From NCBI GenBank assembly GCA_001596155.1, contig CP014771.1, forward strand, positions 186,001 through 250,000: DNA of 64,000 nucleotides, given 5' to 3'. This stretch comes from Hymenobacter psoromatis. GTDB lineage: Bacteria > Bacteroidota > Bacteroidia > Cytophagales > Hymenobacteraceae. Numbering within the stretch: the first letter of the stretch is position 1; every line of letters starts with the position of its first letter. The translations under genes were made by a program, and so were the position numbers. Below are positions 1-64,000 of the stretch, one piece after another. The notes beneath the pieces are model-generated. The model did not search any database. It was not told where the DNA came from and saw nothing but the letters and a program-made list of their open reading frames with translations.

Positions 1-1059
1 GCCCGTGACGCCCGCCGCGCCCTTGCTCGTGACCACCAGAATGGCAATCAGCGTGAGTTGCTGAGCGAGGGGTAGGCGAATGTTAAAGGCCTGGGCCAGA
101 AAGATAACCGCGATGGAAAGGTAGATGCTCGTGCCATCTAGGTTGAAAGAATAGCCGGTCGGAATGACCAGCCCCGCCACTGAGCGCGAGCAGCCGTAGC
201 GCTCCATTTTATCAATCATGCGCGGCAGCGCCGACTCGGACGACGAGGTGCCGAGCACCAGCAAAATTTCTTCCTTGATAAAGCTCAAATACGGTCCCAG
301 TCGCAACCCGTAATAGCGCAAAATGAGGTTTAAAACTCCAAAAATGAACAAAAACATGGTGCCGTACACCACCAGCATCAGCTTGCCCAGCGGCAGCAGG
401 GTAGCAATACCGTACTTGCCAATGGTGAAGGCCATGCCCCCAAACGCGCCCAACGGTGCCAGCCGCATCACCAGCGCCAACACCCCGAACATGACTTCCG
501 AGAGTCGCTCAAACGTGCGCGTCAGCGGCGCGCCTGCACTTCCCAACCGATTGAGCGCCAAGCCAAACAGCACCGAAAAGAGCAGCACCTGCAGGATGTC
601 GCCCTTGGCAAACGCGCCCACCACATTGTCGGGCACGATGTGGGTGAAAAACTCCACCCAGCTCATATCGCCGGCCTGGGCCGTGAATTTGGCGGCTTCG
701 GCGGTTTGGCGGGCATCGTGCAGCACGACCTGCGCGGTGGCCCGCACGCCCGTGCCCGGCTGGGTCAGGTTGGCCATCCCTACCCCAATGGCCAGGGCCA
801 GCGTGGTCACCACCTCAAAGTATAGCAGCGCCTTGCCGCCCACCCGGCCCACCTGCCGCAGGCTGCCCATGCCCGCGATACCCAGCACCACTGTCAGGAA
901 AATGATGGGCGCTATCAGCATCTTTATCAGGTTGATAAAGGTATCGGCCACGGGCTTGAGGGCCGCCCCAACCGTGGGAAAAAACGCCCCCACGGCCACG
1001 CCCAACGCAATGGCGATGAGCACTTGCACGGTGAGGTTGGCAGACCAGCGTTTCAGCAT
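1..1059 (-). CDS. Dicarboxylate/amino acid:cation symporter (DAACS), 3' end cut by window edge
   Basis: An inner-membrane carrier of the DctA/GltP family, which couples uptake of C4-dicarboxylates or glutamate/aspartate to Na+ or H+. The visible 353 residues start at the ATG at 1059 (MLKRWSANLTVQVLIAIALG) and include several hydrophobic segments. The reading frame reaches the window edge just after the signature SKGAAGVTG, so the last substrate-binding helices lie outside. A CCCTACCCC-type motif lies just upstream of the start. The family call is firm from the motif. The exact substrate cannot be read from this part of the protein. Confidence 0.9.
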   Translation of the reverse strand, partial: MLKRWSANLTVQVLIAIALGVAVGAFFPTVGAALKPVADTFINLIKMLIAPIIFLTVVLGIAGMGSLRQVGRVGGKALLYFEVVTTLALAIGVGMANLTQPGTGVRATAQVVLHDARQTAEAAKFTAQAGDMSWVEFFTHIVPDNVVGAFAKGDILQVLLFSVLFGLALNRLGSAGAPLTRTFERLSEVMFGVLALVMRLAPLGAFGGMAFTIGKYGIATLLPLGKLMLVVYGTMFLFIFGVLNLILRYYGLRLGPYLSFIKEEILLVLGTSSSESALPRMIDKMERYGCSRSVAGLVIPTGYSFNLDGTSIYLSIAVIFLAQAFNIRLPLAQQLTLIAILVVTSKGAAGVTG

Positions 1060-1251
1060 CAGCAGGGGGGGTAGGGCAGGAAAAGCGAACGGGCAAGTTA
1101 CCGCCCGCCCGGCAGGTCGGGCGGCTGGCACAAGCTGCCTGGGCCGGCGACCAGCCCACCAAACCAGGCAAATACGGGGAATAAATCGGGCATTTCGACA
1201 ATCTTTCCGGCGCGGCGCGTGTTATTTTGCCATACCCAACATCGCTCCGAT

Positions 1252-1428
1252 ATGAACGGCAAAAACCTCTTCGACTTCGGTCCTGCCCTCGGCTATTTCT
1301 TCCGCAAGAATGACCCGAATCGCAAATCCAACTTCAGCCTGCGCACCATGCACTTCATCAATAAGCTGAGCATGGCTATGTTTCTGGTGGGCCTGTGCGT
1401 GCTACTCTACCGCTGGTTCATCCGCTAA
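1252..1428 (+). CDS. Small single-TM protein, DUF6728-like
   Basis: A 58-residue protein, MNGKNLFDFGPALGYFFRKN..., with a basic middle (DPNRKSNF) and one hydrophobic segment at about residues 38-55. It resembles short conserved Bacteroidota proteins that I recall as DUF6728; this rests on memory of the pattern, not a search. The ATG at 1252 fits better than the upstream in-frame alternative at 1219, which would add unrelated residues. It ends 17 bp before the YjbR-like gene and may be cotranscribed with it. Function is unknown. Confidence 0.6.
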   Translation: MNGKNLFDFGPALGYFFRKNDPNRKSNFSLRTMHFINKLSMAMFLVGLCVLLYRWFIR

Positions 1429-1445
1429 GCGGGGGGGGTAGGGAA

Positions 1446-1805
1446 ATGAATATTGAGGAGTACCGCGACTTCTGCCTGAGCCTGCCCGGCACGACCGAGG
1501 AAATGCCCTTCGGCCCCGATACGCTGGTGTTTAAAGTAGGGGGTAAAATATTCGCCCTCACCGACTTACAAACCTTCGCCAGCTTCAATGTGAAGTGCGA
1601 CCCCGAGCGCGCCGCCGACTTGCGCGAGCGCTACGACTACGTGCTGCCCGGCTTTCACATGAATAAAAAGCACTGGAACACGGTGCTCGTGGGCACCGGC
1701 GCTACCGATGCGCAGCTGCGCGAGTGGATTACCCATTCTTACCAGCTCGTGGTGGCCGCGCTACCCAGGGCCGTGCGCGCCGAACTGTTGGCAGCCGCCG
1801 ACTAG
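1446..1805 (+). CDS. MmcQ/YjbR family protein
   Basis: A 119-residue protein of the MmcQ/YjbR fold (a CyaY-like alpha/beta domain, often annotated as DNA-binding). The typical opening MNIEEYRDFCLSLPGTTEEM and the middle FKVGGKIFALTDL followed by SFNVKCDPERAADLRE match the family over its full usual length. The start is the ATG at 1446, preceded closely by a GGGGTAGGG motif. A rho-independent terminator follows the stop. The family's molecular role is poorly defined, so only membership is claimed. Confidence 0.85.
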   Translation: MNIEEYRDFCLSLPGTTEEMPFGPDTLVFKVGGKIFALTDLQTFASFNVKCDPERAADLRERYDYVLPGFHMNKKHWNTVLVGTGATDAQLREWITHSYQLVVAALPRAVRAELLAAAD

Positions 1806-1863
1806 TAGTGCCAGTATTCGGCAGGTTCTACGTACCGCGCGGGCTGGCTGGTGCTGCTTTTCT

Positions 1864-1896
1864 AAGCCCCGGTTGGGAAGCCAGCGGGGGCTTTTT
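1864..1896 (+). terminator. Rho-independent terminator after the YjbR-like gene
   Basis: The stem AAGCCCC pairs with GGGGCTT across a roughly 16-nt loop and is followed by a T run (CTTTTT). It lies about 60 bp after the stop at 1805. Confidence 0.75.
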
Positions 1897-2357
1897 AACG
1901 CGCAAAAAGTATCGGTAGTAGCTGGTAGAGCCTGGTTGATGAGGCCAAAACAGTGGGATTACTTGTTGGCTTTTGGCAATAAGTTTGCCTTTAAAAGCTG
2001 TTTACACGGAATGTTACTGCTGCCAGAAGCTCAACCCAATGGCCCAGCCGTGGCAGTGCCTAGATTACCTGCTGCCAAGCAAATTTTTCCAAGTAGATTA
2101 TTGACCTGATAAGCTGGGTAACTGAATAATAAATAAAGTGCGACTCATTCGCTAGTTAAGTATAAGTACTTGACAGTCAGAAAAAAATAGAAAAATCTTT
2201 TCGCTTTTCAATTATTTTTAACGGATAGGACGATTAGTAAAACCGCAATTATGCGCGCGCGAGGTAACTTGCCGCTGAGAGATGGAGTAATAGGCTGATT
2301 ACAAGAAAAGTCACGAAATAATTCAGCAGTTTTCTGAAACCTCGTTGTAAATTTTAC
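1897..2357. other. AT-rich intergenic region upstream of the discoidin-domain gene
   Basis: No supported gene. From about 2120 the sequence is clearly AT-richer than its surroundings, with A and T runs at 2180-2220. It probably holds the promoter of the secreted-protein gene at 2358, but no clear TAnnTTTG box was identified. Frames open here have no protein-like composition. Confidence 0.5.
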
Positions 2358-3548
2358 ATGAAATCGTCGCTACTCACCTGCGCAGCTTGGGTGCCAGCCT
2401 TTTGGCTGCTCACCACCGGTAAACTGCTGGCCCAAAACTTGAATCTGGCCTTCGGGAAATCAGCCATCGCTACATCCGTGGTCAACAATGACCAGTCGCA
2501 CTATGCGGCTGGCTATGCGACGGATGGGAACTACCGCACCCACTGGGTGAGCACGGCAACCGATGACCAGTCGCTGACCGTAGACCTGGGTTCGGTGCAG
2601 ACTATCGACCGCATCCGCCTCAGCTGGGAGGTTGACTACGCCCGTGATTTCAACCTGGAGGTATCCAGCGACGGCATCACCTACGCGGTTGTTAAAAATA
2701 TTACCGCTAACGTGCCCGACAAACGCGACAACCTGGTAGTAAACGAGTATGGGCAGCTGGGCGCGCGTGGGCGCTACGTGCGCCTCCACTGCCTCACCCA
2801 AGCCAATGGCAATGGCTTTGCTGTTGATGAGCTGGAAGTATTTGGTTTCACTAATACAACCCCCAACCTGGCCCTTGGTAAGCCCGTGCGAGCCACCGAT
2901 GCTGACTTGAGTGGCTCAGGCTACCTGTTCCAGCCGGCTTTCGCGGTCGATGGCAACTCGCAAACCCGCTGGTCTACTCTGAAAACAACTTACCAGTCAT
3001 TTGTAGTGGACTTAGGCCAAGCGGTGCCTTTCACCACTCTCTTCCTTAATTGGGAATCCGCCTACGGCGTGGCCTTTCAACTGCAAACATCCACCGACAG
3101 CACTACCTGGACCACGCGGGCCACTTATACCAACAACCAGGCGTACTACAACGAGGTGGGGGTAGCCGCTACCGGACGCTACGTGCGCATGCTAGGCCAG
3201 CAAGGCGGGCAAAACGGCGGCGGCTTTTCCATCTACGAGCTGGCCGTGTATAACTCGCCGCCGCCGCTGGCCGCGCGGGCGGGCCGCGCGCGGGCCAGCA
3301 TCAGCCTGTATCCCAACCCCACGGCCAGCCGGGCCACCCTCGAATGGGACGCCGGCACCGCCAGCCTCGCCCGCTGGACGCTGCTCAACAGCCTCGGCCA
3401 GGTGGTGGGCACCGGGCAGCTGGCTGCCCGCACCGGCCACAACACGCAGGCGCTCGACCTGCGGGCCTACGCCGCCGGTAGCTACCTCCTGACCCTGGAG
3501 GCCGCCGGGCAAATGCTAGGCCGCGCGCGGGTGCAAAAGATTGAGTAG
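2358..3548 (+). CDS. Secreted protein with two F5/8-type C (discoidin) domains and a T9SS sorting tail
   Basis: A 396-residue exported protein. Residues 1-26 form a signal peptide ending in LLAQ. Two carbohydrate-binding-like discoidin domains follow at about 28-160 and 168-300. Each has the hallmarks 'NLA.GK..', a 'DGN..T.W' motif, 'VDLG' and 'RYVR'. The C-terminal 80 residues (SLYPNPTASRATLEW ... GSYLLTL) are a type A sorting domain for the type IX secretion system, so the protein is expected at the cell surface or outside. No catalytic domain is visible, so it is probably a glycan-binding or adhesive protein. It appears to be transcribed alone. Confidence 0.88.
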   Translation: MKSSLLTCAAWVPAFWLLTTGKLLAQNLNLAFGKSAIATSVVNNDQSHYAAGYATDGNYRTHWVSTATDDQSLTVDLGSVQTIDRIRLSWEVDYARDFNLEVSSDGITYAVVKNITANVPDKRDNLVVNEYGQLGARGRYVRLHCLTQANGNGFAVDELEVFGFTNTTPNLALGKPVRATDADLSGSGYLFQPAFAVDGNSQTRWSTLKTTYQSFVVDLGQAVPFTTLFLNWESAYGVAFQLQTSTDSTTWTTRATYTNNQAYYNEVGVAATGRYVRMLGQQGGQNGGGFSIYELAVYNSPPPLAARAGRARASISLYPNPTASRATLEWDAGTASLARWTLLNSLGQVVGTGQLAARTGHNTQALDLRAYAAGSYLLTLEAAGQMLGRARVQKIE

Positions 3549-3597
3549 CAGCTTACGTCTTACGCGGGGGGTCTGTTTAGGAAAAAGCCAACCGGAC

Positions 3598-6198
3598 TTA
3601 TTGCCCCACCAAAAACACGGCGTTGCTAAACAGCAGCTTGCCGCTCTGCCAGAAAGCGCGAAACAGCGGGTTGTCGGCGAGGTACACGACCTGGCCGCGC
3701 CCCAAATCCTGCTCGCCCAGCACGAACGTATCGACCAGCTCCTTGCGGGCCTTGCTGCCCGCGAAGCCGGCGGAGTAGCCGTTCTTTTTGATAACGCCCA
3801 CGTTCCAGCCGCCCTTGCCTAAGAACTTGTAGCTGAGCGGCGTGCGAATGAGTGCCGAGTACGTGTCGCCGTAGCCGAAGGCCAGCGGGTGCGTGTTGTC
3901 GAGCTGCACGCGGTAGATGGTGCCCTGGGCCTGATTCTCCGCATTTTCGCGGTCGGCGGCGCCGTAGCTGCGCAGCGGCAGGTAGGGGTTGGCCTGGGCC
4001 GTTTTTTTGAGCGCCACCGAGTCGGCGGTCTTGGTTTTGAGCAGAAAGTCGCGCTTATTGGCCAGGAATTTGGCGCCGCCTTCCATCGCGATGAGCTTGC
4101 CGCCGCCGCGCACCCAGGCTTTGAGGCCGTCGAGGGCGCGGTCCGAATAAATATCAGAATAGTCGCCATCGGGCAGGATGAGCACGTCGATTTTACTCAT
4201 ATTTACCCGACTCAAATAATCGGTGCCGAGCACCGTAATCGGGTAGCCGAGCTGCTGCTCGAAGAAGTGCCACACCTCGCCAAAGGCCGTGGCGTCGATG
4301 CCCGGCCCGGCCACCACGGCCACAGTTGGCATCTTCACGAAGTGCACCGAGCCCGAACCCAAATCGTGCCCGGTGGTCGAGAAGCCCGACTTCACGGCCG
4401 TTACCACCGTGCCCATCGAGTCGGCCTGCACCTGCACGAGCTGGTCAAATTTCGCGCCCATCGCCTCGTTGCCGGTGCGCGTGATGACGAGCGTGCCCGG
4501 CGCGTATTTCTGACCCTCCGCCTCAAAAGCCTGCTGGGCAAAGCGCACTTTCACCTTCTGTTGCAGCAACTTACTTAGGAAGCGCACATCCTGAAGATTG
4601 TTCCAGCGGGCGAGGTAGGCGTAGGGCTGGCCATCGGCGGCGCTGCCCTTTACGACCGCCGGGGAGGGGGTAGGGCCGCTGGCGTCGAGGCGCTGGGTCA
4701 GGGCGTAGGCCTTCACCCCAAACGAGTAGGGTAAGGCCCACGACGTAATATCATAAGTGAGCGAGTCTTCGAGCTGCGGCTTGGGCTCAAACAGCACTTT
4801 CACGAGCGTCGATTTGGGCTGGTACATGCTCACGAGCACGTCGTGGGGCTGCACGGTCACGTCCTCGGTTCGGCCGCTAGCGTAGCTGTAGCCCTTGGTT
4901 CTGAGCTGTTTGGGCGCGAAGCCGTAGCTGATATTCTGGCGCTCCAGGTACTGCGTCAGCATGCGCAGCTGGCCGGGGTCGTTGCCCGAGGCCAGCACGT
5001 AGGTTTTATAAGTGCCGCCGGGCTTGGTTTTGGCATTGGTGAAGTAAGCCTGAAACTCACGCAGCAGGTCGTCGTGGCGCTCGGCGGTGGCCTGAATGGT
5101 GGCGCGGCTGGCCGCGTGGTGGTGCGCGATGCGCTGGGCCAGGGTCAGCGTGTCGCCGTCGGTGCGGGCGTAGGCCACGCCGGCCGGCCCGCCGCCGCCC
5201 TGCTCATAGGTCATGCCGATGGCCCCGTTGAAGCTGGGCCAGGTATCGCCGTAGGTGGGGGCAAATAAATCGTAGGTTTCGCGGGTGAAATACAGCCAGT
5301 TATTCTTGTCGAACACGGTCCGGTTGTAGTCGCCGATGATGCCCTGAAACTTGCGCTGCCAGGGCGTGATATCGGCGTGGTAGGGCTTGGCGGCCGGCGA
5401 AAAGTAGTACGAGTTGTTCGGCCCCATCTCGTGGAAGTCTGCGTGCACCTGCGGCAGCCACTTGTTATAGAGCACGATGCGCTGGCGGGTTTCCTGCTGG
5501 GTTTGCCAGGCCCAGTCGCGGTTCAGGTCGAAGTAATAGTGGTTGTAGCGGCCGCCGGGCCAGGGCTCGTGGTGCTCCCACGAGTCGGGGCTGGCGTTGG
5601 GCGTCTGGTTGCGCACGCGGTTGTACCAGTTCACGTAGCGGTCGTGGCCGTCGGGGTTCACGCAGGGGTCCACCACGATTACCGTATTCTTGAGCCAGTC
5701 CTGCATCTGCGCGTCCTGCGGGTTGGCCAGGTCATAGAGCACCGCCAGCACGGCCTCGCAACTCACGGCCTCGTTGCCATGCACGTTGTAGCTGAGCCAG
5801 CACACGGCCGGCATCGTCCGGCTGGCCGCGCCGCTTTCGAGGCTGGCCAGCCGCCGGTCATTCTGCTGAATATCAGCTAATTTACCAAAGTTTTCGGCGT
5901 TCCCAATCTCTACTACTTCAAGCGTGCGGTGCTCATACGTCTGGCCATAGCGCGTGATGCGCATGCGGCCGGGTGAGTGGGCCACCACGTGGGCCGCATA
6001 GCGCAGCACGTCGGCCTGGGGCGTAAACCGGCTGCCCAGCGGGTAGCCCAGAAACTGCGCGGGCGTGAGCAGCGGCCCGGCCGCTTCGGCGGCGCTGGGG
6101 GGGGGTAGGGCGGTTTGGGCCGCGCCGGCCAGGGGTAGCGCCAAGGCCAGCAGCACGGCGCGCAGCGTCGTCTTCCCGCGAAAAAGTAGAGAATTCAT
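3598..6198 (-). CDS. Secreted M14-family zinc carboxypeptidase-like peptidase
   Basis: An 866-residue exported metallopeptidase. The N-terminus (1-28) is a signal peptide ending around AGAAQ. The M14 catalytic domain spans about 50-400: H140 and E143 in VHGNE are the first two zinc ligands, the VHADFHEMG stretch (251-259) supplies the third His, and E332 in GMTYEQGG is the likely general base. NPDGHDRY and DLNRDWAW are also typical of M14. The long C-terminal part (about 640-866) looks like a class I glutamine amidotransferase-like fold (VAVVAGPGID), as in other Bacteroidota M14 proteins. The start is the ATG at 6198. Substrate is unknown. Confidence 0.88.
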   Translation of the reverse strand: MNSLLFRGKTTLRAVLLALALPLAGAAQTALPPPSAAEAAGPLLTPAQFLGYPLGSRFTPQADVLRYAAHVVAHSPGRMRITRYGQTYEHRTLEVVEIGNAENFGKLADIQQNDRRLASLESGAASRTMPAVCWLSYNVHGNEAVSCEAVLAVLYDLANPQDAQMQDWLKNTVIVVDPCVNPDGHDRYVNWYNRVRNQTPNASPDSWEHHEPWPGGRYNHYYFDLNRDWAWQTQQETRQRIVLYNKWLPQVHADFHEMGPNNSYYFSPAAKPYHADITPWQRKFQGIIGDYNRTVFDKNNWLYFTRETYDLFAPTYGDTWPSFNGAIGMTYEQGGGGPAGVAYARTDGDTLTLAQRIAHHHAASRATIQATAERHDDLLREFQAYFTNAKTKPGGTYKTYVLASGNDPGQLRMLTQYLERQNISYGFAPKQLRTKGYSYASGRTEDVTVQPHDVLVSMYQPKSTLVKVLFEPKPQLEDSLTYDITSWALPYSFGVKAYALTQRLDASGPTPSPAVVKGSAADGQPYAYLARWNNLQDVRFLSKLLQQKVKVRFAQQAFEAEGQKYAPGTLVITRTGNEAMGAKFDQLVQVQADSMGTVVTAVKSGFSTTGHDLGSGSVHFVKMPTVAVVAGPGIDATAFGEVWHFFEQQLGYPITVLGTDYLSRVNMSKIDVLILPDGDYSDIYSDRALDGLKAWVRGGGKLIAMEGGAKFLANKRDFLLKTKTADSVALKKTAQANPYLPLRSYGAADRENAENQAQGTIYRVQLDNTHPLAFGYGDTYSALIRTPLSYKFLGKGGWNVGVIKKNGYSAGFAGSKARKELVDTFVLGEQDLGRGQVVYLADNPLFRAFWQSGKLLFSNAVFLVGQ

Positions 6199-6312
6199 CA
6201 AAGAAAAAAAGGGCTGAGACTATGGAAAAGGATGGGGCTATTCAGCGCAAAGATGCACGGGGGGTAGGGAGTTGAGCATGAATGTTCTCCTCAACTCTTC
6301 ACTTTTAACTCC

Positions 6313-7809
<1,497 letters not shown>

Positions 7810-7903
7810 GGCGGCAAGTTAGGGGTGCGGGGCGCTCAGTCGGCCCGGCCCGGTGGGGGTAGGGCGCGGGCGGCGACGGCCGAAACTTCCCCCGCGACCC
7901 CGC

Positions 7904-7933
7904 TTGTTGCCAACGCCCTACCCCCTAACTTTG
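7904..7933 (+). promoter_or_regulatory. Bacteroidota-type promoter of the toxin-antitoxin pair
   Basis: The -7 box TAACTTTG (7926-7933) follows a -33 TTG (7904-7906) by 19 nt. The antitoxin ATG at 7939 starts 6 nt after the box, so the message should be leaderless or nearly so. Confidence 0.65.
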
Positions 7934-7938
7934 AAGCT

Positions 7939-8202
7939 ATGGACCTGATTGTAACCGTGCCCGACGACCGCGTAAGCTTCGTGAAAAAGCTCCTGCGCGA
8001 GCTGAACCTGCCCGTAAAAACCGCTGCCAAAGCCAAGCCCGCCGCCCCGGCCCCGCCCCGGCAGTACACGCCCGAGCAGCAGGAATGGATTGATGATTTC
8101 CGCGAGGCGCTCCACGAAGTGGAGCTGCATCAGCAAGGGAAAATCAAATTACAAACCGCTGACGACTTGCTAGATGAGCTTCGCACTAATCGCATCAAAT
8201 AA
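7939..8202 (+). CDS. Putative type II antitoxin
   Basis: An 87-residue protein beginning MDLIVTVPDDRVSFVKKLLR. It has an Ala/Pro/Lys-rich linker at about 28-42 and an acidic helical C-terminus (QYTPEQQEWIDDFREAL...). The size, position and 29-bp overlap with the downstream RelE/ParE-like gene support an antitoxin role. In such systems the antitoxin binds the toxin and its own promoter. No classical DNA-binding motif is obvious, so the fold is uncertain. A longer upstream in-frame extension exists but is antisense to the amidase and is not protein-like. Confidence 0.65.
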   Translation: MDLIVTVPDDRVSFVKKLLRELNLPVKTAAKAKPAAPAPPRQYTPEQQEWIDDFREALHEVELHQQGKIKLQTADDLLDELRTNRIK

Positions 8203-8506
8203 ATTTAGCCGCAATATCAAGCGGCTTAATAAGCGCTATGCGAGTATGCCTGATTATTTTGCCCGGCTTATCGCGGAGCTAAAGGCGAATCCGCAAGCCG
8301 GCGAGCCGCTGGGCCGCGACTGCTACAAAGTGCGCGTCCGCATCGAAGCCAAGGGCAAGGGCAAAAGCGGCGGGGCCAGAGCCATTACCTGCGTCAAAAT
8401 AATTGGCGAGCAAATTTTTCTGCTTACCATTTACGATAAGTCAGACCAGGAATCAATTTCTGACAATGAACGCGACGAATTGCTGCGCGAAAATGGGTTG
8501 TTATAA
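8174..8506 (+). CDS. RelE/ParE-superfamily toxin
   Basis: A 110-residue basic protein with the RelE/ParE pattern: an N-terminal strand and helices (FSRNIKRLNKRYASMPDYFARLIAEL), then NPQAGEPLGRDCYKVRVRIEAKGKGKSGGARAITCVKI, and a C-terminal strand EQIFLLTIYDKSDQESI. These are the core features of ribosome-dependent mRNases and gyrase poisons of this superfamily; which activity applies cannot be read from sequence. It overlaps the antitoxin by 29 bp. The final codons lie in an 18-bp tandem duplication. Confidence 0.8.
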   Translation: MSFALIASNKFSRNIKRLNKRYASMPDYFARLIAELKANPQAGEPLGRDCYKVRVRIEAKGKGKSGGARAITCVKIIGEQIFLLTIYDKSDQESISDNERDELLRENGLL

Positions 8507-8527
8507 AAAAATGGGTTGTTATAAAAA
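8490..8527 (+). repeat. 18-bp tandem duplication across the toxin stop codon
   Basis: The unit AAATGGGTTGTTATAAAA occurs twice with an 18-bp period (ATGGGTTG at 8493 and 8511). It repeats the last codons and stop of the toxin gene just upstream of the peptidase. Confidence 0.9.
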
Positions 8528-8573
8528 TCAAAGAAGCCAGCGGCATTTACGGCGGGCTCCTCGCCAGGCACTC

Positions 8574-10619
8574 ATGCAAAAACTCCTGCCCCTGCTCGCC
8601 GCGCTGGCCTTGCCAGTAGCCGCCCGCGCCCAAACCGCGCCGCGTCCGCTCAACCTCACCGACCTGAACCGGATGCGTGACGTGGCCGACCCCAACCTCT
8701 CGCCCGATGGCGCGTGGGTGGCCTACACCGTGAGCCGCGTGGACACCGCTACCGACAAGCGCGACGCCGACGTGTGGATGGCCCGCACCGACGGCTCGCA
8801 GAATATCCGCGTCACGACCAGCCCAGCCGGTGAGAGCAAGCCGCGCTTCAGCCCCGATGGCAAGTATTTGAGCTTTATTTCGGGCCGGGGCCAGGAAGAT
8901 GGCGGCGACGCCCAGCTCTGGCTGCTGAACCGCGCTGGCGGCGAGGCCGAAAAAGTGACCAGAATCAAGGGCAGCGTGTCGGACTACGTGTGGAGCCCCG
9001 ATGGCCAGCGCATTGCGCTGATTATTCGCGACCCCGACCCCGACTCGCTCACTGCCGCCCAAAAGGTGAAGAAGAAAACCGCGCCGCCCATCGTCATCGA
9101 CCGCTTCCAGTTTAAGAAGGATGTGGATGGCTATTTGAACGCGCAGCGCCAGCACCTCTACCTATTTGACGTGGCCGCGCGCCGGCTCACCAAGCTCACG
9201 CCCGGCCTCTACGACGAGTACCTGCCCGCCTGGAGCCCCGATAGCAAGCAGCTGGCTTTCAGCAGCAAGCGCGGCACTGACCCCGACCGCCACGACAACT
9301 TCGACCTCTTCCTCATCGACGCCAAAGCCGGTGCCACCCCCCGCCCGCTGCTGGCCACCGACGTGCCCGAAAACGCCCCAAACTACGGCAGCCACCCCGC
9401 CTGGAGCCCCGATGGCCGCCATATTGCCTTCGTGCAGGGCGGCCCCAAAGAGCAGCTCGTGTACGCCCTGCACCAGCTAATGGTGGTGGATGTGGCCGGC
9501 GGCCCCGCCCGCCCGCTCACCGCTGGCCTCGACCGCAACACCACCCAGCCGCAATGGAGCGCTGATGGCAAAAGCGTCTATTTTCTGCTCGAAGACGACC
9601 GCGCCGAGTCGCTGATGCGCGTGTCCGCCAGCGGCGGCAAGCTCGAAAAAGTGCTGGCCGGCCCGCGCCAGGTAGGCGATTTCGACCTGGCCAGCAAGGG
9701 CACGATGGTCGTGCTCAGCAGCCAGCCCCAGCAGCCCACCGAAGTCTTTGCGCTCGATAAGAAGGGCACGCTAAAACCGCTTTCCAAGCAAAACGACGCC
9801 TGGCTGAAAGGCGTGACGCTGGCCGCCGTGGAGCCGATGCAGGCCAAAAGCAAGGATGGCACATTGGTGAGCGGCTTCACCATTAAGCCCGTGGGCTACC
9901 AGGCAGGCCATAAGTATCCGACTATTCTGCGCATTCACGGCGGGCCGGTGGCGCAGTTTGGCTACGGCTTTTCGTTTGAGTGGCAATACTTTGCGGCCAA
10001 TGGCTACGCCGTGGTGGTGGCCAACCCGCGCGGTAGCTCGGGCCGCGGCCTCGAATACAGCAAAGCCATTTACGCCGACTGGGGCAACAAAGACACCCAG
10101 GACGTGCTGGCCGCCGTGGACTACGCCGTGGCGCAGGGCCTCGCCGACCCCGACCGCCTCGGCGTAGGCGGCTGGAGCTACGGCGGCATCATGACCGACC
10201 AGGTTATTGCCCGCGACCAGCGCTTCAAGGCGGCCGTGAGCGGTGCCAGCATCGGCAACGTGTTGGCCGGCTACGGTACCGACCAGTACATCCGCGACTA
10301 CGAAACCGAGCTGGGCACGCCCTGGAAAAACACCGACGTGTACCTGCGCGTGTCCTACCCCTTCTACCACGCCGACCAGATTAAAACGCCCACCCTCTTC
10401 GTGTGCGGCGAAAAAGATTTCAATGTGCCTCTGCTCAATACCGAGCAGATGTACCAGGCCCTGCAAAGCCTGCACGTGCCCACGGAACTCGTTATTTACC
10501 CCGGCCAGTTTCACGGCGTCACTACCCCCAGCTACGTCAAGGACCGCTACGAGCGGTATTTGAAGTGGTACAATAAGTACCTGATGCCCGGCGGCACGGC
10601 CCAGGCCGGCGCGCGGTAA
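8574..10619 (+). CDS. Secreted S9-family serine peptidase (prolyl oligopeptidase type)
   Basis: A 681-residue exported peptidase. Residues 1-20 form a signal peptide (LALPVAARAQ). Residues of about 30-410 carry WD40/TolB-like beta-propeller repeats (SPDGAWVAY, SPDGKYLSF, SPDGQRIAL, SPDSKQLAF, SPDGRHIAF). The C-terminal alpha/beta hydrolase has the triad S535 (GGWSYGG), D615 (CGEKDFN) and H647 (PGQFHG). It should cleave peptides in the periplasm or outside. The ATG at 8574 is chosen because it starts the signal peptide; an upstream in-frame start would run through the toxin gene. A strong terminator follows. Confidence 0.92.
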   Translation: MQKLLPLLAALALPVAARAQTAPRPLNLTDLNRMRDVADPNLSPDGAWVAYTVSRVDTATDKRDADVWMARTDGSQNIRVTTSPAGESKPRFSPDGKYLSFISGRGQEDGGDAQLWLLNRAGGEAEKVTRIKGSVSDYVWSPDGQRIALIIRDPDPDSLTAAQKVKKKTAPPIVIDRFQFKKDVDGYLNAQRQHLYLFDVAARRLTKLTPGLYDEYLPAWSPDSKQLAFSSKRGTDPDRHDNFDLFLIDAKAGATPRPLLATDVPENAPNYGSHPAWSPDGRHIAFVQGGPKEQLVYALHQLMVVDVAGGPARPLTAGLDRNTTQPQWSADGKSVYFLLEDDRAESLMRVSASGGKLEKVLAGPRQVGDFDLASKGTMVVLSSQPQQPTEVFALDKKGTLKPLSKQNDAWLKGVTLAAVEPMQAKSKDGTLVSGFTIKPVGYQAGHKYPTILRIHGGPVAQFGYGFSFEWQYFAANGYAVVVANPRGSSGRGLEYSKAIYADWGNKDTQDVLAAVDYAVAQGLADPDRLGVGGWSYGGIMTDQVIARDQRFKAAVSGASIGNVLAGYGTDQYIRDYETELGTPWKNTDVYLRVSYPFYHADQIKTPTLFVCGEKDFNVPLLNTEQMYQALQSLHVPTELVIYPGQFHGVTTPSYVKDRYERYLKWYNKYLMPGGTAQAGAR

Positions 10620-10692
10620 TTTATCAAATCCAGCGGCGAGAGGAGCTGAAAAATATCCCTACCCCCCCTGAATAAGCCAACCTGCCCAACGC

Positions 10693-10727
10693 CAAAACGG
10701 CCGCCCCCACCGGGAGCGGCCGTTTTT
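10693..10727. terminator. Bidirectional terminator between convergent genes
   Basis: AAAACGGCCGC pairs with GCGGCCGTTTT across a short loop. A runs on one side and T runs on the other let it serve both the S9 peptidase (+) and the PoxB-like gene (-). Confidence 0.85.
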
Positions 10728-10746
10728 ACACGCCAAAAATCCAACG

Positions 10747-12543
10747 CTACAGCCCTGGAATCACATCCAGCAAACTGTGACCCTTAGTCGCCACGGCTTC
10801 GCGAAACTGATTCTTAACCACGTTTTTGATGATTTCGCTGGTGTCGCGCTCGCCGCGGGCCAAGGCTTTGGCAAATTCGATGGCCTGCGCGGTGCTCACC
10901 TTGCCGGGCATGGCGGGCTCGTTGGGGTCCACGTAGCAGTCGATAACGGCCGGGCCGTCGTGGGCCAGCGCCGCGCGCACCACGCGGTCGGCATCCTTCA
11001 TCTCGCGAATGGTGAAGCCAGTGGCCCCGCAGGCTTCGGCGTATTTGGCGAAGTCAATGGATTGAAGGTCAACGCCAAACTCGGGGTTGCCTTCCATCAC
11101 AATCTGCTCCCACTTAATCTGGCCCAGCGCGTTGTTGTGGAAAATGAACACCTTGATGGGCAGCTTGTAGCGCACGGCCGTGGCCAGCTCGCCCATCAGC
11201 ATCGTGAAGCCGCCATCGCCGACCAGCGCCACCACCTGCCGGCCGGGGTAGGCCACCGACGCCGCGATGGCGTAGGGCAGGCCCGCGCCCATCGTGGCCA
11301 GCAGGCCCGAGGTCGAGAACAGCATCTGGTCCTGCATCTGGATGTAGCGCGCGGCCCAGGTTGTATTGTTGCCGCAGTCGCAGGTCACGATGGCGTCGGG
11401 GTTCAGCAACGGGCTCAGCACGTGGGGTAGGGCCTGGGGCTTCATGGGCGAAGCCTCCTGGGTGCCGCGCTCGGCCAGCAGCTCACGCCACGACTTCATG
11501 CGGTCCTGCGCTTTTTCGAGAAAGTCGCGGTCGTTCTGGCGCTTTAGCAGGGGTAGGAGGCTTTGTAGCACCGTTTTGCTGTCGCCGAGCAAGCCCACTT
11601 CCACCGGCGTGCGCAGGCCAATGTGGGTGGCGTCGAGGTCAATCTGCACCGTGCGCGCCTGGCCGGGCTTGGGGTAAAATTCGAGGTAAGGAAAGTGCGA
11701 GCCAACTATGATGAGCGTGTCGCACTCCTCCATCGCGTCTTGCGAGGGCGCGGTGCCCAGCAGCCCCAGGCCGCCGGTGGTGTAGGGCGAGTCGTCGGGC
11801 AGCACGCCCTTGCCGAGCAGCGCTTTGGCCACGGGCGCGCCCAGCAGCTCAGCTAGTTGCGTGAGCTCGGCGCGGGCATCGAGGGCACCCCGGCCGGCCA
11901 GAATCGCCACTTTTTTGCCCGCGTTAATCACGTCGGCGGCGCGTTGCAGTTGGGCGAGGGTCGGGGCCACTTCGCTGCTCACCATTACCGGTTTGGTGTG
12001 GCCCACCACGTTCTGGGCCGATACTTTGTCGTCGCTCGTCGTCCAGTCCTGCAGGTCCTTGGGGAAGGAAATGTGCGCCACCGTGCGCTGCCCCAGCGCC
12101 GTGCGAATGGCCTGGTCCGTAATGGTTTGCACGTGCTCCGGCCCCATCACGCGCTCGTTGCAGGCGGCCACGTCCTCGAATAATTTCACCAAGTCCACGT
12201 CCTGCTGCCAGTAGGTGCCGCTGAGGTCGTGCGCCGCGCTGCCCGTGATGGCCAGCACCGGCTGCCCATCATATTTAGCATCGTAAAGGCCATTGAGCAG
12301 GTGAATGCCGCCGGGGCCGCCCGTGGCTAGGCACACGCCGAGCTTGCCCGTGAACTTGGCGTGCGCGCAGGCCATGAACGCAGCCGATTCTTCGTGGCGC
12401 ACCAGCACCAGCTTTATCTGGTCCTGACGGATGCGCAGGGACTCGTAAATACCATTGATGCCGTCGCCCGGCAGGCTGAAAATCGTGTCAACGCCCCAGT
12501 CCAGTAATCGTTCGACCAGCAGGTCGGCTCCCGTCTTTGCCAT
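10747..12543 (-). CDS. Thiamine-diphosphate-dependent pyruvate oxidase/dehydrogenase (PoxB-like)
   Basis: A 598-residue ThDP enzyme of the PoxB/acetolactate synthase family. The N-terminal Pyr domain holds the catalytic glutamate in VRHEESAAFMA (51/52). The C-terminal PP domain has the ThDP motif GDGGFTMLMGEL followed by the closing NN (FIFHNNALG). Such enzymes oxidatively decarboxylate pyruvate to acetate, reducing quinone (PoxB) or oxygen. The C-terminus continues past the usual core, as in PoxB-type membrane-associated enzymes. No small regulatory subunit is nearby, which argues against IlvB. Substrate assignment is from family resemblance. Confidence 0.82.
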   Translation of the reverse strand: MAKTGADLLVERLLDWGVDTIFSLPGDGINGIYESLRIRQDQIKLVLVRHEESAAFMACAHAKFTGKLGVCLATGGPGGIHLLNGLYDAKYDGQPVLAITGSAAHDLSGTYWQQDVDLVKLFEDVAACNERVMGPEHVQTITDQAIRTALGQRTVAHISFPKDLQDWTTSDDKVSAQNVVGHTKPVMVSSEVAPTLAQLQRAADVINAGKKVAILAGRGALDARAELTQLAELLGAPVAKALLGKGVLPDDSPYTTGGLGLLGTAPSQDAMEECDTLIIVGSHFPYLEFYPKPGQARTVQIDLDATHIGLRTPVEVGLLGDSKTVLQSLLPLLKRQNDRDFLEKAQDRMKSWRELLAERGTQEASPMKPQALPHVLSPLLNPDAIVTCDCGNNTTWAARYIQMQDQMLFSTSGLLATMGAGLPYAIAASVAYPGRQVVALVGDGGFTMLMGELATAVRYKLPIKVFIFHNNALGQIKWEQIVMEGNPEFGVDLQSIDFAKYAEACGATGFTIREMKDADRVVRAALAHDGPAVIDCYVDPNEPAMPGKVSTAQAIEFAKALARGERDTSEIIKNVVKNQFREAVATKGHSLLDVIPGL

Positions 12544-12823
12544 GATTGATAGTAGTTACGAAATGTAAGAGGGGGTAGTACGTCGGTCGCCCGGTGGTTA
12601 GTTGTGGTCGTTGGCATCGGCAAGGGGGGGTAGGGCCGCCAGAAGGACTTTGCGGGGTGCTTTTAGCATGCCTTACCCGCTAAATTTACAATTTCTCAAC
12701 AATTCCCACCTAATTAGCGTTGGCAAGTCTAATGGAATTAGTAACTTGCAGCCTGTGTTGCCGGATTGTGTGCGTCGCTGGCCCCTCGCGTTGGGCTTTT
12801 TCCCTCTTTGACTCCCTCCCGTT
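12544..12823. other. Divergent intergenic region between the PoxB-like gene and the XRE regulator
   Basis: No supported gene. It must contain both promoters. The part from about 12670 to 12750 is AT-rich. A GGGGTAGGG motif occurs at about 12628. No clean TAnnTTTG box was found. Confidence 0.45.
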
Positions 12824-13630
12824 ATGATTAATACCAACCTCAAGTTCTGGCGCCGCGAGCTCAGCCTGACGCAAGCCCAACTAGCTGATAAGCTGGGTAT
12901 CAAGCGCTCCCTGGTGGGTGCCTACGAAGAAGGCCGCGCCGAGCCGCGCCTGGCCACGCTCGTCAACATGGCGCGCCTCTTCAACATCCCGCTCGACTCG
13001 CTGGCTACCACCGACTTTACGAAGCGCAAAAACGCCAAAACGGCCGCTGCCCTGCGCGAAGCCGGCCCCCTCACCGAAACCCTGCCCGAAGACAAGCCCC
13101 TGCGCATTCTGGCCATCACGGTGGGTCCCGACGACCGCGAAAACATCGAGCTGGTGCCCCTCAAAGCCGCCGCCGGCTACCTCAATGGCTACGCCGACCG
13201 CGAGTTTATTGAGGAGCTACCCCGCTTCCGGCTGCCCATGCTGGCCAGCACCGGCACCTACCGCGCCTTCGAAATCGCGGGCGACTCGATGCTACCCCTC
13301 GCCAGCGGCACCACCATCGTGGGCCGCTACGTCGATGACTGGGCCGGCATCAAGGACGGCACGCCCTGCATCGTGGTCAGCCAGAAGGACGGCATCGTCT
13401 TCAAGCGCGTCTATAATAAGCTGAAGCAGAGCGCCATGTTCGCCCTGCAATCAGACAACCCGCTCTACTCGCCCTACGACGTGAAGGCCGAAGACGTGCT
13501 CGAAATCTGGGAAGCCAAGAGCTACATCAGCAGCGCCTTCCCCATAGGCGGCGTGTCGCTGGAGCACTTGGCCAGCATGGTGCTTGACCTCACGCAGCAG
13601 GTAAAGCAACTGCAGATGCAGCGGGCGTAA
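12824..13630 (+). CDS. XRE-family regulator with S24 (LexA/CI-like) C-terminal domain
   Basis: A 268-residue transcription factor. The N-terminal helix-turn-helix spans about 5-60 (LSLTQAQLADKLGIKRSLVGA). The C-terminal S24 domain has the Ser-Lys pair S155 (GDSMLP) and K194 (VFKRV). An Ala-Gly step in LKAAAGY (about 114-119) lies where self-cleaving relatives are cut, but whether this protein cleaves itself is unknown. A short C-terminal coil (LDLTQQVKQLQMQ) may dimerise. It stands alone, followed by a terminator, and is not next to phage genes, so it looks like a host stress regulator. Confidence 0.85.
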   Translation: MINTNLKFWRRELSLTQAQLADKLGIKRSLVGAYEEGRAEPRLATLVNMARLFNIPLDSLATTDFTKRKNAKTAAALREAGPLTETLPEDKPLRILAITVGPDDRENIELVPLKAAAGYLNGYADREFIEELPRFRLPMLASTGTYRAFEIAGDSMLPLASGTTIVGRYVDDWAGIKDGTPCIVVSQKDGIVFKRVYNKLKQSAMFALQSDNPLYSPYDVKAEDVLEIWEAKSYISSAFPIGGVSLEHLASMVLDLTQQVKQLQMQRA

Positions 13631-13663
13631 ACGGGGGCGTGCGGCAACAATTGCTTTTATGAT

Positions 13664-13698
13664 AAAAGGCCAGCCACTATTTATAGGACTGGCCTTTT
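13664..13698. terminator. Bidirectional terminator after the XRE/S24 gene
   Basis: AAAAGGCCAG pairs with CTGGCCTTTT over a 15-nt loop, with A and T tracts on either side, between convergent genes. Confidence 0.8.
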
Positions 13699-13716
13699 GT
13701 ATGTGTTTTAAGCTAA

Positions 13717-14253
13717 TTAATCGTGAATTTCAACATGTAATAGACTCGCTATTTCGGTGGCAATATGCCTGGCCTTTACTTGGCTGACATAGGCAGCTAC
13801 CAATCCTACCGGCGAATCGGTAGCATGTAACAATACTTGCCATTTATCCTCAATTGCTGTTAAATCGAGAGCAGGGGCTGAGCCATCCGTAAGGGGAAGT
13901 TCATATCGTTGCTGCCAATGCCGGATTCTTATAAAGTCGATAGGTGGTAGTGGCTGCCACTCACCAAAGCGCAGTCCCAGTACCCACAAGCTGCTTTGAT
14001 ACTGTTCTCGCGTAAGCTCGAAGCGCTGGTGTTGGGTAATTATCCCGACTAGTATTGGGAAACTAAATGTTCCAGCTATTAGACCCGCAACTAAAAGTGA
14101 AATGTCGAATAGATTAGCGAATAAGAAAGAGAAGATGATAGTGGTGACTACAGCTGCTATAAATCCTCTATAGTACTGCTCCGCCAGAAACGGCCGGCTC
14201 AATACCCCATCATAATAATTAGTTGAGCCAGCTGTTTTGGGTTGGTCAGCCAT
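13717..14253 (-). CDS. Hypothetical two-TM protein
   Basis: A 178-residue protein of unknown function. Two adjacent hydrophobic segments (about 30-50 and 52-72) are followed by a soluble domain with mixed strands (RFELTREQYQSSLWVLGLRFGEW), reminiscent of small membrane proteins with a PH-like domain. Its ATG follows directly on the TAA of the phosphohexomutase gene (TAAATG), so translation may be coupled. Base composition is more AT-rich than its neighbours, suggesting a less conserved or acquired gene. Confidence 0.65.
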   Translation of the reverse strand: MADQPKTAGSTNYYDGVLSRPFLAEQYYRGFIAAVVTTIIFSFLFANLFDISLLVAGLIAGTFSFPILVGIITQHQRFELTREQYQSSLWVLGLRFGEWQPLPPIDFIRIRHWQQRYELPLTDGSAPALDLTAIEDKWQVLLHATDSPVGLVAAYVSQVKARHIATEIASLLHVEIHD

Positions 14254-15990
14254 TTACTTCAACTGCATTTCCTCAATAATGCTTTTAATCTTGGCCTCCG
14301 CCTTTTTGTGCGTCGTCTCATAATCAGCAATGGAAGACAAAGGCTCCTTCACACTGAAATAAAACTTGATTTTAGGCTCGGTGCCGCTGGGGCGAGCCGA
14401 AATTTTATCGCCGGCGGCGGTGATGAATTGCAGCACGTTGGAGCTTTCTACCCCGGTGCTCGCCTCCGTTTTTGCGGTGAGGTGATGAATCTTGCCGGTC
14501 TGGTAATCACGGATTTCGACTACCGGCGAGCCGGCTAGCATAGTGGGCGGGTTCTTGCGCAGCTCCACCATCATTTCCTGGATTTCCTCGGCGCCGCGCT
14601 GGCCTTTTTTGGTCAGCGAAATGAGGTCTTCGACATAGAGGCCATACTCGGCGTACATCTGCTGCATTTCCTGGTACAGCGTGCGGCCCTGGCCCTTGGC
14701 CACGGCGGCCATCTCGGCCACGAGGGCGCAGGCCGAAACGGCATCCTTGTCGCGCACGAAATCGCCGATGAGGAAGCCGTAGCTTTCCTCGCCGCCGCAG
14801 ATATAATTCTCCTTGCCCGCCAGTTCGCGAATGAGGCCCGCGATGTATTTGAAGCCCGTGAGCGTGCGGTAATATTCCACGCCGTAGCGTTGCGCGATAT
14901 CGCCCAGAATTTCGCTCGTGACGATGGTGTACACAATGAAATCGTTGGGCTGGGCTTTGCCCGCGTGCTTGCGCGCCGACAGGATGTAGTGCGTGAGCAG
15001 CGCGGCCGTTTGGTTGCCGTTGAGCAGCACCCATTCGCCGTGCTCGTTCTTCACGCCTACCCCCACGCGGTCGGCGTCGGGGTCGGTGGCCAGCACGAGG
15101 TCGGCATTCTGGGCCTTGGCCTGGTCGAGGGCCAGCTGCATGGCCGCTTTTTCCTCGGGGTTGGGCGACTGCACGGTGGGAAAGTTGCCATCGGGCGCAG
15201 CCTGGGCCTGCACTACGCTCACATTGGTGAAGCCAAACGCGGCCAGCGCCGGCGGTACCAGCTTGATGCCCGAGCCATGAATGGGCGTGTACACGATACC
15301 CAAATCGTGCTGCTGCTGAATGGCGGCGGGGTTGATGCTCAGCTTCTTCACCTCGGCCAGGTAGGCTTCGTCCAGCTCCTGCCCGATGAGGTGAATGCGG
15401 CTGGGGTCGGCCGCAAATTTCACTTCGTCGGGGCTGGTGATTTTATTTACCTCAATGATGATATTCTTGTCGTGCGGCGAAACTACCTGCGAGCCATCGT
15501 TCCAGTACACCTTGTAGCCGTTGTACTCCTTGGGGTTGTGCGAGGCCGTAATGACGCAGCCGCTCTGACAGCCCAGGTGCCGGATGGCGAAAGACAATTC
15601 GGGGGTAGGGCGCAGCGAATCAAATAGATACGCCGTAATACCATTGGCTGAAAAAATGCCGGCTACCGTCTCGGCAAAGAAGCGCGAGTTGTTGCGCGAG
15701 TCGTGCGCAATGGCCACCTTGATTTCCTGATTCGGAAAGCTCTGGTGCAAATAATTGCACAGGCCCTGCGTGGCCATGCCCAGCGTATAGCGGTTCATGC
15801 GGTTCGAGCCCGGCCCCATGATGCCACGCAGCCCGCCGGTGCCAAATTCCAGCGACCGGTAAAACGCGTCGTTGAGTTGGTCGTCCTGATTGGTATCTAC
15901 CAGGTGTTGGATGGCGGCCTGGGTTTCAGCATCGTAGGCCGGAGTGAGCCAGGTGTTGATGCGCTGCTGAACGTCGGGGGAAAGGGGCAT
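14254..15990 (-). CDS. Phosphoglucomutase/phosphomannomutase family (alpha-D-phosphohexomutase)
   Basis: A 578-residue cytosolic enzyme that moves phosphate between C1 and C6 of hexose phosphates through a phosphoserine. The active serine is S150 in TASHNPKEYNGYK. The metal-binding loop is ATDPDADRVG (about 306-315), the sugar loop is GGEESYG, and the phosphate loop near the C-terminus is RPSGTEPK. Length and the GTGGLRG start motif match the PGM2/PgcA-type branch found in Bacteroidota. It is the first gene of a two-gene unit with the membrane protein behind it. Confidence 0.92.
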   Translation of the reverse strand: MPLSPDVQQRINTWLTPAYDAETQAAIQHLVDTNQDDQLNDAFYRSLEFGTGGLRGIMGPGSNRMNRYTLGMATQGLCNYLHQSFPNQEIKVAIAHDSRNNSRFFAETVAGIFSANGITAYLFDSLRPTPELSFAIRHLGCQSGCVITASHNPKEYNGYKVYWNDGSQVVSPHDKNIIIEVNKITSPDEVKFAADPSRIHLIGQELDEAYLAEVKKLSINPAAIQQQHDLGIVYTPIHGSGIKLVPPALAAFGFTNVSVVQAQAAPDGNFPTVQSPNPEEKAAMQLALDQAKAQNADLVLATDPDADRVGVGVKNEHGEWVLLNGNQTAALLTHYILSARKHAGKAQPNDFIVYTIVTSEILGDIAQRYGVEYYRTLTGFKYIAGLIRELAGKENYICGGEESYGFLIGDFVRDKDAVSACALVAEMAAVAKGQGRTLYQEMQQMYAEYGLYVEDLISLTKKGQRGAEEIQEMMVELRKNPPTMLAGSPVVEIRDYQTGKIHHLTAKTEASTGVESSNVLQFITAAGDKISARPSGTEPKIKFYFSVKEPLSSIADYETTHKKAEAKIKSIIEEMQLK

Positions 15991-16090
15991 GGGATGAAGT
16001 AAAAAGGGTTGATAGCAGGCCGTAAAAGTAGGCGTGGCGGCCAGTCGCGGCCGTGCTTTCCTTTACGAAACGAATTGCCGCCGGGTCGGT

Positions 16091-16098
16091 TATCTTTG
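16091..16098 (+). promoter_or_regulatory. -7 promoter box upstream of the Uma2-like gene
   Basis: TATCTTTG matches the Bacteroidota TAnnTTTG consensus. The ATG is at 16116, giving a leader of about 10 nt. No well-spaced TTG was found upstream. Confidence 0.55.
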
Positions 16099-16115
16099 AA
16101 AAAAACCGGGTACTT

Positions 16116-16592
16116 ATGGAAACGCTGCCGACCCACCTCTCCGATTACGAACTCGAACGCGGCAAGCCTATGCCTAGCTTTAATCACAGTATTGTTCAAC
16201 TAAATATTGGCAGCGAACTTAGAAGCCGCCTGCGGCAAACGCATACCATCACGTCCGAATTGAATCTGGAGCTGAATGGCAAAAAAATGGTGCCTGACCT
16301 GGCCATTTTTTCGAAGCTGACGCCCGATATGCAGCACGATATTTTGTGGGTACAAGACGTCCCCCTAACTACCATCGAAATCTTGTCGCCCAAACAGGAC
16401 CTCAATTCACTGCTCGAAAAGGCCCGGCTTTTTCTCGCGGCGGGGGTGAAATCGTGCTGGATAGTGTTGCCCGCCGTGGGGACGCTAGCGGTATTCACCG
16501 GCCCCACTACTTACCGCTCCTTCACCAATGGCGGCGCCGTAGTCGATGAGGTATTGGGGGTAGAAATTCCCCTGGCCGATATTTTCAGCTAG
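16116..16592 (+). CDS. Uma2 family (DUF820) restriction-endonuclease-fold protein
   Basis: A 158-residue protein of the Uma2/DUF820 family, whose fold is PD-(D/E)XK-like and whose biological role is unknown. Visible features are the YELERGKPMPS entry, 'TSELNLELNGKKMVPDLAIF' with the predicted catalytic D, and 'TTIEILSPKQDLNSLLEKARLFLAAGVKSCWIVLP', where E and K complete the nuclease-like site. The ATG at 16116 is preferred to an in-frame start 63 bp upstream because the promoter box lies between the two. Such proteins are usually multicopy in some lineages and single genes elsewhere. Confidence 0.8.
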   Translation: METLPTHLSDYELERGKPMPSFNHSIVQLNIGSELRSRLRQTHTITSELNLELNGKKMVPDLAIFSKLTPDMQHDILWVQDVPLTTIEILSPKQDLNSLLEKARLFLAAGVKSCWIVLPAVGTLAVFTGPTTYRSFTNGGAVVDEVLGVEIPLADIFS

Positions 16593-16607
16593 TTCGCTTG
16601 CGGTGGG

Positions 16608-17099
16608 CTAGCGGGCTGCGGCCGGCTCTTCGCGCAGTGCCACGCCGTAACGCGTCGCAAATTTTTCGAGCAGGGCGCGCAGCACCGCGAGGCGGCGGGT
16701 ACCTTTCACCTCGCGCATATTCAGCACGTGAATGTCACCATCCTTGAGGCGCACCCGCAACTGGCGGGGTAGTAATTCCAGCATACTCATGTTTTCGGCC
16801 GCGAAAACCTGCTTGGCCCGAAACAAGCCCGCCTTATGCACCAGGTAGCCGGGCGCAAACTCGAAGTAGCTCTGCGTGCCAAACACCGGCGCGTTATGCA
16901 CCAGAATAAACCCCAGATACACGACGCACAGCGCCAGAAACACGTAGCTCAGCCAGTAAAAATCCTGGTTGGCCGGCGAGTTGCGCAGCATGAGCACGGC
17001 ATAAGCAATGGCAAATAAAGCCAGCGAAACCTGCACCCCAAACGAGAGGCGCGAAGAGTTGGCGGGGCGTAGGCGAATTCGGGTGGTACCAGTGGGCAT
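16608..17099 (-). CDS. Hypothetical membrane protein with PH-like C-terminus
   Basis: A 163-residue protein. Two transmembrane segments (about 20-38 and 48-67) are followed by a soluble domain whose alternating pattern (SYFEFAPGYLVHKAGLFRAKQVFAAENMSMLELLPRQLRV...) resembles bacterial PH-like domains of the YdbS type. The family is not recognised with certainty. The promoter and start lie near 17100, close to an inverted repeat. No operon partner is evident. Confidence 0.65.
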   Translation of the reverse strand: MPTGTTRIRLRPANSSRLSFGVQVSLALFAIAYAVLMLRNSPANQDFYWLSYVFLALCVVYLGFILVHNAPVFGTQSYFEFAPGYLVHKAGLFRAKQVFAAENMSMLELLPRQLRVRLKDGDIHVLNMREVKGTRRLAVLRALLEKFATRYGVALREEPAAAR

Positions 17100-17113
17100 G
17101 GGGCAAAAGTAGG

Positions 17114-17204
17114 TAAGAGTTAAAAGTTAAGAGTTAAGAGTTAGTGAATGGACTAGCTAAGCGCCAAACTACCAACTCTTAACCCTTAGCTTTTAACTCT
17201 TAAC
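17114..17204. repeat. Snapback inverted repeat, TTAAGAGTTAA type
   Basis: The left arm (17114-17142) and right arm (17174-17204) are imperfect reverse complements built from TTAAGAG/TTAAAAG-like 7-nt units. The right arm runs over the last codons and stop of the OsmC gene (TTGAGTTAA on the minus strand). Single related arms appear at about 41806-41835. Confidence 0.85.
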
Positions 17205-17631
17205 TCAACCTGGCTTCCAGCGTCATTTCGGGCACCGCCTTTAGCACCTGCGACAAGGGACAATTTTCCTTGGCAAACTCGGCGTGCTTCTGAAAATCCT
17301 CGGGTGTGATGTTGCCGCCGGTCACTTGGCCCTCGGTGCTGATGTGGATTTTGGTGATTTTGGGCGGGTCCTGCGAGGGGTCCAGCGTCACGGTCGAAGT
17401 CGTGGTGATGGTTTCTACCGTGTGGCCGTGCTTGGTGAGCACGTTGGTGAGGAACATGGTGTAGCAGCCGGCGTGCGCGCCGCCAATCAGCTCCTCGGGG
17501 TTGGTACCCTTCTGGCCTTCAAAGCGTGAGCCGACCGAATACGGGGCCTCCACTACGCCGCTTTTGGTGCTGATGGTGCCGTGGCCTTTCATGTTGCCGG
17601 TCCACACGGCCTTGCCAAATTGGTCTATCAT
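17200..17631 (-). CDS. OsmC/Ohr family thiol peroxidase
   Basis: A 143-residue OsmC-family protein, expected to reduce organic hydroperoxides through two redox cysteines. These are C56 in GGAHAGCYTMF and C124 in KENCPLSQ, the conserved pair. The ATG at 17631 (MIDQFGKAVW) is chosen because the open frame upstream to 17886 is not protein-like and overlaps the divergent promoter region. Length is normal. The stop codon lies inside an inverted-repeat arm. Confidence 0.88.
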   Translation of the reverse strand: MIDQFGKAVWTGNMKGHGTISTKSGVVEAPYSVGSRFEGQKGTNPEELIGGAHAGCYTMFLTNVLTKHGHTVETITTTSTVTLDPSQDPPKITKIHISTEGQVTGGNITPEDFQKHAEFAKENCPLSQVLKAVPEMTLEARLS

Positions 17632-17887
17632 GATAATTGAGAATAAAGCGGACAAACCCGCGCCGGCAATGTTACCGGTAACTCGTACATACGGCGAACC
17701 AGCCCGATAGTGTTCTGTTGATTGTTTCAGGCCAGAAATTAACCAAAATATCCGCGCGTGCCCGCCCGGCCCCGGCCAGAAGCCGCGCCGGCGGTCCTGC
17801 GGCCCGCTGCCCAGGCAGTGGCGGCCTTCAGGCTGCCAGGAGGGGGGTAGGGCGGCGTAAGCAAAGCGGCCCTTTATCTTCGCCAAT

Positions 17888-19387
17888 ATGGGAATAAAAG
17901 CCGCTCTGAGCCGCCCGCTGGCCGCCTACACCGTGCACCGCTACCAGCAGTGGCAGCGCCGGCCCGCCGCCACCCAGCAGCGCCTGCTGCGCGCGCTGGT
18001 GAGCGCGGCGGCCAACACGGCTTTCGGCCGCGCCCACGATTTTAGCGCCATCCAGACGCCCACCGACTTCGCCGCTCGCGTGCCCATCCGCGACTACGAG
18101 GCCCAAAAAACCTACTTCGACCGCGTAAAAGCCGGCGAACCCGACATCCTCTGGCCCGGCCGCCCGCTGTACCTGGCCAAGACCAGCGGCACCACCAGCG
18201 GCGCCAAGTACATCCCCATCACCAAGGCCAGCATCGGCAACCACATCAGCGGCGCCAAAGACGCGCTGCTGCACTACGTGGCCGCCACCGGCCGGGCACG
18301 CTTCCTCGATGGCAAGCTGATTTTCCTGTCCGGTTCGCCCGAATTGGAGGGGGTAGGCGGCATCCCGACGGGCCGGCTTTCGGGCATCGTGAACCACCAT
18401 GTGCCCGCCTATTTGCGCCGCAACCAGCTGCCCAGCTACGCCACTAATTGCATCGAAGACTGGGAAACCAAACTCGATGCCATCGTGGCCGAAACCCTGG
18501 GTCAAAATATGACGCTCATCTCCGGTATTCCGCCCTGGGTGCAGATGTATTTCGACCGCCTCACGGCCCGCGCCGGCCGGCCGGTGGGCGACATTTTCCC
18601 GCAGCTCGACCTCTTTGTATCGGGTGGCGTGAGCATGGAGCCCTACCGCGCCCGCCTGCTCGAAAGCATTGGCCGGCCCATCGATAGCATCGAGCTGTTT
18701 CCGGCCTCCGAGGGCTTCCTGGCCTTCCAGGACCAGCCCGGCAACCCCGGCCTGCTGCTGCGCCTCGACAGCGGCATTTTCTTCGAATTTGTGCCCGCTG
18801 AGCGCTTTTTCGAAGAAAATCCACCTCGCCTCACTATCGCCGACGTCGAGCTGGACCAGCAATACGCCGTGGTGCTCACCTCCAACGCCGGCCTCTGGGC
18901 CTACTCGCTCGGCGACACCGTGCGCTTCGTGGACCTGCACCCGCACCGCGTGGTCGTTACGGGCCGCATCAAGCACTTTCTCTCCGCCTTCGGCGAACAC
19001 GTTATCGGCGAGGAAGTGGAAGCCGCCCTGCGCGAGGCCGTGCGCCAGCACCCCGAAACGGAAGTCACTGAATTCACCGTGGCCCCGCTCGTGAGCGAGG
19101 ATAAAACCCGGTCTTCGCGCCACGAATGGCTGGTCGAATTCGCCTACCCCCCCCACGACGCCCCAAGCTTCGCCGCCGCGCTCGATGTGGCTCTGCGCCA
19201 GCGCAATACCTATTACGACGACCTGCGCCAGGGCAGCATCCTGGTGCCGCTGCTGCTCACGCCGCTGCCCGCCGACGCGTTCCAGCGCTACATGAAAAGC
19301 GTGGGAAAATTGGGCGGGCAGAACAAAGTGCCGAGGCTAGGCAACGATAGGGGGGTAGCGGATGGGCTACATAAACTTATAAATTGA
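17888..19387 (+). CDS. GH3 family protein (acyl-adenylate/amide-forming ligase fold)
   Basis: A 499-residue member of the GH3 'auxin-responsive promoter' family, related to adenylating enzymes that join acyl groups to amines. The ATP-binding stretch KTSGTTSGAKYIP is at about residues 97-110, and the later motifs SASEGFLAF-like (FPASEGFLAFQ) and YSLGDTVRF are typical. Bacterial members are common in Bacteroidota but their substrates are mostly unknown. A near-consensus -7 box TATCTTCG (17873-17880) lies 7 nt before the ATG. The gene is monocistronic. Confidence 0.88.
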   Translation: MGIKAALSRPLAAYTVHRYQQWQRRPAATQQRLLRALVSAAANTAFGRAHDFSAIQTPTDFAARVPIRDYEAQKTYFDRVKAGEPDILWPGRPLYLAKTSGTTSGAKYIPITKASIGNHISGAKDALLHYVAATGRARFLDGKLIFLSGSPELEGVGGIPTGRLSGIVNHHVPAYLRRNQLPSYATNCIEDWETKLDAIVAETLGQNMTLISGIPPWVQMYFDRLTARAGRPVGDIFPQLDLFVSGGVSMEPYRARLLESIGRPIDSIELFPASEGFLAFQDQPGNPGLLLRLDSGIFFEFVPAERFFEENPPRLTIADVELDQQYAVVLTSNAGLWAYSLGDTVRFVDLHPHRVVVTGRIKHFLSAFGEHVIGEEVEAALREAVRQHPETEVTEFTVAPLVSEDKTRSSRHEWLVEFAYPPHDAPSFAAALDVALRQRNTYYDDLRQGSILVPLLLTPLPADAFQRYMKSVGKLGGQNKVPRLGNDRGVADGLHKLIN

Positions 19388-19586
19388 GCACCGCTCTATA
19401 ACTTATTCAAATCATCTGTCATTGCGATTAAAGCGAAGTAATCGCATCAGAGCGGAGTCGTTCGGGTACCTTCCTCGCGTGGTTATTACACTTTGCTCTC
19501 AATAATAGGGAGCTTTTTAGTGAATGAGTACTCACTCTTTAGAAAAAAACGCCGTATATTAGACAGGTACTCTTCCCCTTACTGCC
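19388..19586. other. Intergenic region with a degenerate repeat half-site
   Basis: Around 19420-19450 the sequence CATTGCGATTA...TAATCGCA forms a short hairpin and resembles one arm of the TGTCATTGCGAG repeats found at 42965, 44318, 48524 and 53081. No gene is supported except the small reading frame that starts at 19587. Confidence 0.5.
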
Positions 19587-19769
19587 ATGACTACTCAGCT
19601 GCAGCCCACCGCGCCCATCCAGCATATCGACGCTACCCCCGCCGCATGCCCCAAGCTCACCGCCCTAAAAGCCCATGCCAAAGCCCTGAAAAAGCGGCGC
19701 AAGCAGGAGCAGCGGCGGTTCTTCATAGCCGTCTGTAATAGTTTCCACGCCCTCGGCTTTAGTTTTTGA
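19587..19769 (+). CDS. Possible small basic protein
   Basis: A 60-residue reading frame, MTTQLQPTAPIQHID..., with a Lys/Arg-rich middle (KALKKRRKQEQRRFF). No family is recognised. Support comes from its position: a clear start, no overlap with other genes, and a rho-independent terminator about 25 bp after the stop. It could instead be a spurious frame within a short transcript or small RNA that ends at the same terminator. Confidence 0.4.
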   Translation: MTTQLQPTAPIQHIDATPAACPKLTALKAHAKALKKRRKQEQRRFFIAVCNSFHALGFSF

Positions 19770-19793
19770 CCAGTGAAAATTCCTTCCTACTAA

Positions 19794-19824
19794 AAAAGCC
19801 CCGTCAGTTGACGAGGCTTTTTTT
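19794..19824 (+). terminator. Rho-independent terminator
   Basis: A GCCCCGTC / GACGAGGC stem with an AGTT loop (one mismatch) is followed by a run of seven T and preceded by an A run, so it may also stop transcripts from the minus strand (menB side). Confidence 0.8.
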
Positions 19825-19856
19825 ATGACTAATAGGGGCGGCCGATTTTGCGCGCC

Positions 19857-20681
19857 CTACGGGAATTTCGGAAACTTCGAGAAGTCGGGCTGGCGCTTTT
19901 CCATAAAGGCATTTTTGCCCTCTTTGGCTTCCTCACTCAGGTAGTAGAGCAGGGTAGCGTTGCCGGCCAGCTCCTGAATACCGGCTTGGCCATCGAGCTC
20001 CGCGTTGAAGCTGGATTTCAGCATGCGCAGCGCCAAGGGGCTCTTCTCTAATATTTTGTGGCACCAGCTCACGGTGGTTTCTTCCAGCTTATCGAGGGGC
20101 ACTACTTTGTTGACGAGGCCCATGTCGAGGGCTTCCTGGGCGTCGTACTGGTCGCAGAGGAACCAGATTTCGCGGGCTTTTTTCTGACCCACGATGCGCG
20201 CCAGGTAGCTCGCGCCAAAGCCGCCGTCGAACGAGCCCACATTGGGGCCCGTCTGGCCGAAGCGGGCGTTGTCGGCCGCCACCGTGAGGTCGCAGACCAC
20301 GTGCAACACGTGCCCGCCGCCAATGGCCCAGCCCGCCACCATCGCGATTACGGGCTTCGGGATGCTGCGAATCATCTTTTGCAAATCCAGCACGTTGAGG
20401 CGGGGCACGGCATCGCCTCCCACGTAGCCGCCGTGACCGCGCACGCTCTGGTCGCCGCCCGAGCAGAAGGCCCTACCCCCCTCGCCGGTGAGAATGATGA
20501 CGCCGATATCGGTGCGGTTGCGGCAAATATCCATCGCCTCAATCATCTCATCCACCGTGAGCGGCGTGAAGGCATTATGAACCTGCGGCCGGTTGATGCT
20601 GATTTTCGCAATTCCCCCGTGCTGGGAGAAAATGATTTCCTGGAACTCCTTAATCGAAGTCCACTCGATTGTTTCAGACAT
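19857..20681 (-). CDS. menB: 1,4-dihydroxy-2-naphthoyl-CoA synthase
   Basis: A 274-residue crotonase-fold enzyme that cyclises o-succinylbenzoyl-CoA to DHNA-CoA in menaquinone synthesis. MenB-specific stretches are [35 protein letters not shown] and [20 protein letters not shown]. The ATG at 20681 ([13 protein letters not shown]) is preferred over one eight codons upstream. It lies downstream of menD in the same direction with a 105-bp gap filled by an inverted repeat. Confidence 0.95.
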
Positions 20682-20700
20682 AAAAATTGAAATTGAACTC

Positions 20701-20786
20701 AGCAACTCAGCGACTTCTGCGCCCTCTGCGGGCTAAATTATGTGAACGACTTAGCCCGCTGAAGGCGCAGAAGTCGCTGAGTTGCT
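20701..20786. repeat. Snapback inverted repeat between menD and menB
   Basis: Arms 20701-20735 and 20751-20786 are near-perfect reverse complements (AGCAACTCAGCGACTTCTGC at the outer end) around a 15-nt loop. The right arm ends directly before the menD stop codon. It could attenuate read-through from menD to menB. Confidence 0.9.
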
Positions 20787-22568
20787 CTACGAAAAAGCTT
20801 TGCGCACGGCGGCGCGGTATTCTTCGAAAAAAGCGGCGTTAGTTTTAGAATCCGTGAAGATTTCCAGCACCGCCGCGCCCGTTTCGGCTGCAAAGAAAAC
20901 CGGCAACGCGGTATCTAGTTCGGCAAACGACCGCACCGGGAAGTAGCGCAGCTGAAAATCGCGGCACAGGTTCTCGGCCGTGAGCGCCTGCGTGGTTTCA
21001 AAGAATTCTTCTAGCTCCGGCTGGTCGCGCGGCCCGTCAATGAGCCGGAAAATGCCGCCGCCGTGGTTGTTGAAGAGCACGACCCGCAGGTTGGGGGTAG
21101 GGTAGTTGTGCCAAAAAGCGTTGCGGTCGTAGAAAAAAGCTACGTCGCCGGTCAGCAGCACCACCGGCCGCTCGGGCTGGGCCAGCGCCGCGCCCACCGC
21201 CGTGCTGGTGCAGCCGTCGATGCCGCTGGTGCCGCGGTTGGCGAAGACTTCGATTTGCCGGCCTTCGGGCAAGCCCAGGATATTAGCGTAGCGCACGGCC
21301 ATGCTGTTGGCGAGGTGCAGGGCGGTATGGTCAGGTAAAGCAACTGATAATTGACGGAAAACCGAAAATTCGTTGAATATTTTTTGCTGATGAAACGGGC
21401 TTTTTTTGCCAGTTAAAACTTGGCTCGACTTCATAGAGGCTTCTAGCCAGGACCGCCGATATGCCCACCGCTCTTCTAGTATTTCGGGCGGTAGCGCTTG
21501 CAACGGCCCCGTTGCTTCTAATAGCATAGAAATTCCCTCCGCCGGGTCAGCCCTGATAATTCTAGTAAGTGACTTAAAAGTATCGGCTACTTCACCTGCT
21601 GCCTGTATATGCCAGTGCTCCTGTGGTTTGTACTGACGCAGAAATTGTTTGAGTGATTTGGAAATTAATGATAAGCCACAAGTAATTAATAAGTCCGGCT
21701 TGAGTTGTCTTTTTAAATTCTCTGATGCTCCCGCAAAAATAATGTCTTGTGAATCGTGTACTACATCAAGTCCGCTTTCCTGACGACCGACATTACTAAT
21801 AATATCTCCAACGAAAACGGCCCCGGATATCTCTTCCAACACCATGTCATCAAGCTTATCTTCATAAAGCGTATGCCAAAGCTGGCGTGACTGCTGACCA
21901 AAGACAAAAAGAATACGTCCGAAGGATGATAAAGCAGTGCCTAGACTTTGTAATGCTTCGGGGGTAGAGCGCAGGATATTCGGCTCTTCCCGAATAATCT
22001 TCACATCCTGCTCGTACACAATGTCTTCCCCCGGCTTCGGATAAAACGGCTCGCGCAGCGGAATATTCACCTGCACCGGCCCGGCCGGCCCAGCCTGGGT
22101 TAAATTAATGGCCTCGTTAATTAGCCGCTCGGCGTGCCATTTGGCGTCGGGGTGGGTAGTGTCGGCGGGAAAATCGAAGGCCCCTTTGGCGTGCGCGCCG
22201 TAGAGGTTGCGCTGGCGGATGGTCTGGCCGTCGAGCTGGTCAACCCACTCGGGCGGTCGGTCGGCGGTGAGGATGAGCAGCGGGATTTGCTGAAAAAATG
22301 CCTCCGCCACGGCGGGCGCGTAGTTGAGGCCGGCCGTGCCGCTGGTACACACCAGCACCACCGTGCGCCGCGTGGCCTGCGCGATGCCGAGGCCAATGAA
22401 GGCGGCGGCCCGCTCATCGGGCACCACGCGCAATTTGCCCCGGTAGGCCGGGTGCCGTGCGAAGGCCAGCGTGAGCGGGGCCGAGCGCGAGCCGGGCGAT
22501 AGAATAACGTCGGTGATGCCGTGCCGGGCGCAGATTTCGGCGATGTTGAAAACGGCTTGGTTGTTCAT
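20787..22568 (-). CDS. menD: 2-succinyl-5-enolpyruvyl-6-hydroxy-3-cyclohexene-1-carboxylate synthase
   Basis: A 593-residue ThDP enzyme that adds the succinyl semialdehyde unit from 2-oxoglutarate to isochorismate in menaquinone synthesis. The N-terminal domain has SPGSRSAPLTLAF and the catalytic Glu in DERAAAFIGLG. The C-terminal domain has the ThDP motif LTGDVAFFYDRNAF ... NNHGGGIF. The middle domain (about 190-410, bases 21340-22010) is visibly more AT-rich and uses different codons than the ends. The start lies 8 bp after the stop of the M42-type peptidase gene, so the two are probably one transcript. Confidence 0.95.
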   Translation of the reverse strand: MNNQAVFNIAEICARHGITDVILSPGSRSAPLTLAFARHPAYRGKLRVVPDERAAAFIGLGIAQATRRTVVLVCTSGTAGLNYAPAVAEAFFQQIPLLILTADRPPEWVDQLDGQTIRQRNLYGAHAKGAFDFPADTTHPDAKWHAERLINEAINLTQAGPAGPVQVNIPLREPFYPKPGEDIVYEQDVKIIREEPNILRSTPEALQSLGTALSSFGRILFVFGQQSRQLWHTLYEDKLDDMVLEEISGAVFVGDIISNVGRQESGLDVVHDSQDIIFAGASENLKRQLKPDLLITCGLSLISKSLKQFLRQYKPQEHWHIQAAGEVADTFKSLTRIIRADPAEGISMLLEATGPLQALPPEILEERWAYRRSWLEASMKSSQVLTGKKSPFHQQKIFNEFSVFRQLSVALPDHTALHLANSMAVRYANILGLPEGRQIEVFANRGTSGIDGCTSTAVGAALAQPERPVVLLTGDVAFFYDRNAFWHNYPTPNLRVVLFNNHGGGIFRLIDGPRDQPELEEFFETTQALTAENLCRDFQLRYFPVRSFAELDTALPVFFAAETGAAVLEIFTDSKTNAAFFEEYRAAVRKAFS

Positions 22569-22576
22569 GCGGGCGG

Positions 22577-24724
22577 TTAGGGTCGGGGAGGGGGGGTAGG
22601 GCGGCCGGGCTTGGTGGCCGCGCCTTCGGTTTGCAGCGCGCCGAGCAGGCGCACCAGGCTATTCATATCGCGGTAGTCGAGCACTTCTACGGGCGAGTGC
22701 GAGTAGCGGCCGGGCCACGACAGCGGCACCGATGGGATGCCGTAGTTCATAAATTCCATCCCGTCGGTGCCGCCCACCGTCATGCCTTCCTGGATGGCAA
22801 TGTGCTGGCGGTCGGCCAGCGCGTGCACGTGCTGCACCAGGTCGCGCCGCGCAAAATTGATGCTTTCGACCACCCGAATAACCGCGCCCTGACCCAGCGG
22901 GCAGTAGCCAAAAGCGGGCGATTCCTGCGGGGCATCCGACGACACGAAGGTGTCAATCGGGTACACCACGTCGGCATCGCGCAGGCTTTGGGCCGCGAAG
23001 GCCGCGCCCAGCAGGCCGATTTCTTCGCCCGTTGACCACACGTAGGTGACGCGGCAGGGCAGCTTGGCGGGGTCGAGGTGGCGCAGGCTGAGCAGCAGCG
23101 CCGCGCAACCCACCCGGTCGTCGAGGCCGCGCGCGGCGGCGCGGTTGGCACCCAGCAGTCGCAGCGCCTTGGGCATAGTCACGGTAGTGCGGCCCACTTC
23201 GATGCTCGCCGCCCGCGCCTGCTGCGCCGACGCATAGCCCGCAAACACCGTGAGCGGCCCGGCCGCCGCCCGCTTGGTGGCGCTCAGGTACTGCGGGCGC
23301 GGCTCAAACACGGCCGCCACATCGGCTTGCCCTGGCTGATGCAGCAGCGCCGGCTGGGCTTCCCAGAGCCAGGGAAACGCGCCGCCTTTTATGCCGAGTA
23401 CTAGCCGCCCATCGGGCCGAATGGAATCGACTACGAAACCAACCTCGTCCGTGTGAGCTACAAATACGAGGTGTTTTTTTCCCTGGCCAAAACTCAGGAT
23501 GAGATTGCCGGCCTGGTCGGTGGTAGGCTTGGCCCAGGCCGGTAATTGCTTGGCAATGAACTCGCGCACGGGCGTTTCGGCGGTGCTCACGCCGTAGCTG
23601 GTCACCAGGCCCGCCAGCAGATGGGCCTCGGGCGTGGGCGCTGGTGCGGGCGGCTTGGGCAAAACCGGAGGGGTAGGGACCGGGGCAATGGCCGTGGCCG
23701 GCGCGCCCGCCGACACCAGCCACGCCCGGATGAGCTGCTGCACGTCGGCCAGCGCCACGGCCTCGACGGGCGTGTGGGGGTAGCGGGCGGGCAGGCCCAA
23801 CAGGTAGGTGTGGGCGTTGGCGAGCTGCGTGTTAGGGAATACCGGCTTGCGCGCCGGGCGCGTGGGCTGCGCCAGCGTTTGGCCGGGTAGGGACGTAAAC
23901 GCCTGGTCGGCCAGAAATTGGCCCGTGCCTTGCGCCTCCGCTTCCAGGTTGCGCTCGAAGCGATACACCTCGGTGAAGGGTCCGTATTTGTTGGCCACGG
24001 CCTCAAAGCCCTTGCCGTTGAGCAGGTCGAGGGTGGTCCAGGCGATGATGGTGGTGCCGGCGGGCGGCGCGGCCAGCAGCGCCTGGGCGGCAGTGGCGAG
24101 GGCCACAACGGCGGCTTTTTCGCGCATGGCCGGCGCGGCTACCCACTGCTGCGCCACCAGCACGGGCTTTTTCTCCAAAGTCAGCGGGTCAAGCAAGTGA
24201 ATATCCTGCTGGGCCACGGCCGCCGCCGAACTGGCGCCCACGTCCAAGAATGCGGCCTGCCACGAAAAGGGGGGTAGGGTGCGTTCGGGCGCGGCCCGCA
24301 GGTTGTCGTAGTGCGACGAGGGCACGGTCGAAATGGCGTTGCGCGGGCCGCTGGCCGTGCCGATACGTACATCGTGCCCTTCCAAAAACTGGTGATATAA
24401 AGTGCCCGCCGCCCCGCCGCCCACCGGGGCCACCCGCAGGTAGCCATTGGCCTGAATCTGACTCACTACGTAGCCGGGCTCGTCGAGCGGGGCCGTCAGC
24501 AGGCGGCGCGGGCTGCCGCTGCCCAGCACTAGCACGAGGTTGCCGAGCCGGTCGCGCCGCAGGGTGCCGGTTTTAAATAACTGTTCCACGAAGTGGCTGG
24601 CTTCCTCCTCGCGGCCCGTCACGGAGCTGGTGCGCGCGTAGGCTTGCAGCAAATCGGGTAATTGCGCCTGCGCCGATAAGAAACAGGTGCTCAGTAAGAT
24701 GAGTAAAGTAAATGAGCGCTTCAT
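22577..24724 (-). CDS. Secreted M42/M20-type aminopeptidase with duplicated, degenerate N-terminal half
   Basis: A 715-residue exported zinc peptidase-like protein with a signal peptide (1-20, FLSAQA). The C-terminal half (about 365-700) carries an M42-type site: H424 and D426 in VAHTDEVGF, GLDDRVGCAALL, STGEEIGLLGA, SSDAPQ, and a final HSPVEVLDY. The N-terminal half repeats the scheme but is degenerate: TGREEEASHFVEQLF, then APLDEPGYVVS, where the His ligand is replaced by P79. So one active and one probably dead domain. It sits inside the menaquinone gene group and nearly touches menD, without an obvious functional link. Confidence 0.82.
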   Translation of the reverse strand: MKRSFTLLILLSTCFLSAQAQLPDLLQAYARTSSVTGREEEASHFVEQLFKTGTLRRDRLGNLVLVLGSGSPRRLLTAPLDEPGYVVSQIQANGYLRVAPVGGGAAGTLYHQFLEGHDVRIGTASGPRNAISTVPSSHYDNLRAAPERTLPPFSWQAAFLDVGASSAAAVAQQDIHLLDPLTLEKKPVLVAQQWVAAPAMREKAAVVALATAAQALLAAPPAGTTIIAWTTLDLLNGKGFEAVANKYGPFTEVYRFERNLEAEAQGTGQFLADQAFTSLPGQTLAQPTRPARKPVFPNTQLANAHTYLLGLPARYPHTPVEAVALADVQQLIRAWLVSAGAPATAIAPVPTPPVLPKPPAPAPTPEAHLLAGLVTSYGVSTAETPVREFIAKQLPAWAKPTTDQAGNLILSFGQGKKHLVFVAHTDEVGFVVDSIRPDGRLVLGIKGGAFPWLWEAQPALLHQPGQADVAAVFEPRPQYLSATKRAAAGPLTVFAGYASAQQARAASIEVGRTTVTMPKALRLLGANRAAARGLDDRVGCAALLLSLRHLDPAKLPCRVTYVWSTGEEIGLLGAAFAAQSLRDADVVYPIDTFVSSDAPQESPAFGYCPLGQGAVIRVVESINFARRDLVQHVHALADRQHIAIQEGMTVGGTDGMEFMNYGIPSVPLSWPGRYSHSPVEVLDYRDMNSLVRLLGALQTEGAATKPGRPTPPPRP

Positions 24725-24839
24725 GGGCAGGGGGTAGTTTAGTGGTAGCGTGAAAATCAGCGGAGCTAAAGTTCGCGCTACGAGAGCTGGCCCGAATGCG
24801 CTTTGGCAAGGTAAAGTAGGAACGCGCCCCGGCGCATTC

Positions 24840-26075
24840 TTACCCCAGCACCGCGGCCACGGTGGTCAGCTTCAGCTCCGTTTCCTGCCACTCGCGGGCC
24901 GGGTCCGAATCGACGGTGAGGCCGGTGCCGGCGTAGAGGATGGCCTCATTGGGGCGCACTTGCAGGCAGCGCAGGTTCACGAAGAGGCGCGAGACGCCGG
25001 GCGCGGCCACGTTCACCGGCCCCAGGAAGCCGCTGTAGTAAGCGCGGTCGTAGCGCTCGTGGCGGCGCAAAAACTCCAGCGCCGCCACCTTGGGCATGCC
25101 ACCCACGGCCGAAGTCGGGTGCAGCAGCCGCAGCATATCGGTGCCCAGAGAAGAGGCTAAAGGCACGTTTTGCAAGTTCACCTCAAAGTCGGTGCGTAGG
25201 TGCAGCAGCTGCCCGGCCGCCACGGTGCGCGGGCCGGTTTCCTGGTATTCGCGCAGGCGCAGCTGCTTGAAGCAGCTCACGATGTAGCGCGCCACCAGGG
25301 CCTGCTCCTCAATCTCTTTCTGCCGCCAGATGGCCTCCTGCGGGGTGTGGCCCGGCACCAGCGGCTGCGTGCCGGCCAGGGCCATCGTGTGAAAATGCCC
25401 GTCGGCTGTGACCTCGGCCAGCACCTCGGGCGAAGCTCCCAGCCAGGTCCCTACCCCCGGCACGCTCACCAACGACACAAAAGCGCGCTCATACTGCCGG
25501 CTCAATTCCTCAAACGCCACCAGCGGGTCGAACCCCGTCGGCAGCGGCCGGTGCGCCACCCGCGAGCTCACCACTTTCACCACCTCTCTGGCCTCGATGG
25601 CGGCCACGCCGGTGCGCACCAGCTCGGTGTAGTCGGCCTGGGTAGTGGCGGGCGGGGCGGGCTGCGGGCTGTGGTGCCAGGCCAGGATAGGGGGGGTAGG
25701 GAGCGTGAGCCAGGCGGCAATGTTGGGCACCAGCTCGCGCGCGGCGGGCGCCAGGCGCACCACCTCGGGCTGACTGAGGTCGTACTGCACGTCGGCGGGC
25801 AGAAAAAGCGCCGGGTTGTGGTCCGAATCGCGAAACGGAAAAAACGCGAAGCCCGCCGGCGCGTTCGCATCCAGGGCGGGGGGTAGGCCGGTGTAGGTGG
25901 CTTCGAGCGAGCGGGCCACCAGCAGGCGCGGCTGCGCCGCGCCCGGCTCGCGCCAGATGGCCAGCGGCCGGCCCGTGCGCAGCGCGCCCGCCGCCAGGTG
26001 GCGCAGGCGGGCCAGCGCATCGAGGTGGGCAGTGGTGGCCGGCCAGGTCAGCAGCCGCGGTTCGGGAGGCTGCAT
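24840..26075 (-). CDS. menF: Isochorismate synthase (chorismate-binding family)
   Basis: A 411-residue chorismate-utilising enzyme that converts chorismate to isochorismate, the first step toward menaquinone. The C-terminal catalytic domain shows LGASPEVLAEV, the acidic switch region SAVGGMPKVAALEFL, YSGFLG and the final AGTGLTVDSDPAREWQETELK, all typical. The ATG overlaps the TAA of the upstream hotdog gene (TAATG), so the two are translationally coupled. Its context with menD and menB supports MenF over the siderophore-type EntC. Confidence 0.92.
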   Translation of the reverse strand: MQPPEPRLLTWPATTAHLDALARLRHLAAGALRTGRPLAIWREPGAAQPRLLVARSLEATYTGLPPALDANAPAGFAFFPFRDSDHNPALFLPADVQYDLSQPEVVRLAPAARELVPNIAAWLTLPTPPILAWHHSPQPAPPATTQADYTELVRTGVAAIEAREVVKVVSSRVAHRPLPTGFDPLVAFEELSRQYERAFVSLVSVPGVGTWLGASPEVLAEVTADGHFHTMALAGTQPLVPGHTPQEAIWRQKEIEEQALVARYIVSCFKQLRLREYQETGPRTVAAGQLLHLRTDFEVNLQNVPLASSLGTDMLRLLHPTSAVGGMPKVAALEFLRRHERYDRAYYSGFLGPVNVAAPGVSRLFVNLRCLQVRPNEAILYAGTGLTVDSDPAREWQETELKLTTVAAVLG

Positions 26076-26497
26076 TACGCTTGCTGGGGCAGGTCAATCA
26101 CGGCCATTGTGAGGCGGCTGATGCACACCAGCGCGCCGGTTTCTTCGTGGGTAATGCGGATTTCCCATACCTGCGTGGTGCGGCCCACGTGCAGGGCCGT
26201 GGCCCGGCCGCGCACCCAGCCGGCGCGCACGCCCTTGATGTGGTTGGCGTTGATTTCCAGGCCCACGCAGGCTTGCTTGGTCACGTCGATGCGAGTGGCC
26301 GCGCCGATGCTGCCCAGTGTTTCGGCCAGCGCCACCGAGGCCCCGCCGTGTAGCAGGCCCATTGGTTGGTGCGTGCGGCCATCCACCGGCATGCGGCCTT
26401 CGAGGTAGGTATCAGTGATATCCGTCAGCTCAATGCCCAGCGCGTCGGCCAGGGTAGGGCGGTGCGAGGCCCAGGTTTTTACGTCTTCGAGGGTCAT
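26075..26497 (-). CDS. Hotdog-fold thioesterase, probable DHNA-CoA thioesterase
   Basis: A 140-residue PaaI/MenI-type hotdog thioesterase. The core motif GLLHGGASVALAETLGS places the catalytic acid and helix in the usual position. The gene is coupled to isochorismate synthase through a TAATG overlap and lies in the menaquinone group, so hydrolysis of 1,4-dihydroxy-2-naphthoyl-CoA is the likely reaction. That role is inferred from context. The start codon lies only a few bases from an inverted-repeat arm that would contain the ribosome-binding region. Confidence 0.85.
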   Translation of the reverse strand: MTLEDVKTWASHRPTLADALGIELTDITDTYLEGRMPVDGRTHQPMGLLHGGASVALAETLGSIGAATRIDVTKQACVGLEINANHIKGVRAGWVRGRATALHVGRTTQVWEIRITHEETGALVCISRLTMAVIDLPQQA

Positions 26498-26501
26498 TTT
26501 T

Positions 26502-26630
26502 TGGTGCTTGGTGCTTGGGTGTTAGTGCTTGGGTGTTAGAACAGGTCGCTCATTGCCTTGTTAAAATTGCCACCCTGAGCCGAGTGGTGCCCAACGAATC
26601 CAGGCACCAACACCCAAGCACCAGGCACTA
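26502..26630. repeat. Snapback inverted repeat between divergent genes
   Basis: The left arm (26502-26538) is made of GTGCTTGG/GTGTTAG units. The right arm (26601-26630) is its imperfect reverse complement (CACCAACACCCAAGCACCAG). It lies between two divergent gene starts (26497 and 26661), so it is not a terminator. Confidence 0.85.
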
Positions 26631-26660
26631 CTTTTAGGGACAAAACTACGCGCCTACCCC

Positions 26661-27284
26661 GTGCCCATTCAGCAGCTCTACCTTCTTCGCCACGGCCAAA
26701 CCGATTTCAACGTGCAGGGCATCGTGCAAGGCAGCGGCATCGACTCGGACCTCAACGCGCGCGGCCGCGAGCAGACCGCCCAGTTCTGGGCCGCTTACCA
26801 AAACACGCCGTTTGACCGCGTTTACACGTCCCGGCTCAGGCGCACCCAGCAGTCGGTGCAGCATTTTATCGACCAAGGCCTGCCGCACGAGTCCTCCGCT
26901 GCCCTCAACGAAATCAGCTGGGGCACCCGCGAGGGCAGCCGCATCACGCCCCAGGAAGACGCCGAATATGGCCGCGTGCTCGACGCCTGGCGCGCCGGCG
27001 GCGACCAAGCCCGCCTGCCCGGTGGTGAAAGTCCGGCCGAGGTAGCCGCCCGCCAGCGCCCGTTTATTGAGCTGCTCCGGAGCCGGCCGCAGGATGAAAT
27101 TGTGCTGGTGTGCCTGCACGGCCGCGCCCTGCGCGTGCTGCTGTGCCAGCTCATGAGCTACCCCCTAAGCTGCATGGATGGCTTTGAGCATCAAAACCTC
27201 TGCCTGTATAAGCTGCACTATACGGGCTCGCGCTACACGATTCGTAATTTTTTGGACATTAGCCATTTGAACCCTGCCAGCTAA
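26661..27284 (+). CDS. Histidine phosphatase family protein
   Basis: A 207-residue phosphoglycerate mutase-like phosphatase. The phosphohistidine motif LLRHGQTDFN lies at residues 7-16, TSRLRRTQQS follows, an acid region is in EISWGTREG, and the second His is in LVCLHGRALRVLL. It should dephosphorylate a small metabolite; the substrate is unknown. A GTG at 26661 is the only reasonable start, because the catalytic domain begins immediately after it. Confidence 0.88.
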   Translation: MPIQQLYLLRHGQTDFNVQGIVQGSGIDSDLNARGREQTAQFWAAYQNTPFDRVYTSRLRRTQQSVQHFIDQGLPHESSAALNEISWGTREGSRITPQEDAEYGRVLDAWRAGGDQARLPGGESPAEVAARQRPFIELLRSRPQDEIVLVCLHGRALRVLLCQLMSYPLSCMDGFEHQNLCLYKLHYTGSRYTIRNFLDISHLNPAS

Positions 27285-27313
27285 CTTCGAATACCTGGTA
27301 GCCGAGCGGCCAA

Positions 27314-27344
27314 TTGTTTCCCCACCTTTTGGCGGCTAATTTTG
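27314..27344 (+). promoter_or_regulatory. Promoter of the E2 gene
   Basis: A -33 TTG (27314-27316) and -7 TAATTTTG (27337-27344) are spaced by 20 nt, matching the Bacteroidota pattern. The ATG is at 27371. Confidence 0.6.
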
Positions 27345-27370
27345 GCTTCCAATCCCAACCTGCAATTCCG

Positions 27371-29062
27371 ATGGCCGAAATTATCAAAATGCCGAAAATG
27401 AGCGACACGATGACCGAGGGGACCATCGCGGCCTGGCTCAAGAAAGTAGGCGACAAAGTGAAGTCGGGCGATATCCTGGCCGAAGTCGAGACCGACAAAG
27501 CCACGATGGAGCTGGAAAACTACGAGGATGGCACCCTGCTCTACATCGGCCCCAAGGAAGGCGAAGCCGTGGCCGTGGATGGCGTATTGGCCATTGTGGG
27601 CAAAGAAGGTGAAGATATTTCGGGCCTGCTCAGCGGCCAGAACGGAGGTAGCACGCCTGCCCCGGCCGCCGCACCAGCGCCCCAGGCCGACGCGCCCGCT
27701 CCCGCCCCAGCCCCAACTCCGGCTGCGCCTACCCCCGCCGCGCCCGCCAATGGCAAGAAGGCTACCGTGGTGCGCATGCCCAAGATGAGCGACACGATGA
27801 CCGAAGGCACCATTGCCGCCTGGCTCAAAAAGGTGGGCGACAAGGTGAAAGCGGGCGATGTGCTGGCCGAAGTCGAGACCGACAAAGCCACGATGGAGCT
27901 GGAAAACTACGAGGATGGCACCCTGCTTTACACCGGCCCCAAAGAAGGCGAAGCCGTGGCCGTGGATGGCGTGCTAGCCATTATCGGCGAGGAAGGCGCT
28001 GACGTTCAGGCTCTACTGAGCGGTCAGAGCGGCGGTGGCGCTTCCGCTCCTACCCCCCCCGCCGCGCCCGAAGCCGCCCCGCCCAGCGCTCCTCAACCCG
28101 AAACCAGCAGCCAGCAACCAGCAACCCAAACCGGCCGCCTGCTCGCCTCGCCCCTGGCCAAGAGCATTGCCAAAGACAAAGGCGTGGACCTGCGCCAGAT
28201 TAAAGGCAGCGGCGAAAATGGACGCATCGTGGCCCGCGACCTCGAAAGTGCTCAGCCCCAGGCCGTTGCTTCGGCTCCTACTGTCGCGCCCGCCTCGGCC
28301 CCGAGCGAATACATCCAGGCTGCCCTGCCCGAAGCTGTTAAGCCTGCCGCCCAGGCACCAGGCACCAACAGCCAAGCACTAGAAACCTATACCGACACGC
28401 CGGTGTCGCAGATGCGCAAGGTGATTGCCAAGCGCCTGTCGGAGAGCTTGTTCACGGCTCCGCATTTCTATCTGACGATGGAAATCGTGATGGACCGGGC
28501 AATGGAAACCCGCGTCAAGCTCAACGAGCTGTCGCCAGTGAAGCTGTCGTTCAACGACCTGGTTATCAAGGCGTGCGCCGTGGCGCTGAAGCAGCATCCG
28601 GCCATCAACTCGTCGTGGCTCGGCGACCGCATCCGCCAGAACAAGGTGGTGAACATCGGCGTGGCCGTGGCCGTGGATGAGGGCCTGCTGGTGCCCGTGG
28701 TGCGCAACGCCGACGGCAAGGGCTTGTCGGCCATTGCCACCGAGGTGAAGGAGCTGGCCGCCAAGGCCAAAAGCAAGAAGCTCCAGCCTGCCGAGTGGGA
28801 GGGTAGCACCTTCACCATCAGCAACCTGGGTATGTTCGGCATTGATGAATTTACCGCCATTATCAACCCGCCCGATGCCTGCATCCTGGCCGTGGGCGGC
28901 ATCAAGCAAACTGCTGTGGTGCGGGATGGCGCACTGGCCATCGGCAACATCATGAAGGTGACCCTGAGCTGCGACCACCGGGTAGTGGACGGGGCCACCG
29001 GCGCGGCCTTCCTGCAAACCGTGAAAGCCTTGTTGGAAGACCCCATGCGGATGCTGATTTGA
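27371..29062 (+). CDS. Pyruvate dehydrogenase complex E2, dihydrolipoamide acetyltransferase
   Basis: A 563-residue E2 subunit that transfers acetyl groups to CoA. Two lipoyl domains (about 1-78 and 133-212) are almost identical and each carries the lipoylated lysine in ETDKATME. Ala/Pro-rich linkers follow, then a peripheral subunit-binding domain (about 260-295, SPLAKSIAKDKGVDL) and the catalytic domain with DHRVVDGA near the C-terminus. The ATG at 27371 starts the first lipoyl domain; the upstream frame is leader. E1 and E3 genes are not in the window. An inverted repeat follows. Confidence 0.93.
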   Translation: MAEIIKMPKMSDTMTEGTIAAWLKKVGDKVKSGDILAEVETDKATMELENYEDGTLLYIGPKEGEAVAVDGVLAIVGKEGEDISGLLSGQNGGSTPAPAAAPAPQADAPAPAPAPTPAAPTPAAPANGKKATVVRMPKMSDTMTEGTIAAWLKKVGDKVKAGDVLAEVETDKATMELENYEDGTLLYTGPKEGEAVAVDGVLAIIGEEGADVQALLSGQSGGGASAPTPPAAPEAAPPSAPQPETSSQQPATQTGRLLASPLAKSIAKDKGVDLRQIKGSGENGRIVARDLESAQPQAVASAPTVAPASAPSEYIQAALPEAVKPAAQAPGTNSQALETYTDTPVSQMRKVIAKRLSESLFTAPHFYLTMEIVMDRAMETRVKLNELSPVKLSFNDLVIKACAVALKQHPAINSSWLGDRIRQNKVVNIGVAVAVDEGLLVPVVRNADGKGLSAIATEVKELAAKAKSKKLQPAEWEGSTFTISNLGMFGIDEFTAIINPPDACILAVGGIKQTAVVRDGALAIGNIMKVTLSCDHRVVDGATGAAFLQTVKALLEDPMRMLI

Positions 29063-29070
29063 TTTTAAAG

Positions 29071-29170
29071 TAGGGGCGGGGCTTGCCCCCGCCCGTCACT
29101 GAACGAGCTGACCAGAACGCTGTTGTTCTGTCGCAAGTGCAACGACGGGCGGGGGCAAGCCCCGCCCCTA
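29071..29170. repeat. Perfect 27-bp inverted repeat
   Basis: Arms 29071-29097 and 29144-29170 are exact reverse complements (outer end TAGGGGCGGGGCTTGCCCCC) around a 46-nt loop. It sits between the E2 gene and hslV, both on the plus strand. No T tract follows, so termination would not be a standard rho-independent type. Confidence 0.92.
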
Positions 29171-29187
29171 CATTTTCCCCGATTGTA

Positions 29188-29727
29188 ATGACTAGAATTC
29201 GCTCCACAACCGTGCTCGGCGTGCGCCACAACGGCCAGATTGCCCTCGGGGCCGATGGCCAGGCCACGATGGATAAGCACGTAGCCAAAAACAACGTGCG
29301 CAAAGTGCGCCAGCTCAACGACGGCAAGGTCGTCACCGGCTTTGCCGGCTCCACGGCCGATGCCTTTATGCTGCTCGACCGCTTTGAGGAAAAGCTGGCT
29401 GCCTACGGCAATAACCTCAAGCGCGCCGCCATTGAGTTGGCCAAAGACTGGCGCAAAGACCAGTATCTCCGTAAGTTAGAAGCCATGATGGTGGTCTGCG
29501 ACAAGGACGAGCTGCTCATCGTGAGTGGCACCGGCGACGTGCTGGAGCCCGACATGGACGTGGCCGCTATCGGCAGCGGCGCCATGTATGCGCAAGCCGC
29601 CGCGCTGGCCCTCAAGAAGCACGCCCCGCACCTCACCGCCCGCCAAATGGTAGAAGATTCCCTGCATATCGCGGCCGATATCTGCATCTACACCAACCAT
29701 AATCTGATAATTGCGGAGCCGGCTTAA
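29188..29727 (+). CDS. hslV: ATP-dependent protease proteolytic subunit HslV
   Basis: A 179-residue threonine protease that works with the HslU ATPase. The N-terminal TTVLGVRHNGQIALGADGQ contains the Thr that becomes the nucleophile after the leader MTRIRS is removed. The C-terminus (IAADICIYTNHNLIIAEPA) is characteristic. The ATG at 29188 is chosen because it leaves the short propeptide; the longer open frame runs through the inverted repeat. hslU is not nearby, which is common in Bacteroidota. Confidence 0.92.
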   Translation: MTRIRSTTVLGVRHNGQIALGADGQATMDKHVAKNNVRKVRQLNDGKVVTGFAGSTADAFMLLDRFEEKLAAYGNNLKRAAIELAKDWRKDQYLRKLEAMMVVCDKDELLIVSGTGDVLEPDMDVAAIGSGAMYAQAAALALKKHAPHLTARQMVEDSLHIAADICIYTNHNLIIAEPA

Positions 29728-29757
29728 AGAGATTGGTGGCTGTCTGAGGTAGCAGAT

Positions 29758-30204
29758 ATGGAGCCATTAATTATTCGCCGCTCGCGCTGGAGCATTGGAC
29801 AGCCTCTAATAATTTCTATAATTCTTCTGACAGCTCTCTATTCTATCACGACTGAGAAAAAAACACTTCAGACAAGTGATAATATATTAATAATAGTCCT
29901 AGGTGCCGCCGTATTATTTTTAATAATAGATGTAATAAGAGGTATTAGCCGCCAGCCAATAATATTACTCGACAACGCAGGCATCAACGACACTCGATTG
30001 AATGTGGGTACTATTCCGTGGGCTGAAATTCTGCAGATTTACATAGTATCAGGCTCTAAGAGTAGAGCCGTGCAGTTGGCGGTTTATCATCCTGAACAGT
30101 ATCGTTCAAAAAGTTCGCCTTTCGTAATTCTTGCTGATGATATCGACATTTTACCCGAGGCTCTGGCCAATACTAGACTTGTTGCGAGGTACAAGGTGAC
30201 GTAA
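29758..30204 (+). CDS. Hypothetical membrane protein, 3' end altered by IS insertion
   Basis: A 148-residue protein with two transmembrane segments (about 15-30 and 42-62), then a soluble domain (QPIILLDNAGINDTRLNVGTIPWAEI...) like other small two-TM/PH-like proteins in this window. The IS5-family element enters at 30175, after ...EALANT. The last seven residues and stop now come from the element. Joining the flanks (30174 to 31343, one target copy removed) gives an original end of NTIY and a stop. The protein is therefore nearly intact. Low GC for this genome. Confidence 0.65.
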   Translation: MEPLIIRRSRWSIGQPLIISIILLTALYSITTEKKTLQTSDNILIIVLGAAVLFLIIDVIRGISRQPIILLDNAGINDTRLNVGTIPWAEILQIYIVSGSKSRAVQLAVYHPEQYRSKSSPFVILADDIDILPEALANTRLVARYKVT

Positions 30205-30234
30205 ATTTGTGAGAAATATATTTCCGCTTAGGTT

Positions 30235-31318
30235 ATGCAACTTTCCACTTCGACCCTTACTACCGAACGTAAATGGCGAGCAGCAACTGGCTTGACACAA
30301 GCTCGATTTGAAAAATTACTGACTCATTTTAAGCAAGCTTATTCGCGCTTATTTGATTTACAAATAGCTGACCGTGATGCTTTTGCCATTCATGAGTCCA
30401 TTATTAAAACGGAAGAAGAACTGCTGCTATTTACCCTATTTAGCTTTAAAGCCAGTTTAACTTACGATTTACTTGGTTTTGTAAGTGGGATGGATACCGC
30501 GAATGCTAAACGTTATCAAGACCGAGGAATTATGGTGCTTCAAGAAGCTTTAACACTGTCTGGTCATTTGCCTAAACGAGCGTTTGCTAGCGTAGACGAA
30601 TTTGAAGCTTATTTTAGCCAGCACGAAACGTTGTTACTAGACGGAACGGAACAACGGATACAACGACCGCAAGATTATACTACTCAGAAAGACTCGTATA
30701 GTGGTAAAAAAAAGCGAATACCTTAAAAGAAATAGTCATTGCTACTACCACTAGGTGGATTGGATTTTTAAGTCATTTTCAACCGGGAAAACAGCATGAT
30801 TATGGGTTACTTAAACAACTCTTTCCTGTTGATAAACAGTGGTTTAGAAAATTTACTTTTCAAGTACGCTAGTTAAAGCTATGCCCTTCAGGGCAAGACT
30901 TTAGTTGCTACTCACCTCTTCGCTATGAGCGCAGCTTGTTTCGTTATTTAGTAGGGAGCAATTTGTTCAACCGGCTTTAGCCGAAACCGCCGAATTTCAT
31001 TCGCCATCAAACCTATGGACTTACAGTCCATAGTCGTTTAGTGTTCGCCTGGATTTAGGATTTCTGGGGTTTGGTAAGGATTATAAGTGTCCTACCTATT
31101 TTCTACCAATTAAAAAACCTAAGGGAAAAGAATTGACCCTGGAGCAGCGAGCCCTAAATAAAGAACAGGCGAGTAAACGTATTATAGTGGAACATGCTAT
31201 CGGTGGCTGGAAACGTTATCGGATTTTGAGTGACCGTCTACGAATGCACGATTGGAAACGCTACGACAACGTGTTAGGAGTTTGTGCAGGGTTGTGGAAT
31301 TTTTATCTATGTCCTTGA
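30235..31318 (+). pseudogene. IS5-family DDE transposase, interrupted
   Basis: The first reading frame (30235-30726) gives 163 residues with the first catalytic Asp in LLLDGTEQRIQRP. A run of eight A (30706-30713) would allow a -1 shift into the second frame. That frame continues TLKEIVIATTTRWIGFL... up to KQWFRKF and is then broken at 30856 by the mini-element. It resumes at 31042 (VRLDLGFLGFGKDYK) and ends with the catalytic Glu region IIVEHAIGGWKRYR at 31318. It is almost certainly inactive, but copy 2 could mobilise it. Confidence 0.88.
30857..31041 (+). mobile_element. Mini-element A, non-autonomous IS200/IS605-like, nested in the IS5 copy
   Basis: 185 bp, inserted immediately 3' of TTTAC (30852-30856). 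Copy 2 of the IS shows the empty site (TTTAC then TGTTCGCC). There is no target duplication and no terminal inverted repeat. A left hairpin at 30875-30902 has outer AAAG/CTTT and inner GCCCT/AGGGC stems with an internal loop. A right hairpin at 31013-31033 pairs CTATGGACT with AGTCCATAG. The right end is GTCGTTTAG. It contains no gene. These are the features of single-strand (TnpA Y1) transposition. Confidence 0.85.
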
Positions 31319-31478
31319 CTTTCAAATCACAAAAAGTCTACTATATACTAGTGGCAAATGTATAATTGGTCAGCGCTGGGTAAGCTCACGCCTGCCCCTA
31401 CGCCACCACTATATACTGAGCGTACCTCTCTATTTTTTTTCCGCTGAGCTGTAGGCTTATCGGTTCATTCCCTCTCCC

Positions 31479-32450
31479 ATGCAAATCACCAATTTCCTCA
31501 AGCACCACTACCGCCACTTCAATGCCGCCGCCCTCATCGACGCGGCCGATGGCTACAACAAGCACCTCGCCGAAGGCGGCAAAATGATGATAACCCTGGC
31601 CGGTGCCATGAGCACCGCCGAAATGGGTATTCAGCTGGCTGAGCTGATTCGGCAGGATAAAGTGCAGATTATCAGCTGCACGGGTGCTAATCTGGAGGAA
31701 GATATCTTCAACCTCGTGGCCCACGACTTCTACGAGCGCGTGCCCAACTACCGCGACCTCACGCCCGCCGACGAGCAAGCCCTGCTGGAGCGCCACATGA
31801 ACCGCGTGACCGACACTTGCATCCCCGAAGAGGAGGCCATGCGCCGCCTGGAGCACGTGGTATTGAAGTTTTGGGAGAAGGCCGACAAGGCCGGCGAAGC
31901 CTATTTTCCGCACGAGTTTTTCTACCAGATTCTGCTGAGCGGCGAGCTGGAGCAATACTACCAGATTGACCCCAAAGACTCGTGGATGCTGGCGGCGGCC
32001 GAGAAAAACCTGCCCATCATCTGCCCCGGCTGGGAAGACTCGACGCTCGGCAACATCTACGCCGGCCACGTCATCACGGGCGATATCAAGAACGTGCACA
32101 CCATGCGCACGGGCATCCAGTACATGATTTACCTGGCTGAGTGGTACACCAAGCAGGCCACCGACGAGAGCAAGGTAGGCTTTTTCCAGATTGGTGGCGG
32201 CATTGCCGGCGACTTCCCCATCTGCGTAGTGCCCATGTTGCACCAGGACCTGGGCCGTACCACCGTACCACTGTGGGGCTATTTCTGCCAGATTTCGGAC
32301 TCCACGACCAGCTACGGCAGCTACTCAGGCGCGGTGCCGAACGAGAAAATTACCTGGGGCAAGCTGGGCGAGAAAACCCCGAAATTCATCATTGAGAGCG
32401 ACGCGACTATCGTGGCCCCGCTGATTTTTGCCATCGTGCTCGGGCAATAA
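31479..32450 (+). CDS. Deoxyhypusine synthase family protein
   Basis: A 323-residue protein of the deoxyhypusine/homospermidine synthase family, which uses NAD and spermidine or putrescine to form an enzyme-imine on a lysine. The catalytic lysine corresponds to K295 in ITWGKLG. Other family stretches are LAGAMSTAEMG, SCTGANLEEDIFN, FFQIGGGIAGDFPI and SGSYSGAVPNE-like (GSYSGAVPNEKITWG). Bacteria lack eIF5A, so a polyamine role (for example homospermidine formation) is plausible but unproven. It begins 140 bp after the IS element and ends 4 bp before the glycosyltransferase-like gene. Confidence 0.88.
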   Translation: MQITNFLKHHYRHFNAAALIDAADGYNKHLAEGGKMMITLAGAMSTAEMGIQLAELIRQDKVQIISCTGANLEEDIFNLVAHDFYERVPNYRDLTPADEQALLERHMNRVTDTCIPEEEAMRRLEHVVLKFWEKADKAGEAYFPHEFFYQILLSGELEQYYQIDPKDSWMLAAAEKNLPIICPGWEDSTLGNIYAGHVITGDIKNVHTMRTGIQYMIYLAEWYTKQATDESKVGFFQIGGGIAGDFPICVVPMLHQDLGRTTVPLWGYFCQISDSTTSYGSYSGAVPNEKITWGKLGEKTPKFIIESDATIVAPLIFAIVLGQ

Positions 32451-32454
32451 TTCT

Positions 32455-34486
32455 ATGCTGACTCCGCGCCCAGCGCCGGCTTCCAGCAGCTCAAACGCCG
32501 CCCCGGTCTCTAGCCCTACCCCCCCTCATAGGACCGGGTGGGGCCGGGTGGCCGGGGCGGCGTTGCTGCTTATAGGAATAGCGGCGCTGCTGGCCTACCT
32601 GCTCACGCCCTACCCCGCCCTGCGCGACTGGTACCTGCGCCGCACGCCCTATTTGTACCGCGCCGCCGCCTGGCCCCATGACTTTTTCACGCCCGCCGTG
32701 AAATCCCGCGGCAACTTGCTGGCGACGCTGGCTTTGGCGGCGCTGGTGGGGGTAGGGGCCTACGGATGGTGGGCGCGCCCGCGCCAGCCAGCCCCGGCTG
32801 CGCCGCCACTGCGCCTGCTGAGCCGCGCCGACCGGCCCTGGCTGGTGGGGCTGCTGCTACTGGCGGCGAGCCTGTGGGCCTGGGGTGCTACGCAGGTACC
32901 ACCAGCCTACGACGAAGTGTTTTCGGCGGTGTACTGCGCGGGTAATGAGTCACTCTTTGCGACCTGGAGCTACTACATGCTGCCCAACAACCACGTGCTG
33001 TTCAATCTGTTGAATAGCGGCTTGTTTGGCTGGCTGCACCGCCTGCCCTGGCTGGTGCCCACGGGCCGGCTGCTGTCGGGCCTGGCCTACGCGGGCACGC
33101 TGGCGGTGGTGTACCGGGTGGTGGCGGCCCTCACCGGGCGGCGGGGGGTAGGGGCGGTGTTGGCGGTGCTGGCGGGCCTGCAGTTTTCGCTATGGGGCTT
33201 CGGGTTTCAGGCCCGTGGCTATGCCTTATATGCGCTGCTACACTGGGTGGCGATAGGCACGCTGCTGGCGCACTGGCGGCAGCCCCGGCAAACTAAGTGG
33301 CTGACTATAAATATGCTGGCCGTGGCAGCGGGCTACGCGGTGGTGCCCACGTTCCTGTTCTACCACGCGGCGCAGCAGCTGGCGAGTGCGGTGGTGCAAC
33401 TGCGGCAGCGCCGCTTCGACGGCCGGTTCTGGCGCTATCAGGCGGGCGCGCTGGCGCTGGCGGGCGCGTTTTATTTGCCAATTATCGGTTTCTCGGGCCT
33501 GGCAGCGCTAGCGGCCAACCCCTATGTGCTGCCCTTTAAAGGCAGCCTGACCGAGTTCGTCATCAAAGCCTGGCCCGATGTGAAGAGCTACGCGCCGTAC
33601 GCGTTCGGCGAAATCGGGCTGGGGTCCTGGCCGGCTTATATCCTGATTTTACTTTTCAAGCACGCTAGTTAAAGCTATGCCCTTTAGGGCAAGACTTTAG
33701 TTGCTACTCCCTTTCGCCGGCCTTGCTTATGCAAGAACGGTCAATTTTTGATTGTCAGTTAGTTATTGCTCTTTGCCCAACGACTGACGCTAGCGTTTCG
33801 CCAGCAGAATTTCATTCTAGAGCGGCCCACTTTCAGTGGCTTCTTTCAGTCGGCTTTAGCCGAAACCGCCGAATTCCATTCGCTTTCAAACCTATGGACT
33901 TACAGTCCATAGTCGTTTAGTTCCCCTAACCCTGCTGGCGCACCGGCGCTACTGGCAGCTGGGGCTTTTGTACCTGGCGTGGCTGCTGGCCGTGGCCGGT
34001 GGCACGCTGGTGCTGCGGCACGTTATTTTTCACCGTAACCTGCTGGCATTCTTTAGCCTGGCGGTGGTGCTGGCTCCCCTCACGGTGGGCGTGTGGCTGG
34101 GCCGCTGGCGGCCGTGGGCCGGGCTGGCGGGCGCGTTGGTTATAATTGGGGGGGTAGGGCTGGGCTTCGTGCGCCACAACCCGGTGCGTGAGCCGCTGGC
34201 TTTGTATTACTGGAATCTGCAGGTCGGCTTCGACGCGGCGCAGCAGCGGCTGGCCACGTTGCCGGGCTGGGCGGCTTCCGTAGATTTCTCGCAGGAAAGC
34301 TTCTACCCGTATTTTCTTTACCGGCGGGCCGGCGGGGTGGCCCCGCATCCGGCGCAGCACCCGGCCCCGGCCGCCGATTACTTTATCACGGCTCCCAACG
34401 ACGCGCTGCCGCCCGCCCTGGCCGGCCGCTACCAGCCCGTTGATACCGTCGGGACGTACCGGCTGTGGCGGCGCAAAGTATTGTAG
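32455..34486 (+). pseudogene. GT-C-type membrane glycosyltransferase-like gene, split by mini-element B
   Basis: Removing 33653-33920 joins ...AYILILL to PLTLLAHRRYW in one frame of 587 residues. With the element present, translation stops at 33672 after LFKHAS. The joined protein has about ten hydrophobic segments, an acidic DE pair in a loop after an early helix (PPAYDEVFSAVY) and an ARGYALYALLHW stretch, as in GT39/ArnT-like polyprenyl-phosphate sugar transferases. The C-terminal soluble part ends YRLWRRKVL. Start at ATG 32455, 4 bp after the deoxyhypusine synthase-like gene, suggesting one operon. The activity is inferred from topology only. Confidence 0.85.
33653..33920 (+). mobile_element. 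Mini-element B, non-autonomous IS200/IS605-like
   Basis: 268 bp, inserted 3' of TTTAC (33648-33652) with no target duplication. The first roughly 60 bp and last roughly 75 bp match mini-element A with few changes. The left hairpin is at 33671-33697, the right hairpin (CTATGGACT/AGTCCATAG) at 33892-33912, and the right end GTCGTTTAG at 33920. The middle differs from A and is longer. An open frame at 33723-33920 runs to the tip but is not a recognisable protein. Confidence 0.85.
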
Positions 34487-34869
34487 CTTATTAGTTTAGG
34501 AATTTAAGTCAGGCGTAGCAAAACGCTAGGACTACCCTAGCCTTGCTGGTTGGTAGCCGGGCGGTCGGCTTGCGAAAGGCGACGCTCCCAACGATGCCGC
34601 GGCTGGTCCGCGGCCAGGGCTTGGGTACTAGCCGCAGTCGGCTCGGGGCAGGTTGCAACTGCCAATGTATAGTCAAAATTATCAGGATTTTCGTGGTAGA
34701 AAAGGGAGTCGCTCAGGGCGAGCTGGCCAAATAAATAAAGCATGGGGCGGGGGAATGGGTGGACGAGGGCTACTAAGACGAGATACCGAACCGCATACCG
34801 TAGTTGCAAGTCTAAAATCCGTAATTGACCAACGCCCACCCTTTCCGGACGCAACGGCCCGCCGCCGCG
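34487..34869. other. Intergenic region without recognised gene
   Basis: It lies between the convergent ends of the glycosyltransferase-like gene and an SDR gene. Frames open here have no protein-like composition. No hairpin terminator was noticed. Confidence 0.4.
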
Positions 34870-35709
34870 CTACTCCGCGAAGCCAGTCGAAGTGGTCAGG
34901 GCTTGCCAATCTTCAAAATTCTGGCTGAGCACGGTCAGCTTGTGGGTAGCGCGCTGGTAGGCATCCTGGCCGAGTAGCAGGTGCACGGGCGGATGGGCCT
35001 CGGTGGCGAGCTGCATAATAGCGGCGGCGGCTTTGTCGGGGTCGCCGGCCTGGCTGCCGTTCATAGTCAGGTACTTGGCGTGCGAGGCGCGAATGTCTGC
35101 GTAGGCCGCGATGGGCTGCTGCGGCATGGTCAGCGCCTCGGTGGTAAGGAAATTGGTGCGAAACGCGCCCGGCTCCACCACCGTCACCCGGATGCCGAAG
35201 CTGGCCACATCCTGCGCCAAAACTTCGCTGAAAGCACTCACGGCCGCTTTAGCGGCCGCGTACACGGCCCAGCCCGTAGCCCCCGCCAGTGCCGCGATGG
35301 AGGAAATGTTAATGATGTGCCCCGCCCCCGCGGCCCGCAGGTGCGGCAGCGCCTGCCGCACCACGTTGAACGTGCCGAACACGTTCACGTCGAAAGACTG
35401 GCGCGTTTCGTCGTCACTCAGCTCCTCAATGCTGCCGCCGATGCCGTAGCCGGCATTGTTCACCACGACATCGATCTGGCCGAACGTGCTGATAGTCTGC
35501 GCGATGGCCTGCCGCACGCTGGCATCGCTAGCCAGGTCTACTTGCAGCGGCAGGAAGGCCGGGCTGGAAGTGCCCACGGCGGCGGCCAGGGTTTCTTTAG
35601 TGCGCGAGGTGGCGGCTACTTGGTGGCCCTCGCGCAGGAGGCGTTTTACTAAACTCAGCCCGAGGCCCTGCGAGGCCCCGGTCACGAACCAGGTTTGGGG
35701 AGTGCTCAT
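34870..35709 (-). CDS. SDR family oxidoreductase
   Basis: A 279-residue short-chain dehydrogenase. The Rossmann motif TGASQGLG is at 10-17, NNAG at 84-87, the catalytic S137 in INISS, and Y150/K154 in YAAAK. The substrate is unknown. The ATG at 35709 (MSTPQTWFVTG) is the natural start; the longer open frame adds an unlike leader. The gene lies just downstream of an AraC-family regulator gene in the same direction, which may control it. Confidence 0.92.
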   Translation of the reverse strand: MSTPQTWFVTGASQGLGLSLVKRLLREGHQVAATSRTKETLAAAVGTSSPAFLPLQVDLASDASVRQAIAQTISTFGQIDVVVNNAGYGIGGSIEELSDDETRQSFDVNVFGTFNVVRQALPHLRAAGAGHIINISSIAALAGATGWAVYAAAKAAVSAFSEVLAQDVASFGIRVTVVEPGAFRTNFLTTEALTMPQQPIAAYADIRASHAKYLTMNGSQAGDPDKAAAAIMQLATEAHPPVHLLLGQDAYQRATHKLTVLSQNFEDWQALTTSTGFAE

Positions 35710-35791
35710 AATTTTTGCGTTTTTGACCCTGCAAAAGTAGCAGCGGCCCCCGCCGGCCGGCTTACCCGCTTCAAACCAATGCTTGCAAAAA

Positions 35792-36694
35792 TCAAACAAT
35801 CCGCATGGCCGTGGGGGCTACCCCGGTTTGCTTGCGAAAGAAATTACTGAAGTGCGCCGGCTCCTCAAAACCCAGGCAGTAACTGATTTCGGCCACGTTC
35901 CAGGCCGTGTGTTTGAGCAGGGTGTTGGCCTCCTGCACCAGCCGGCCGGCAATGAGCTGGGTAGTGGTTTTGCCAGTGACTTCTTTCAGGGCGCGGTTGA
36001 GGTGATTGACATGCACGGCCAGCTGCCGGGCAAAGGCGTGGGCAGTGCGCAGCTTCACCCGCTGCCCCGGCGACTCTATCGGAAACTGCCGCTCCAGCAG
36101 CTCCGTGAAGAGCGAGGTAATGCGCGTGGCCGCCGTACTGTCATGGTAGAGCGAGGTGGCGGGGTGCAGCTTCAAGGCGCTGTGCAGCAGCTCAAACACG
36201 TAGGTGCGCAGCAGGTCGTACTTGTGGGTGTAGTCCGAATTCAGCTCAGCCAGCATCTTTTCAAACAGGGGGCGTAGGGTGGCCGCTTGTGCATCGGTGA
36301 GAAAGTATACTGGCTGCCCGCCGGGCTTGAACATGGGTAGCTCCGGGGCGGCCAGCCCGACCTGCTGCTGCAAAAATGCCTCAGTGAAAATGCAGAAAAT
36401 ACCCGTCTGCTGGTCATCTAGGGGCTCCCACTGGTAGGGTATCAGCGGGTTAGCAAAAAACAGCGCGTGGCCGCGCAGGGCGATGGTTTTGTCCGCGAAA
36501 TGATAGTTGCTATTACCCGATACCAGCGTGATTTTGTAAAAATCTTTGCGGCTGTACGGTATCTTACCCGCCTTTAGCCCCACAAAGTCATCGAGCCGAA
36601 ACACGTTGAAATGCCCGATATCCTGCCGTAGGTTTTCGGGCAGTCAATGAATTTTAGTTAAGTAAAAGTCTTCGAGCGTCTGGGGCTTCGGCAT
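35792..36694 (-). pseudogene. AraC-family regulator with an in-frame TGA at the 17th codon
   Basis: From the ATG at 36694 the frame reads MPKPQTLEDFYLTKIH, then TGA (36644-36646), then LPENLRQDIGHFNVFRLDDFV and on without break to 35792. The wild-type residue was probably Trp (TGG), since related regulators have WLPENL here. The rest has an N-terminal cupin-like sensor domain and a C-terminal double helix-turn-helix (about 200-285, GFEEPAHFSNFFRKQTG). A GTG at 36604 could start a 270-residue form lacking the first 30 codons. It is either a true nonsense mutation or a sequencing error. Confidence 0.8.
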
Positions 36695-36698
36695 AAGA

Positions 36699-36706
36699 CA
36701 AAGTTA
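36699..36706 (-). promoter_or_regulatory. -7 promoter box of the AraC-family gene
   Basis: The minus strand reads TAACTTTG, ending 4 nt before the ATG at 36694. This supports that ATG as the original start and suggests a leaderless message. Confidence 0.6.
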
Positions 36707-36712
36707 CGAAAA

Positions 36713-37285
36713 TCAAATGGCTGACTTGTCTAACTTCTCATCCGTAAAATGCTCCTGGTGCGGCGGCCGCGCGAATTTCTCCGCGTTGTAAGCAACTGAA
36801 TCACCCCTTGGAATGGAGAGCGACTGCCAAGCTCCACCGGCCACCAAGCGGGCGATGAATACGAGCTGCCCCACGTGGTAGGGGTAGTGCGCCAGCTGCC
36901 GGTTGATGGCTTCCAGCACGGTGTGGCCCTGGTTTCGGATGTAGATGAGGCGCGCTAAATCATTGGGGGTGAGCGCATCGAGCGCGGCAAAAAGGCATTG
37001 CCAGCCGGCTTGCCACCGGGCCATGACCTCGGCGCGGGTAGGCAGGTCGTTGTTAAACTCCGCCTCACGCTCCCGCCAGGGCTTTTCGCCATCGGTGGTG
37101 AGGAAGTCCGTCCAGCGCGACAACATATTACCGCTCAGGTGTTTTACGATGGTAGCCAGGCTGTTGCTGACTGCATTGGGCTGCCAGTTCAGTTGCTTGT
37201 CGGGGACTTGCGCCAGCGCCTGCTCGCCCAACAATTGATAGTAAGCAAACTGCTTGCGGGCGCTGGAAAGGAAGTCGGTAGGCAT
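36713..37285 (-). CDS. DinB-family protein (DUF1572-like)
   Basis: A 190-residue four-helix-bundle protein of the DinB/YfiT superfamily, often metal-dependent thiol transferases. The pattern NSLATIVKHLSGNMLSRWTDFL provides the first metal-type His and WRERE follows. The last His lies in HYPYHVGQLVFIARL. The exact reaction is unknown; bacillithiol-linked roles occur in relatives. Its stop lies just upstream of the AraC-family promoter, so the two genes run in the same direction but are probably separate units. Confidence 0.85.
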   Translation of the reverse strand: MPTDFLSSARKQFAYYQLLGEQALAQVPDKQLNWQPNAVSNSLATIVKHLSGNMLSRWTDFLTTDGEKPWREREAEFNNDLPTRAEVMARWQAGWQCLFAALDALTPNDLARLIYIRNQGHTVLEAINRQLAHYPYHVGQLVFIARLVAGGAWQSLSIPRGDSVAYNAEKFARPPHQEHFTDEKLDKSAI

Positions 37286-37392
37286 GGCGGAGGTAGGGGG
37301 GTTAGCGGACTAAAAGTAAGTTTCCCCGGTCATTGGCCGGCTCACCGGCTCGGCGGGCCGGGAAGTTTTCTCACCCTGTTTGTTACTGCTAT

Positions 37393-37809
37393 ATGGCAAC
37401 GACTCCCACTCCCCAGAAAATACTGGCCCGCCAGCACGAAATCTACGCCGATTACCTACGCGAAATCGACCGGCACCTAGCCGACCTCGTGGCCGGGCGG
37501 GCCACGGAAATGTTTGAAATCCGCGACCTGGCCGGGGTGCTCTGCATTCACCCTACCCACCTCAGCAACACCGTGAAGCTGGTGACGGGCCACGCGCCCT
37601 GCTACGATTTTCAGCGGCGCATCCTGGCCGTGGCCCAGCAGTTGCTGCGCGATACCGACCAGCCCGTGGCCGCCATCGCCGGTACGCTCACCTACGACCC
37701 GGCCAATTTCACCAAGTTTTTCAAGCGTTTCGGCGGCTGCACGCCCAAGCAATACCGCGAGCAGGTGCGCGCCGGGCAGCGTGAGCTAGCGGAACTATTA
37801 ACCATTTAA
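37393..37809 (+). CDS. Short AraC-type DNA-binding protein
   Basis: A 138-residue protein consisting almost only of an AraC-type double helix-turn-helix: FEIRDLAGVLCIHPTHLSNTVKLVTG (first) and PVAAIAGTLTYDPANFTKFFKRFGGCTPKQYRE (second). There is no sensor domain, so it may act through another factor or be controlled by expression. The ATG at 37393 is preferred over an upstream frame without protein character. It lies 77 bp before an SDR gene in the same direction, a likely target. Confidence 0.85.
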   Translation: MATTPTPQKILARQHEIYADYLREIDRHLADLVAGRATEMFEIRDLAGVLCIHPTHLSNTVKLVTGHAPCYDFQRRILAVAQQLLRDTDQPVAAIAGTLTYDPANFTKFFKRFGGCTPKQYREQVRAGQRELAELLTI

Positions 37810-37886
37810 TCTGGGCTACTCACCATAAATGTAAGGGAGGGGGGTAGGACCTTTGTTCAATCAATTCACTCACGCAACCACTTTCT

Positions 37887-38648
37887 ATGAGCACTTCCAA
37901 AATAGCCCTCGTCACGGGCGGCAGCCGCGGCCTCGGCAAAAGCATGGCCCTGAACCTGGCCAAAAAAGGCATCGACGTGCTGCTGACTTACCACAGCCAG
38001 CAAGCCGAAGCTGAGGCCGTAGTAGCCGAAATCAAGGCCCAGGGCCACCAGGCCGCCGCCTTGCAGCTCGACGCGGGCAACGCCGCCAGCTTCGACGCCT
38101 TTTTCGAGCAGGTGAAAACCACCCTGCACGATACCTTTCAGGCTGAGCAGTTTCAGTTTCTGATTAACAACGCGGGCACGTCGCTGCACGCCAACTTTGC
38201 CGACACCACCGAGGCGCAGTTTGATGAGGTAATGAACGTGCATCTCAAAGGCCCGTTCTTCCTCACCCAAAAGGCCCTACCCCTGCTGGCCGACGGCGGT
38301 CGCATCATCAACATCTCGTCGGGTCTGGCGCGCTTCAGCTTTCCCGGCTCGTCGGCCTACGCGGCCATGAAGGGCGCCATTGAAGTACTAACCCGCTACC
38401 AGGCCAAGGAGCTAGGCGCGCGCGGTATCACGGCCAACGTGGTAGCGCCCGGTGCCATCGCCACCGATTTCAGCGGCGGCATGGTGCGCGACAATCCTGA
38501 GGTAAACGCGATGGTGGCCGGCATGACGGCCCTGGGCCGGGTAGGCGAGCCCGAAGACATCGGCCCCATTGTGGCCTTCCTCTGCACCGACGATGCCCGC
38601 TGGATTGCGGCCCAGCGTATTGAAGCATCGGGCGGCACGCTCGTGTAG
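37887..38648 (+). CDS. SDR family oxidoreductase (FabG-like)
   Basis: A 253-residue classical SDR. TGGSRGLG is at 10-17, NNAGTS follows, and the catalytic Y158/K162 lie in YAAMK after ISSGLA. The PG loop VVAPGAIATDF and the C-terminal FLCTDDARWIAAQRIEASGG are typical of acetoacetyl-CoA reductase/FabG-like enzymes. The substrate is not known. It follows the small AraC-type gene and is closed by a strong hairpin terminator. Confidence 0.92.
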   Translation: MSTSKIALVTGGSRGLGKSMALNLAKKGIDVLLTYHSQQAEAEAVVAEIKAQGHQAAALQLDAGNAASFDAFFEQVKTTLHDTFQAEQFQFLINNAGTSLHANFADTTEAQFDEVMNVHLKGPFFLTQKALPLLADGGRIINISSGLARFSFPGSSAYAAMKGAIEVLTRYQAKELGARGITANVVAPGAIATDFSGGMVRDNPEVNAMVAGMTALGRVGEPEDIGPIVAFLCTDDARWIAAQRIEASGGTLV

Positions 38649-38677
38649 GCGGCTGCGAATTAGCTTGCTAAATGATA

Positions 38678-38720
38678 AAAGCCCTGCTTTTCCAATTACG
38701 GAAAGGCAGGGCTTTCTTTT
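38678..38720. terminator. Bidirectional terminator after the SDR gene
   Basis: AAAGCCCTGC pairs with GCAGGGCTTT, extended by TTTCC/GGAAA near the loop, with A and T flanks. It lies between convergent genes. Confidence 0.85.
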
Positions 38721-38778
38721 AAGCGTTGTGATTCCGAGGTGTCGTGGCTTACGAAAACCTGTAAGGTCAAGCGCTCAA

Positions 38779-39270
38779 CTATTCTGTATCGTCGTCAAAT
38801 TCGCTGTCAGGTACCAAGCCAGCTATAAATTCCTCAAAGCTGTTTGCAACCGCCACATCTTCATCCAGCTCAGTATCAATCCAGCTGATAGTAGGAATGC
38901 TACCCTGGCGATAATCGAGGGTTATAAACCAGTGGCCATCACCAGTTAACGTAACCTGTTTTTCGGGTAAGCCCCATTCCCCGGTCAGGTAAATGCTATC
39001 CAGTAAGTTTAATACGGTAGTGCCAGCTGGTTCGGGCAGAATACCAAACATATCAGCCAATGGCACATGATTATCGGCCCAGGAAGTTTTTTGCGACATA
39101 GGAAAAACAAAGCCGCGCGTATAACCGCCATTCTGAATTGCCAATAAGTCGAGCAATAATTGCGGAAGCTTAACCCCCAACGCAGTTTCGGCCAAGCTTA
39201 TTAATTCCTTAGTAAGCGGCAGCCGAGGAGTTGAAGCTGAATCCCAAAAGTTGGTCGCATCAAAATTCAT
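38779..39270 (-). CDS. SMI1/KNR4 family protein
   Basis: A 163-residue SMI1/KNR4 (SUKH) domain protein: the N-terminal LTKELISLAETALGVKLPQLLLDLLAIQNGGY, a middle with 'GEWGLPEKQVTLTGDGHWFITLDYR', and the acidic C-terminus WIDTELDEDVAVANSFEEFI are the family's hallmarks. Such proteins include immunity proteins for contact-dependent toxins, but many are free-standing housekeeping proteins. No toxin gene is adjacent here. The gene is AT-richer than its neighbours. Confidence 0.85.
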   Translation of the reverse strand: MNFDATNFWDSASTPRLPLTKELISLAETALGVKLPQLLLDLLAIQNGGYTRGFVFPMSQKTSWADNHVPLADMFGILPEPAGTTVLNLLDSIYLTGEWGLPEKQVTLTGDGHWFITLDYRQGSIPTISWIDTELDEDVAVANSFEEFIAGLVPDSEFDDDTE

Positions 39271-39279
39271 GATACACGC

Positions 39280-39738
39280 TTAAAACCGAAATAGCGGCCG
39301 ATACGGATTCCAGATGCCCCACGGAATCATGAGCAGCACCAGCAGCAGCCCGATGCCGAAGTAGGTAAAGGCTTTCTTGTGCTTGAGCGTATCGCTGGAA
39401 GCATTTTTGAGGGCAATGCGGCCCACCTGGGCCAGAATGGCGGCTAATAACATTACCACCACGTGCTCCATGCCGAAAAAGCGAGTGGTAGGGTCTTTCA
39501 TGGCCCCGGCTACTTTCATCGCCTTAAGGCCGTAGGGGCTCAGGCCGAAGTAGAGCCCCAGACCCACAATGACTTGCAGCCACATAAAGCCCGAAAACGC
39601 GGCGCTGATGGCGTTGTCGCCCTTGGTGAAGGGCCGGCGGGCCGTCCAGCCCATATAGGCGCGCACCACGGCCAGCAGGCCCGCGCCCAGCACAAACCAC
39701 CGCAGCCACGAATGAAGAAGAAGAAGTACCTGATACAT
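39280..39738 (-). CDS. Integral membrane protein (four-TM, cytochrome b-like)
   Basis: A 152-residue protein with four hydrophobic helices and histidines placed in or near them (LLHSWLRW near the N-terminus, GMEHVVVMLLAAILAQVGR in the middle). Such spacing occurs in CopD-like or small cytochrome b-like proteins, but haem binding is only a possibility. The ATG at 39738 (MYQVLLLLHSW) is preferred over a TTG four codons upstream. It is 9 bp upstream of the SMI1/KNR4 gene in the same direction, so they may be cotranscribed. Confidence 0.7.
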   Translation of the reverse strand: MYQVLLLLHSWLRWFVLGAGLLAVVRAYMGWTARRPFTKGDNAISAAFSGFMWLQVIVGLGLYFGLSPYGLKAMKVAGAMKDPTTRFFGMEHVVVMLLAAILAQVGRIALKNASSDTLKHKKAFTYFGIGLLLVLLMIPWGIWNPYRPLFRF

Positions 39739-39810
39739 GCGTAAAAGCAAAAGCGCCGGGCAGCCCGGCCGGTGAAAAACTGCCGCGAAGCTACGGGCCG
39801 CTAGTCGTAC

Positions 39811-40056
39811 CTAGGAAAATTCGCCCGGCTCGGGCACCGGCGCGGGCGCGCCGCCGCGCGCCGCTTTGGCCCGCTGCTCATCGCGCATAGCCACGGCCAG
39901 CGCGATAAAAATGGAGAAAAATGGCAGCACCAGTCCCAGCAAAAACCACTTGAGCCGCGAGTGCCCGTGCGAATAGGCGATGTACATCGTCACCGAAGCC
40001 AATAAGGCATCCAGAAACAGCAGAAAGATGGCCCCAAAAAAGAAGGTAGCAAACAT
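39811..40056 (-). CDS. Small two-TM protein
   Basis: An 81-residue membrane protein (MFATFFFGAIFLLFLDALLA ... WFLLGLVLPFFSIFIAL) with a charged, Pro-rich tail. No family is recognised. Its start is 3 bp after the stop of the DUF58 gene, so it is almost certainly translated from the same message and may accompany that protein at the membrane. Confidence 0.65.
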   Translation of the reverse strand: MFATFFFGAIFLLFLDALLASVTMYIAYSHGHSRLKWFLLGLVLPFFSIFIALAVAMRDEQRAKAARGGAPAPVPEPGEFS

Positions 40057-40059
40057 AAA

Positions 40060-40989
40060 TTACCGGGCTTTGCCGCGCTTCACCAGGTAGGCGTGCAGCA
40101 CTTTGTCGAACGGCTCGCGCACGTCCACGGGTACAAAATCAATCTTGAGCTGGCCGCAGCGCAGCGCCAGGTCGTCCTCAAACTGCCGCATGGCCGCCCG
40201 GTACTGTTCGCGCACCTGCGCCGGCTGCAACCGGATTTCCTGGCCCGTCTCCACATCTTCAAAAATGTAGGGCCGGTCCTGAAAGTCAAAATTACTCTCC
40301 GTGGCCCGGTCCAGCACGTGAAACACCAGCACCTCGTGGTGCTGGTGGCGCAGGTGCTGCAAGGCCGCCAGCGCCGCCGCCTGCTCGGCCGCCCCGCGCC
40401 CCAGCATATCGCTGAACAAAATCACGAGCGAGCGCTTCGGAATCTGCTGTGCGATGGCGTGCAGCACGCCGGCCACGTCGGTCGCCTGGCCGGGCCGGCT
40501 GGGGGGGGTAGGGCGCTCCAGCAGCTGTTGCAGGGCCAGCAGCAGCGTGTGGCGATGCACCGACGTAGCGCGCACCGGCGTTTGCAGCTCCACGGTTTCG
40601 GCGAAGGTGACGAGGCCCACCGCGTCGCGCTGCCGCTGCAGCAGCGTCGTGAGCGCCGCCGCAGCTAGCACGCTGAATTTCAGCTTATCATGGCCGGGGG
40701 AGGGGTAGTACATGCTCGGGCTCACGTCGAGCAGCAGGTGCGCGCGCAGGTTGGTTTCCTCCTCGTAGCGCTTCACGAAGAGCTTGTCGGTGCGGGCAAA
40801 CACCTTCCAGTCCACGTGCCGGGTGCTGTCGCCGGGGTTGTAAAGCCGGTGCTCCGAAAACTCGACCGAAAAGCCGTGGTAGGGCGACTGGTGCAGGCCG
40901 GTAATAAAGCCATCAACCAGCTGCCGGGCCAGCAGCTCCAGGTTTTCAAACGAGCGAATAGCGGCCAGGTCGAGCGCGGGTGCGGGCAT
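40060..40989 (-). CDS. DUF58 domain protein (von Willebrand A-like)
   Basis: A 309-residue protein of the DUF58 family, usually found with MoxR ATPases and membrane vWA proteins (Bat system) in Bacteroidota. GFSVEFSEHRLYNPGDSTRHVDWKVFART is the family signature. LLLDVSPSMYY carries the DxSxS-like metal site. The moxR partner is not in the window; only a small membrane protein follows. The start at 40989 is preceded by a GGGGTAGGG motif. The role is probably as a chaperone-like factor for surface or envelope proteins, inferred from family. Confidence 0.88.
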   Translation of the reverse strand: MPAPALDLAAIRSFENLELLARQLVDGFITGLHQSPYHGFSVEFSEHRLYNPGDSTRHVDWKVFARTDKLFVKRYEEETNLRAHLLLDVSPSMYYPSPGHDKLKFSVLAAAALTTLLQRQRDAVGLVTFAETVELQTPVRATSVHRHTLLLALQQLLERPTPPSRPGQATDVAGVLHAIAQQIPKRSLVILFSDMLGRGAAEQAAALAALQHLRHQHHEVLVFHVLDRATESNFDFQDRPYIFEDVETGQEIRLQPAQVREQYRAAMRQFEDDLALRCGQLKIDFVPVDVREPFDKVLHAYLVKRGKAR

Positions 40990-41186
40990 GGAAGGGGGGT
41001 AGGGAATGCTGGTACGTAAGTAAAAATCAAGTAGCTACATCAATCTAAGGTAGCGTTTATGGATAAGTAATTCTGCGGCGTTCCGGCGATACGGGGCTGA
41101 AATAATCTTACGTGCTGATAAACAAGCCGCCCACTGCTTGAGTTTCGCCGGGACAAAAGCCGAATTTAGGTTCGCCTTTCCGGCTC

Positions 41187-41194
41187 TATCTTTG
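41187..41194 (+). promoter_or_regulatory. -7 promoter box of the PUR-alpha-like gene
   Basis: TATCTTTG matches the Bacteroidota consensus, about 65 nt before the GTG start at 41261. Confidence 0.55.
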
Positions 41195-41260
41195 CTTTAG
41201 CCGACGTAAGTTTAGCTGTTTAAAAATTAAAACCACCCCTACTATCCCCTCTCTCAACCC

Positions 41261-41677
41261 GTGGAAGACCGGTATTCTAAAGACCAGGAAGAAATCTACT
41301 CGCACCGCATGAAGGCGGGTAAGCGCACGTATTTCTTCGACGTAAAAGCCACCCGTGGCCAGGATTATTACCTCACCATTACCGAAAGTAAGCGTCGCCC
41401 CGGCGCTGACCCCGACGGACCTGCCAGCTACGAAAAGCACAAGATTTTTCTCTATAAGGAAGATTTCAATAAATTTATCGATGCTCTGCACGATGCCGTG
41501 GACTATGTGCGCGACGAGCTGCTGACCGAGGAAGAAGTAGCCGAGCTCGACCGCCCGCGCCCCGCCTTCGATGGCGAGCAGCCCCGCCCCGCCCACCACG
41601 AAGGTCAGGCACCCGACGCCCCTACCCCCCCCGCCGGGTACGACGCCGCCCCCGACCTGGGCGAGAGCACCTATTAA
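41261..41677 (+). CDS. DUF3276 / PUR-alpha-like nucleic-acid-binding protein
   Basis: A 138-residue protein whose N-terminal 75 residues (SHRMKAGKRTYFFDVKATRGQDYYLTITESKRR ... KHKIFLYKEDFNKFIDAL) form a single PUR repeat, as in the Borrelia and Bacteroidota PUR-domain proteins that bind ssDNA or RNA. The C-terminus is acidic and Pro-rich and probably disordered. The start is a GTG at 41261 (MEDRYSKDQ), since no ATG is available in frame. It is monocistronic with its own -7 box. Confidence 0.85.
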   Translation: MEDRYSKDQEEIYSHRMKAGKRTYFFDVKATRGQDYYLTITESKRRPGADPDGPASYEKHKIFLYKEDFNKFIDALHDAVDYVRDELLTEEEVAELDRPRPAFDGEQPRPAHHEGQAPDAPTPPAGYDAAPDLGESTY

Positions 41678-41781
41678 CTACACGCAACAAGCACGAGGGG
41701 AAGAAATAGTAGTAGCGCGCCGCTGTTCCGCACCAGGAGCAGCGGCGCTTTGCATTCGCGGCTAGGCCCCGCCGCCCGCCG

Positions 41782-41789
41782 TACCTTTG
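41782..41789 (+). promoter_or_regulatory. -7 promoter box of ychF
   Basis: TACCTTTG, 56 nt before the ychF ATG. The leader contains a single arm of the AACTCTTAACTC-type repeat. Confidence 0.55.
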
Positions 41790-41845
41790 CCCAGTGAGTC
41801 AGGAACAATTCTTAACTCATAACTCTCAACTCATAATTAAATAAA

Positions 41846-42946
41846 ATGGGCCTCCGCTGCGGTATTGTCGGCCTGCCGAATGTCGGCAAATCCACGCTTT
41901 TCAACGCGTTATCCAACGCCAAGGCCGAATCGGCCAACTATCCTTTCTGCACCATCGAGCCCAACGTGGGCGTCATTACCGTGCCCGACGAGCGCCTCCA
42001 GATTCTGGAAGCCCTCGTGAACCCCAAGCGCGTGCTGCCCACCATCATCGAGTTCGTGGACATTGCCGGCCTCGTGAAGGGCGCCAGCAAGGGCGAGGGC
42101 CTGGGCAATAAATTCCTGGCCAACATCCGCGAAGTAGATGCCATCATTCACGTGGTGCGCTGCTTCGACGACCCCAACATCGTGCACGTGGCCGGCGGCG
42201 TGGATCCCGTTTTTGACAAGGACGTGATTGATACGGAGCTGCAAATCAAGGATTTGGAGAGTATCGATAAGAAGCTCATCAAGTCGGAGCGCAGCGCCAA
42301 GGCCGGCGACGCCGTGGCCAAAAAGGAAGTGGCCAGCCTGCACCTCTTTAAGTCGGCCCTCGAAGCTGGCCAGAACGCCCGCGCCGTAGCAGCCGGCCCC
42401 GACGACCTGGAGGCCGTAGCCGACTTGCAGCTGCTCACCATCAAGCCCGTAATTTACGTGGCCAACGTGGATGAAGCCAGCATCGCAACCGATGGCAACA
42501 AGCACGTGACCGCTCTGAGCGAGCACGTTAAAAGCGAGAACGCGCAAGTCGTGCTCGTGTCGGCCGCCATTGAGTCGCAGATTGCCGAGATGGAGGACGC
42601 CGACGAAAAGGCCATGTACCTGAGCGAATACGGCCTCACCGAGTCGGGCCTCAACAAGCTCATCCGGGCCAGCTATGAATTGCTGAACCTCATCACCTAC
42701 TTCACCGCCGGCGTGCAGGAAGTACGCGCCTGGACCGTGCATCGCGGCGACAAAGCTCCCGCCGCCGCCGGCGTTATTCACTCCGATTTCGAGAAGGGCT
42801 TTATCCGTGCGGAGGTTATCAAGCTCGCCGATTACCAAGAGTATAAAACCGAAGTTAAAATAAAGGAAGCCGGTAAAATGGCCGTGGAGGGTAAGGATTA
42901 CGTGGTGCAGGATGGCGACATTATGCACTTCCGGTTTAATGTGTAA
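41846..42946 (+). CDS. ychF: Redox-regulated ATPase YchF
   Basis: A 366-residue Obg-family P-loop protein that prefers ATP and associates with ribosomes and the stress response. G1 is GLPNVGKST (7-15), switch DIAGLVKGA, and the nucleotide-specificity motif is NVDE rather than NKxD, which explains ATP use. The C-terminal TGS domain ends ...[15 protein letters not shown]. Length is exactly as expected. It precedes dnaN, separated by a 111-bp inverted repeat. Confidence 0.95.
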
Positions 42947-42964
42947 GTAATAGTTTTGGTCGTT

Positions 42965-43075
42965 TGTCATTGCGAGGAGGAACGACGAAGCAACCTTTCC
43001 TTGTCGTTGAACCTACCCGGTTGGCGTCCCTAACCGGAAGGAAAGATTGCTTCGTCGTTCCTCCTCGCAATGACA
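42965..43075. repeat. Snapback inverted repeat, TGTCATTGCGAG type, between ychF and dnaN
   Basis: The 38-nt arms 42965-43002 and 43038-43075 pair with one mismatch. The outer end is TGTCATTGCGAGGAGGAACG. The loop is about 35 nt. Related arms are at 44318, 48524 and 53081. Confidence 0.92.
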
Positions 43076-43130
43076 GGCAATACCTGCGCTACAACCGTTA
43101 AAAAACTAGCAACTAGAATCTGCCCCAACG

Positions 43131-43138
43131 TATCTTTG
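43131..43138 (+). promoter_or_regulatory. -7 promoter box of dnaN
   Basis: TATCTTTG, 33 nt before the dnaN ATG. This box decides the start at 43172 against the longer open frame that begins inside the repeat. Confidence 0.6.
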
Positions 43139-43171
43139 CCCCCCGTCCAAAACCTAGCCCTACCTCCTCTT

Positions 43172-44296
43172 ATGAAGTTCATTGTTTCGTCCTCGGCCCT
43201 GCTCAAGCAGCTCCAGAGCATCAACGGCGTGGTCACGAACAACCCCGTGGTGCCCATCCTGGAGAACTTCCTCTTTGAGATTGAGCCCGGCAAGCTCACC
43301 ATCACCGCCTCCGACCTGGAAACGAGCATGATGACCGAGCTGCCCATCGAGTCGCGCGAAGCGGGGCGCATCGCGGCCCCGGCCCGCATCCTGCTCGACA
43401 CGCTCAAGAACCTGCCCGACCAGCCCGTAACTTTCACGCTGGATGAGGAAACCTACACCATCGAAATCAGCTCGGCCAACGGCCGCTACAAGCTGGCCGG
43501 CGAGAACGCCGCCGACTTTCCCCGCGTGCCGGTGGTGAAGGGCTCCAGCCCGGTCGAGATGCCGTCGTCGTCGCTGGCGCGTGCCATTAACAAGACAATT
43601 TTCGCAGTGAGCACCGACGAGCTACGGCCGGCCATGACCGGCATTTTGGTGCAATTAGGCGAGGCGCAGGTAACTTTCGTGGCCACCGATGGCCACCGCC
43701 TGTTGCGCTACCGCCGCCAGGATGTGGGCGCCGGCCAGACCGCCAACCTCATCATTCCGCGCAAGGCCTTCACCCTGCTGAAAAGCTCCCTACCCTCCGA
43801 GGCCACGCCGGTGCGCATCGAGTTCAATCAGAGCAACGCGTTTTTCTCGTTCAACCAGATGCGGCTGGTGTGCCGCCTCATCGATGAGCGCTACCCCGAC
43901 TACGAGAACGTAATTCCGGTCAGCAACCCCAACAAGCTGACCATCAACCGCCAGGAGCTGCTGAACTCGGTGCGCCGCATCAGCATCTATTCCAACAAGA
44001 CGACCCACCAGGTGCGCCTGCGCCTCACCGGCTCCGAGCTGGTAATTTCGGCCGAAGACCTTGATTTTAGCAACGAAGCCAAGGAAACGCTGGCTTGCCA
44101 GTACGACGGCGAGGACATGGAAATCGGTTTCAACGCCCGCTTCCTGCAAGAAATGCTGTCGAACATCGACTCCGAAGAAATCACCCTGGAGCTGAGCACG
44201 CCCAACCGCGCCGGCCTGCTCATGCCCGCCCAGCCCGATGAAAACGAAAGCATCCTGATGCTGGTAATGCCGGTGATGCTCAATAATTACGTGTAA
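43172..44296 (+). CDS. dnaN: DNA polymerase III beta subunit (sliding clamp)
   Basis: A 374-residue ring-forming clamp that tethers the replicative polymerase. It begins MKFIVSSSALLKQLQ and shows the three-domain pattern, with FVATDGHRLLRYRR in the second domain and the C-terminal LLMPAQ...LMLVMPVMLN ending. The ATG at 43172 follows the promoter box. dnaA, recF and the replication origin are not nearby, consistent with the scattered arrangement in Bacteroidota. Inverted repeats flank it on both sides. Confidence 0.96.
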   Translation: MKFIVSSSALLKQLQSINGVVTNNPVVPILENFLFEIEPGKLTITASDLETSMMTELPIESREAGRIAAPARILLDTLKNLPDQPVTFTLDEETYTIEISSANGRYKLAGENAADFPRVPVVKGSSPVEMPSSSLARAINKTIFAVSTDELRPAMTGILVQLGEAQVTFVATDGHRLLRYRRQDVGAGQTANLIIPRKAFTLLKSSLPSEATPVRIEFNQSNAFFSFNQMRLVCRLIDERYPDYENVIPVSNPNKLTINRQELLNSVRRISIYSNKTTHQVRLRLTGSELVISAEDLDFSNEAKETLACQYDGEDMEIGFNARFLQEMLSNIDSEEITLELSTPNRAGLLMPAQPDENESILMLVMPVMLNNYV

Positions 44297-44317
44297 CTAA
44301 AAAGCAAGTAAACAAGA

Positions 44318-44419
44318 AATCGTCTGTCATGGCGAGCCTGCGAAGCAATCGCACCAGAACGAGCCGTGTGGGTATCGTTTTGGTGCGATTGCTTCGCAGG
44401 CTCGCCATGACAGACGATT
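44318..44419. repeat. Perfect 39-bp inverted repeat between dnaN and gldC
   Basis: Arms 44318-44356 and 44381-44419 are exact reverse complements (AATCGTCTGTCATGGCGAGC at the outer end, then CTGCGAAGCAATCGCACCA) around a 24-nt loop. TGTCAT-GCGAG family. Confidence 0.93.
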
Positions 44420-44441
44420 GTTATAACCTAACTACTCTCCC

Positions 44442-44777
44442 ATGAAAAAGTCCGAAATCCGCTTCAGTATTGCTCTTGACGACCAGAAGGTGCCCGAGGC
44501 CATCAGCTGGCAGGCCACCGACGCGGGGCCTGATATTCAATTTGCCAAGGCCATCAACGTCGCCATCTGGGACCGCAATACTGATGCGACGATGAAAATT
44601 GACCTCTGGACCAAAGACATGCCCACCGATGCCATGAAGTACTTCGTGGTCGATAACATTGGCTCAATGGCTGAAACCATTCAGACGGCCACCGGTGACA
44701 AGAAAATGGCTGAAATGATGCGCCAGCTCTGCAAAGAGCTGAGCGACTATATTGAGGAGCAAGGCCCTGCCAATTAG
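44442..44777 (+). CDS. gldC: Gliding motility protein GldC
   Basis: A 111-residue cytoplasmic protein associated with Bacteroidota gliding. MKKSEIRFSIALDDQKVPEAISWQATD and the central AKAINVAIWDRNTDATMKIDLWTKDMPTDAMK are typical. Its exact function is unknown even in studied species. It has no gld neighbours here. A very strong terminator follows. Confidence 0.93.
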   Translation: MKKSEIRFSIALDDQKVPEAISWQATDAGPDIQFAKAINVAIWDRNTDATMKIDLWTKDMPTDAMKYFVVDNIGSMAETIQTATGDKKMAEMMRQLCKELSDYIEEQGPAN

Positions 44778-44802
44778 TAGGAAGCTAAAAGCCAGGTAAA
44801 TA

Positions 44803-44838
44803 AAAGAGGCCTTCCCAGTGCTGGGAAGGCCTCTTTTT
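44803..44838. terminator. Bidirectional terminator after gldC
   Basis: A 16-nt perfect stem AAAGAGGCCTTCCCAG / CTGGGAAGGCCTCTTT with a two-base loop and flanking A and T runs, between convergent genes. Confidence 0.92.
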
Positions 44839-44859
44839 GGTTTGCGTAAAAGCTGTTGC

Positions 44860-45411
44860 TTAGCGCAGCGTGCGGCCGAAGGACTCACTGGAGCGCTTGG
44901 CATCCTTGGCTTTGGTGGGGCTCATCACCGCATCGTTGGCGCGGGAGGGGGTAGGGTTTTGCACCGAATTCACCAGATTGGAAGCCGAGGCGTTTTGGGC
45001 GTAGTTGCGGTCGGCCTGGGCGTAGCGCTTGCGGGCATCGAAGTAGGTAGTGTACTGGTCGGTGGTGAGCACCGCTTGCAGCTCCTGGTCGCGCTCGTGG
45101 CCAATGGCCTTCGACTGTTTTGCGAGCTGTTCGGGACTGGTAGCATACTGGCGCTCAGCGATTTCCAGCTTGGCAATCTTATCGGTATTGATGGCGCGCA
45201 GGCGGGTAGCCTGATAGCCGTTCAGACGCAGGTCGCGCGTCATTTGGTCGCTCAGGTGCTCGGCGCGGTCGCTCACGGCGGGGTTGAGGCGCGGGCTGGA
45301 CTGGGTTTTGTCCTGCGGCATGGGCGAGGACGGGGCGGGCACGGGCGCTATTTGCTGCGCGTGCGCCGCGAAAGTGGCGGCGAGCAGAACAAGGGCAAAA
45401 GCAGATTTCAT
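44860..45411 (-). CDS. Hypothetical exported protein, helical
   Basis: A 183-residue protein with a signal peptide (about 1-18, FAAHAQ). The central part (about 45-135) is a helical region with the pattern 'DQMTRDLRLNGYQATRLRAINTDKIAKL...VLTTDQYTTYFDARK', like Spy/LTxxQ-type or DUF4890-type periplasmic proteins. The C-terminus is Ser/Asn-rich. No specific family is claimed. It is separated from dcd by about 150 bp in the same direction. Confidence 0.65.
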   Translation of the reverse strand: MKSAFALVLLAATFAAHAQQIAPVPAPSSPMPQDKTQSSPRLNPAVSDRAEHLSDQMTRDLRLNGYQATRLRAINTDKIAKLEIAERQYATSPEQLAKQSKAIGHERDQELQAVLTTDQYTTYFDARKRYAQADRNYAQNASASNLVNSVQNPTPSRANDAVMSPTKAKDAKRSSESFGRTLR

Positions 45412-45559
45412 GGGCAGATAGGGCAGGGGTAGGAACGAGAAAAGCCAACTATCGCGCCAGGGACCCAGGGGCGCGGGGCTGCTCGTTCTAACGCAGAAGG
45501 CGGCGGGTGGGTTAAGAAATTGTGCCTTCCGCGCGCTGCTTAACGCCCTGCCTCATCGC

Positions 45560-46099
45560 TTAAAACTGATTTTTCCACATCATGCTTTCCACCGGCCGGT
45601 CGCTGCGCTCGTTGTATTTGGCCGATTGCTTGCGGTTGTAAAACGTCTGCACATCGCCCTGAATACCAAAGTAGATGAGTTGACCAATGGGCATTCCCGG
45701 ATACACCCGCACGGGCATCGACACGCTGATTTCCAGCGTCCAATGGTTGCAAAAACCCACGTCGCCTTTGCCGGCGGTGGCGTGAATATCGATGCCCAGC
45801 CGGCCGACGCTGCTCTTGCCTTCGAGGAAGGGCACGTGGGCGTGGGTTTCGGTGTATTCGTCGGTCACGCCCAAGTACAGGATGCCGGGCTGGAGCACGA
45901 AGCCTTCCTCAGCGGACATCTCAAACGTCGTGATTTTGTTGTGGCGGCGGGCGTCGAGCACCGCGTCGTCGTAGGTAGCTAGGAAGCGTCCCAGGTGCAC
46001 GTCGTAGGAGTTGGTACCGAGGCAGCCGGGGTCAAAGGGCTGCACCACGATGGTACCGCGCTCCATTTCGGCGCGGATTTGCTGGTCGGTCAGAATCAC
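45560..46099 (-). CDS. dcd: dCTP deaminase
   Basis: A 179-residue trimeric nucleotide enzyme that converts dCTP to dUTP (or directly to dUMP in bifunctional relatives). EGKSSVGRLGIDIHATAG lies at 93-110, and HWTLEIS contains the catalytic Glu E123. The start is a GTG at 46099 that lies within a degenerate ATCACGGATT repeat arm (minus strand CCGTGATT). This fits the conserved MILTDQ start, so the repeat supplies the start codon. Confidence 0.92.
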   Translation of the reverse strand: MILTDQQIRAEMERGTIVVQPFDPGCLGTNSYDVHLGRFLATYDDAVLDARRHNKITTFEMSAEEGFVLQPGILYLGVTDEYTETHAHVPFLEGKSSVGRLGIDIHATAGKGDVGFCNHWTLEISVSMPVRVYPGMPIGQLIYFGIQGDVQTFYNRKQSAKYNERSDRPVESMMWKNQF

Positions 46100-46135
46100 G
46101 GATTTAGCGGATTTAAGCGAATTTCACGGATTTTG
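46094..46135. repeat. Single ATCACGGATT-type repeat arm at the dcd start
   Basis: AATCACGGATTTAGCGG, then a degenerate unit and TTTCACGGATTTTGTGGACG. This is the same unit order as the arms at 54587, 55443 and 57129, but without a clear partner arm. Confidence 0.8.
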
Positions 46136-46179
46136 TGGACGATTTCGTCCGCGTAATCAGCGTGCAATCGGAAGGGTAA

Positions 46180-47094
46180 TTAAGTACGCTCGTCGTCGTC
46201 GTATTCGTCGGCGGGCAGCTCATCGGTCGATTGGGGGCGAAATTGGCTGAAGAAGCCGGGGCCGCGCTCGACGGGGGGGGTAGGGGCGTCGGGTGCGGAC
46301 AGACCTTCATCGTTGGCGGGGGGGTAGTAAGCCTGCTCCGCTTCGAGGTCGCGCACGCGGCGGCGCAGGCGGCGCTGCTCAGGCAGCAGGCTAGCCACTG
46401 TGAAGAGCAGCAGGCCAAACGAGCCCAGGCTCAGCAGCAGCGTGAAGTAGCCAACCCAGCCGGGGCCGCCGGAGGGGGTAGGGGCCTCCTCGGCGAGCGC
46501 GCCGCTGGCGGGGCGTTCGGGCTCGGCGCTGGAGTGGGGGGGTAGAGCGTCGTCGCCGGGGGCGGGGCCGTTGGTGGTGAGGGGCGCGGCCGGGGCCAAC
46601 GGCTCTTCGGGCTCGGCGGTGGCAGGCTTGGCGGTAGCGGGGTTAGCGCTGGCGTTGAAGCGGGCGACGGCCTGCTTGATGGCGCGCTGCTCGTTGCGAA
46701 TGAGGGCCGACTTTTCATCGCGCGGCAGGCCGCGGATAAAGAACTCGAAGTTGCGGTCGCGCACCACGCCGCTGAGCTGCTTCTCAAACTCGGCCAGCGT
46801 GAGCGGGCCGTTGCCAAAGCGCGTCTTGTAGCGCTCGGCCACACCGTTGTAGTTCTGAAACAGCTTTTGCAGCTCGGCGTTGTTCTCGAAGCTAGTAAAC
46901 TGCTGGCGAGCGGCGGCGGTGCGCAGGTTTTCGGGGTATTTCTGGCGGGTGAAGTGCTTGTCGTACACCGTCTCGAAGGTGCGAAAATTCAGCTCATCAA
47001 TGGTGCGGTCAAACAGCTGTTTGTTGGCCGCAGCAGGCGTCTGGGCCTGGGCCAGCAGCGGAAGAAAGAACAGTAAGCTGAGCAGAAGACGCAT
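46180..47094 (-). CDS. Hypothetical exported protein with C-terminal TM segment
   Basis: A 304-residue protein with a signal peptide (MRLLLSLLFFLPLLAQA). A helical region at about 25-150 (NFRTFETVYDKHFTRQKYPENLRTAAARQQF...) is followed by an Ala/Pro/Glu-rich linker and a hydrophobic helix (about 215-240, GYFTLLLSLGSFGLLLFTVASL). The C-terminal tail is charged. The protein is probably anchored in the inner membrane with a periplasmic helical domain. No family is recognised. The ATG at 47094 is chosen because it starts the signal peptide. Confidence 0.65.
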   Translation of the reverse strand: MRLLLSLLFFLPLLAQAQTPAAANKQLFDRTIDELNFRTFETVYDKHFTRQKYPENLRTAAARQQFTSFENNAELQKLFQNYNGVAERYKTRFGNGPLTLAEFEKQLSGVVRDRNFEFFIRGLPRDEKSALIRNEQRAIKQAVARFNASANPATAKPATAEPEEPLAPAAPLTTNGPAPGDDALPPHSSAEPERPASGALAEEAPTPSGGPGWVGYFTLLLSLGSFGLLLFTVASLLPEQRRLRRRVRDLEAEQAYYPPANDEGLSAPDAPTPPVERGPGFFSQFRPQSTDELPADEYDDDERT

Positions 47095-47103
47095 GGCGTG
47101 AAA

Positions 47104-47195
47104 TAGCGCGGAGTTTAGCAAAGGTGGCGAATTTCGCAGAATTTTAGGGCGTTAGCCTCTGCGAAGCTCTGCCAACTCTGCAAAGCTCCGCGCTA
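47104..47195. repeat. Imperfect inverted repeat upstream of the exported-protein gene
   Basis: TAGCGCGGAGTTTAGCAAAG (47104-47123) is an imperfect reverse complement of 47176-47195, with further CTCTGC-type units between them. It spans the gap between hemL and the downstream gene. Confidence 0.6.
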
Positions 47196-47200
47196 AAAAA

Positions 47201-48487
47201 CTACTGGTGCGCCTCAACCAGCGACTCGCGGCAGGCGGTGAGGTATTTATCCACCAGCTCGTCGGTGATGGCCGTGGAAATGAACAGCGCCTCAAACTGC
47301 GAGGGTGCCAGGTAGATGCCGCGCCGCAACATGCCGTGGAAGTAGCGTCCAAACGCCGGCAGGTCCGACTTCTTGGCATCCTCCAGGTTGTTGACGGGCT
47401 CCGCGGTGAAGAACAGGCTGAACATTGAGCCCACCTGGTTCACGGTGTAGTTCAGGCCTAATTCCTTGGCAATCTGGCGGGTGCCGTCGGCCAGGCGGGT
47501 GCTGGTGGCTTCGAGCTGCTGATACACTTCGGGGTGCTCGTGCAGGTAGCGCAGCTGGGCCAGGCCGGCGGCGGTGGCCAGCGGGTTGCCCGAGAGCGTG
47601 CCGGCCTGGTACACTTTGCCGGCCGGTGCCACTTGATTCATAATGTCAGCCCTACCCCCATAAGCCCCCACGGGCAGGCCGCCGCCGATGATTTTGCCCA
47701 GCGTCGTCAGGTCGGGCACCACGCCAAAGCGCTCCTGCGCGCCGCCCGCCGCGAGGCGGAAGCCCGTCATCACCTCATCAAAAATGAGCACGATGCCGTG
47801 CTGGGTGCAGAGCCCGCGCAGCCCGGCCAGGAAGCCAGGAGCCGGTTCCACGAGGCCCATGTTGCCCACCACCGGCTCCACAATAATGGCGGCCAGTTGG
47901 CCGGGATTGGCGGCGATGGCGGCCTCCACGGCGGCCAGGTCGTTGTAGGGCACCGTGAGCGTATCCTGGGCCACGCCCAGCGTCACGCCCAGCGAGTCGG
48001 GCGCGCCGAGCGTGAGCGCGCCCGAGCCGGCGGCAATCAGAAACGAGTCGCCGTGCCCGTGGTAGCAGCCCTCAAACTTGAGGATTTTGGCGCGGCCCGT
48101 GTAGCCGCGCGCCACCCGAATGGCCGACATGGTGGCCTCGGTGCCGGAGTTCACCAGCCGCACTTTCTCCACGCTGGGTACCATCTCGATGAGCAGCTCG
48201 GCCAGCTCGACCTCGCGCCGGGTAGGCGCTCCGAACGAAAACGAGTCGGGCAGCGCCTGGGCGAGCGCCTCCTGCACCGGCGCAAAAGCGTGGCCAAGTA
48301 TCATCGGTCCCCACGAATTAATGAAATCAACGTATTGATTGCCATCCACATCCGTGAGCCATGCCCCCTGGGCCGACTGCATGAACACGGGCGCGCCGCC
48401 CACCGAGCGAAAGGCCCGCACCGGCGAGTTAACCCCGCCCGGAATCAGCTCCTGAGCGCGGGCAAATAAAGTTTCGGAAGTAGTCAT
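47201..48487 (-). CDS. hemL: Glutamate-1-semialdehyde 2,1-aminomutase
   Basis: A 428-residue PLP enzyme that makes 5-aminolevulinate for haem by the C5 pathway. The PLP lysine is K265 in [18 protein letters not shown]. The Asp of FDEVMTGFR binds the PLP ring nitrogen. The N-terminal [13 protein letters not shown] is diagnostic for HemL. Length is normal. Inverted repeats lie on both sides of the gene. Confidence 0.95.
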
Positions 48488-48523
48488 GCAATTCAGAGTG
48501 CTATTTTCTATTCTAAAATTCAG

Positions 48524-48688
48524 TTGTCATTGCGAGCATGTTGCGCATCAAGCAAGGGCGAAGTGGAGCGCGGCAATTTTTCCTACTCATTGAACAGTAA
48601 TCTTGTTGAACAGTAATCTTGGCGTGAAGGAAGGATTGCCGCGCTCCACTTCGCCCTTGCTTGATGCGCAACATGCTCGCAATGACAA
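48524..48688. repeat. Perfect 53-bp inverted repeat upstream of hemL
   Basis: Arms 48524-48576 and 48636-48688 are exact reverse complements, beginning TTGTCATTGCGAGCATG at the outer end. The loop contains a 16-bp tandem duplication, TTGAACAGTAATCTTG (48590-48605 and 48606-48621). It separates two genes that both run on the minus strand. Confidence 0.94.
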
Positions 48689-48708
48689 TTAGTTAACTAA
48701 TACACTTA

Positions 48709-50403
48709 CTACCGCAGCAGCTGCGGCTCCAGGTTGCTGAGCTTTAGGAGGGGCACGGTTTGGTTGTCGTGAGCGCCGTTGGGGTAGGTGTGGCCTTCAA
48801 AAATGGCCCCCGACGGCGGCGGCTCCGTAGCCAGCGCGGCCTGAAAGGCGGGGCCATATGCTTGCAGCGCATTGGCAAAGAATAACAGCAGCTCGAAGCC
48901 CTGGTCGGCAAACACGGAGGGCGGCACTTTTTGCTGGGTCAGGTAGAGCTGGCGAAAGCGCCGGTAGCCCAGCCCCTGCCGGTCGAAGTAGCGCGGCTGA
49001 TAGTAATAGACGCCCGCGCTGCCCAGCTGCCCCACGCCGAGGCCGGGGTTGTCGAGCCAGGTGCCGGGCACCAGCAGCGCCGGCCGGCTAGCGGCCGGCA
49101 CCTGGCCCAGCGCGGTGAAGGCGGCCGGCCCCACTTTGCGGTTGTCGGAAGCCACCACGACGTGGCTGGCCCCCACTAGCTCAGCCGGCACGAGGGCGGC
49201 AGTCAGACTGGCAGGGTCATCGGGCCGGAAGCTGTGAGTAGCCGGAATATGGCCGCCCGCCGCCTCGTAGGCCGCCTGGTAGGCAGCGGCAAAGTCGTTT
49301 TCGTCCTTGCTGTCTTCGTGCAGCAGCACAGCCGGCCGGCCGGTGCCAAACGAAACGGCCGCAAACTGCGCCGCCACCCGCCCCTGAGTGGCCGCGCTCG
49401 GCGCGTAGAGGTAGTGGTAGGGGTTGTCCTGCACCAGGCTGCCATCCTGCGAGAGCGGGTTGATGCAGATAATCTGGTGGTCGCGGGCGTAGCGGGCCAG
49501 CAGCTTAGCTCCCGACTTATACACCGGCCCGATGAGCATGTCCAGGCCCGCCAGCTCGGGCAGGGCCAGCACGCTCTTGAGTGTCAGCGTGTCAGCGCCC
49601 GTGTCGTAGGCGAAAAGCTGCACCGGGTGGCCGGCGCGCTGCAGCGAGTCCTGGGCCAGGCGCAGGCCGGCGTAGAGGTCGGTCACGAACTGGTTTTTCC
49701 GCTGCGTCTGCCAGCTGTTGTCTTGCAGCTCGAAGGGCAGCAGCACGCCAATGCTATACGTGCCTTTGCGGGGCAGCGCCTTGGGCACGGCCGGAGCCGC
49801 AAAGGCCGCCGCATACCGATTGCGGTCGAGCTTAAACTGCGCCACGAGCGCATCGAGCTGCTGGCGGTCGGCCTCGCTGAGGGGGGTAGCAGTCAGCAGA
49901 TAATCAGCATATAATCGGCCGATAAGCTTGCTCTGCGGATAGCGTTTCAGCAAGCGCTGCCAGGTGGCGCGGTCTTTCAGCTTGGCTAAGTAGTTGGTTT
50001 GCATGGCCTCGCGCGGGGCGGCATACGGCTCGGCGGGCAGCTGGCCCAGGGTGCGCAGGGCGGTGTCGTAGTCGCCCTGCTCAAACGAAACCTGACCCTG
50101 CAAATACAGCGCTTCGGGTAGGCCGGGGTAGGCCGGGTACTGGTTGCGCAGCAGGTTGAGCATTTGCTCGGCCTCGACCCACTGGCCCAGGCGGCCCGCT
50201 GCCACGGCGTAGAGGTAGGCCGCGTCGGGAGCCTGGGCAAAATGGTTGACGGGCTGCGCCAGGGGCTCCAGCTCCCGCATGGCCGCGGCGTAGTGGCCCT
50301 GGTCGAGCTGCGCTTTGCCGGCGCGGTAGCGCGTAAGCTGGCCCTGGGCGGCCGCACCCAGGGCCAGTAAAAGGAGGGGTAGCAACAACAGCCGCCGCCA
50401 CAT
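48709..50403 (-). CDS. Exported TPR and periplasmic-binding-protein-like protein (LpoA/LppC-like)
   Basis: A 564-residue protein with a signal peptide (MWRRLLLLPLLLLALGAAAQG), TPR-like helical repeats (about 25-190, QLDQGHYAAAMRELEPL, ...) and a type I periplasmic-binding-fold domain (about 215-540, YSIGVLLPFELQDN...; LDMLIGPVYKSGAKLLA). The combination resembles LppC/LpoA, the outer-membrane activators of penicillin-binding proteins, and amino-acid ABC receptor-like proteins. No ABC transporter genes are near, which favours an envelope role. An ATG at 50436 is an alternative start. Confidence 0.8.
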   Translation of the reverse strand: MWRRLLLLPLLLLALGAAAQGQLTRYRAGKAQLDQGHYAAAMRELEPLAQPVNHFAQAPDAAYLYAVAAGRLGQWVEAEQMLNLLRNQYPAYPGLPEALYLQGQVSFEQGDYDTALRTLGQLPAEPYAAPREAMQTNYLAKLKDRATWQRLLKRYPQSKLIGRLYADYLLTATPLSEADRQQLDALVAQFKLDRNRYAAAFAAPAVPKALPRKGTYSIGVLLPFELQDNSWQTQRKNQFVTDLYAGLRLAQDSLQRAGHPVQLFAYDTGADTLTLKSVLALPELAGLDMLIGPVYKSGAKLLARYARDHQIICINPLSQDGSLVQDNPYHYLYAPSAATQGRVAAQFAAVSFGTGRPAVLLHEDSKDENDFAAAYQAAYEAAGGHIPATHSFRPDDPASLTAALVPAELVGASHVVVASDNRKVGPAAFTALGQVPAASRPALLVPGTWLDNPGLGVGQLGSAGVYYYQPRYFDRQGLGYRRFRQLYLTQQKVPPSVFADQGFELLLFFANALQAYGPAFQAALATEPPPSGAIFEGHTYPNGAHDNQTVPLLKLSNLEPQLLR

Positions 50404-50585
50404 CAGCGGGACAACGGCACGGTACAGACAGGTCATGGGGGGTAGGGCGGGCCAGCATTGGCCACCGCAAAGGTACGCCCGGCCGGGGAGGGCCCGAAAG
50501 CAACCCGCGCGGCCCCGCTTCCTACCTTAGCGTTCCCACCCGCGCGCAACTTCCCGCTTAAGTAGTCAGTCAAAAGTAGCTGAGT

Positions 50586-50693
50586 AAAAAGAACGTCCTT
50601 CCGAGCTTGCCGAGGAATCTCGCGGGCGTCGTTGAACAAAGCCCGAACGGCCCGGGCGAGATTCCTCGGCAAGCTCGGAAGGACGTTCTTTTT
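50586..50693. repeat. Perfect 38-bp inverted repeat in a divergent promoter region
   Basis: Arms 50586-50623 and 50656-50693 are exact reverse complements (AAAAAGAACGTCCTTCCGAG at the outer end). It lies between two divergent genes (50403 and 50784). The remaining intergenic sequence at 50437-50783 has no other recognised feature. Confidence 0.92.
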
Positions 50694-50783
50694 ATACCCG
50701 TTTACTTCTGCACGAGTGCTCAACGAAACTCCCAATCGCGTGCTACCCCCCTGCCATAGCGCGCCTTGTAGCCTTTCACGCCG

Positions 50784-51482
50784 ATGTACCTATCCATGCC
50801 TTTGTCGTTGCCCGCCCTGCGCCGCCGCCTGCCGCTGCTATTAATACTGGGGTTGTCGCTGGCCCTGAGCTTCGCGCTCATCGCCGTGCGCGTGTTCATT
50901 ACCGGGCAGCTGCTATTTATATTTCTGCTCTGGAATTTGTTTCTGGCCGCCATTCCGTTTGCGCTGAGCGCGGCGCTGCACCTGGCGGCCCGGCCGCCCC
51001 AGGCGCGGCTGCTGCTGCCCATCGGGGCGGTGTGGCTGCTGTTTTTTCCCAACGCGCCCTACCTCGTCACCGACCTTTTTCACCTCGTGCCCCACTCCGG
51101 CGTGCCCTACTGGTACGACCTGGCGCTCATCATGTCCTGCGCCTGGAACGGGCTGATGCTGGCCTTCGCCTCGCTGCTCGATATGCACGCGCTGGTGCGC
51201 CAGCGCCTGGGCTTCTGGGCCGGCTGGGGCTTCGTAACGGTGGCGCTGGGCCTCAGCGCCTTCGGCGTGTACCTGGGCCGCTACCTGCGCTACAATTCCT
51301 GGGATATTCTCAGCAACCCGTTTACCCTGGTTTATGACATCGTGCAGCGCTTCCTGCACCCCTTCCACAACTGGCAAACCTGGGGTGTAACGGTCGTGTT
51401 CTGGTCCTTTCTGCTCATTGCCTACGCCACCGTGCGCCTGCTGGGGCAGGGTAGGGAATTGGGTTCACGGGAAGAGGAATAA
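50784..51482 (+). CDS. DUF1361 membrane protein
   Basis: A 232-residue integral membrane protein with six to seven hydrophobic segments. The stretch LFFPNAPYLVTDLFHL after the third helix and the conserved FGVYLGRYLRYNSWD later are the family's hallmarks. Function is unknown. It is transcribed divergently from the LppC-like gene across an inverted repeat and converges on the GT39-like gene. Confidence 0.88.
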   Translation: MYLSMPLSLPALRRRLPLLLILGLSLALSFALIAVRVFITGQLLFIFLLWNLFLAAIPFALSAALHLAARPPQARLLLPIGAVWLLFFPNAPYLVTDLFHLVPHSGVPYWYDLALIMSCAWNGLMLAFASLLDMHALVRQRLGFWAGWGFVTVALGLSAFGVYLGRYLRYNSWDILSNPFTLVYDIVQRFLHPFHNWQTWGVTVVFWSFLLIAYATVRLLGQGRELGSREEE

Positions 51483-51518
51483 GGAATTTTTCCGATTGGA
51501 ATACTCCTCCTATCTTCT

Positions 51519-53057
51519 CTACTTCACGCCACCTTCCCAGGCGGCCAGCGCCGCCTTATGCTCGGCGGCGGCGCGGGCCAGCAGGGCGGGGGTAGGGCCC
51601 GTGCCCAGGTAAATGGTCGTGCCGCGCTCGCGGGCGTATGGGTTCGTGATTTCCCCTACTTTTTTAAGGGATTGAAAGTACGGCACCAGCTCGGCCGGGT
51701 GGCCTTCGCCCACTAGCAGCACGTTCCGATAGGGCCGCGCCGGCCACTGCGGAAACCAGTATAAGTAGCTGCCGTTGAAGCTGGTGGCGGCGGGCATGGG
51801 CCGGTCGCGGTTGTAGTAGTTGATGGCACCGGCCTCGCCGTAATTATCACACTTGATGAGCGTGCTGACCCGCGTCGAGTCGGGTAATGCCTGATAGGCC
51901 AGCCAGGTTTTATCGGCCAGCTCCTGCCAGCCCAGCATATCGGCAAAATCCTGGGGTAGGGGGTGCGCCTCGCCATCTTCCCAGCGGTTGAGGCCCAGCT
52001 TTTGGTGAATGGGCCGCTGGCTAAGACGCGCCATCGCGGCCGGTGCCAGCACCGGGAAAATATCGCGCACGATGAGCACCCACAGCAGCACCGGCAGCCC
52101 CAACAGCGCCACGCGCAGGCCCGGCCGGTGCGCCAGCCGCGCCTGCCACCACACTGCGCCCACCGCAAACAGCGCCGGGTAGTAACCCAGGCCGTAGTAG
52201 CTTTTGCCGTGTAACAGGGTCAGAATCAGCAGCCCTGCCACGTACACCAGTCCCGCCACGCGGGCGGCGGGCGCGGGCCGCCCGCGCAGGGCAGCCCACA
52301 GCCCCGGCACCCATATTAGCAGCGCCGCGAAGCACAGCAGCAGCTGCTCTTTCCAAAATCCAGCCGCCGTTACGTGCACTAGTTGCTCGTCGTGCAGCAA
52401 GGCCATGTGGTGCCGAAAGGGTAGGCCATGCGCCAGCTGCCAGCCCAGCGTGGGCGCGGCCACCAGCAAGGCCAGGCCCGCCGCCAGCCAAATGGGCCGC
52501 CGCCCCAGCGTGCGCGGCGCCGCAACCAGCAGCGCGGCCAGCACAGCTGCCCCAAAAAAGAACGTCGTGTACTTGTTCAGCACGCCCAGGCCCAGCACCA
52601 GGCCCAGCCAATAGAGGTGGCGCGGCCGGCCATCGGGCTGCATATAGCGCACCAGCAGGTAAGTGCCCAGCGTGAAGCTGAACACTTCGAACGCATTGGG
52701 CTGAAACAGCAGGTTGAGCCGCCCGTAGGCCGTGGTGAGGTAGCACACGCCGGCCAGCGCCTGCGCCCACGGCCCGCCGCCCAGCCGCCGCGCCAGCCGC
52801 ACCACCACGTAAATAGTGCCGCTACCCCAGAGCAGCGGCCAGAATTTCACCCAGAAAAAACCGCCGCCCACCGCCAGCGTCAGCCAGCTTTGCAGCGCCG
52901 TGAGGGGCGGCACTTCGATGTAGCCCCAGGCCAGGTGGTGGCCGTAGTCGAGGTATAGATATTCGTCGCGGTGCAGCTCGTAGGTACCGTAGCCCGCCAG
53001 CAGCAAGCTCGATACGAACTTAAGCAAGGCAAAAAGCAGGGGTAGGCGGTGTTTCAT
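51519..53057 (-). CDS. GT39/ArnT-like membrane glycosyltransferase
   Basis: A 512-residue polytopic membrane protein of the PMT/ArnT (GT-C) superfamily. The first external loop has the acidic pair in ELHRDEYLYLDYGHHLAWGYIEVPPL, the usual donor-binding site for polyprenyl-phosphate sugars. About eleven hydrophobic segments follow, then a soluble C-terminal domain. It should add a sugar to lipid or protein at the outer face of the inner membrane. The ATG at 53057 (MKHRLPLLFALLKF) is preferred over the longer frame through the inverted repeat. Confidence 0.88.
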   Translation of the reverse strand: MKHRLPLLFALLKFVSSLLLAGYGTYELHRDEYLYLDYGHHLAWGYIEVPPLTALQSWLTLAVGGGFFWVKFWPLLWGSGTIYVVVRLARRLGGGPWAQALAGVCYLTTAYGRLNLLFQPNAFEVFSFTLGTYLLVRYMQPDGRPRHLYWLGLVLGLGVLNKYTTFFFGAAVLAALLVAAPRTLGRRPIWLAAGLALLVAAPTLGWQLAHGLPFRHHMALLHDEQLVHVTAAGFWKEQLLLCFAALLIWVPGLWAALRGRPAPAARVAGLVYVAGLLILTLLHGKSYYGLGYYPALFAVGAVWWQARLAHRPGLRVALLGLPVLLWVLIVRDIFPVLAPAAMARLSQRPIHQKLGLNRWEDGEAHPLPQDFADMLGWQELADKTWLAYQALPDSTRVSTLIKCDNYGEAGAINYYNRDRPMPAATSFNGSYLYWFPQWPARPYRNVLLVGEGHPAELVPYFQSLKKVGEITNPYARERGTTIYLGTGPTPALLARAAAEHKAALAAWEGGVK

Positions 53058-53080
53058 ACTGCTGGGCAGAAGGGAATAGA

Positions 53081-53176
53081 CGCTTGTCATTGCGAGCTTG
53101 CGAAGCAATCGCACTCGAACGAGTGGTGCGCATGTCGTTCAGGTGCGATTGCCTCGCAAGCTCGCAATGACAAGCG
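53081..53176. repeat. Snapback inverted repeat between divergent genes, TGTCATTGCGAG type
   Basis: The 34-nt arms 53081-53114 and 53143-53176 pair with one mismatch (CGCTTGTCATTGCGAGCTTG outermost). It lies between two gene starts, 53057 (-) and 53210 (+). Confidence 0.92.
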
Positions 53177-53209
53177 GGTTTTTTGCTTACTCCTTACCGA
53201 TACTTATAC

Positions 53210-54589
53210 ATGTCCTGGTCCCGCCTGCTCTCCACCCGCCGCTACCCCGACCGCCCCGCCGAGGTGCCTACCCCCGGCCGCTCGCCCTACCTCGCTGATT
53301 ATGACCGGGTAGTGTTCTCGTCGGCCTTCCGGCGCTTGCAGCGCAAAACCCAGGTGATGCCGCTGCCCGAAACCGACTTCGTGCACACCCGCCTCACGCA
53401 CTCGCTCGAAACTGCCTGCGTGGGCCGCTCGCTGGGCCGTCTCTCGGCCCGCCGCGTGCTCGAAAACGACCCCGATATTGCCCGCGAGCTGCCCGATTTT
53501 GCCCAAGACTGCGGCGACATCGTGGCTGCCGCCTGCCTGGCCCACGATATCGGCAATCCGCCCTTCGGCCACTCGGGCGAGGATGCCATCTCAGCCTATT
53601 TCGCCAGCCCCGCTGCCGAGCGGTTTATCAGCGAGCTGACTCCTGAAGAGTTGGCTGATTTACAGCATTTTGAGGGCAACGCCGCCGGCTTTCGCATTCT
53701 CACCCACACCTACCCGGCGCTCAGTAGCGGCTCGGGCGGCTTGGGGCTCACCCACGCTACGCTCGGCGCCTTTACCAAGTACCCGCGCCCGTCGCTCATC
53801 GACGCCAGCAAGAAGCAAAACGGGGCCAGCGAGAAGAAATACGGTCATTTTCAGGCCGAAAACTCCCGCTTCCGGCTCGTGGCCGAAGAGCTGGGCCTGC
53901 GACCCAAAGATGCCCCGGCCGGCTTCTACCACCGCCACCCGCTAGCCTTTCTGGTGGAGGCCGCCGACGATATCTGCTACCGCATCATCGACTTCGAAGA
54001 TGGCCTCAAGCTCGGCCTCATCGACCACGAGCGCGGCCTGGCGCTGCTGCGCCAGCTGCGCGCCGCCGCCCCCAACGCCCGCCCCAAAAGTAGCGGCGGC
54101 AGTAGCCTGGAGTGGCGCGACTGGCAGGAGGAGCTGGGCTACCTGCGCGCCACGCTCATCGGCCAGCTCGTGGACGAAACCGCCACCCGCTTTGCCCAGC
54201 ACGCGCCCGCCATCGTGGCTGGCACCTACGATGCCTCGCTGGTGAAGGAGCTGAGCGGCTACGAGTTTCTGCAAGAAATTCAGCAACTGAGCGTGGATAA
54301 GCTCTACCGCTCGCGCCCGGTGCTCGAAATCGAAGCCGCTGGCTTCGAAGTGCTCGGCGGCTTGCTCGACGTTTTTTTGGGAGCCATTTTCGACTCGAAA
54401 AATAACCACCGCTCCAAAAAACTGCTCGATTTACTACCCCCTCAGTTCCGCGCCATCGGCCCGCAAGCCGGCGCGTCGGCGTATGAGCAAATTCTATTGC
54501 TCACCGACTACGTGGCCGGCATGACCGACCAGCACGCGCTGAGCTTATATAAGACAATTAAAGGAATTGAATTGCCGAAGGGCTACTAA
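53210..54589 (+). CDS. dgt: dGTPase (deoxyguanosine triphosphate triphosphohydrolase)
   Basis: A 459-residue HD-domain enzyme that splits dGTP to deoxyguanosine and tripolyphosphate. The metal site is formed by the His in HTRLTHSLETA and the HD pair in LAHDIGNPPFGHSGE. YRIIDFEDGLKLG follows as expected. The ATG at 53210 is chosen over one 27 bp upstream because conserved sequence begins SWSRLLSTRRYPD. The TAA stop is also the first three bases of an inverted-repeat arm. Confidence 0.93.
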   Translation: MSWSRLLSTRRYPDRPAEVPTPGRSPYLADYDRVVFSSAFRRLQRKTQVMPLPETDFVHTRLTHSLETACVGRSLGRLSARRVLENDPDIARELPDFAQDCGDIVAAACLAHDIGNPPFGHSGEDAISAYFASPAAERFISELTPEELADLQHFEGNAAGFRILTHTYPALSSGSGGLGLTHATLGAFTKYPRPSLIDASKKQNGASEKKYGHFQAENSRFRLVAEELGLRPKDAPAGFYHRHPLAFLVEAADDICYRIIDFEDGLKLGLIDHERGLALLRQLRAAAPNARPKSSGGSSLEWRDWQEELGYLRATLIGQLVDETATRFAQHAPAIVAGTYDASLVKELSGYEFLQEIQQLSVDKLYRSRPVLEIEAAGFEVLGGLLDVFLGAIFDSKNNHRSKKLLDLLPPQFRAIGPQAGASAYEQILLLTDYVAGMTDQHALSLYKTIKGIELPKGY

Positions 54590-54744
54590 ATCACGGATTA
54601 CGCGGATTTTAGACGGATTTCACGGATTTTGTGGACGATTATCTGTTCAAGCCAGTTCACAATTAATGCCTAATTCAACGTTGAAAAAACAATCGTCCAC
54701 AAAATCCGTGAAATCCGTCTAAAATCCGCGTAATCCGTGATTTA
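54587..54744. repeat. Perfect 54-bp inverted repeat spanning stop codon to stop codon
   Basis: Arms 54587-54640 and 54691-54744 are exact reverse complements made of ATCACGGATT/ACGCGGATT units. The outermost TAA on each strand is the stop codon of dgt (+) and of the glutamine amidotransferase (-). It probably works as a shared transcript end. Confidence 0.95.
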
Positions 54745-55449
54745 GCTTTCATGCAGCGCCACCATGTTTCCTAGCAGCGCCTCCAGCAGCAGCCGCCCCT
54801 TCCAAACCAATTTTAGCTTGCCCCGAATCTGCGCCGCAGTCTGTACAAATTCTTCTTCTCCAGCCGTTTCGTGGCCTTCGAAAGCCATGAGCTTTTCTAC
54901 CATTCCCTCCGTCATTTCGGGGTGAAACTGGAGGCCGATAATGCCGTCGCCCCACACGAAGCCCTGCGCCGCGCAGCCCGCCGACATGCCCACCCGCACC
55001 GCGCCCGGCGGCACCGTGAAGGTATCGACGTGCCAGTGCAGCACCGTGGCTTTGTCGGGCCAGCCGCGCAGCAGCGGGTGCGCCAAAGCTTTAGCCGCGA
55101 AGCGCACCGTCCAGAAGCCGATTTCGGGTGCGGGATTCCGGCGCACCTCGCCGCCCAGCGCCTGCGCCACCAGCTGCGCGCCCAGACAAATGGCCAGCGT
55201 GAGCTTGCCCGCCCGCAACACCTCGCGCAAAAAGGCCTTTTCCGCCACCAGCCAGGGAAATTCGGCCTCGTCATATACGCTCATCGCCCCGCCCAGAACC
55301 AGCAGGCCATCAAACTCACGTAGCGCCGGAAAGGTGGGGTAGGGCTCAAAAAGCCGCGTAACCGTGAGCGTGTGGCCGTGCGCCGCCAGCCACCCGGCCG
55401 CGTGGCCAGGGCCTTCGTCAGGCAAATGTTGCAAACAATACCAAATCAC
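54742..55449 (-). CDS. Class I glutamine amidotransferase-like protein
   Basis: A 235-residue stand-alone glutamine amidotransferase-like protein of the GuaA-type fold. The triad is C88 in CLGAQ, H176 and E178 in FHPEM. Such proteins hydrolyse glutamine or gamma-glutamyl compounds; the acceptor is unknown. The start is a GTG at 55449 that lies inside an ATCACGGATT repeat arm (minus strand CCGTGATTTGG). The stop TAA lies in another arm. It is downstream of guaA in the same direction. Confidence 0.88.
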   Translation of the reverse strand: MIWYCLQHLPDEGPGHAAGWLAAHGHTLTVTRLFEPYPTFPALREFDGLLVLGGAMSVYDEAEFPWLVAEKAFLREVLRAGKLTLAICLGAQLVAQALGGEVRRNPAPEIGFWTVRFAAKALAHPLLRGWPDKATVLHWHVDTFTVPPGAVRVGMSAGCAAQGFVWGDGIIGLQFHPEMTEGMVEKLMAFEGHETAGEEEFVQTAAQIRGKLKLVWKGRLLLEALLGNMVALHES

Positions 55450-55583
55450 GGATTACGCGGATTTTAACGGATTTCACGGATTTTGTGGACGGTTATCCCC
55501 CGCGTTATTTTAGCTAAAACACGTTCCGCAGCACGAAAACAATCGTCCACAAAATCCGTGAAATCCGTGTAATCCGTGATTTA
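55443..55583. repeat. Asymmetric inverted repeat, ATCACGGATT type, between guaA and the amidotransferase
   Basis: Left arm 55443-55494; right arm 55541-55583. The right arm lacks about 10 nt (one unit). The left arm contains the GTG start of the amidotransferase, and the right arm's end supplies the TAA stop of guaA. Confidence 0.92.
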
Positions 55584-57128
55584 TTCCCATTCAATTGTGG
55601 CGGGTGGCTTTGAAGAGATATCGTATACCACGCGGTTGATGCCGCGTACCTGGTTGATAATCTTATTACTAACCTCTGCCAGGAAATCGTAGGGCAGGTG
55701 CGCCCAGTCGGCGGTCATGCCGTCCACGCTGGTCACGGCGCGCAGGGCCACTACGCGCTCGTAGGTGCGCTCATCACCCATCACGCCCACGCTCTGCACG
55801 GGCAGCAGCATCACGCCGGCCTGCCACACTTTGTCGTAGAGGTTGTGCTCCTTGAGAAGACTAATGAACACGCCATCAGCGCGTTGGAGCAGGTCCACTT
55901 TTTCGGGCGTGATGTCGCCCAGGATGCGGATGCCCAGGCCGGGGCCGGGGAAGGGGTGGCGGTTCAAAATCTCGCCGGGCAGGCCCAGCGCCGCGCCCAC
56001 TTCGCGCACCTCATCCTTGAAAAGCATGCGCAGCGGCTCCACTATTTTGAGGTTCATCTTTTCGGGCAGGCCGCCCACGTTGTGGTGGCTCTTGATGGTC
56101 ACGGCCGGCCCGCCGTGCACCGAAACCGACTCAATAACATCGGGGTAAATGGTGCCCTGGGCCAGCCAGCGCGCGCCGTCCACCTTCTGCGCCTCGCGGT
56201 CAAACACCTCGATGAAGGTGCGGCCGATAGCCTTGCGCTTGGCTTCGGGGTCGCTTAGTCCTGCCAGCGCGGCGTAAAACTCGGGGGCGGCCCGCACGCC
56301 GGTCACGTTCAGGCCCAGGCCCTCGTAGGCCTTCAGCACCGAGGCAAACTCATCCTGCCGCAGCAGGCCATTATCGACAAAAATGCCGTGCAGGCGCGGG
56401 CCGATGGCGCGGTGCAGCAGCAGCGCCGCCACCGACGAATCTACCCCCCCCGACAGGCCCAGAATCACTTGGTCGTCGGGGCCGATGGTCGTTTGCAGCG
56501 CCTCCACCATCGAGTCCACAAAGTGTCCAGGCGTCCAGCTCTGGCTACAGCCGCAGATGCTCACCACGAAGTTTTCGAGCAGCTGCTTACCCTCGGTGGA
56601 GTGCGTCACCTCGGGGTGAAACTGGATGCCGTAGGTGTCCTGGCCCGGCAGCTGGTAGGCGGCCACCGCCACCTCGGGCGTGCCGGCTATTACCTTGTAG
56701 GAGGGGGGTAGGGACTTGATAGTGTCGCCGTGCGACATCCACACCTGCGTATTGAGGTGCAGCCCGCGCAGCAATGGCGAGGCCTCGTCGAGGCTCGTGA
56801 GCCGCGCCCGGCCGTATTCGCGAATGGTGGCCGGCAGCACCTCGCCGCCGCCCTGCTGGGCCAGCAGCTGCGCGCCGTAGCAAATGCCCAGCACCGGCAC
56901 TTTACCCAAAATGCCGCTCAAATCGGGGCTGGGCGAGTCGGCATCGCGCACCGAGCAGGGCGAGCCCGACAGAATAACGCCCCGCAGGTCGCCGGCGCTG
57001 ATGCGCTCGGCCAGCTGGGGGGCGTGGGTGTAGGGGTGGATTTCGCAGAAAACGTGCAGCTCACGAATGCGCCGGGCAATGAGCTGCGTGTACTGCGAAC
57101 CGAAGTCCAGAATGAGAATTTGCTCCAT
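55581..57128 (-). CDS. guaA: GMP synthase (glutamine-hydrolysing)
   Basis: A 515-residue enzyme that aminates XMP to GMP. The N-terminal amidotransferase has C83 in GICYGAQ and FHPEVTHS. The ATP-pyrophosphatase domain has [14 protein letters not shown] (about 224-237). The C-terminal dimerisation domain ends with the conserved [10 protein letters not shown]. The ATG is directly preceded on the minus strand by a repeat arm, so the ribosome-binding region is repeat sequence. The stop codon lies in another repeat arm. Confidence 0.97.
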
Positions 57129-57387
57129 AAATCACGGATTACGCGGATTTTAGCGGATTTCACGGATTTCACAGGCGGCGCTACTGGCCGGCCGTCTGGC
57201 CGCTATGCCCGCTGGCGCGTGGGTGCCTGAGGGGTGAAGGATTGGCGCTGTAAAAGTACTTCCGCTAGCCCGTCCCGACAGAAGCCGGTAAGTGTTTCGC
57301 GCTGATAATCTGCTACTAAATTTTCCAGACGGCGCGAATCACCTACAAAATCCGTGAAATCCGCTAAAATCCGCGTAATCCGTGATT
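57129..57387. repeat. Inverted repeat, ATCACGGATT type, between guaA and the SRP RNA
   Basis: Left arm 57129-57169 and right arm 57348-57387, about 40 nt each, separated by about 180 nt without a gene. The left arm touches the guaA start; the right arm runs into the -7 box of the SRP RNA promoter. Confidence 0.9.
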
Positions 57388-57394
57388 ATCTTTG
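57387..57394 (+). promoter_or_regulatory. -7 promoter box of the SRP RNA gene
   Basis: TATCTTTG, about 5 nt before the predicted RNA 5' end. Upstream promoter sequence is repeat-arm DNA without a TTG. Confidence 0.7.
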
Positions 57395-57398
57395 TACC

Positions 57399-57495
57399 GG
57401 CGAGTCAGAACGACCAGCTCCTACTGAACTCCCCCAGGGCCGGAAGGCAGCAAGGGTAGGTGGTTGAGCGGTGCGATTTTGGCTCGCTTTTTTTT
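57399..57495 (+). ncRNA. ffs: Signal recognition particle RNA, small bacterial type
   Basis: The conserved Ffh-binding hairpin is present: CCCAGGGCCGGAAGGCAGCA at about 57433-57452, with the GGAA tetraloop and the asymmetric AGCA loop, then GGGTAGG on the return strand. The 5' GGCGAG and 3' CTCGC (57484-57487) close the helix, and a run of eight T (57488-57495) forms the terminator. The RNA binds Ffh and directs membrane proteins to the translocon. Both ends are estimated from the stem and the -7 box. Confidence 0.92.
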
Positions 57496-57623
57496 GTCTT
57501 TTCCAGCCGGCCCCGAGCCGCGCTTTTCTGCCCAGGTTTAGGCAGGTAGCGCGTAGCTTTGAGCCGGCTTTCTTTTTGGGCTTGCCGCACTGACAACCGA
57601 TTATAGTAGCTAACCGCTTACAA

Positions 57624-58280
57624 ATGAAGTTCTTCATCGACACGGCCAACCTGGCCGAAATTCAGGAAGCCGTGGACCTCGGCGTGCTGGACGGCGTGAC
57701 TACCAACCCCTCGCTAATGGCCAAAGAAGGCATCCGGGGCACCGATGCCGTAATGGCACACTACCGCGCCATCTGTGACATCGTGGACGGCGACGTGTCG
57801 GCCGAAGTCATCGCCACCGACTTCGAGGGCATCATCCGCGAGGGCGAGGCCCTGGCCGACCTGCACCCCAACATCGTGGTGAAAGTGCCCATGATTAAGG
57901 AAGGCGTTAAAGCCATCAAGTATTTCAGCGACAAGGGCATCCGCACCAACTGCACGCTCATTTTCTCGGCCGGGCAGGCCCTGCTGGCCGCCAAGGCCGG
58001 CGCCACCTACGTGTCGCCCTTCGTGGGCCGCCTCGATGATATCGGGGCCGATGGCCTGGGTCTGATTGCCCAAATTATCGAAATTTTTGCCAAATATGGC
58101 TACGCCACGGAAGTACTGGCCGCCAGCGTGCGCCACGTGCCGCACCTCATTCAGTGCGCCGAGCTGGGCGCCGACGTGGTCACCTGCCCGCTCAACGTCA
58201 TCACCGGCCTGCTCAATCACCCGCTGACGGACAAAGGCCTGGCAACCTTCCTGGCCGACCATAAAAAAGTGAATGCATAA
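57624..58280 (+). CDS. fsa: Fructose-6-phosphate aldolase / small transaldolase
   Basis: A 218-residue (beta/alpha)8 enzyme of the FSA/TalC class. [20 protein letters not shown] and DGVTTNPSL are the family start. The Schiff-base lysine is K87 in NIVVKVPM. The short length fits FSA-type rather than classic TalB. Whether it acts as a transaldolase or an aldolase cannot be told with certainty from sequence. A small inverted repeat follows, then a short conserved gene and an ABC ATPase. Confidence 0.9.
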
Positions 58281-58284
58281 CCGT

Positions 58285-58351
58285 GTAGGGTAAGCTTTAG
58301 CTTGCCGTTCTAAAGCAAAATACTTCCTTGGCAAGCTAAAGCTCACCCTAC
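58285..58351. repeat. Short inverted repeat after the aldolase gene
   Basis: Arms 58285-58306 and 58330-58351 (GTAGGGTAAGCTTTAGCTTG outermost) pair with one mismatch around a 23-nt loop. The right arm ends 5 nt before the next GTG start. Confidence 0.88.
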
Positions 58352-58356
58352 CTTCC

Positions 58357-58560
58357 GTGTACATCATTAAAGTAAAAGGCAAGGCCAAAATCCCGGATTA
58401 TATCCAGCTGCGCGACGAGAATTTCGTGCTGATTGCCTATTTCCGCGCCGACCGCCCACTCAAAGACCTGCACCGTTACGGCCTGGAAGGTCAGGAAGTA
58501 CCGCTGGCGGCCGTTATCGCGGAATTGGAATTTGGCAAGCTGCGCAAGCTAAAACTCTGA
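58357..58560 (+). CDS. Small conserved hypothetical protein
   Basis: A 67-residue protein (MYIIKVKGKAKIPDYIQLRDENFVLIAYF ... AVIAELEFGKLRKLKL) with predicted beta strands first and a helix last. It begins with GTG. It is 8 bp upstream of the ABC ATPase gene, so the two are likely cotranscribed. I do not recognise a characterised family; the ordered composition argues that it is a real gene. Confidence 0.65.
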   Translation: MYIIKVKGKAKIPDYIQLRDENFVLIAYFRADRPLKDLHRYGLEGQEVPLAAVIAELEFGKLRKLKL

Positions 58561-58568
58561 CCTGAACC

Positions 58569-59246
58569 ATGACCGAGCCAGTAGTTGAGTTGCACGGCGT
58601 TACCATCACCCAGGAAGAGCGGGCGGTGCTGGAGCACGTGTCTTTTGGGCTGGAAAAGAGCGAGTTTGTGTACTTGGTGGGCCGCACCGGGTCCGGCAAG
58701 TCGTCGCTGCTCAAAACCCTGTACGCCGACCTGCCGCTGCTGGTGGGCGCGGGCACCGTGGCGGGCTTCGACCTGGAGCACCTACCCCCCGGCAAGGTGC
58801 CGTACCTGCGCCGCCGGCTGGGCATTGTGTTCCAGGATTTTCAGCTGCTGAGCGACCGCACGGTGGGCGAAAACCTGCTTTTCGTGCTCAATGCCACTGG
58901 CTGGCGCGGCAAGGCCCGCAAGCAGCAGCGCGTGCAGGAGGTGCTGATGCAAGTGGGCCTGAGTGGGGTAGGGGGCCGCATGCCGCACCGCCTCTCGGGT
59001 GGCGAGCAGCAGCGCGTAGTGATAGCGCGCGCCCTGCTCAACGAGCCCACCCTGCTGCTCGCCGACGAGCCCACCGGCAACCTCGACCCCGAAGTGGCCG
59101 ACGGCATCATGACCCTGTTCGCGGAAATAAACCACGCGGGCACGGCTATTCTCATGGCGACGCACAATTTTCAGCTCCTCGAAAAATACCCGCACCGCGT
59201 ATTGACGTGTAAGGACGGGGCGCTGCTGGACTCGGGGCCGCGCTAG
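58569..59246 (+). CDS. FtsE-like ABC ATP-binding protein
   Basis: A 225-residue ABC ATPase. Walker A is GRTGSGKSS (about 39-47), the signature is LSGGEQQRVVIARALL, Walker B is LLADEPTGNLD and the H-loop is MATHNFQLL. The length and the LGIVFQDFQLLSDRTVGENL stretch match FtsE (cell division) and the LolD/MacB group. The membrane partner FtsX is not adjacent; in Bacteroidota ftsX is often elsewhere. A glycosyltransferase gene follows by 17 bp. Confidence 0.88.
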   Translation: MTEPVVELHGVTITQEERAVLEHVSFGLEKSEFVYLVGRTGSGKSSLLKTLYADLPLLVGAGTVAGFDLEHLPPGKVPYLRRRLGIVFQDFQLLSDRTVGENLLFVLNATGWRGKARKQQRVQEVLMQVGLSGVGGRMPHRLSGGEQQRVVIARALLNEPTLLLADEPTGNLDPEVADGIMTLFAEINHAGTAILMATHNFQLLEKYPHRVLTCKDGALLDSGPR

Positions 59247-59263
59247 CCCTGCCGCCTCTGCCC

Positions 59264-60154
59264 ATGCCCGTCGGTTTGTCCATTTTGATTCCTGTTTTCA
59301 ACCGCGACGTAACCGTGCTGGTCGGCAGCTTGCTGCACCAGGTCAGCGACTGGCCCGGAGGGGTAGAAATCAGACTATTGGATGATAAATCGGATGAGGA
59401 ATATCGGGTAAAAAACCGACCGCTGGGTGCCCTGGCGGGCGTGTGGTACGAGGAGCTACCGGCCAACGTGGGGCGGGCGGCCATTCGCAACCGGCTGGCG
59501 GCCAGCGCTAATCACGAGTGGCTGCTGCTGCTGGATAACACCAGCCAGCTGCCTGATAAGGAGTTTGTAGCGCGCTACCACGCGGCGCTGGGCCAGGCCC
59601 CCGTGCTGGCCGGCGGCGTGTGCTATGCCGCGCAGCCTCCCGCCGACCCCGCACTCCGTCTGCGCTGGCTGTATGGCTGGCAGCGCGAAGCCCGGCCGCT
59701 GGCGCAGCGCCAGGCTGCGCCCTACGACCAGCTGCTAGTAAATAATTTATTGATAAGCAAGGCGTTGCTTCAGCGCTTTCCGCTCGACGAAAGCCTGTGC
59801 GGCTACGGCCACGAAGACACCAAGCTGGGCTGGCAGCTGGCCGGCGCGGGCGTGCCCGTGCGCCACCTGGCCAACCCTGTGCTGCACGCGGGCTTGGAAA
59901 CGGCGGCCGCCTTTTTGCAAAAGTCGGAGCAGGCGGTGCGTAATCTCGCCTACCTGTTGCACCAAAGCGGGTTGGGCGCCGATAGCCGGCTGGTGCAGAC
60001 TGCCCGACGCCTGCGCCGCCTCTGGCTGGGGGCGGGTGCGCGCGCCGCGCTCGCGCTTTGCGCGCCGCTGCTTCGGCGCAACCTGCTGAGTACCAATCCA
60101 TCGCTCCGGGCGCTGGATGCCCTAAAGCTGTTCTGGCTGCTGCGGGAAGAATAG
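59264..60154 (+). CDS. Glycosyltransferase family 2 protein
   Basis: A 296-residue GT-A-fold transferase. It starts MPVGLSILIPVFNRDVTVLV; the donor-site acidic region is in RLLDDKSDEEYR, and LLLDNTSQLPD provides the second metal-type Asp region. WLYGWQREARPL and the C-terminal hydrophilic helices are like family 2 enzymes that act on cell-surface polysaccharides. The next genes (aminotransferase, oxidoreductase) make amino sugars, which supports a glycan role. Confidence 0.85.
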   Translation: MPVGLSILIPVFNRDVTVLVGSLLHQVSDWPGGVEIRLLDDKSDEEYRVKNRPLGALAGVWYEELPANVGRAAIRNRLAASANHEWLLLLDNTSQLPDKEFVARYHAALGQAPVLAGGVCYAAQPPADPALRLRWLYGWQREARPLAQRQAAPYDQLLVNNLLISKALLQRFPLDESLCGYGHEDTKLGWQLAGAGVPVRHLANPVLHAGLETAAAFLQKSEQAVRNLAYLLHQSGLGADSRLVQTARRLRRLWLGAGARAALALCAPLLRRNLLSTNPSLRALDALKLFWLLREE

Positions 60155-60171
60155 CCCCGCCGACCGGCCAG

Positions 60172-60179
60172 TATCTTTG
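60172..60179 (+). promoter_or_regulatory. -7 promoter box of the sugar aminotransferase gene
   Basis: TATCTTTG, about 30 nt before the TTG start at 60209. Confidence 0.55.
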
Positions 60180-60208
60180 GTTTCTGCCTTTATTTCAGCT
60201 GCTTTCCC

Positions 60209-61336
60209 TTGTTGCCGCCCATTCATTTGCTTGACCTTGCCGCCGAGCACGCTGCCTACCAAGCCGAGTTGGATGCGGTCTGGCACGAAACCGTGCAGCA
60301 GGCAGCGTTTATTCAGGGGCCGGCCGTGGGCGAGTTTGCCGCCGAGCTGGGCGCGCACCTGGGCGGTGCGCACGTGGTGCCCTGCGCCAACGGCACCGAC
60401 GCCCTCACTCTGGCGCTCCTGAGCCTGGCCCTACCCCCCGGCACCGAGGTCATCGTGCCCGCCTTCACCTACGTAGCCACGCTGGAAGCCGCCGCGTTGC
60501 TGGGCCTGAAACCAGTTTTGGCAGACGTGCTACCCGATACCTTCAACGTGGACCCGGCGGCGGTGCGGGCGGCGCTCACGCCGCGCACCGCCGCCGTAGT
60601 GGCGGTGCATTTATTTGGGCAATGCGCTGATTTAGAAGAGTTAACGAATATCTGCCAGGCGGCCGGCGTGGCGCTTATCGAGGATAATGCTCAGGCGCTG
60701 GGCGCTACGTTCACCTTTGCTAGCGGCCGCACAGCTTACGCGGGTACGGTGGGCGAGGTGGGTACTACCTCCTTCTTCCCCAGCAAAAACCTGGGCTGCC
60801 TCGGCGACGGCGGCGCGCTCTTCACCCGCGACGCCGCCCGCGCCAGCCTGCTAAAACAGCTAGCTAACCACGGCCAAAGCCAGAAATATTACCACCAGCG
60901 CATCGGCCTCAACTCACGCCTCGACACCCTGCAAGCCGCCCTGCTGCGGGTGAAGCTGCGCCACTTGCCCACCGCGCAAGCCGCCCGCCAGGCCATAGCC
61001 GCCCGCTACGACGCGGCGCTGGGCGGCTCACCGGGCCTGCAAATTCCGGCCCGCGACCCGCGCAGCAGCCACGTTTTTCACCAGTACACCATCACGGTGC
61101 AAGGCGGGGGTAGGCGCGACGCGTTGCAGGCACATTTGAAAGCGCACGGGATTCCGAGCGCTATTTATTACCCCCTGCCGGTGCACGCGCAGCCGGCGTA
61201 TGGGTATCTGGGCTACCAGGTGGGCGATTTTCCGGTGGCCGAGCGGCTGTGTGGGCAGGTGCTGTCGCTGCCCATGCAGCCGGGGCTGACGGGGGAGCAG
61301 GTGGAATTCGTGGCAGCAATAATTAAAACGTTTTAA
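60209..61336 (+). CDS. DegT/DnrJ/EryC1/StrS-family sugar aminotransferase (WbpE-like)
   Basis: A 375-residue PLP enzyme that aminates 3- or 4-keto nucleotide sugars. The PLP lysine is K193 in FFPSKNLGCLGDGG. CANGTDALTLAL, the PAFTYVATLEAA stretch and DNAQALGATF are typical. No ATG is available: translation must begin at TTG 60209 or the next TTG. With the WbpB-like oxidoreductase at 63033 it probably makes a 3-amino sugar such as UDP-GlcNAc3NA; this pathway is inferred. The HigBA locus was inserted or lies between them. Confidence 0.88.
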   Translation: MLPPIHLLDLAAEHAAYQAELDAVWHETVQQAAFIQGPAVGEFAAELGAHLGGAHVVPCANGTDALTLALLSLALPPGTEVIVPAFTYVATLEAAALLGLKPVLADVLPDTFNVDPAAVRAALTPRTAAVVAVHLFGQCADLEELTNICQAAGVALIEDNAQALGATFTFASGRTAYAGTVGEVGTTSFFPSKNLGCLGDGGALFTRDAARASLLKQLANHGQSQKYYHQRIGLNSRLDTLQAALLRVKLRHLPTAQAARQAIAARYDAALGGSPGLQIPARDPRSSHVFHQYTITVQGGGRRDALQAHLKAHGIPSAIYYPLPVHAQPAYGYLGYQVGDFPVAERLCGQVLSLPMQPGLTGEQVEFVAAIIKTF

Positions 61337-61345
61337 TCCGGCACG

Positions 61346-61369
61346 TATATTTGTTCACTGTGAGTGAAC
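61346..61369 (+). promoter_or_regulatory. higBA promoter and likely HigA operator
   Basis: The -7 box TATATTTG (61346-61353) overlaps by one base the 17-nt palindrome GTTCACTGTGAGTGAAC (61353-61369), which has 7-nt perfect arms around GTG. It lies 16 nt before the higB ATG. Position and symmetry suit autorepression by HigA or the HigBA complex. Confidence 0.75.
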
Positions 61370-61393
61370 TTTAGCCTCGTTTCTATGTTTAAT

Positions 61394-62373
61394 AGACTTG
61401 TTGTGATTTGAAAGTCAAGGACATAGATAAAAATTCCACAACCCTGCACAAACTCCTAACACGTTGTCGTAGCGTTTCCAATCGTGCATTCGTAGACGGT
61501 CACTCAAAATCCGATAACGTTTCCAGCCACCGATAGCATGTTCCACTATAATACGTTTACTCGCCTGTTCTTTATTTAGGGCTCGCTGCTCCAGGGTCAA
61601 TTCTTTTCCCTTAGGTTTTTTAATTGGTAGAAAATAGGTAGGACACTTATAATCCTTACCAAACCCCAGAAATCCTAAATCCAGGCGAACAGTAAATTTT
61701 CTAAACCACTGTTTATCAACAGGAAAGAGTTGTTTAAGTAACCCATAATCATGCTGTTTTCCCGGTTGAAAATGACTTAAAAATCCAATCCACCTAGTGG
61801 TAGTAGCAATGACTATTTCTTTTAAGGTATTCGCTTTTTTTTACCACTATACGAGTCTTTCTGAGTAGTATAATCTTGCGGTCGTTGTATCCGTTGTTCC
61901 GTTCCGTCTAGTAACAACGTTTCGTGCTGGCTAAAATAAGCTTCAAATTCGTCTACGCTAGCAAACGCTCGTTTAGGCAAATGACCAGACAGTGTTAAAG
62001 CTTCTTGAAGCACCATAATTCCTCGGTCTTGATAACGTTTAGCATTCGCGGTATCCATCCCACTTACAAAACCAAGTAAATCGTAAGTTAAACTGGCTTT
62101 AAAGCTAAATAGGGTAAATAGCAGCAGTTCTTCTTCCGTTTTAATAATGGACTCATGAATGGCAAAAGCATCACGGTCAGCTATTTGTAAATCAAATAAG
62201 CGCGAATAAGCTTGCTTAAAATGAGTCAGTAATTTTTCAAATCGAGCTTGTGTCAAGCCAGTTGCTGCTCGCCATTTACGTTCGGTAGTAAGGGTCGAAG
62301 TGGAAAGTTGCATAACCTAAGCGGAAATATATTTCTCACAAATTTACGTCACCTTGTACCTCGCAACAAGTCT
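61394..62373 (-). mobile_element. IS5-family insertion sequence, copy 2 (980 bp), intact
   Basis: AGACTTGTTGTGATTTG at one end and the inverted CAACAAGTCT at the other, with a 3-bp direct repeat AAT on both sides (61391-61393, 62374-62376). Near identical to copy 1 and in the opposite orientation. It contains the complete two-frame transposase. Low GC compared with the chromosome. Confidence 0.94.
61415..62313 (-). CDS. IS5-family DDE transposase made by -1 frameshift
   Basis: Frame one (62313-61822, 163 residues) begins MQLSTSTLTTERKWRAATG and contains the first Asp (LLLDGTEQRIQRP). Frame two continues after a -1 slip at a run of eight A (about 61835-61842) and ends at 61415. It includes KQWFRKFTVRLDLGFLGF, with the second Asp, and IIVEHAIGGWKRYR, with the Glu. 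The fused product is about 299 residues, the usual size for this group. This is presumably the active source enzyme for both copies. Confidence 0.88.
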
Positions 62374-62675
62374 AATATAGTTGCTCGCAGGACGCTGCTG
62401 ATATACTGCAAGTTGTATCCGGCAGCGGCAGTGGCGTTGCAACAATGGTATGCCGAGTTAATAAATGAAGAGTTTACAACATTCAATCAGTTAAAAGCCG
62501 CGTATGCATCCGCTAGCTTGGTAGGAGATGACCGGTTGGTATTCAACATTATGGGTAATAAATATCGCTTGGTAGTGCGGATAGTATTTGATTATAAAGT
62601 CATTCAGATTAAATGGTTTGGGACCCATGCCGAGTACGACCAGATAGACGTAGCGACCATTCAATTCAAAAACTC

Positions 62676-63032
62676 ATGACCCTCCGCCCCCTTAAAACCG
62701 AGCAGCAATACGACGAATTGCTACAGTGGCTAGACGAGCAGTTCGACCAGCAGGTTCTGCCCGACTCACCAGCCGGCGAGCAGGTGCAGGTAGCGCTGTT
62801 GCTGGTGAAAGCCTATGAAGATGAGCACCATCCGGTGCCATCGCCCGACCCCATCGCCGCTATTCAGCTGAAAATGGCCGAGCAGGGGTTGAAGGCCAAA
62901 GACCTGGTAGGGCAGATTGGCAGCAAAAGCTACGTGTCGGCCATCCTGAACCGCCGCAAGCCGTTGACCCTGGCTATGGCGCGCTTTTTTCACCAAAAGC
63001 TGCACATTCCGGCGAGTGTGTTTTTGGCGTAG
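62676..63032 (+). CDS. higA: HigA-family antitoxin
   Basis: A 118-residue antitoxin with an N-terminal segment (MTLRPLKTEQQYDELLQWLDEQF) like other HigA proteins of the 'transcriptional regulator' type and a C-terminal XRE helix-turn-helix (about 65-110, MAEQGLKAKDLVGQIGSKSYVSAILNRRKPL). Its ATG overlaps the higB stop. It is intact, while the toxin gene upstream is broken. The native promoter is now 1.3 kb away beyond the IS, so present expression may depend on the element. Confidence 0.92.
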   Translation: MTLRPLKTEQQYDELLQWLDEQFDQQVLPDSPAGEQVQVALLLVKAYEDEHHPVPSPDPIAAIQLKMAEQGLKAKDLVGQIGSKSYVSAILNRRKPLTLAMARFFHQKLHIPASVFLA

Positions 63033-64000
63033 GTGGCGCATCCTGCTCCCGTTCGCTTCGCCATTTGCGGCCTCGGCCACATTGGCCGACGCCACGCGGC
63101 GCTGGTGGCGCGCCACGATGGGGCGCAATTGGTAGCCCTCATTGACGTGCGCGCGGAGCTGCGCCCCGGCCTCGCGGCCGAGTTTCCCGGCGTGTCGTTT
63201 TTCCTTTCACTCGAAGAATACCTGCAAAGTGGCCCCGCCACCGACGTGCTCACCGTGGCCACGCCCAACGGCCTGCACGCACCGCAGGCAGTGGCGGGCC
63301 TGCGTGCCAGCCTGCACGTGGTGGTCGAAAAACCCATTGCGCTGCGCAAAATCGACGCCGAATTAATCGTGCACACGGCCCTGCAAACCGGCCGGCTGGT
63401 CTTTGGCGTAATGCAGAACCGCTACTCGCCGCCCGCCGCCTGGCTCAAGCAGGTGCACGATGAGGGCCGGCTGGGCGAGGTGTTTCTGGTGCAGCTCAAC
63501 TGCTTCTGGAACCGCGATGCGCGCTACTACCAGTCTGGCGGCTGGAAGGGCACGCAAGCGCTGGATGGCGGCACGCTTTTTACGCAGTTCAGCCACTTCG
63601 TGGATTTGCTGTATTGGGTATTTGGCGACATTACCAATATCGCGGCGCGCTTTCGGGACTTCACCCACGAAGGCATTACGGAGTTTGAGGACAGCGGCCT
63701 GGTCACCTTCGACCTGGTGCGGGGGGGTAGCGGCACGCTCAGCTACAGCACCGCCGTGTGGGACCGCAACCTCGAAAGCTCCCTGACGGTGGTGGCCGCC
63801 CGCGGCTCACTCAAAATCGGCGGCCAGTACCTCGATAAAGTAGAGTACTGCCACCTGCAAGACTACTCCCTACCTCCCCTGCCGCCCACCAACCCCGCCA
63901 ACGACTATGGCCCCTACCAGGGCTCGGCCGCCAACCACGTGCAGGTGATTGACAACGTGGTAGATACGCTGCGAAAGCGCAGCTTCGCCACCACCAACGC
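63033..64000 (+). CDS. Gfo/Idh/MocA-family oxidoreductase (WbpB/WlbA-like), 3' end cut by window edge
   Basis: 322 residues of an NAD-dependent dehydrogenase are visible. It starts with a GTG directly after the higA stop (TAGGTG): MAHPAPVRFAICGLGHIGRRHAAL, Rossmann GLGHIG. EKPIAL and the stretch FGVMQNRYSPPAAWL ... LNCFWNRDARYY ... GGTLFTQFSHFVDLLYW are very like WbpB/WlbA, which oxidise C3 of UDP-N-acetylglucosaminuronate. With the WbpE-like aminotransferase this suggests a 2,3-diamino sugar pathway. The end of the gene lies outside the window. Confidence 0.9.
   Translation, partial: MAHPAPVRFAICGLGHIGRRHAALVARHDGAQLVALIDVRAELRPGLAAEFPGVSFFLSLEEYLQSGPATDVLTVATPNGLHAPQAVAGLRASLHVVVEKPIALRKIDAELIVHTALQTGRLVFGVMQNRYSPPAAWLKQVHDEGRLGEVFLVQLNCFWNRDARYYQSGGWKGTQALDGGTLFTQFSHFVDLLYWVFGDITNIAARFRDFTHEGITEFEDSGLVTFDLVRGGSGTLSYSTAVWDRNLESSLTVVAARGSLKIGGQYLDKVEYCHLQDYSLPPLPPTNPANDYGPYQGSAANHVQVIDNVVDTLRKRSFATTN

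Follow-up and report, generated by a model that had tools for sequence, protein, structure and literature searches.

Two short stretches of Hymenobacter psoromatis DNA, here called A and B, have nearly the same ends but different middles and carry no transposase gene, which raises the question of what they are and how they reached their sites. Both lie on the plus strand of the window, the whole 64,000-nucleotide stretch that was analysed. Mini-element A (185 bp) occupies 30857..31041, or equally 30858-31042, and mini-element B (268 bp) occupies 33653..33920, or equally 33654-33921 or 33655-33922. A first-pass annotation, made from the letters alone, had placed them at 30857-31041 and 33653-33920, and both placements proved correct. 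The common left end is 62 nt long and 97% identical with the preceding TTTAC counted in, and the common right end is 77 nt long and 94% identical with the trailing T counted in, close to the 60 and 75 bp first estimated. The middles differ, as had been claimed. It is highly probable that A and B belong to one IS200/IS605-type family with a 609-bp parent, as non-autonomous single-strand transposons (PATEs, or IS200-derived MITEs). The support in the sequence comprises the parent, the copies, the empty sites, a site rule, guide/site covariation and an orientation bias.

Subterminal hairpins are predicted at the left and right ends of both elements, in agreement with the first-pass annotation. 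In A, the left cleavage and target site TTTAC (30852..30856, then T) was located by empty-site comparison and by reading of the copies. It is followed by the putative left guide AAAG (30875..30878), proposed from its location 5' of the hairpin foot and from covariation, and by the left-end hairpin (30879..30897; fold prediction). The right end contains two extra hairpins, CGGC/GCCG (30972..30983) and CGAAT/ATTCG (30991..31003), both supported by covariation, then the putative right guide AAAC (31009..31012; guide/site covariation), the terminal hairpin (31013..31033; fold prediction and covariation) and the right cleavage site TTTAG (31037..31041, then T; reading of copies). The same parts were found on the plus strand in B: the left site TTTAC (33648..33652, then T; empty-site comparison and reading of copies), the putative left guide AAAG (33671..33674; guide/site covariation), the left-end hairpin (33675..33693; fold prediction), the putative right guide AAAC (33888..33891; guide/site covariation), the terminal hairpin (33892..33912; fold prediction and covariation) and the right site TTTAG (33916..33920; reading of copies). 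The right module of B starts with a hairpin whose sequence corresponds to the final codons of the parent tnpA (33806..33818), paired in 98% of cells with no two-sided change. Three more hairpins follow: CCAC/GTGG (33827..33839), CGGC/GCCG (33851..33862) and CGAAT/ATTCG (33870..33882), the last two from covariation.

Several hairpins in the right 75-115 nt show compensatory changes (7 pairs changed on both sides; 0 of 500 shuffles). This speaks for reading the module as an RNA, either an omega-RNA that serves a TnpB or a structural RNA of another kind, in which case mobility would be secondary. An omega-RNA role had been raised as a speculation and is unsupported because a profile search of the genome for TnpB, covering the single family PF07282, gave 0 matches, although a TnpB without that domain would escape it. 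PF07282 matches were present in 5 of 120 genomes of the genus, 4 of them above the cut-off. An Rfam search of 30700-34000 gave no match up to E = 1, and folding of single-stranded DNA accounts for the covariation equally well. The RNA reading is very unlikely. Somewhat less unlikely, but still doubtful, is that the right end is a separate working module beyond the TnpA recognition hairpin, for example an RNA or ssDNA structure with a role in regulating TnpA or shielding the strand. A and B might then have kept it for use, and would be regulators or parasites of the parent and not inert deletion products.

The first-pass annotation had suggested a search for a full element with tnpA and the same ends. 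One was found in the same genome: the parent is 609 bp long, is present in at least six complete copies, shares its ends with A and B and carries tnpA only, an open frame for a 142-aa Y1 transposase. ISDra2 also carries tnpB. The parent TnpA scored 130.7 bits against Y1_Tnp and 134.3 bits against the NCBIfam IS200/IS605 transposase model (cut-off 55), and matched ISDra2 TnpA (2xm3) with E 1.8e-23; the putative catalytic columns were identified on this alignment. The parent therefore encodes a Y1 HUH transposase TnpA, as IS200/IS605 elements do, and not an unrelated recombinase, and the initial assignment of A and B to this type holds. A related possibility is that A and B belong to the REP/REPIN elements, whose movement depends on a REP-associated tyrosine transposase (RAYT). 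The cited part of PMC6006769 describes both systems as having Y1-type enzymes and hairpins accompanied by guide tetranucleotides, and two further Y1_Tnp matches (193- and 228-aa open frames) are present in the genome. The parent TnpA, however, reached only 21.9 bits against the RAYT equivalog (cut-off 80), outside the RAYT class, and the copies have two fixed, unlike ends and exact insertion sites, with a parent that carries tnpA, which makes this reading most improbable.

Complete copies were read at 27 distinct sites in the genome: 18 of 268 bp, 6 of 609 bp and 3 of 185 bp. These numbers are lower bounds because only 40 of the 51 first-look candidates were scored in the copy search. Left out of the 27 are two B copies on contig C2, where an inverted duplicate of the copy at C3:3981775 has the look of an assembly artefact; a B copy and a parent copy, each split by other DNA; a decayed B; and a decayed parent on C1. 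The three A copies are identical and 10 of the 18 B copies are identical to one sequence; A and B are thus nearly clonal, which looks like recent spread. A plasmid collection searched with A and B, and a phage collection searched with B only, gave no match.

Insertion after TTTAC, as first claimed, was borne out for 26 of the 27 copies, the other being preceded by TTGAC; in other genomes, 2 of 10 complete copies, which share the same flanks (G072, G073), are not preceded by TTTAC. T directly follows the right end in all 27 copies, against a background of 22% of 1634 TTTAC words. The site is therefore TTTAC|T or TTTACT|. A tandem of parent and B (C3:3492655-3494543) was considered as an insertion after TTTAG and dropped, as entry of the parent into TTTAC|T before an existing B explains the layout.

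Empty sites were available for both elements. A interrupts an older insertion sequence (plus strand; stretch compared 30235..31330), an unbroken copy of which lies in the same window on the minus strand (61403..62313) and is identical to the joined flanks of A at 911 of 911 bases. B splits a gene (32455..34486, plus strand) whose hydrophobic translation is membrane-protein-like, with no Pfam match; the joined flanks keep the frame open, and a sister species has the same site without an insertion. Comparison with these sites leaves the cut position ambiguous by one base for A and two for B. The claim that there is no target duplication stands at these, the two sites tested. As for IS200/IS605 elements, insertion is 3' of a fixed short site, read from 27 copies, without duplication, read from the A and B sites. 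That A and B are classical MITEs of a DDE transposase, with double-strand cuts, terminal inverted repeats and target duplication, can be practically dismissed: they are short, multi-copy and gene-less, as MITEs in general are, but the two exact empty sites show no duplication, and the full elements found with these ends encode a Y1 transposase. Terminal inverted repeats are absent, as judged from the ends of the parent.

Next to each end hairpin lies a guide tetranucleotide that fits the cut site of its end (AAAG with TTTAC on the left, AAAC with TTTAG on the right), and guides and sites co-vary in relatives. At left ends, complementarity between guide base 1 and site base 3 holds in 27 of 30 rows (shuffled mean 18.1), and that between guide base 4 and site base 5 also in 27 of 30 (shuffled mean 14.4). 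At right ends, the first comparison holds in 24 of 28 rows (shuffled mean 16.4), and the second, in 26 of 28, carries no information (shuffled mean 26.0). The counts in the three informative comparisons were reached in 0 of 20,000 shuffles. Mismatches are a minority, 7 of 58 at base 3 and 5 of 58 at base 5. The family thus shares with IS200/IS605 elements a guide that lies at the hairpin foot and is complementary to the site of cleavage. The table was read by eye and its rows are related by descent. Ends of the same element as a counted row were omitted (L099, L101, L104, L106, L107, L108, L110, L113, L114, L116, L118, L196, L216 and further G073/G082 sites). Also omitted, but readable and counting as matches, were the left ends of L065, L072 and L219 and the right ends of L049, L050, L054, L058, L207, L210 and L217 (the last three TTTAA with AAAT); the omitted left ends of L207, L210, L217 and L220 would count as mismatches at base 3 were TTAAT the site. 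Others had decayed, belonged to another type or could not be located by eye (L064, L122/L209, L127, L128, L130, L208, L218; right ends of L037, L062, L063, L219, L220), and L211 and L212 stand outside the table.

The copies are oriented along the inferred direction of replication, which lagging-strand transposition would predict, with the origin taken from markers and unconfirmed by GC skew. Parents, A and B were pooled (n = 25, the parent/B tandem counted once) and the origin interval was set by five gene markers (rRNA operons, rpoB, rplB); 18 to 22 of these copies are oriented with the fork (mean 19.7, permutation p 0.0002). This replaced a first test on 26 copies with free breakpoints, in which 23-24 fitted (p 0.0015). 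TTTACT words show no skew in this direction (20 plus/25 minus in ten sampled plus-arm blocks, 25/27 in ten minus-arm blocks). GC skew is weak over 60 sampled 20-kb blocks, with best breakpoints at ~0.9-1.9 and 5.0 Mb, unlike the marker-implied origin; dnaA is at 0.88 Mb.

In the single-strand transposition proposed here, Y1 TnpA made by the parent would bind the top-strand end hairpins, at whose feet the guides would base-pair with the sites to be cut, AAAG with TTTAC on the left and AAAC with TTTAG on the right. The single strand would leave as an excised circle and reinsert 3' of TTTAC, before T, in an exposed lagging-strand template, giving no duplication. The shared ends and the copy number suggest that TnpA acts in trans on A and B, and the family is probably active today.

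A and B are a fresh, clear example of mobile DNA already known as PATEs or IS200/605-derived MITEs. The PATEs of Haloquadratum walsbyi, in the cited passages of PMC3119063, likewise have no transposase gene, terminal inverted repeats or target duplication, and have near-terminal palindromes and ends related to IS605-type elements; their parents are mostly disrupted, whereas the present family has a Bacteroidota host and a tnpA-only parent in at least six complete open copies. The archaeal IS200/605-derived MITEs in the cited part of PMC3852290 are also short and multi-copy (IR 0, DR 0) with an IS200/605 parent, but differ in host and size (368, 418 and 570 bp). An ends-only IS605 element of Halanaerobium hydrogeniformans, PATE-like and ~271 nt long, has an LE hairpin, a gene tail and a full RE; the portion of PMC7290912 cited reports one such sequence, and its tail is from tnpB. 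IS608 and ISDra2, as far as described in the cited sections of PMC5934647 and PMC6006769, share the Y1 TnpA, end hairpins, guide/cleavage pairing (in IS608, GL AAAG with CL TTAC), insertion 3' of a short site with a preferred +1 base, and the lagging-strand template; IS608 also encodes tnpB, unlike the 609-bp parent. Against both, A and B have the site TTTAC|T and two (A) to four (B) extra right-end hairpins. The open-access papers searched contained nothing on IS200 in Hymenobacter, nor on IS200 with MITE and tnpA in Bacteroidetes. The general picture of how IS200/605-derived elements work is unchanged, but a single family that displays the parent, its mini-elements and the empty sites together with strand bias and guide/site covariation is a clean natural case. 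It offers a bacterial system in which trans-mobilisation and guide-directed targeting could be tested. The mini-elements suggest minimal end needs of about 60 nt on the left and 76 nt on the right.

The middle is about 50 bp long in A and 90 bp in B; neither aligns to the parent, and simple deletion does not explain them. Internal exchange, which had also been proposed, is hypothetical. The window copy of B is more stably folded than its shuffles (DNA z -5.6). The idea that the B middle holds a conserved structure was considered and rejected, as the middle folds differently in the second B subtype and does not align in G058 or G048. Deletion from a larger parent, the other origin first suggested, would apply to A and B by extension and was seen in a 394-bp relative from another species, where a deletion between CAAAGACC repeats in tnpA was read by eye. 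This resembles H. walsbyi, some of whose PATEs arose by repeat-mediated core deletion according to the cited text of PMC3119063.

Mini-elements A (window 30857-31041, 185 bp) and B (window 33653-33920, 268 bp) are present as delimited in the first-pass annotation. A search for a full element carrying tnpA yielded 609-bp elements with the same ends and a Y1 transposase, here called parents, in the same genome (5.45 Mb, three contigs, C1 to C3). The window spans C3:186001-250000. At least 63 matches were obtained with A as query; copy numbers are lower bounds, 40 of 51 candidates having been scored in that search. Base-level reading of this genome gave three copies of A, all identical, 18 complete copies of B at distinct sites and six complete parents, of which four are identical, one has 2 differences and one has 91. 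There are also an interrupted parent and a decayed B (C3:3781269), and a decayed parent on C1 carries three TAG codons. The B copies form two subtypes separated by about 21 differences, and the rarer one includes window B, C1:88478 and C3:3981775. Two further B copies on C2 were left out of the counts. This 6421-bp contig matches its own reverse complement at 99.8% across almost all of its length and repeats the surroundings of C3:3981775; it duplicates a segment of C3 almost perfectly in inverted form and is probably an assembly artefact. At C3:3492655-3494543 a parent adjoins a B copy head to tail, as expected if a parent had inserted at the TTTAC|T preceding B; the same B is interrupted after about 38 bp by another insertion. 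In three copies (L013, L015 and L025) left-end bases 7 and 9 mix parent and B types, hinting at exchange between ends.

The one gene recognised in the parent encodes a 142-residue Y1 transposase, scoring 130.7 bits against Y1_Tnp and 134.3 bits against the IS200/IS605 equivalog (cut-off 55). Its closest relatives among named records are from Hymenobacter, and places matched in G082 and G072 coincide with places in Hymenobacter sp. BRD67 and H. siberiensis, so the genus is probably Hymenobacter. Its solved relatives include the TnpA proteins of ISDra2 (2xm3, E 1.8e-23) and ISHp608 (2a6m, E 6.3e-18). The HIH motif and Y125 (our count) of the parent align with what we take to be the HUH motif and catalytic tyrosine of 2xm3. 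Four residues past this tyrosine the parent has His (our count), where PMC6006769 gives Gln in IS608 and Asn in TnpAREP. The PF07282 profile had no match in this genome and matched in 5 of the 120 genus genomes, four of them over the cut-off.

The first-pass annotation placed TTTAC directly before the elements; this held for 26 of the 27 copies in this genome and failed for one, which follows TTGAC. In all 27 the final five bases are TTTAG and the next base is T. Ten more complete copies from other genomes follow TTTAC (8) or TTGAC (2), again with T after the right end in all ten; the finding pattern demanded a TTT[TA][GA][GA]-type end, leaving out other ends such as those of 350-bp and 394-bp copies. 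As T follows at both ends, a cut before or after that T is possible. For the base after the cut, PMC5934647 gives preferences of about 70% TTAC|C in IS608 and about 90% TTGAT|G in ISDra2. The right end is TTTAC, not TTTAG, in a 350-bp mini-element (G072, L072) and a 394-bp one (G115, L059).

In IS608 the site TTAC meets the left guide AAAG, as described in PMC5934647. Here the left hairpin foot is AAAG, against the site TTTAC, and the right foot is AAAC, against TTTAG, the C/G exchange between the sites being mirrored in the guides. Among relatives, TTGAC occurs with CAAG, TTTAT with AAAA and TTGAT with CAAA, and at right ends TTAAG with TAAC and TTGAG with CAAC. In a table of 58 such pairs (30 left and 28 right ends), read by eye in knowledge of the rule and with non-independent rows and some decayed copies, site base 3 was complementary to guide base 1 in 51 rows (shuffled mean 34.3) and site base 5 to guide base 4 in 53 (shuffled mean 21.1), neither score being reached in 20,000 shuffles. 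Much of the pooled base-5 score is accounted for by the difference between left and right; left ends alone gave 27/30 (mean 14.4), and right ends alone were uninformative (26/28, mean 26.0). Among the mismatches are copy L029 of this genome and the site in G072/G073 (TTGAC facing AAAG), as well as right ends where TTTAG faces TAAC or CAAC; four of the further ends left out of the table might add base-3 mismatches. The guide principle is already known from IS608, and the covariation read from these sequences lends it natural support.

A sits inside an older insertion sequence, which it interrupts. An unbroken copy of the latter (window 61403-62313, minus strand) equals the joined flanks of A at 911 of 911 bases, and a further copy, nearly identical, lies at C3:627261-628171. 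B interrupts a membrane-protein-like gene whose frame is open over the joined flanks; in the sister species G058 its place reads GATTTTACTTCCCC without insert, the flanks being about 86% identical. The insert is also absent from three more distant genomes (G080, G104 and G011), where the junction has diverged and is without TTTACT. Neither empty site reveals a target duplication, bearing out the earlier claim.

Four helices comprising 25 pairs were scored across 20 distinct right ends and were paired in 97.2% of cells. Two-sided changes affected 7 pairs and 15 cells (0/500 shuffles; 0-2 pairs in slid controls), so structure is conserved in the hairpins other than the terminal one as well, be it of the DNA or of an RNA. 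The number of additional pair types was unremarkable (102/500 shuffles), and the helix at the tnpA end had no two-sided change among the 20 right ends. A sequence-by-sequence search without controls gave a fifth hairpin, CCAC/GTGG, which in 18 of the 20 lies where expected or no more than 2-3 nt away; L103 gave a different stem and L105 a shifted one.

Deletion from a larger parent, as first proposed for the mini-elements, was seen by eye in the 394-bp G115 relative, a parent with an internal deletion between CAAAGACC repeats in tnpA; the middles of the mini-elements look like unconstrained filler. B retains roughly 60 bp of the left end and 115 bp of the right, the latter from the hairpin formed by the final codons of tnpA onward, and A retains roughly 60 bp on the left and 76 bp on the right. 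Mini-elements of G058, G048 and G072 have a right module beginning as in B, with unalignable middles, and B-sized ones occur in G058 (255 bp) and G048 (253 bp); the 350-bp one of G072/G073 has an inverted repeat in its middle, and G056 has an A-like mini-element of 187 bp, 86% identical to A. Searches with B and with A each gave end matches in 19 of the 120 genus genomes, the two lists differing slightly; up to 6 candidates were scored per genome. Palindrome-associated transposable elements (PATEs), IS200/605-derived MITEs and a PATE-like element have already been described (in PMC3119063, PMC3852290 and PMC7290912, respectively), and A and B belong there; the present genome documents the case unusually well.

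Orientation was scored for 25 chromosomal insertions (parents, A, B and broken copies, the tandem counted as one). Thirteen are plus and 12 are minus; going round the chromosome, the sign switches 6 times (p 0.007). The rRNA operons lie at 2.01 Mb (minus), 2.92 Mb (minus) and 4.60 Mb (plus), and rpoB (3.77 Mb) and rplB (3.78 Mb) are plus; assuming co-orientation of such genes with the fork, the replication origin lies between 2.92 and 3.77 Mb. GC skew did not show an origin there and counts against it, as does dnaA at 0.88 Mb. Over origins across 2.92-3.77 Mb, 18 to 22 of the 25 copies point with the fork; by permutation, p is 0.0002 for the mean (19.7) and 0.0008 for the best count. That would place the strand with the hairpins in the lagging-strand template. 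TTTACT words numbered 20 plus and 25 minus on the plus arm and 25 and 27 on the minus arm (20 blocks summed), so word availability does not explain the bias.

Copies also occur in pairs, at C3:216857-219920 (window A and B), C1:85813-88745 and C3:754591-757708, with gaps of ~2.5-2.6 kb of unrelated DNA. Including the parent/B tandem, four pairs lie within 3 kb, where 0.67 would be expected (p 0.006; a post hoc observation), and B of the window type lies downstream of two of the three A copies. Between A and B in the window is a deoxyhypusine synthase-like gene (31479-32450; PF01916, 142.9 bits), which scores under the NCBIfam equivalog cut-offs, and a Bacteroidales small SRP RNA (RF04183) lies at window 57391-57493.
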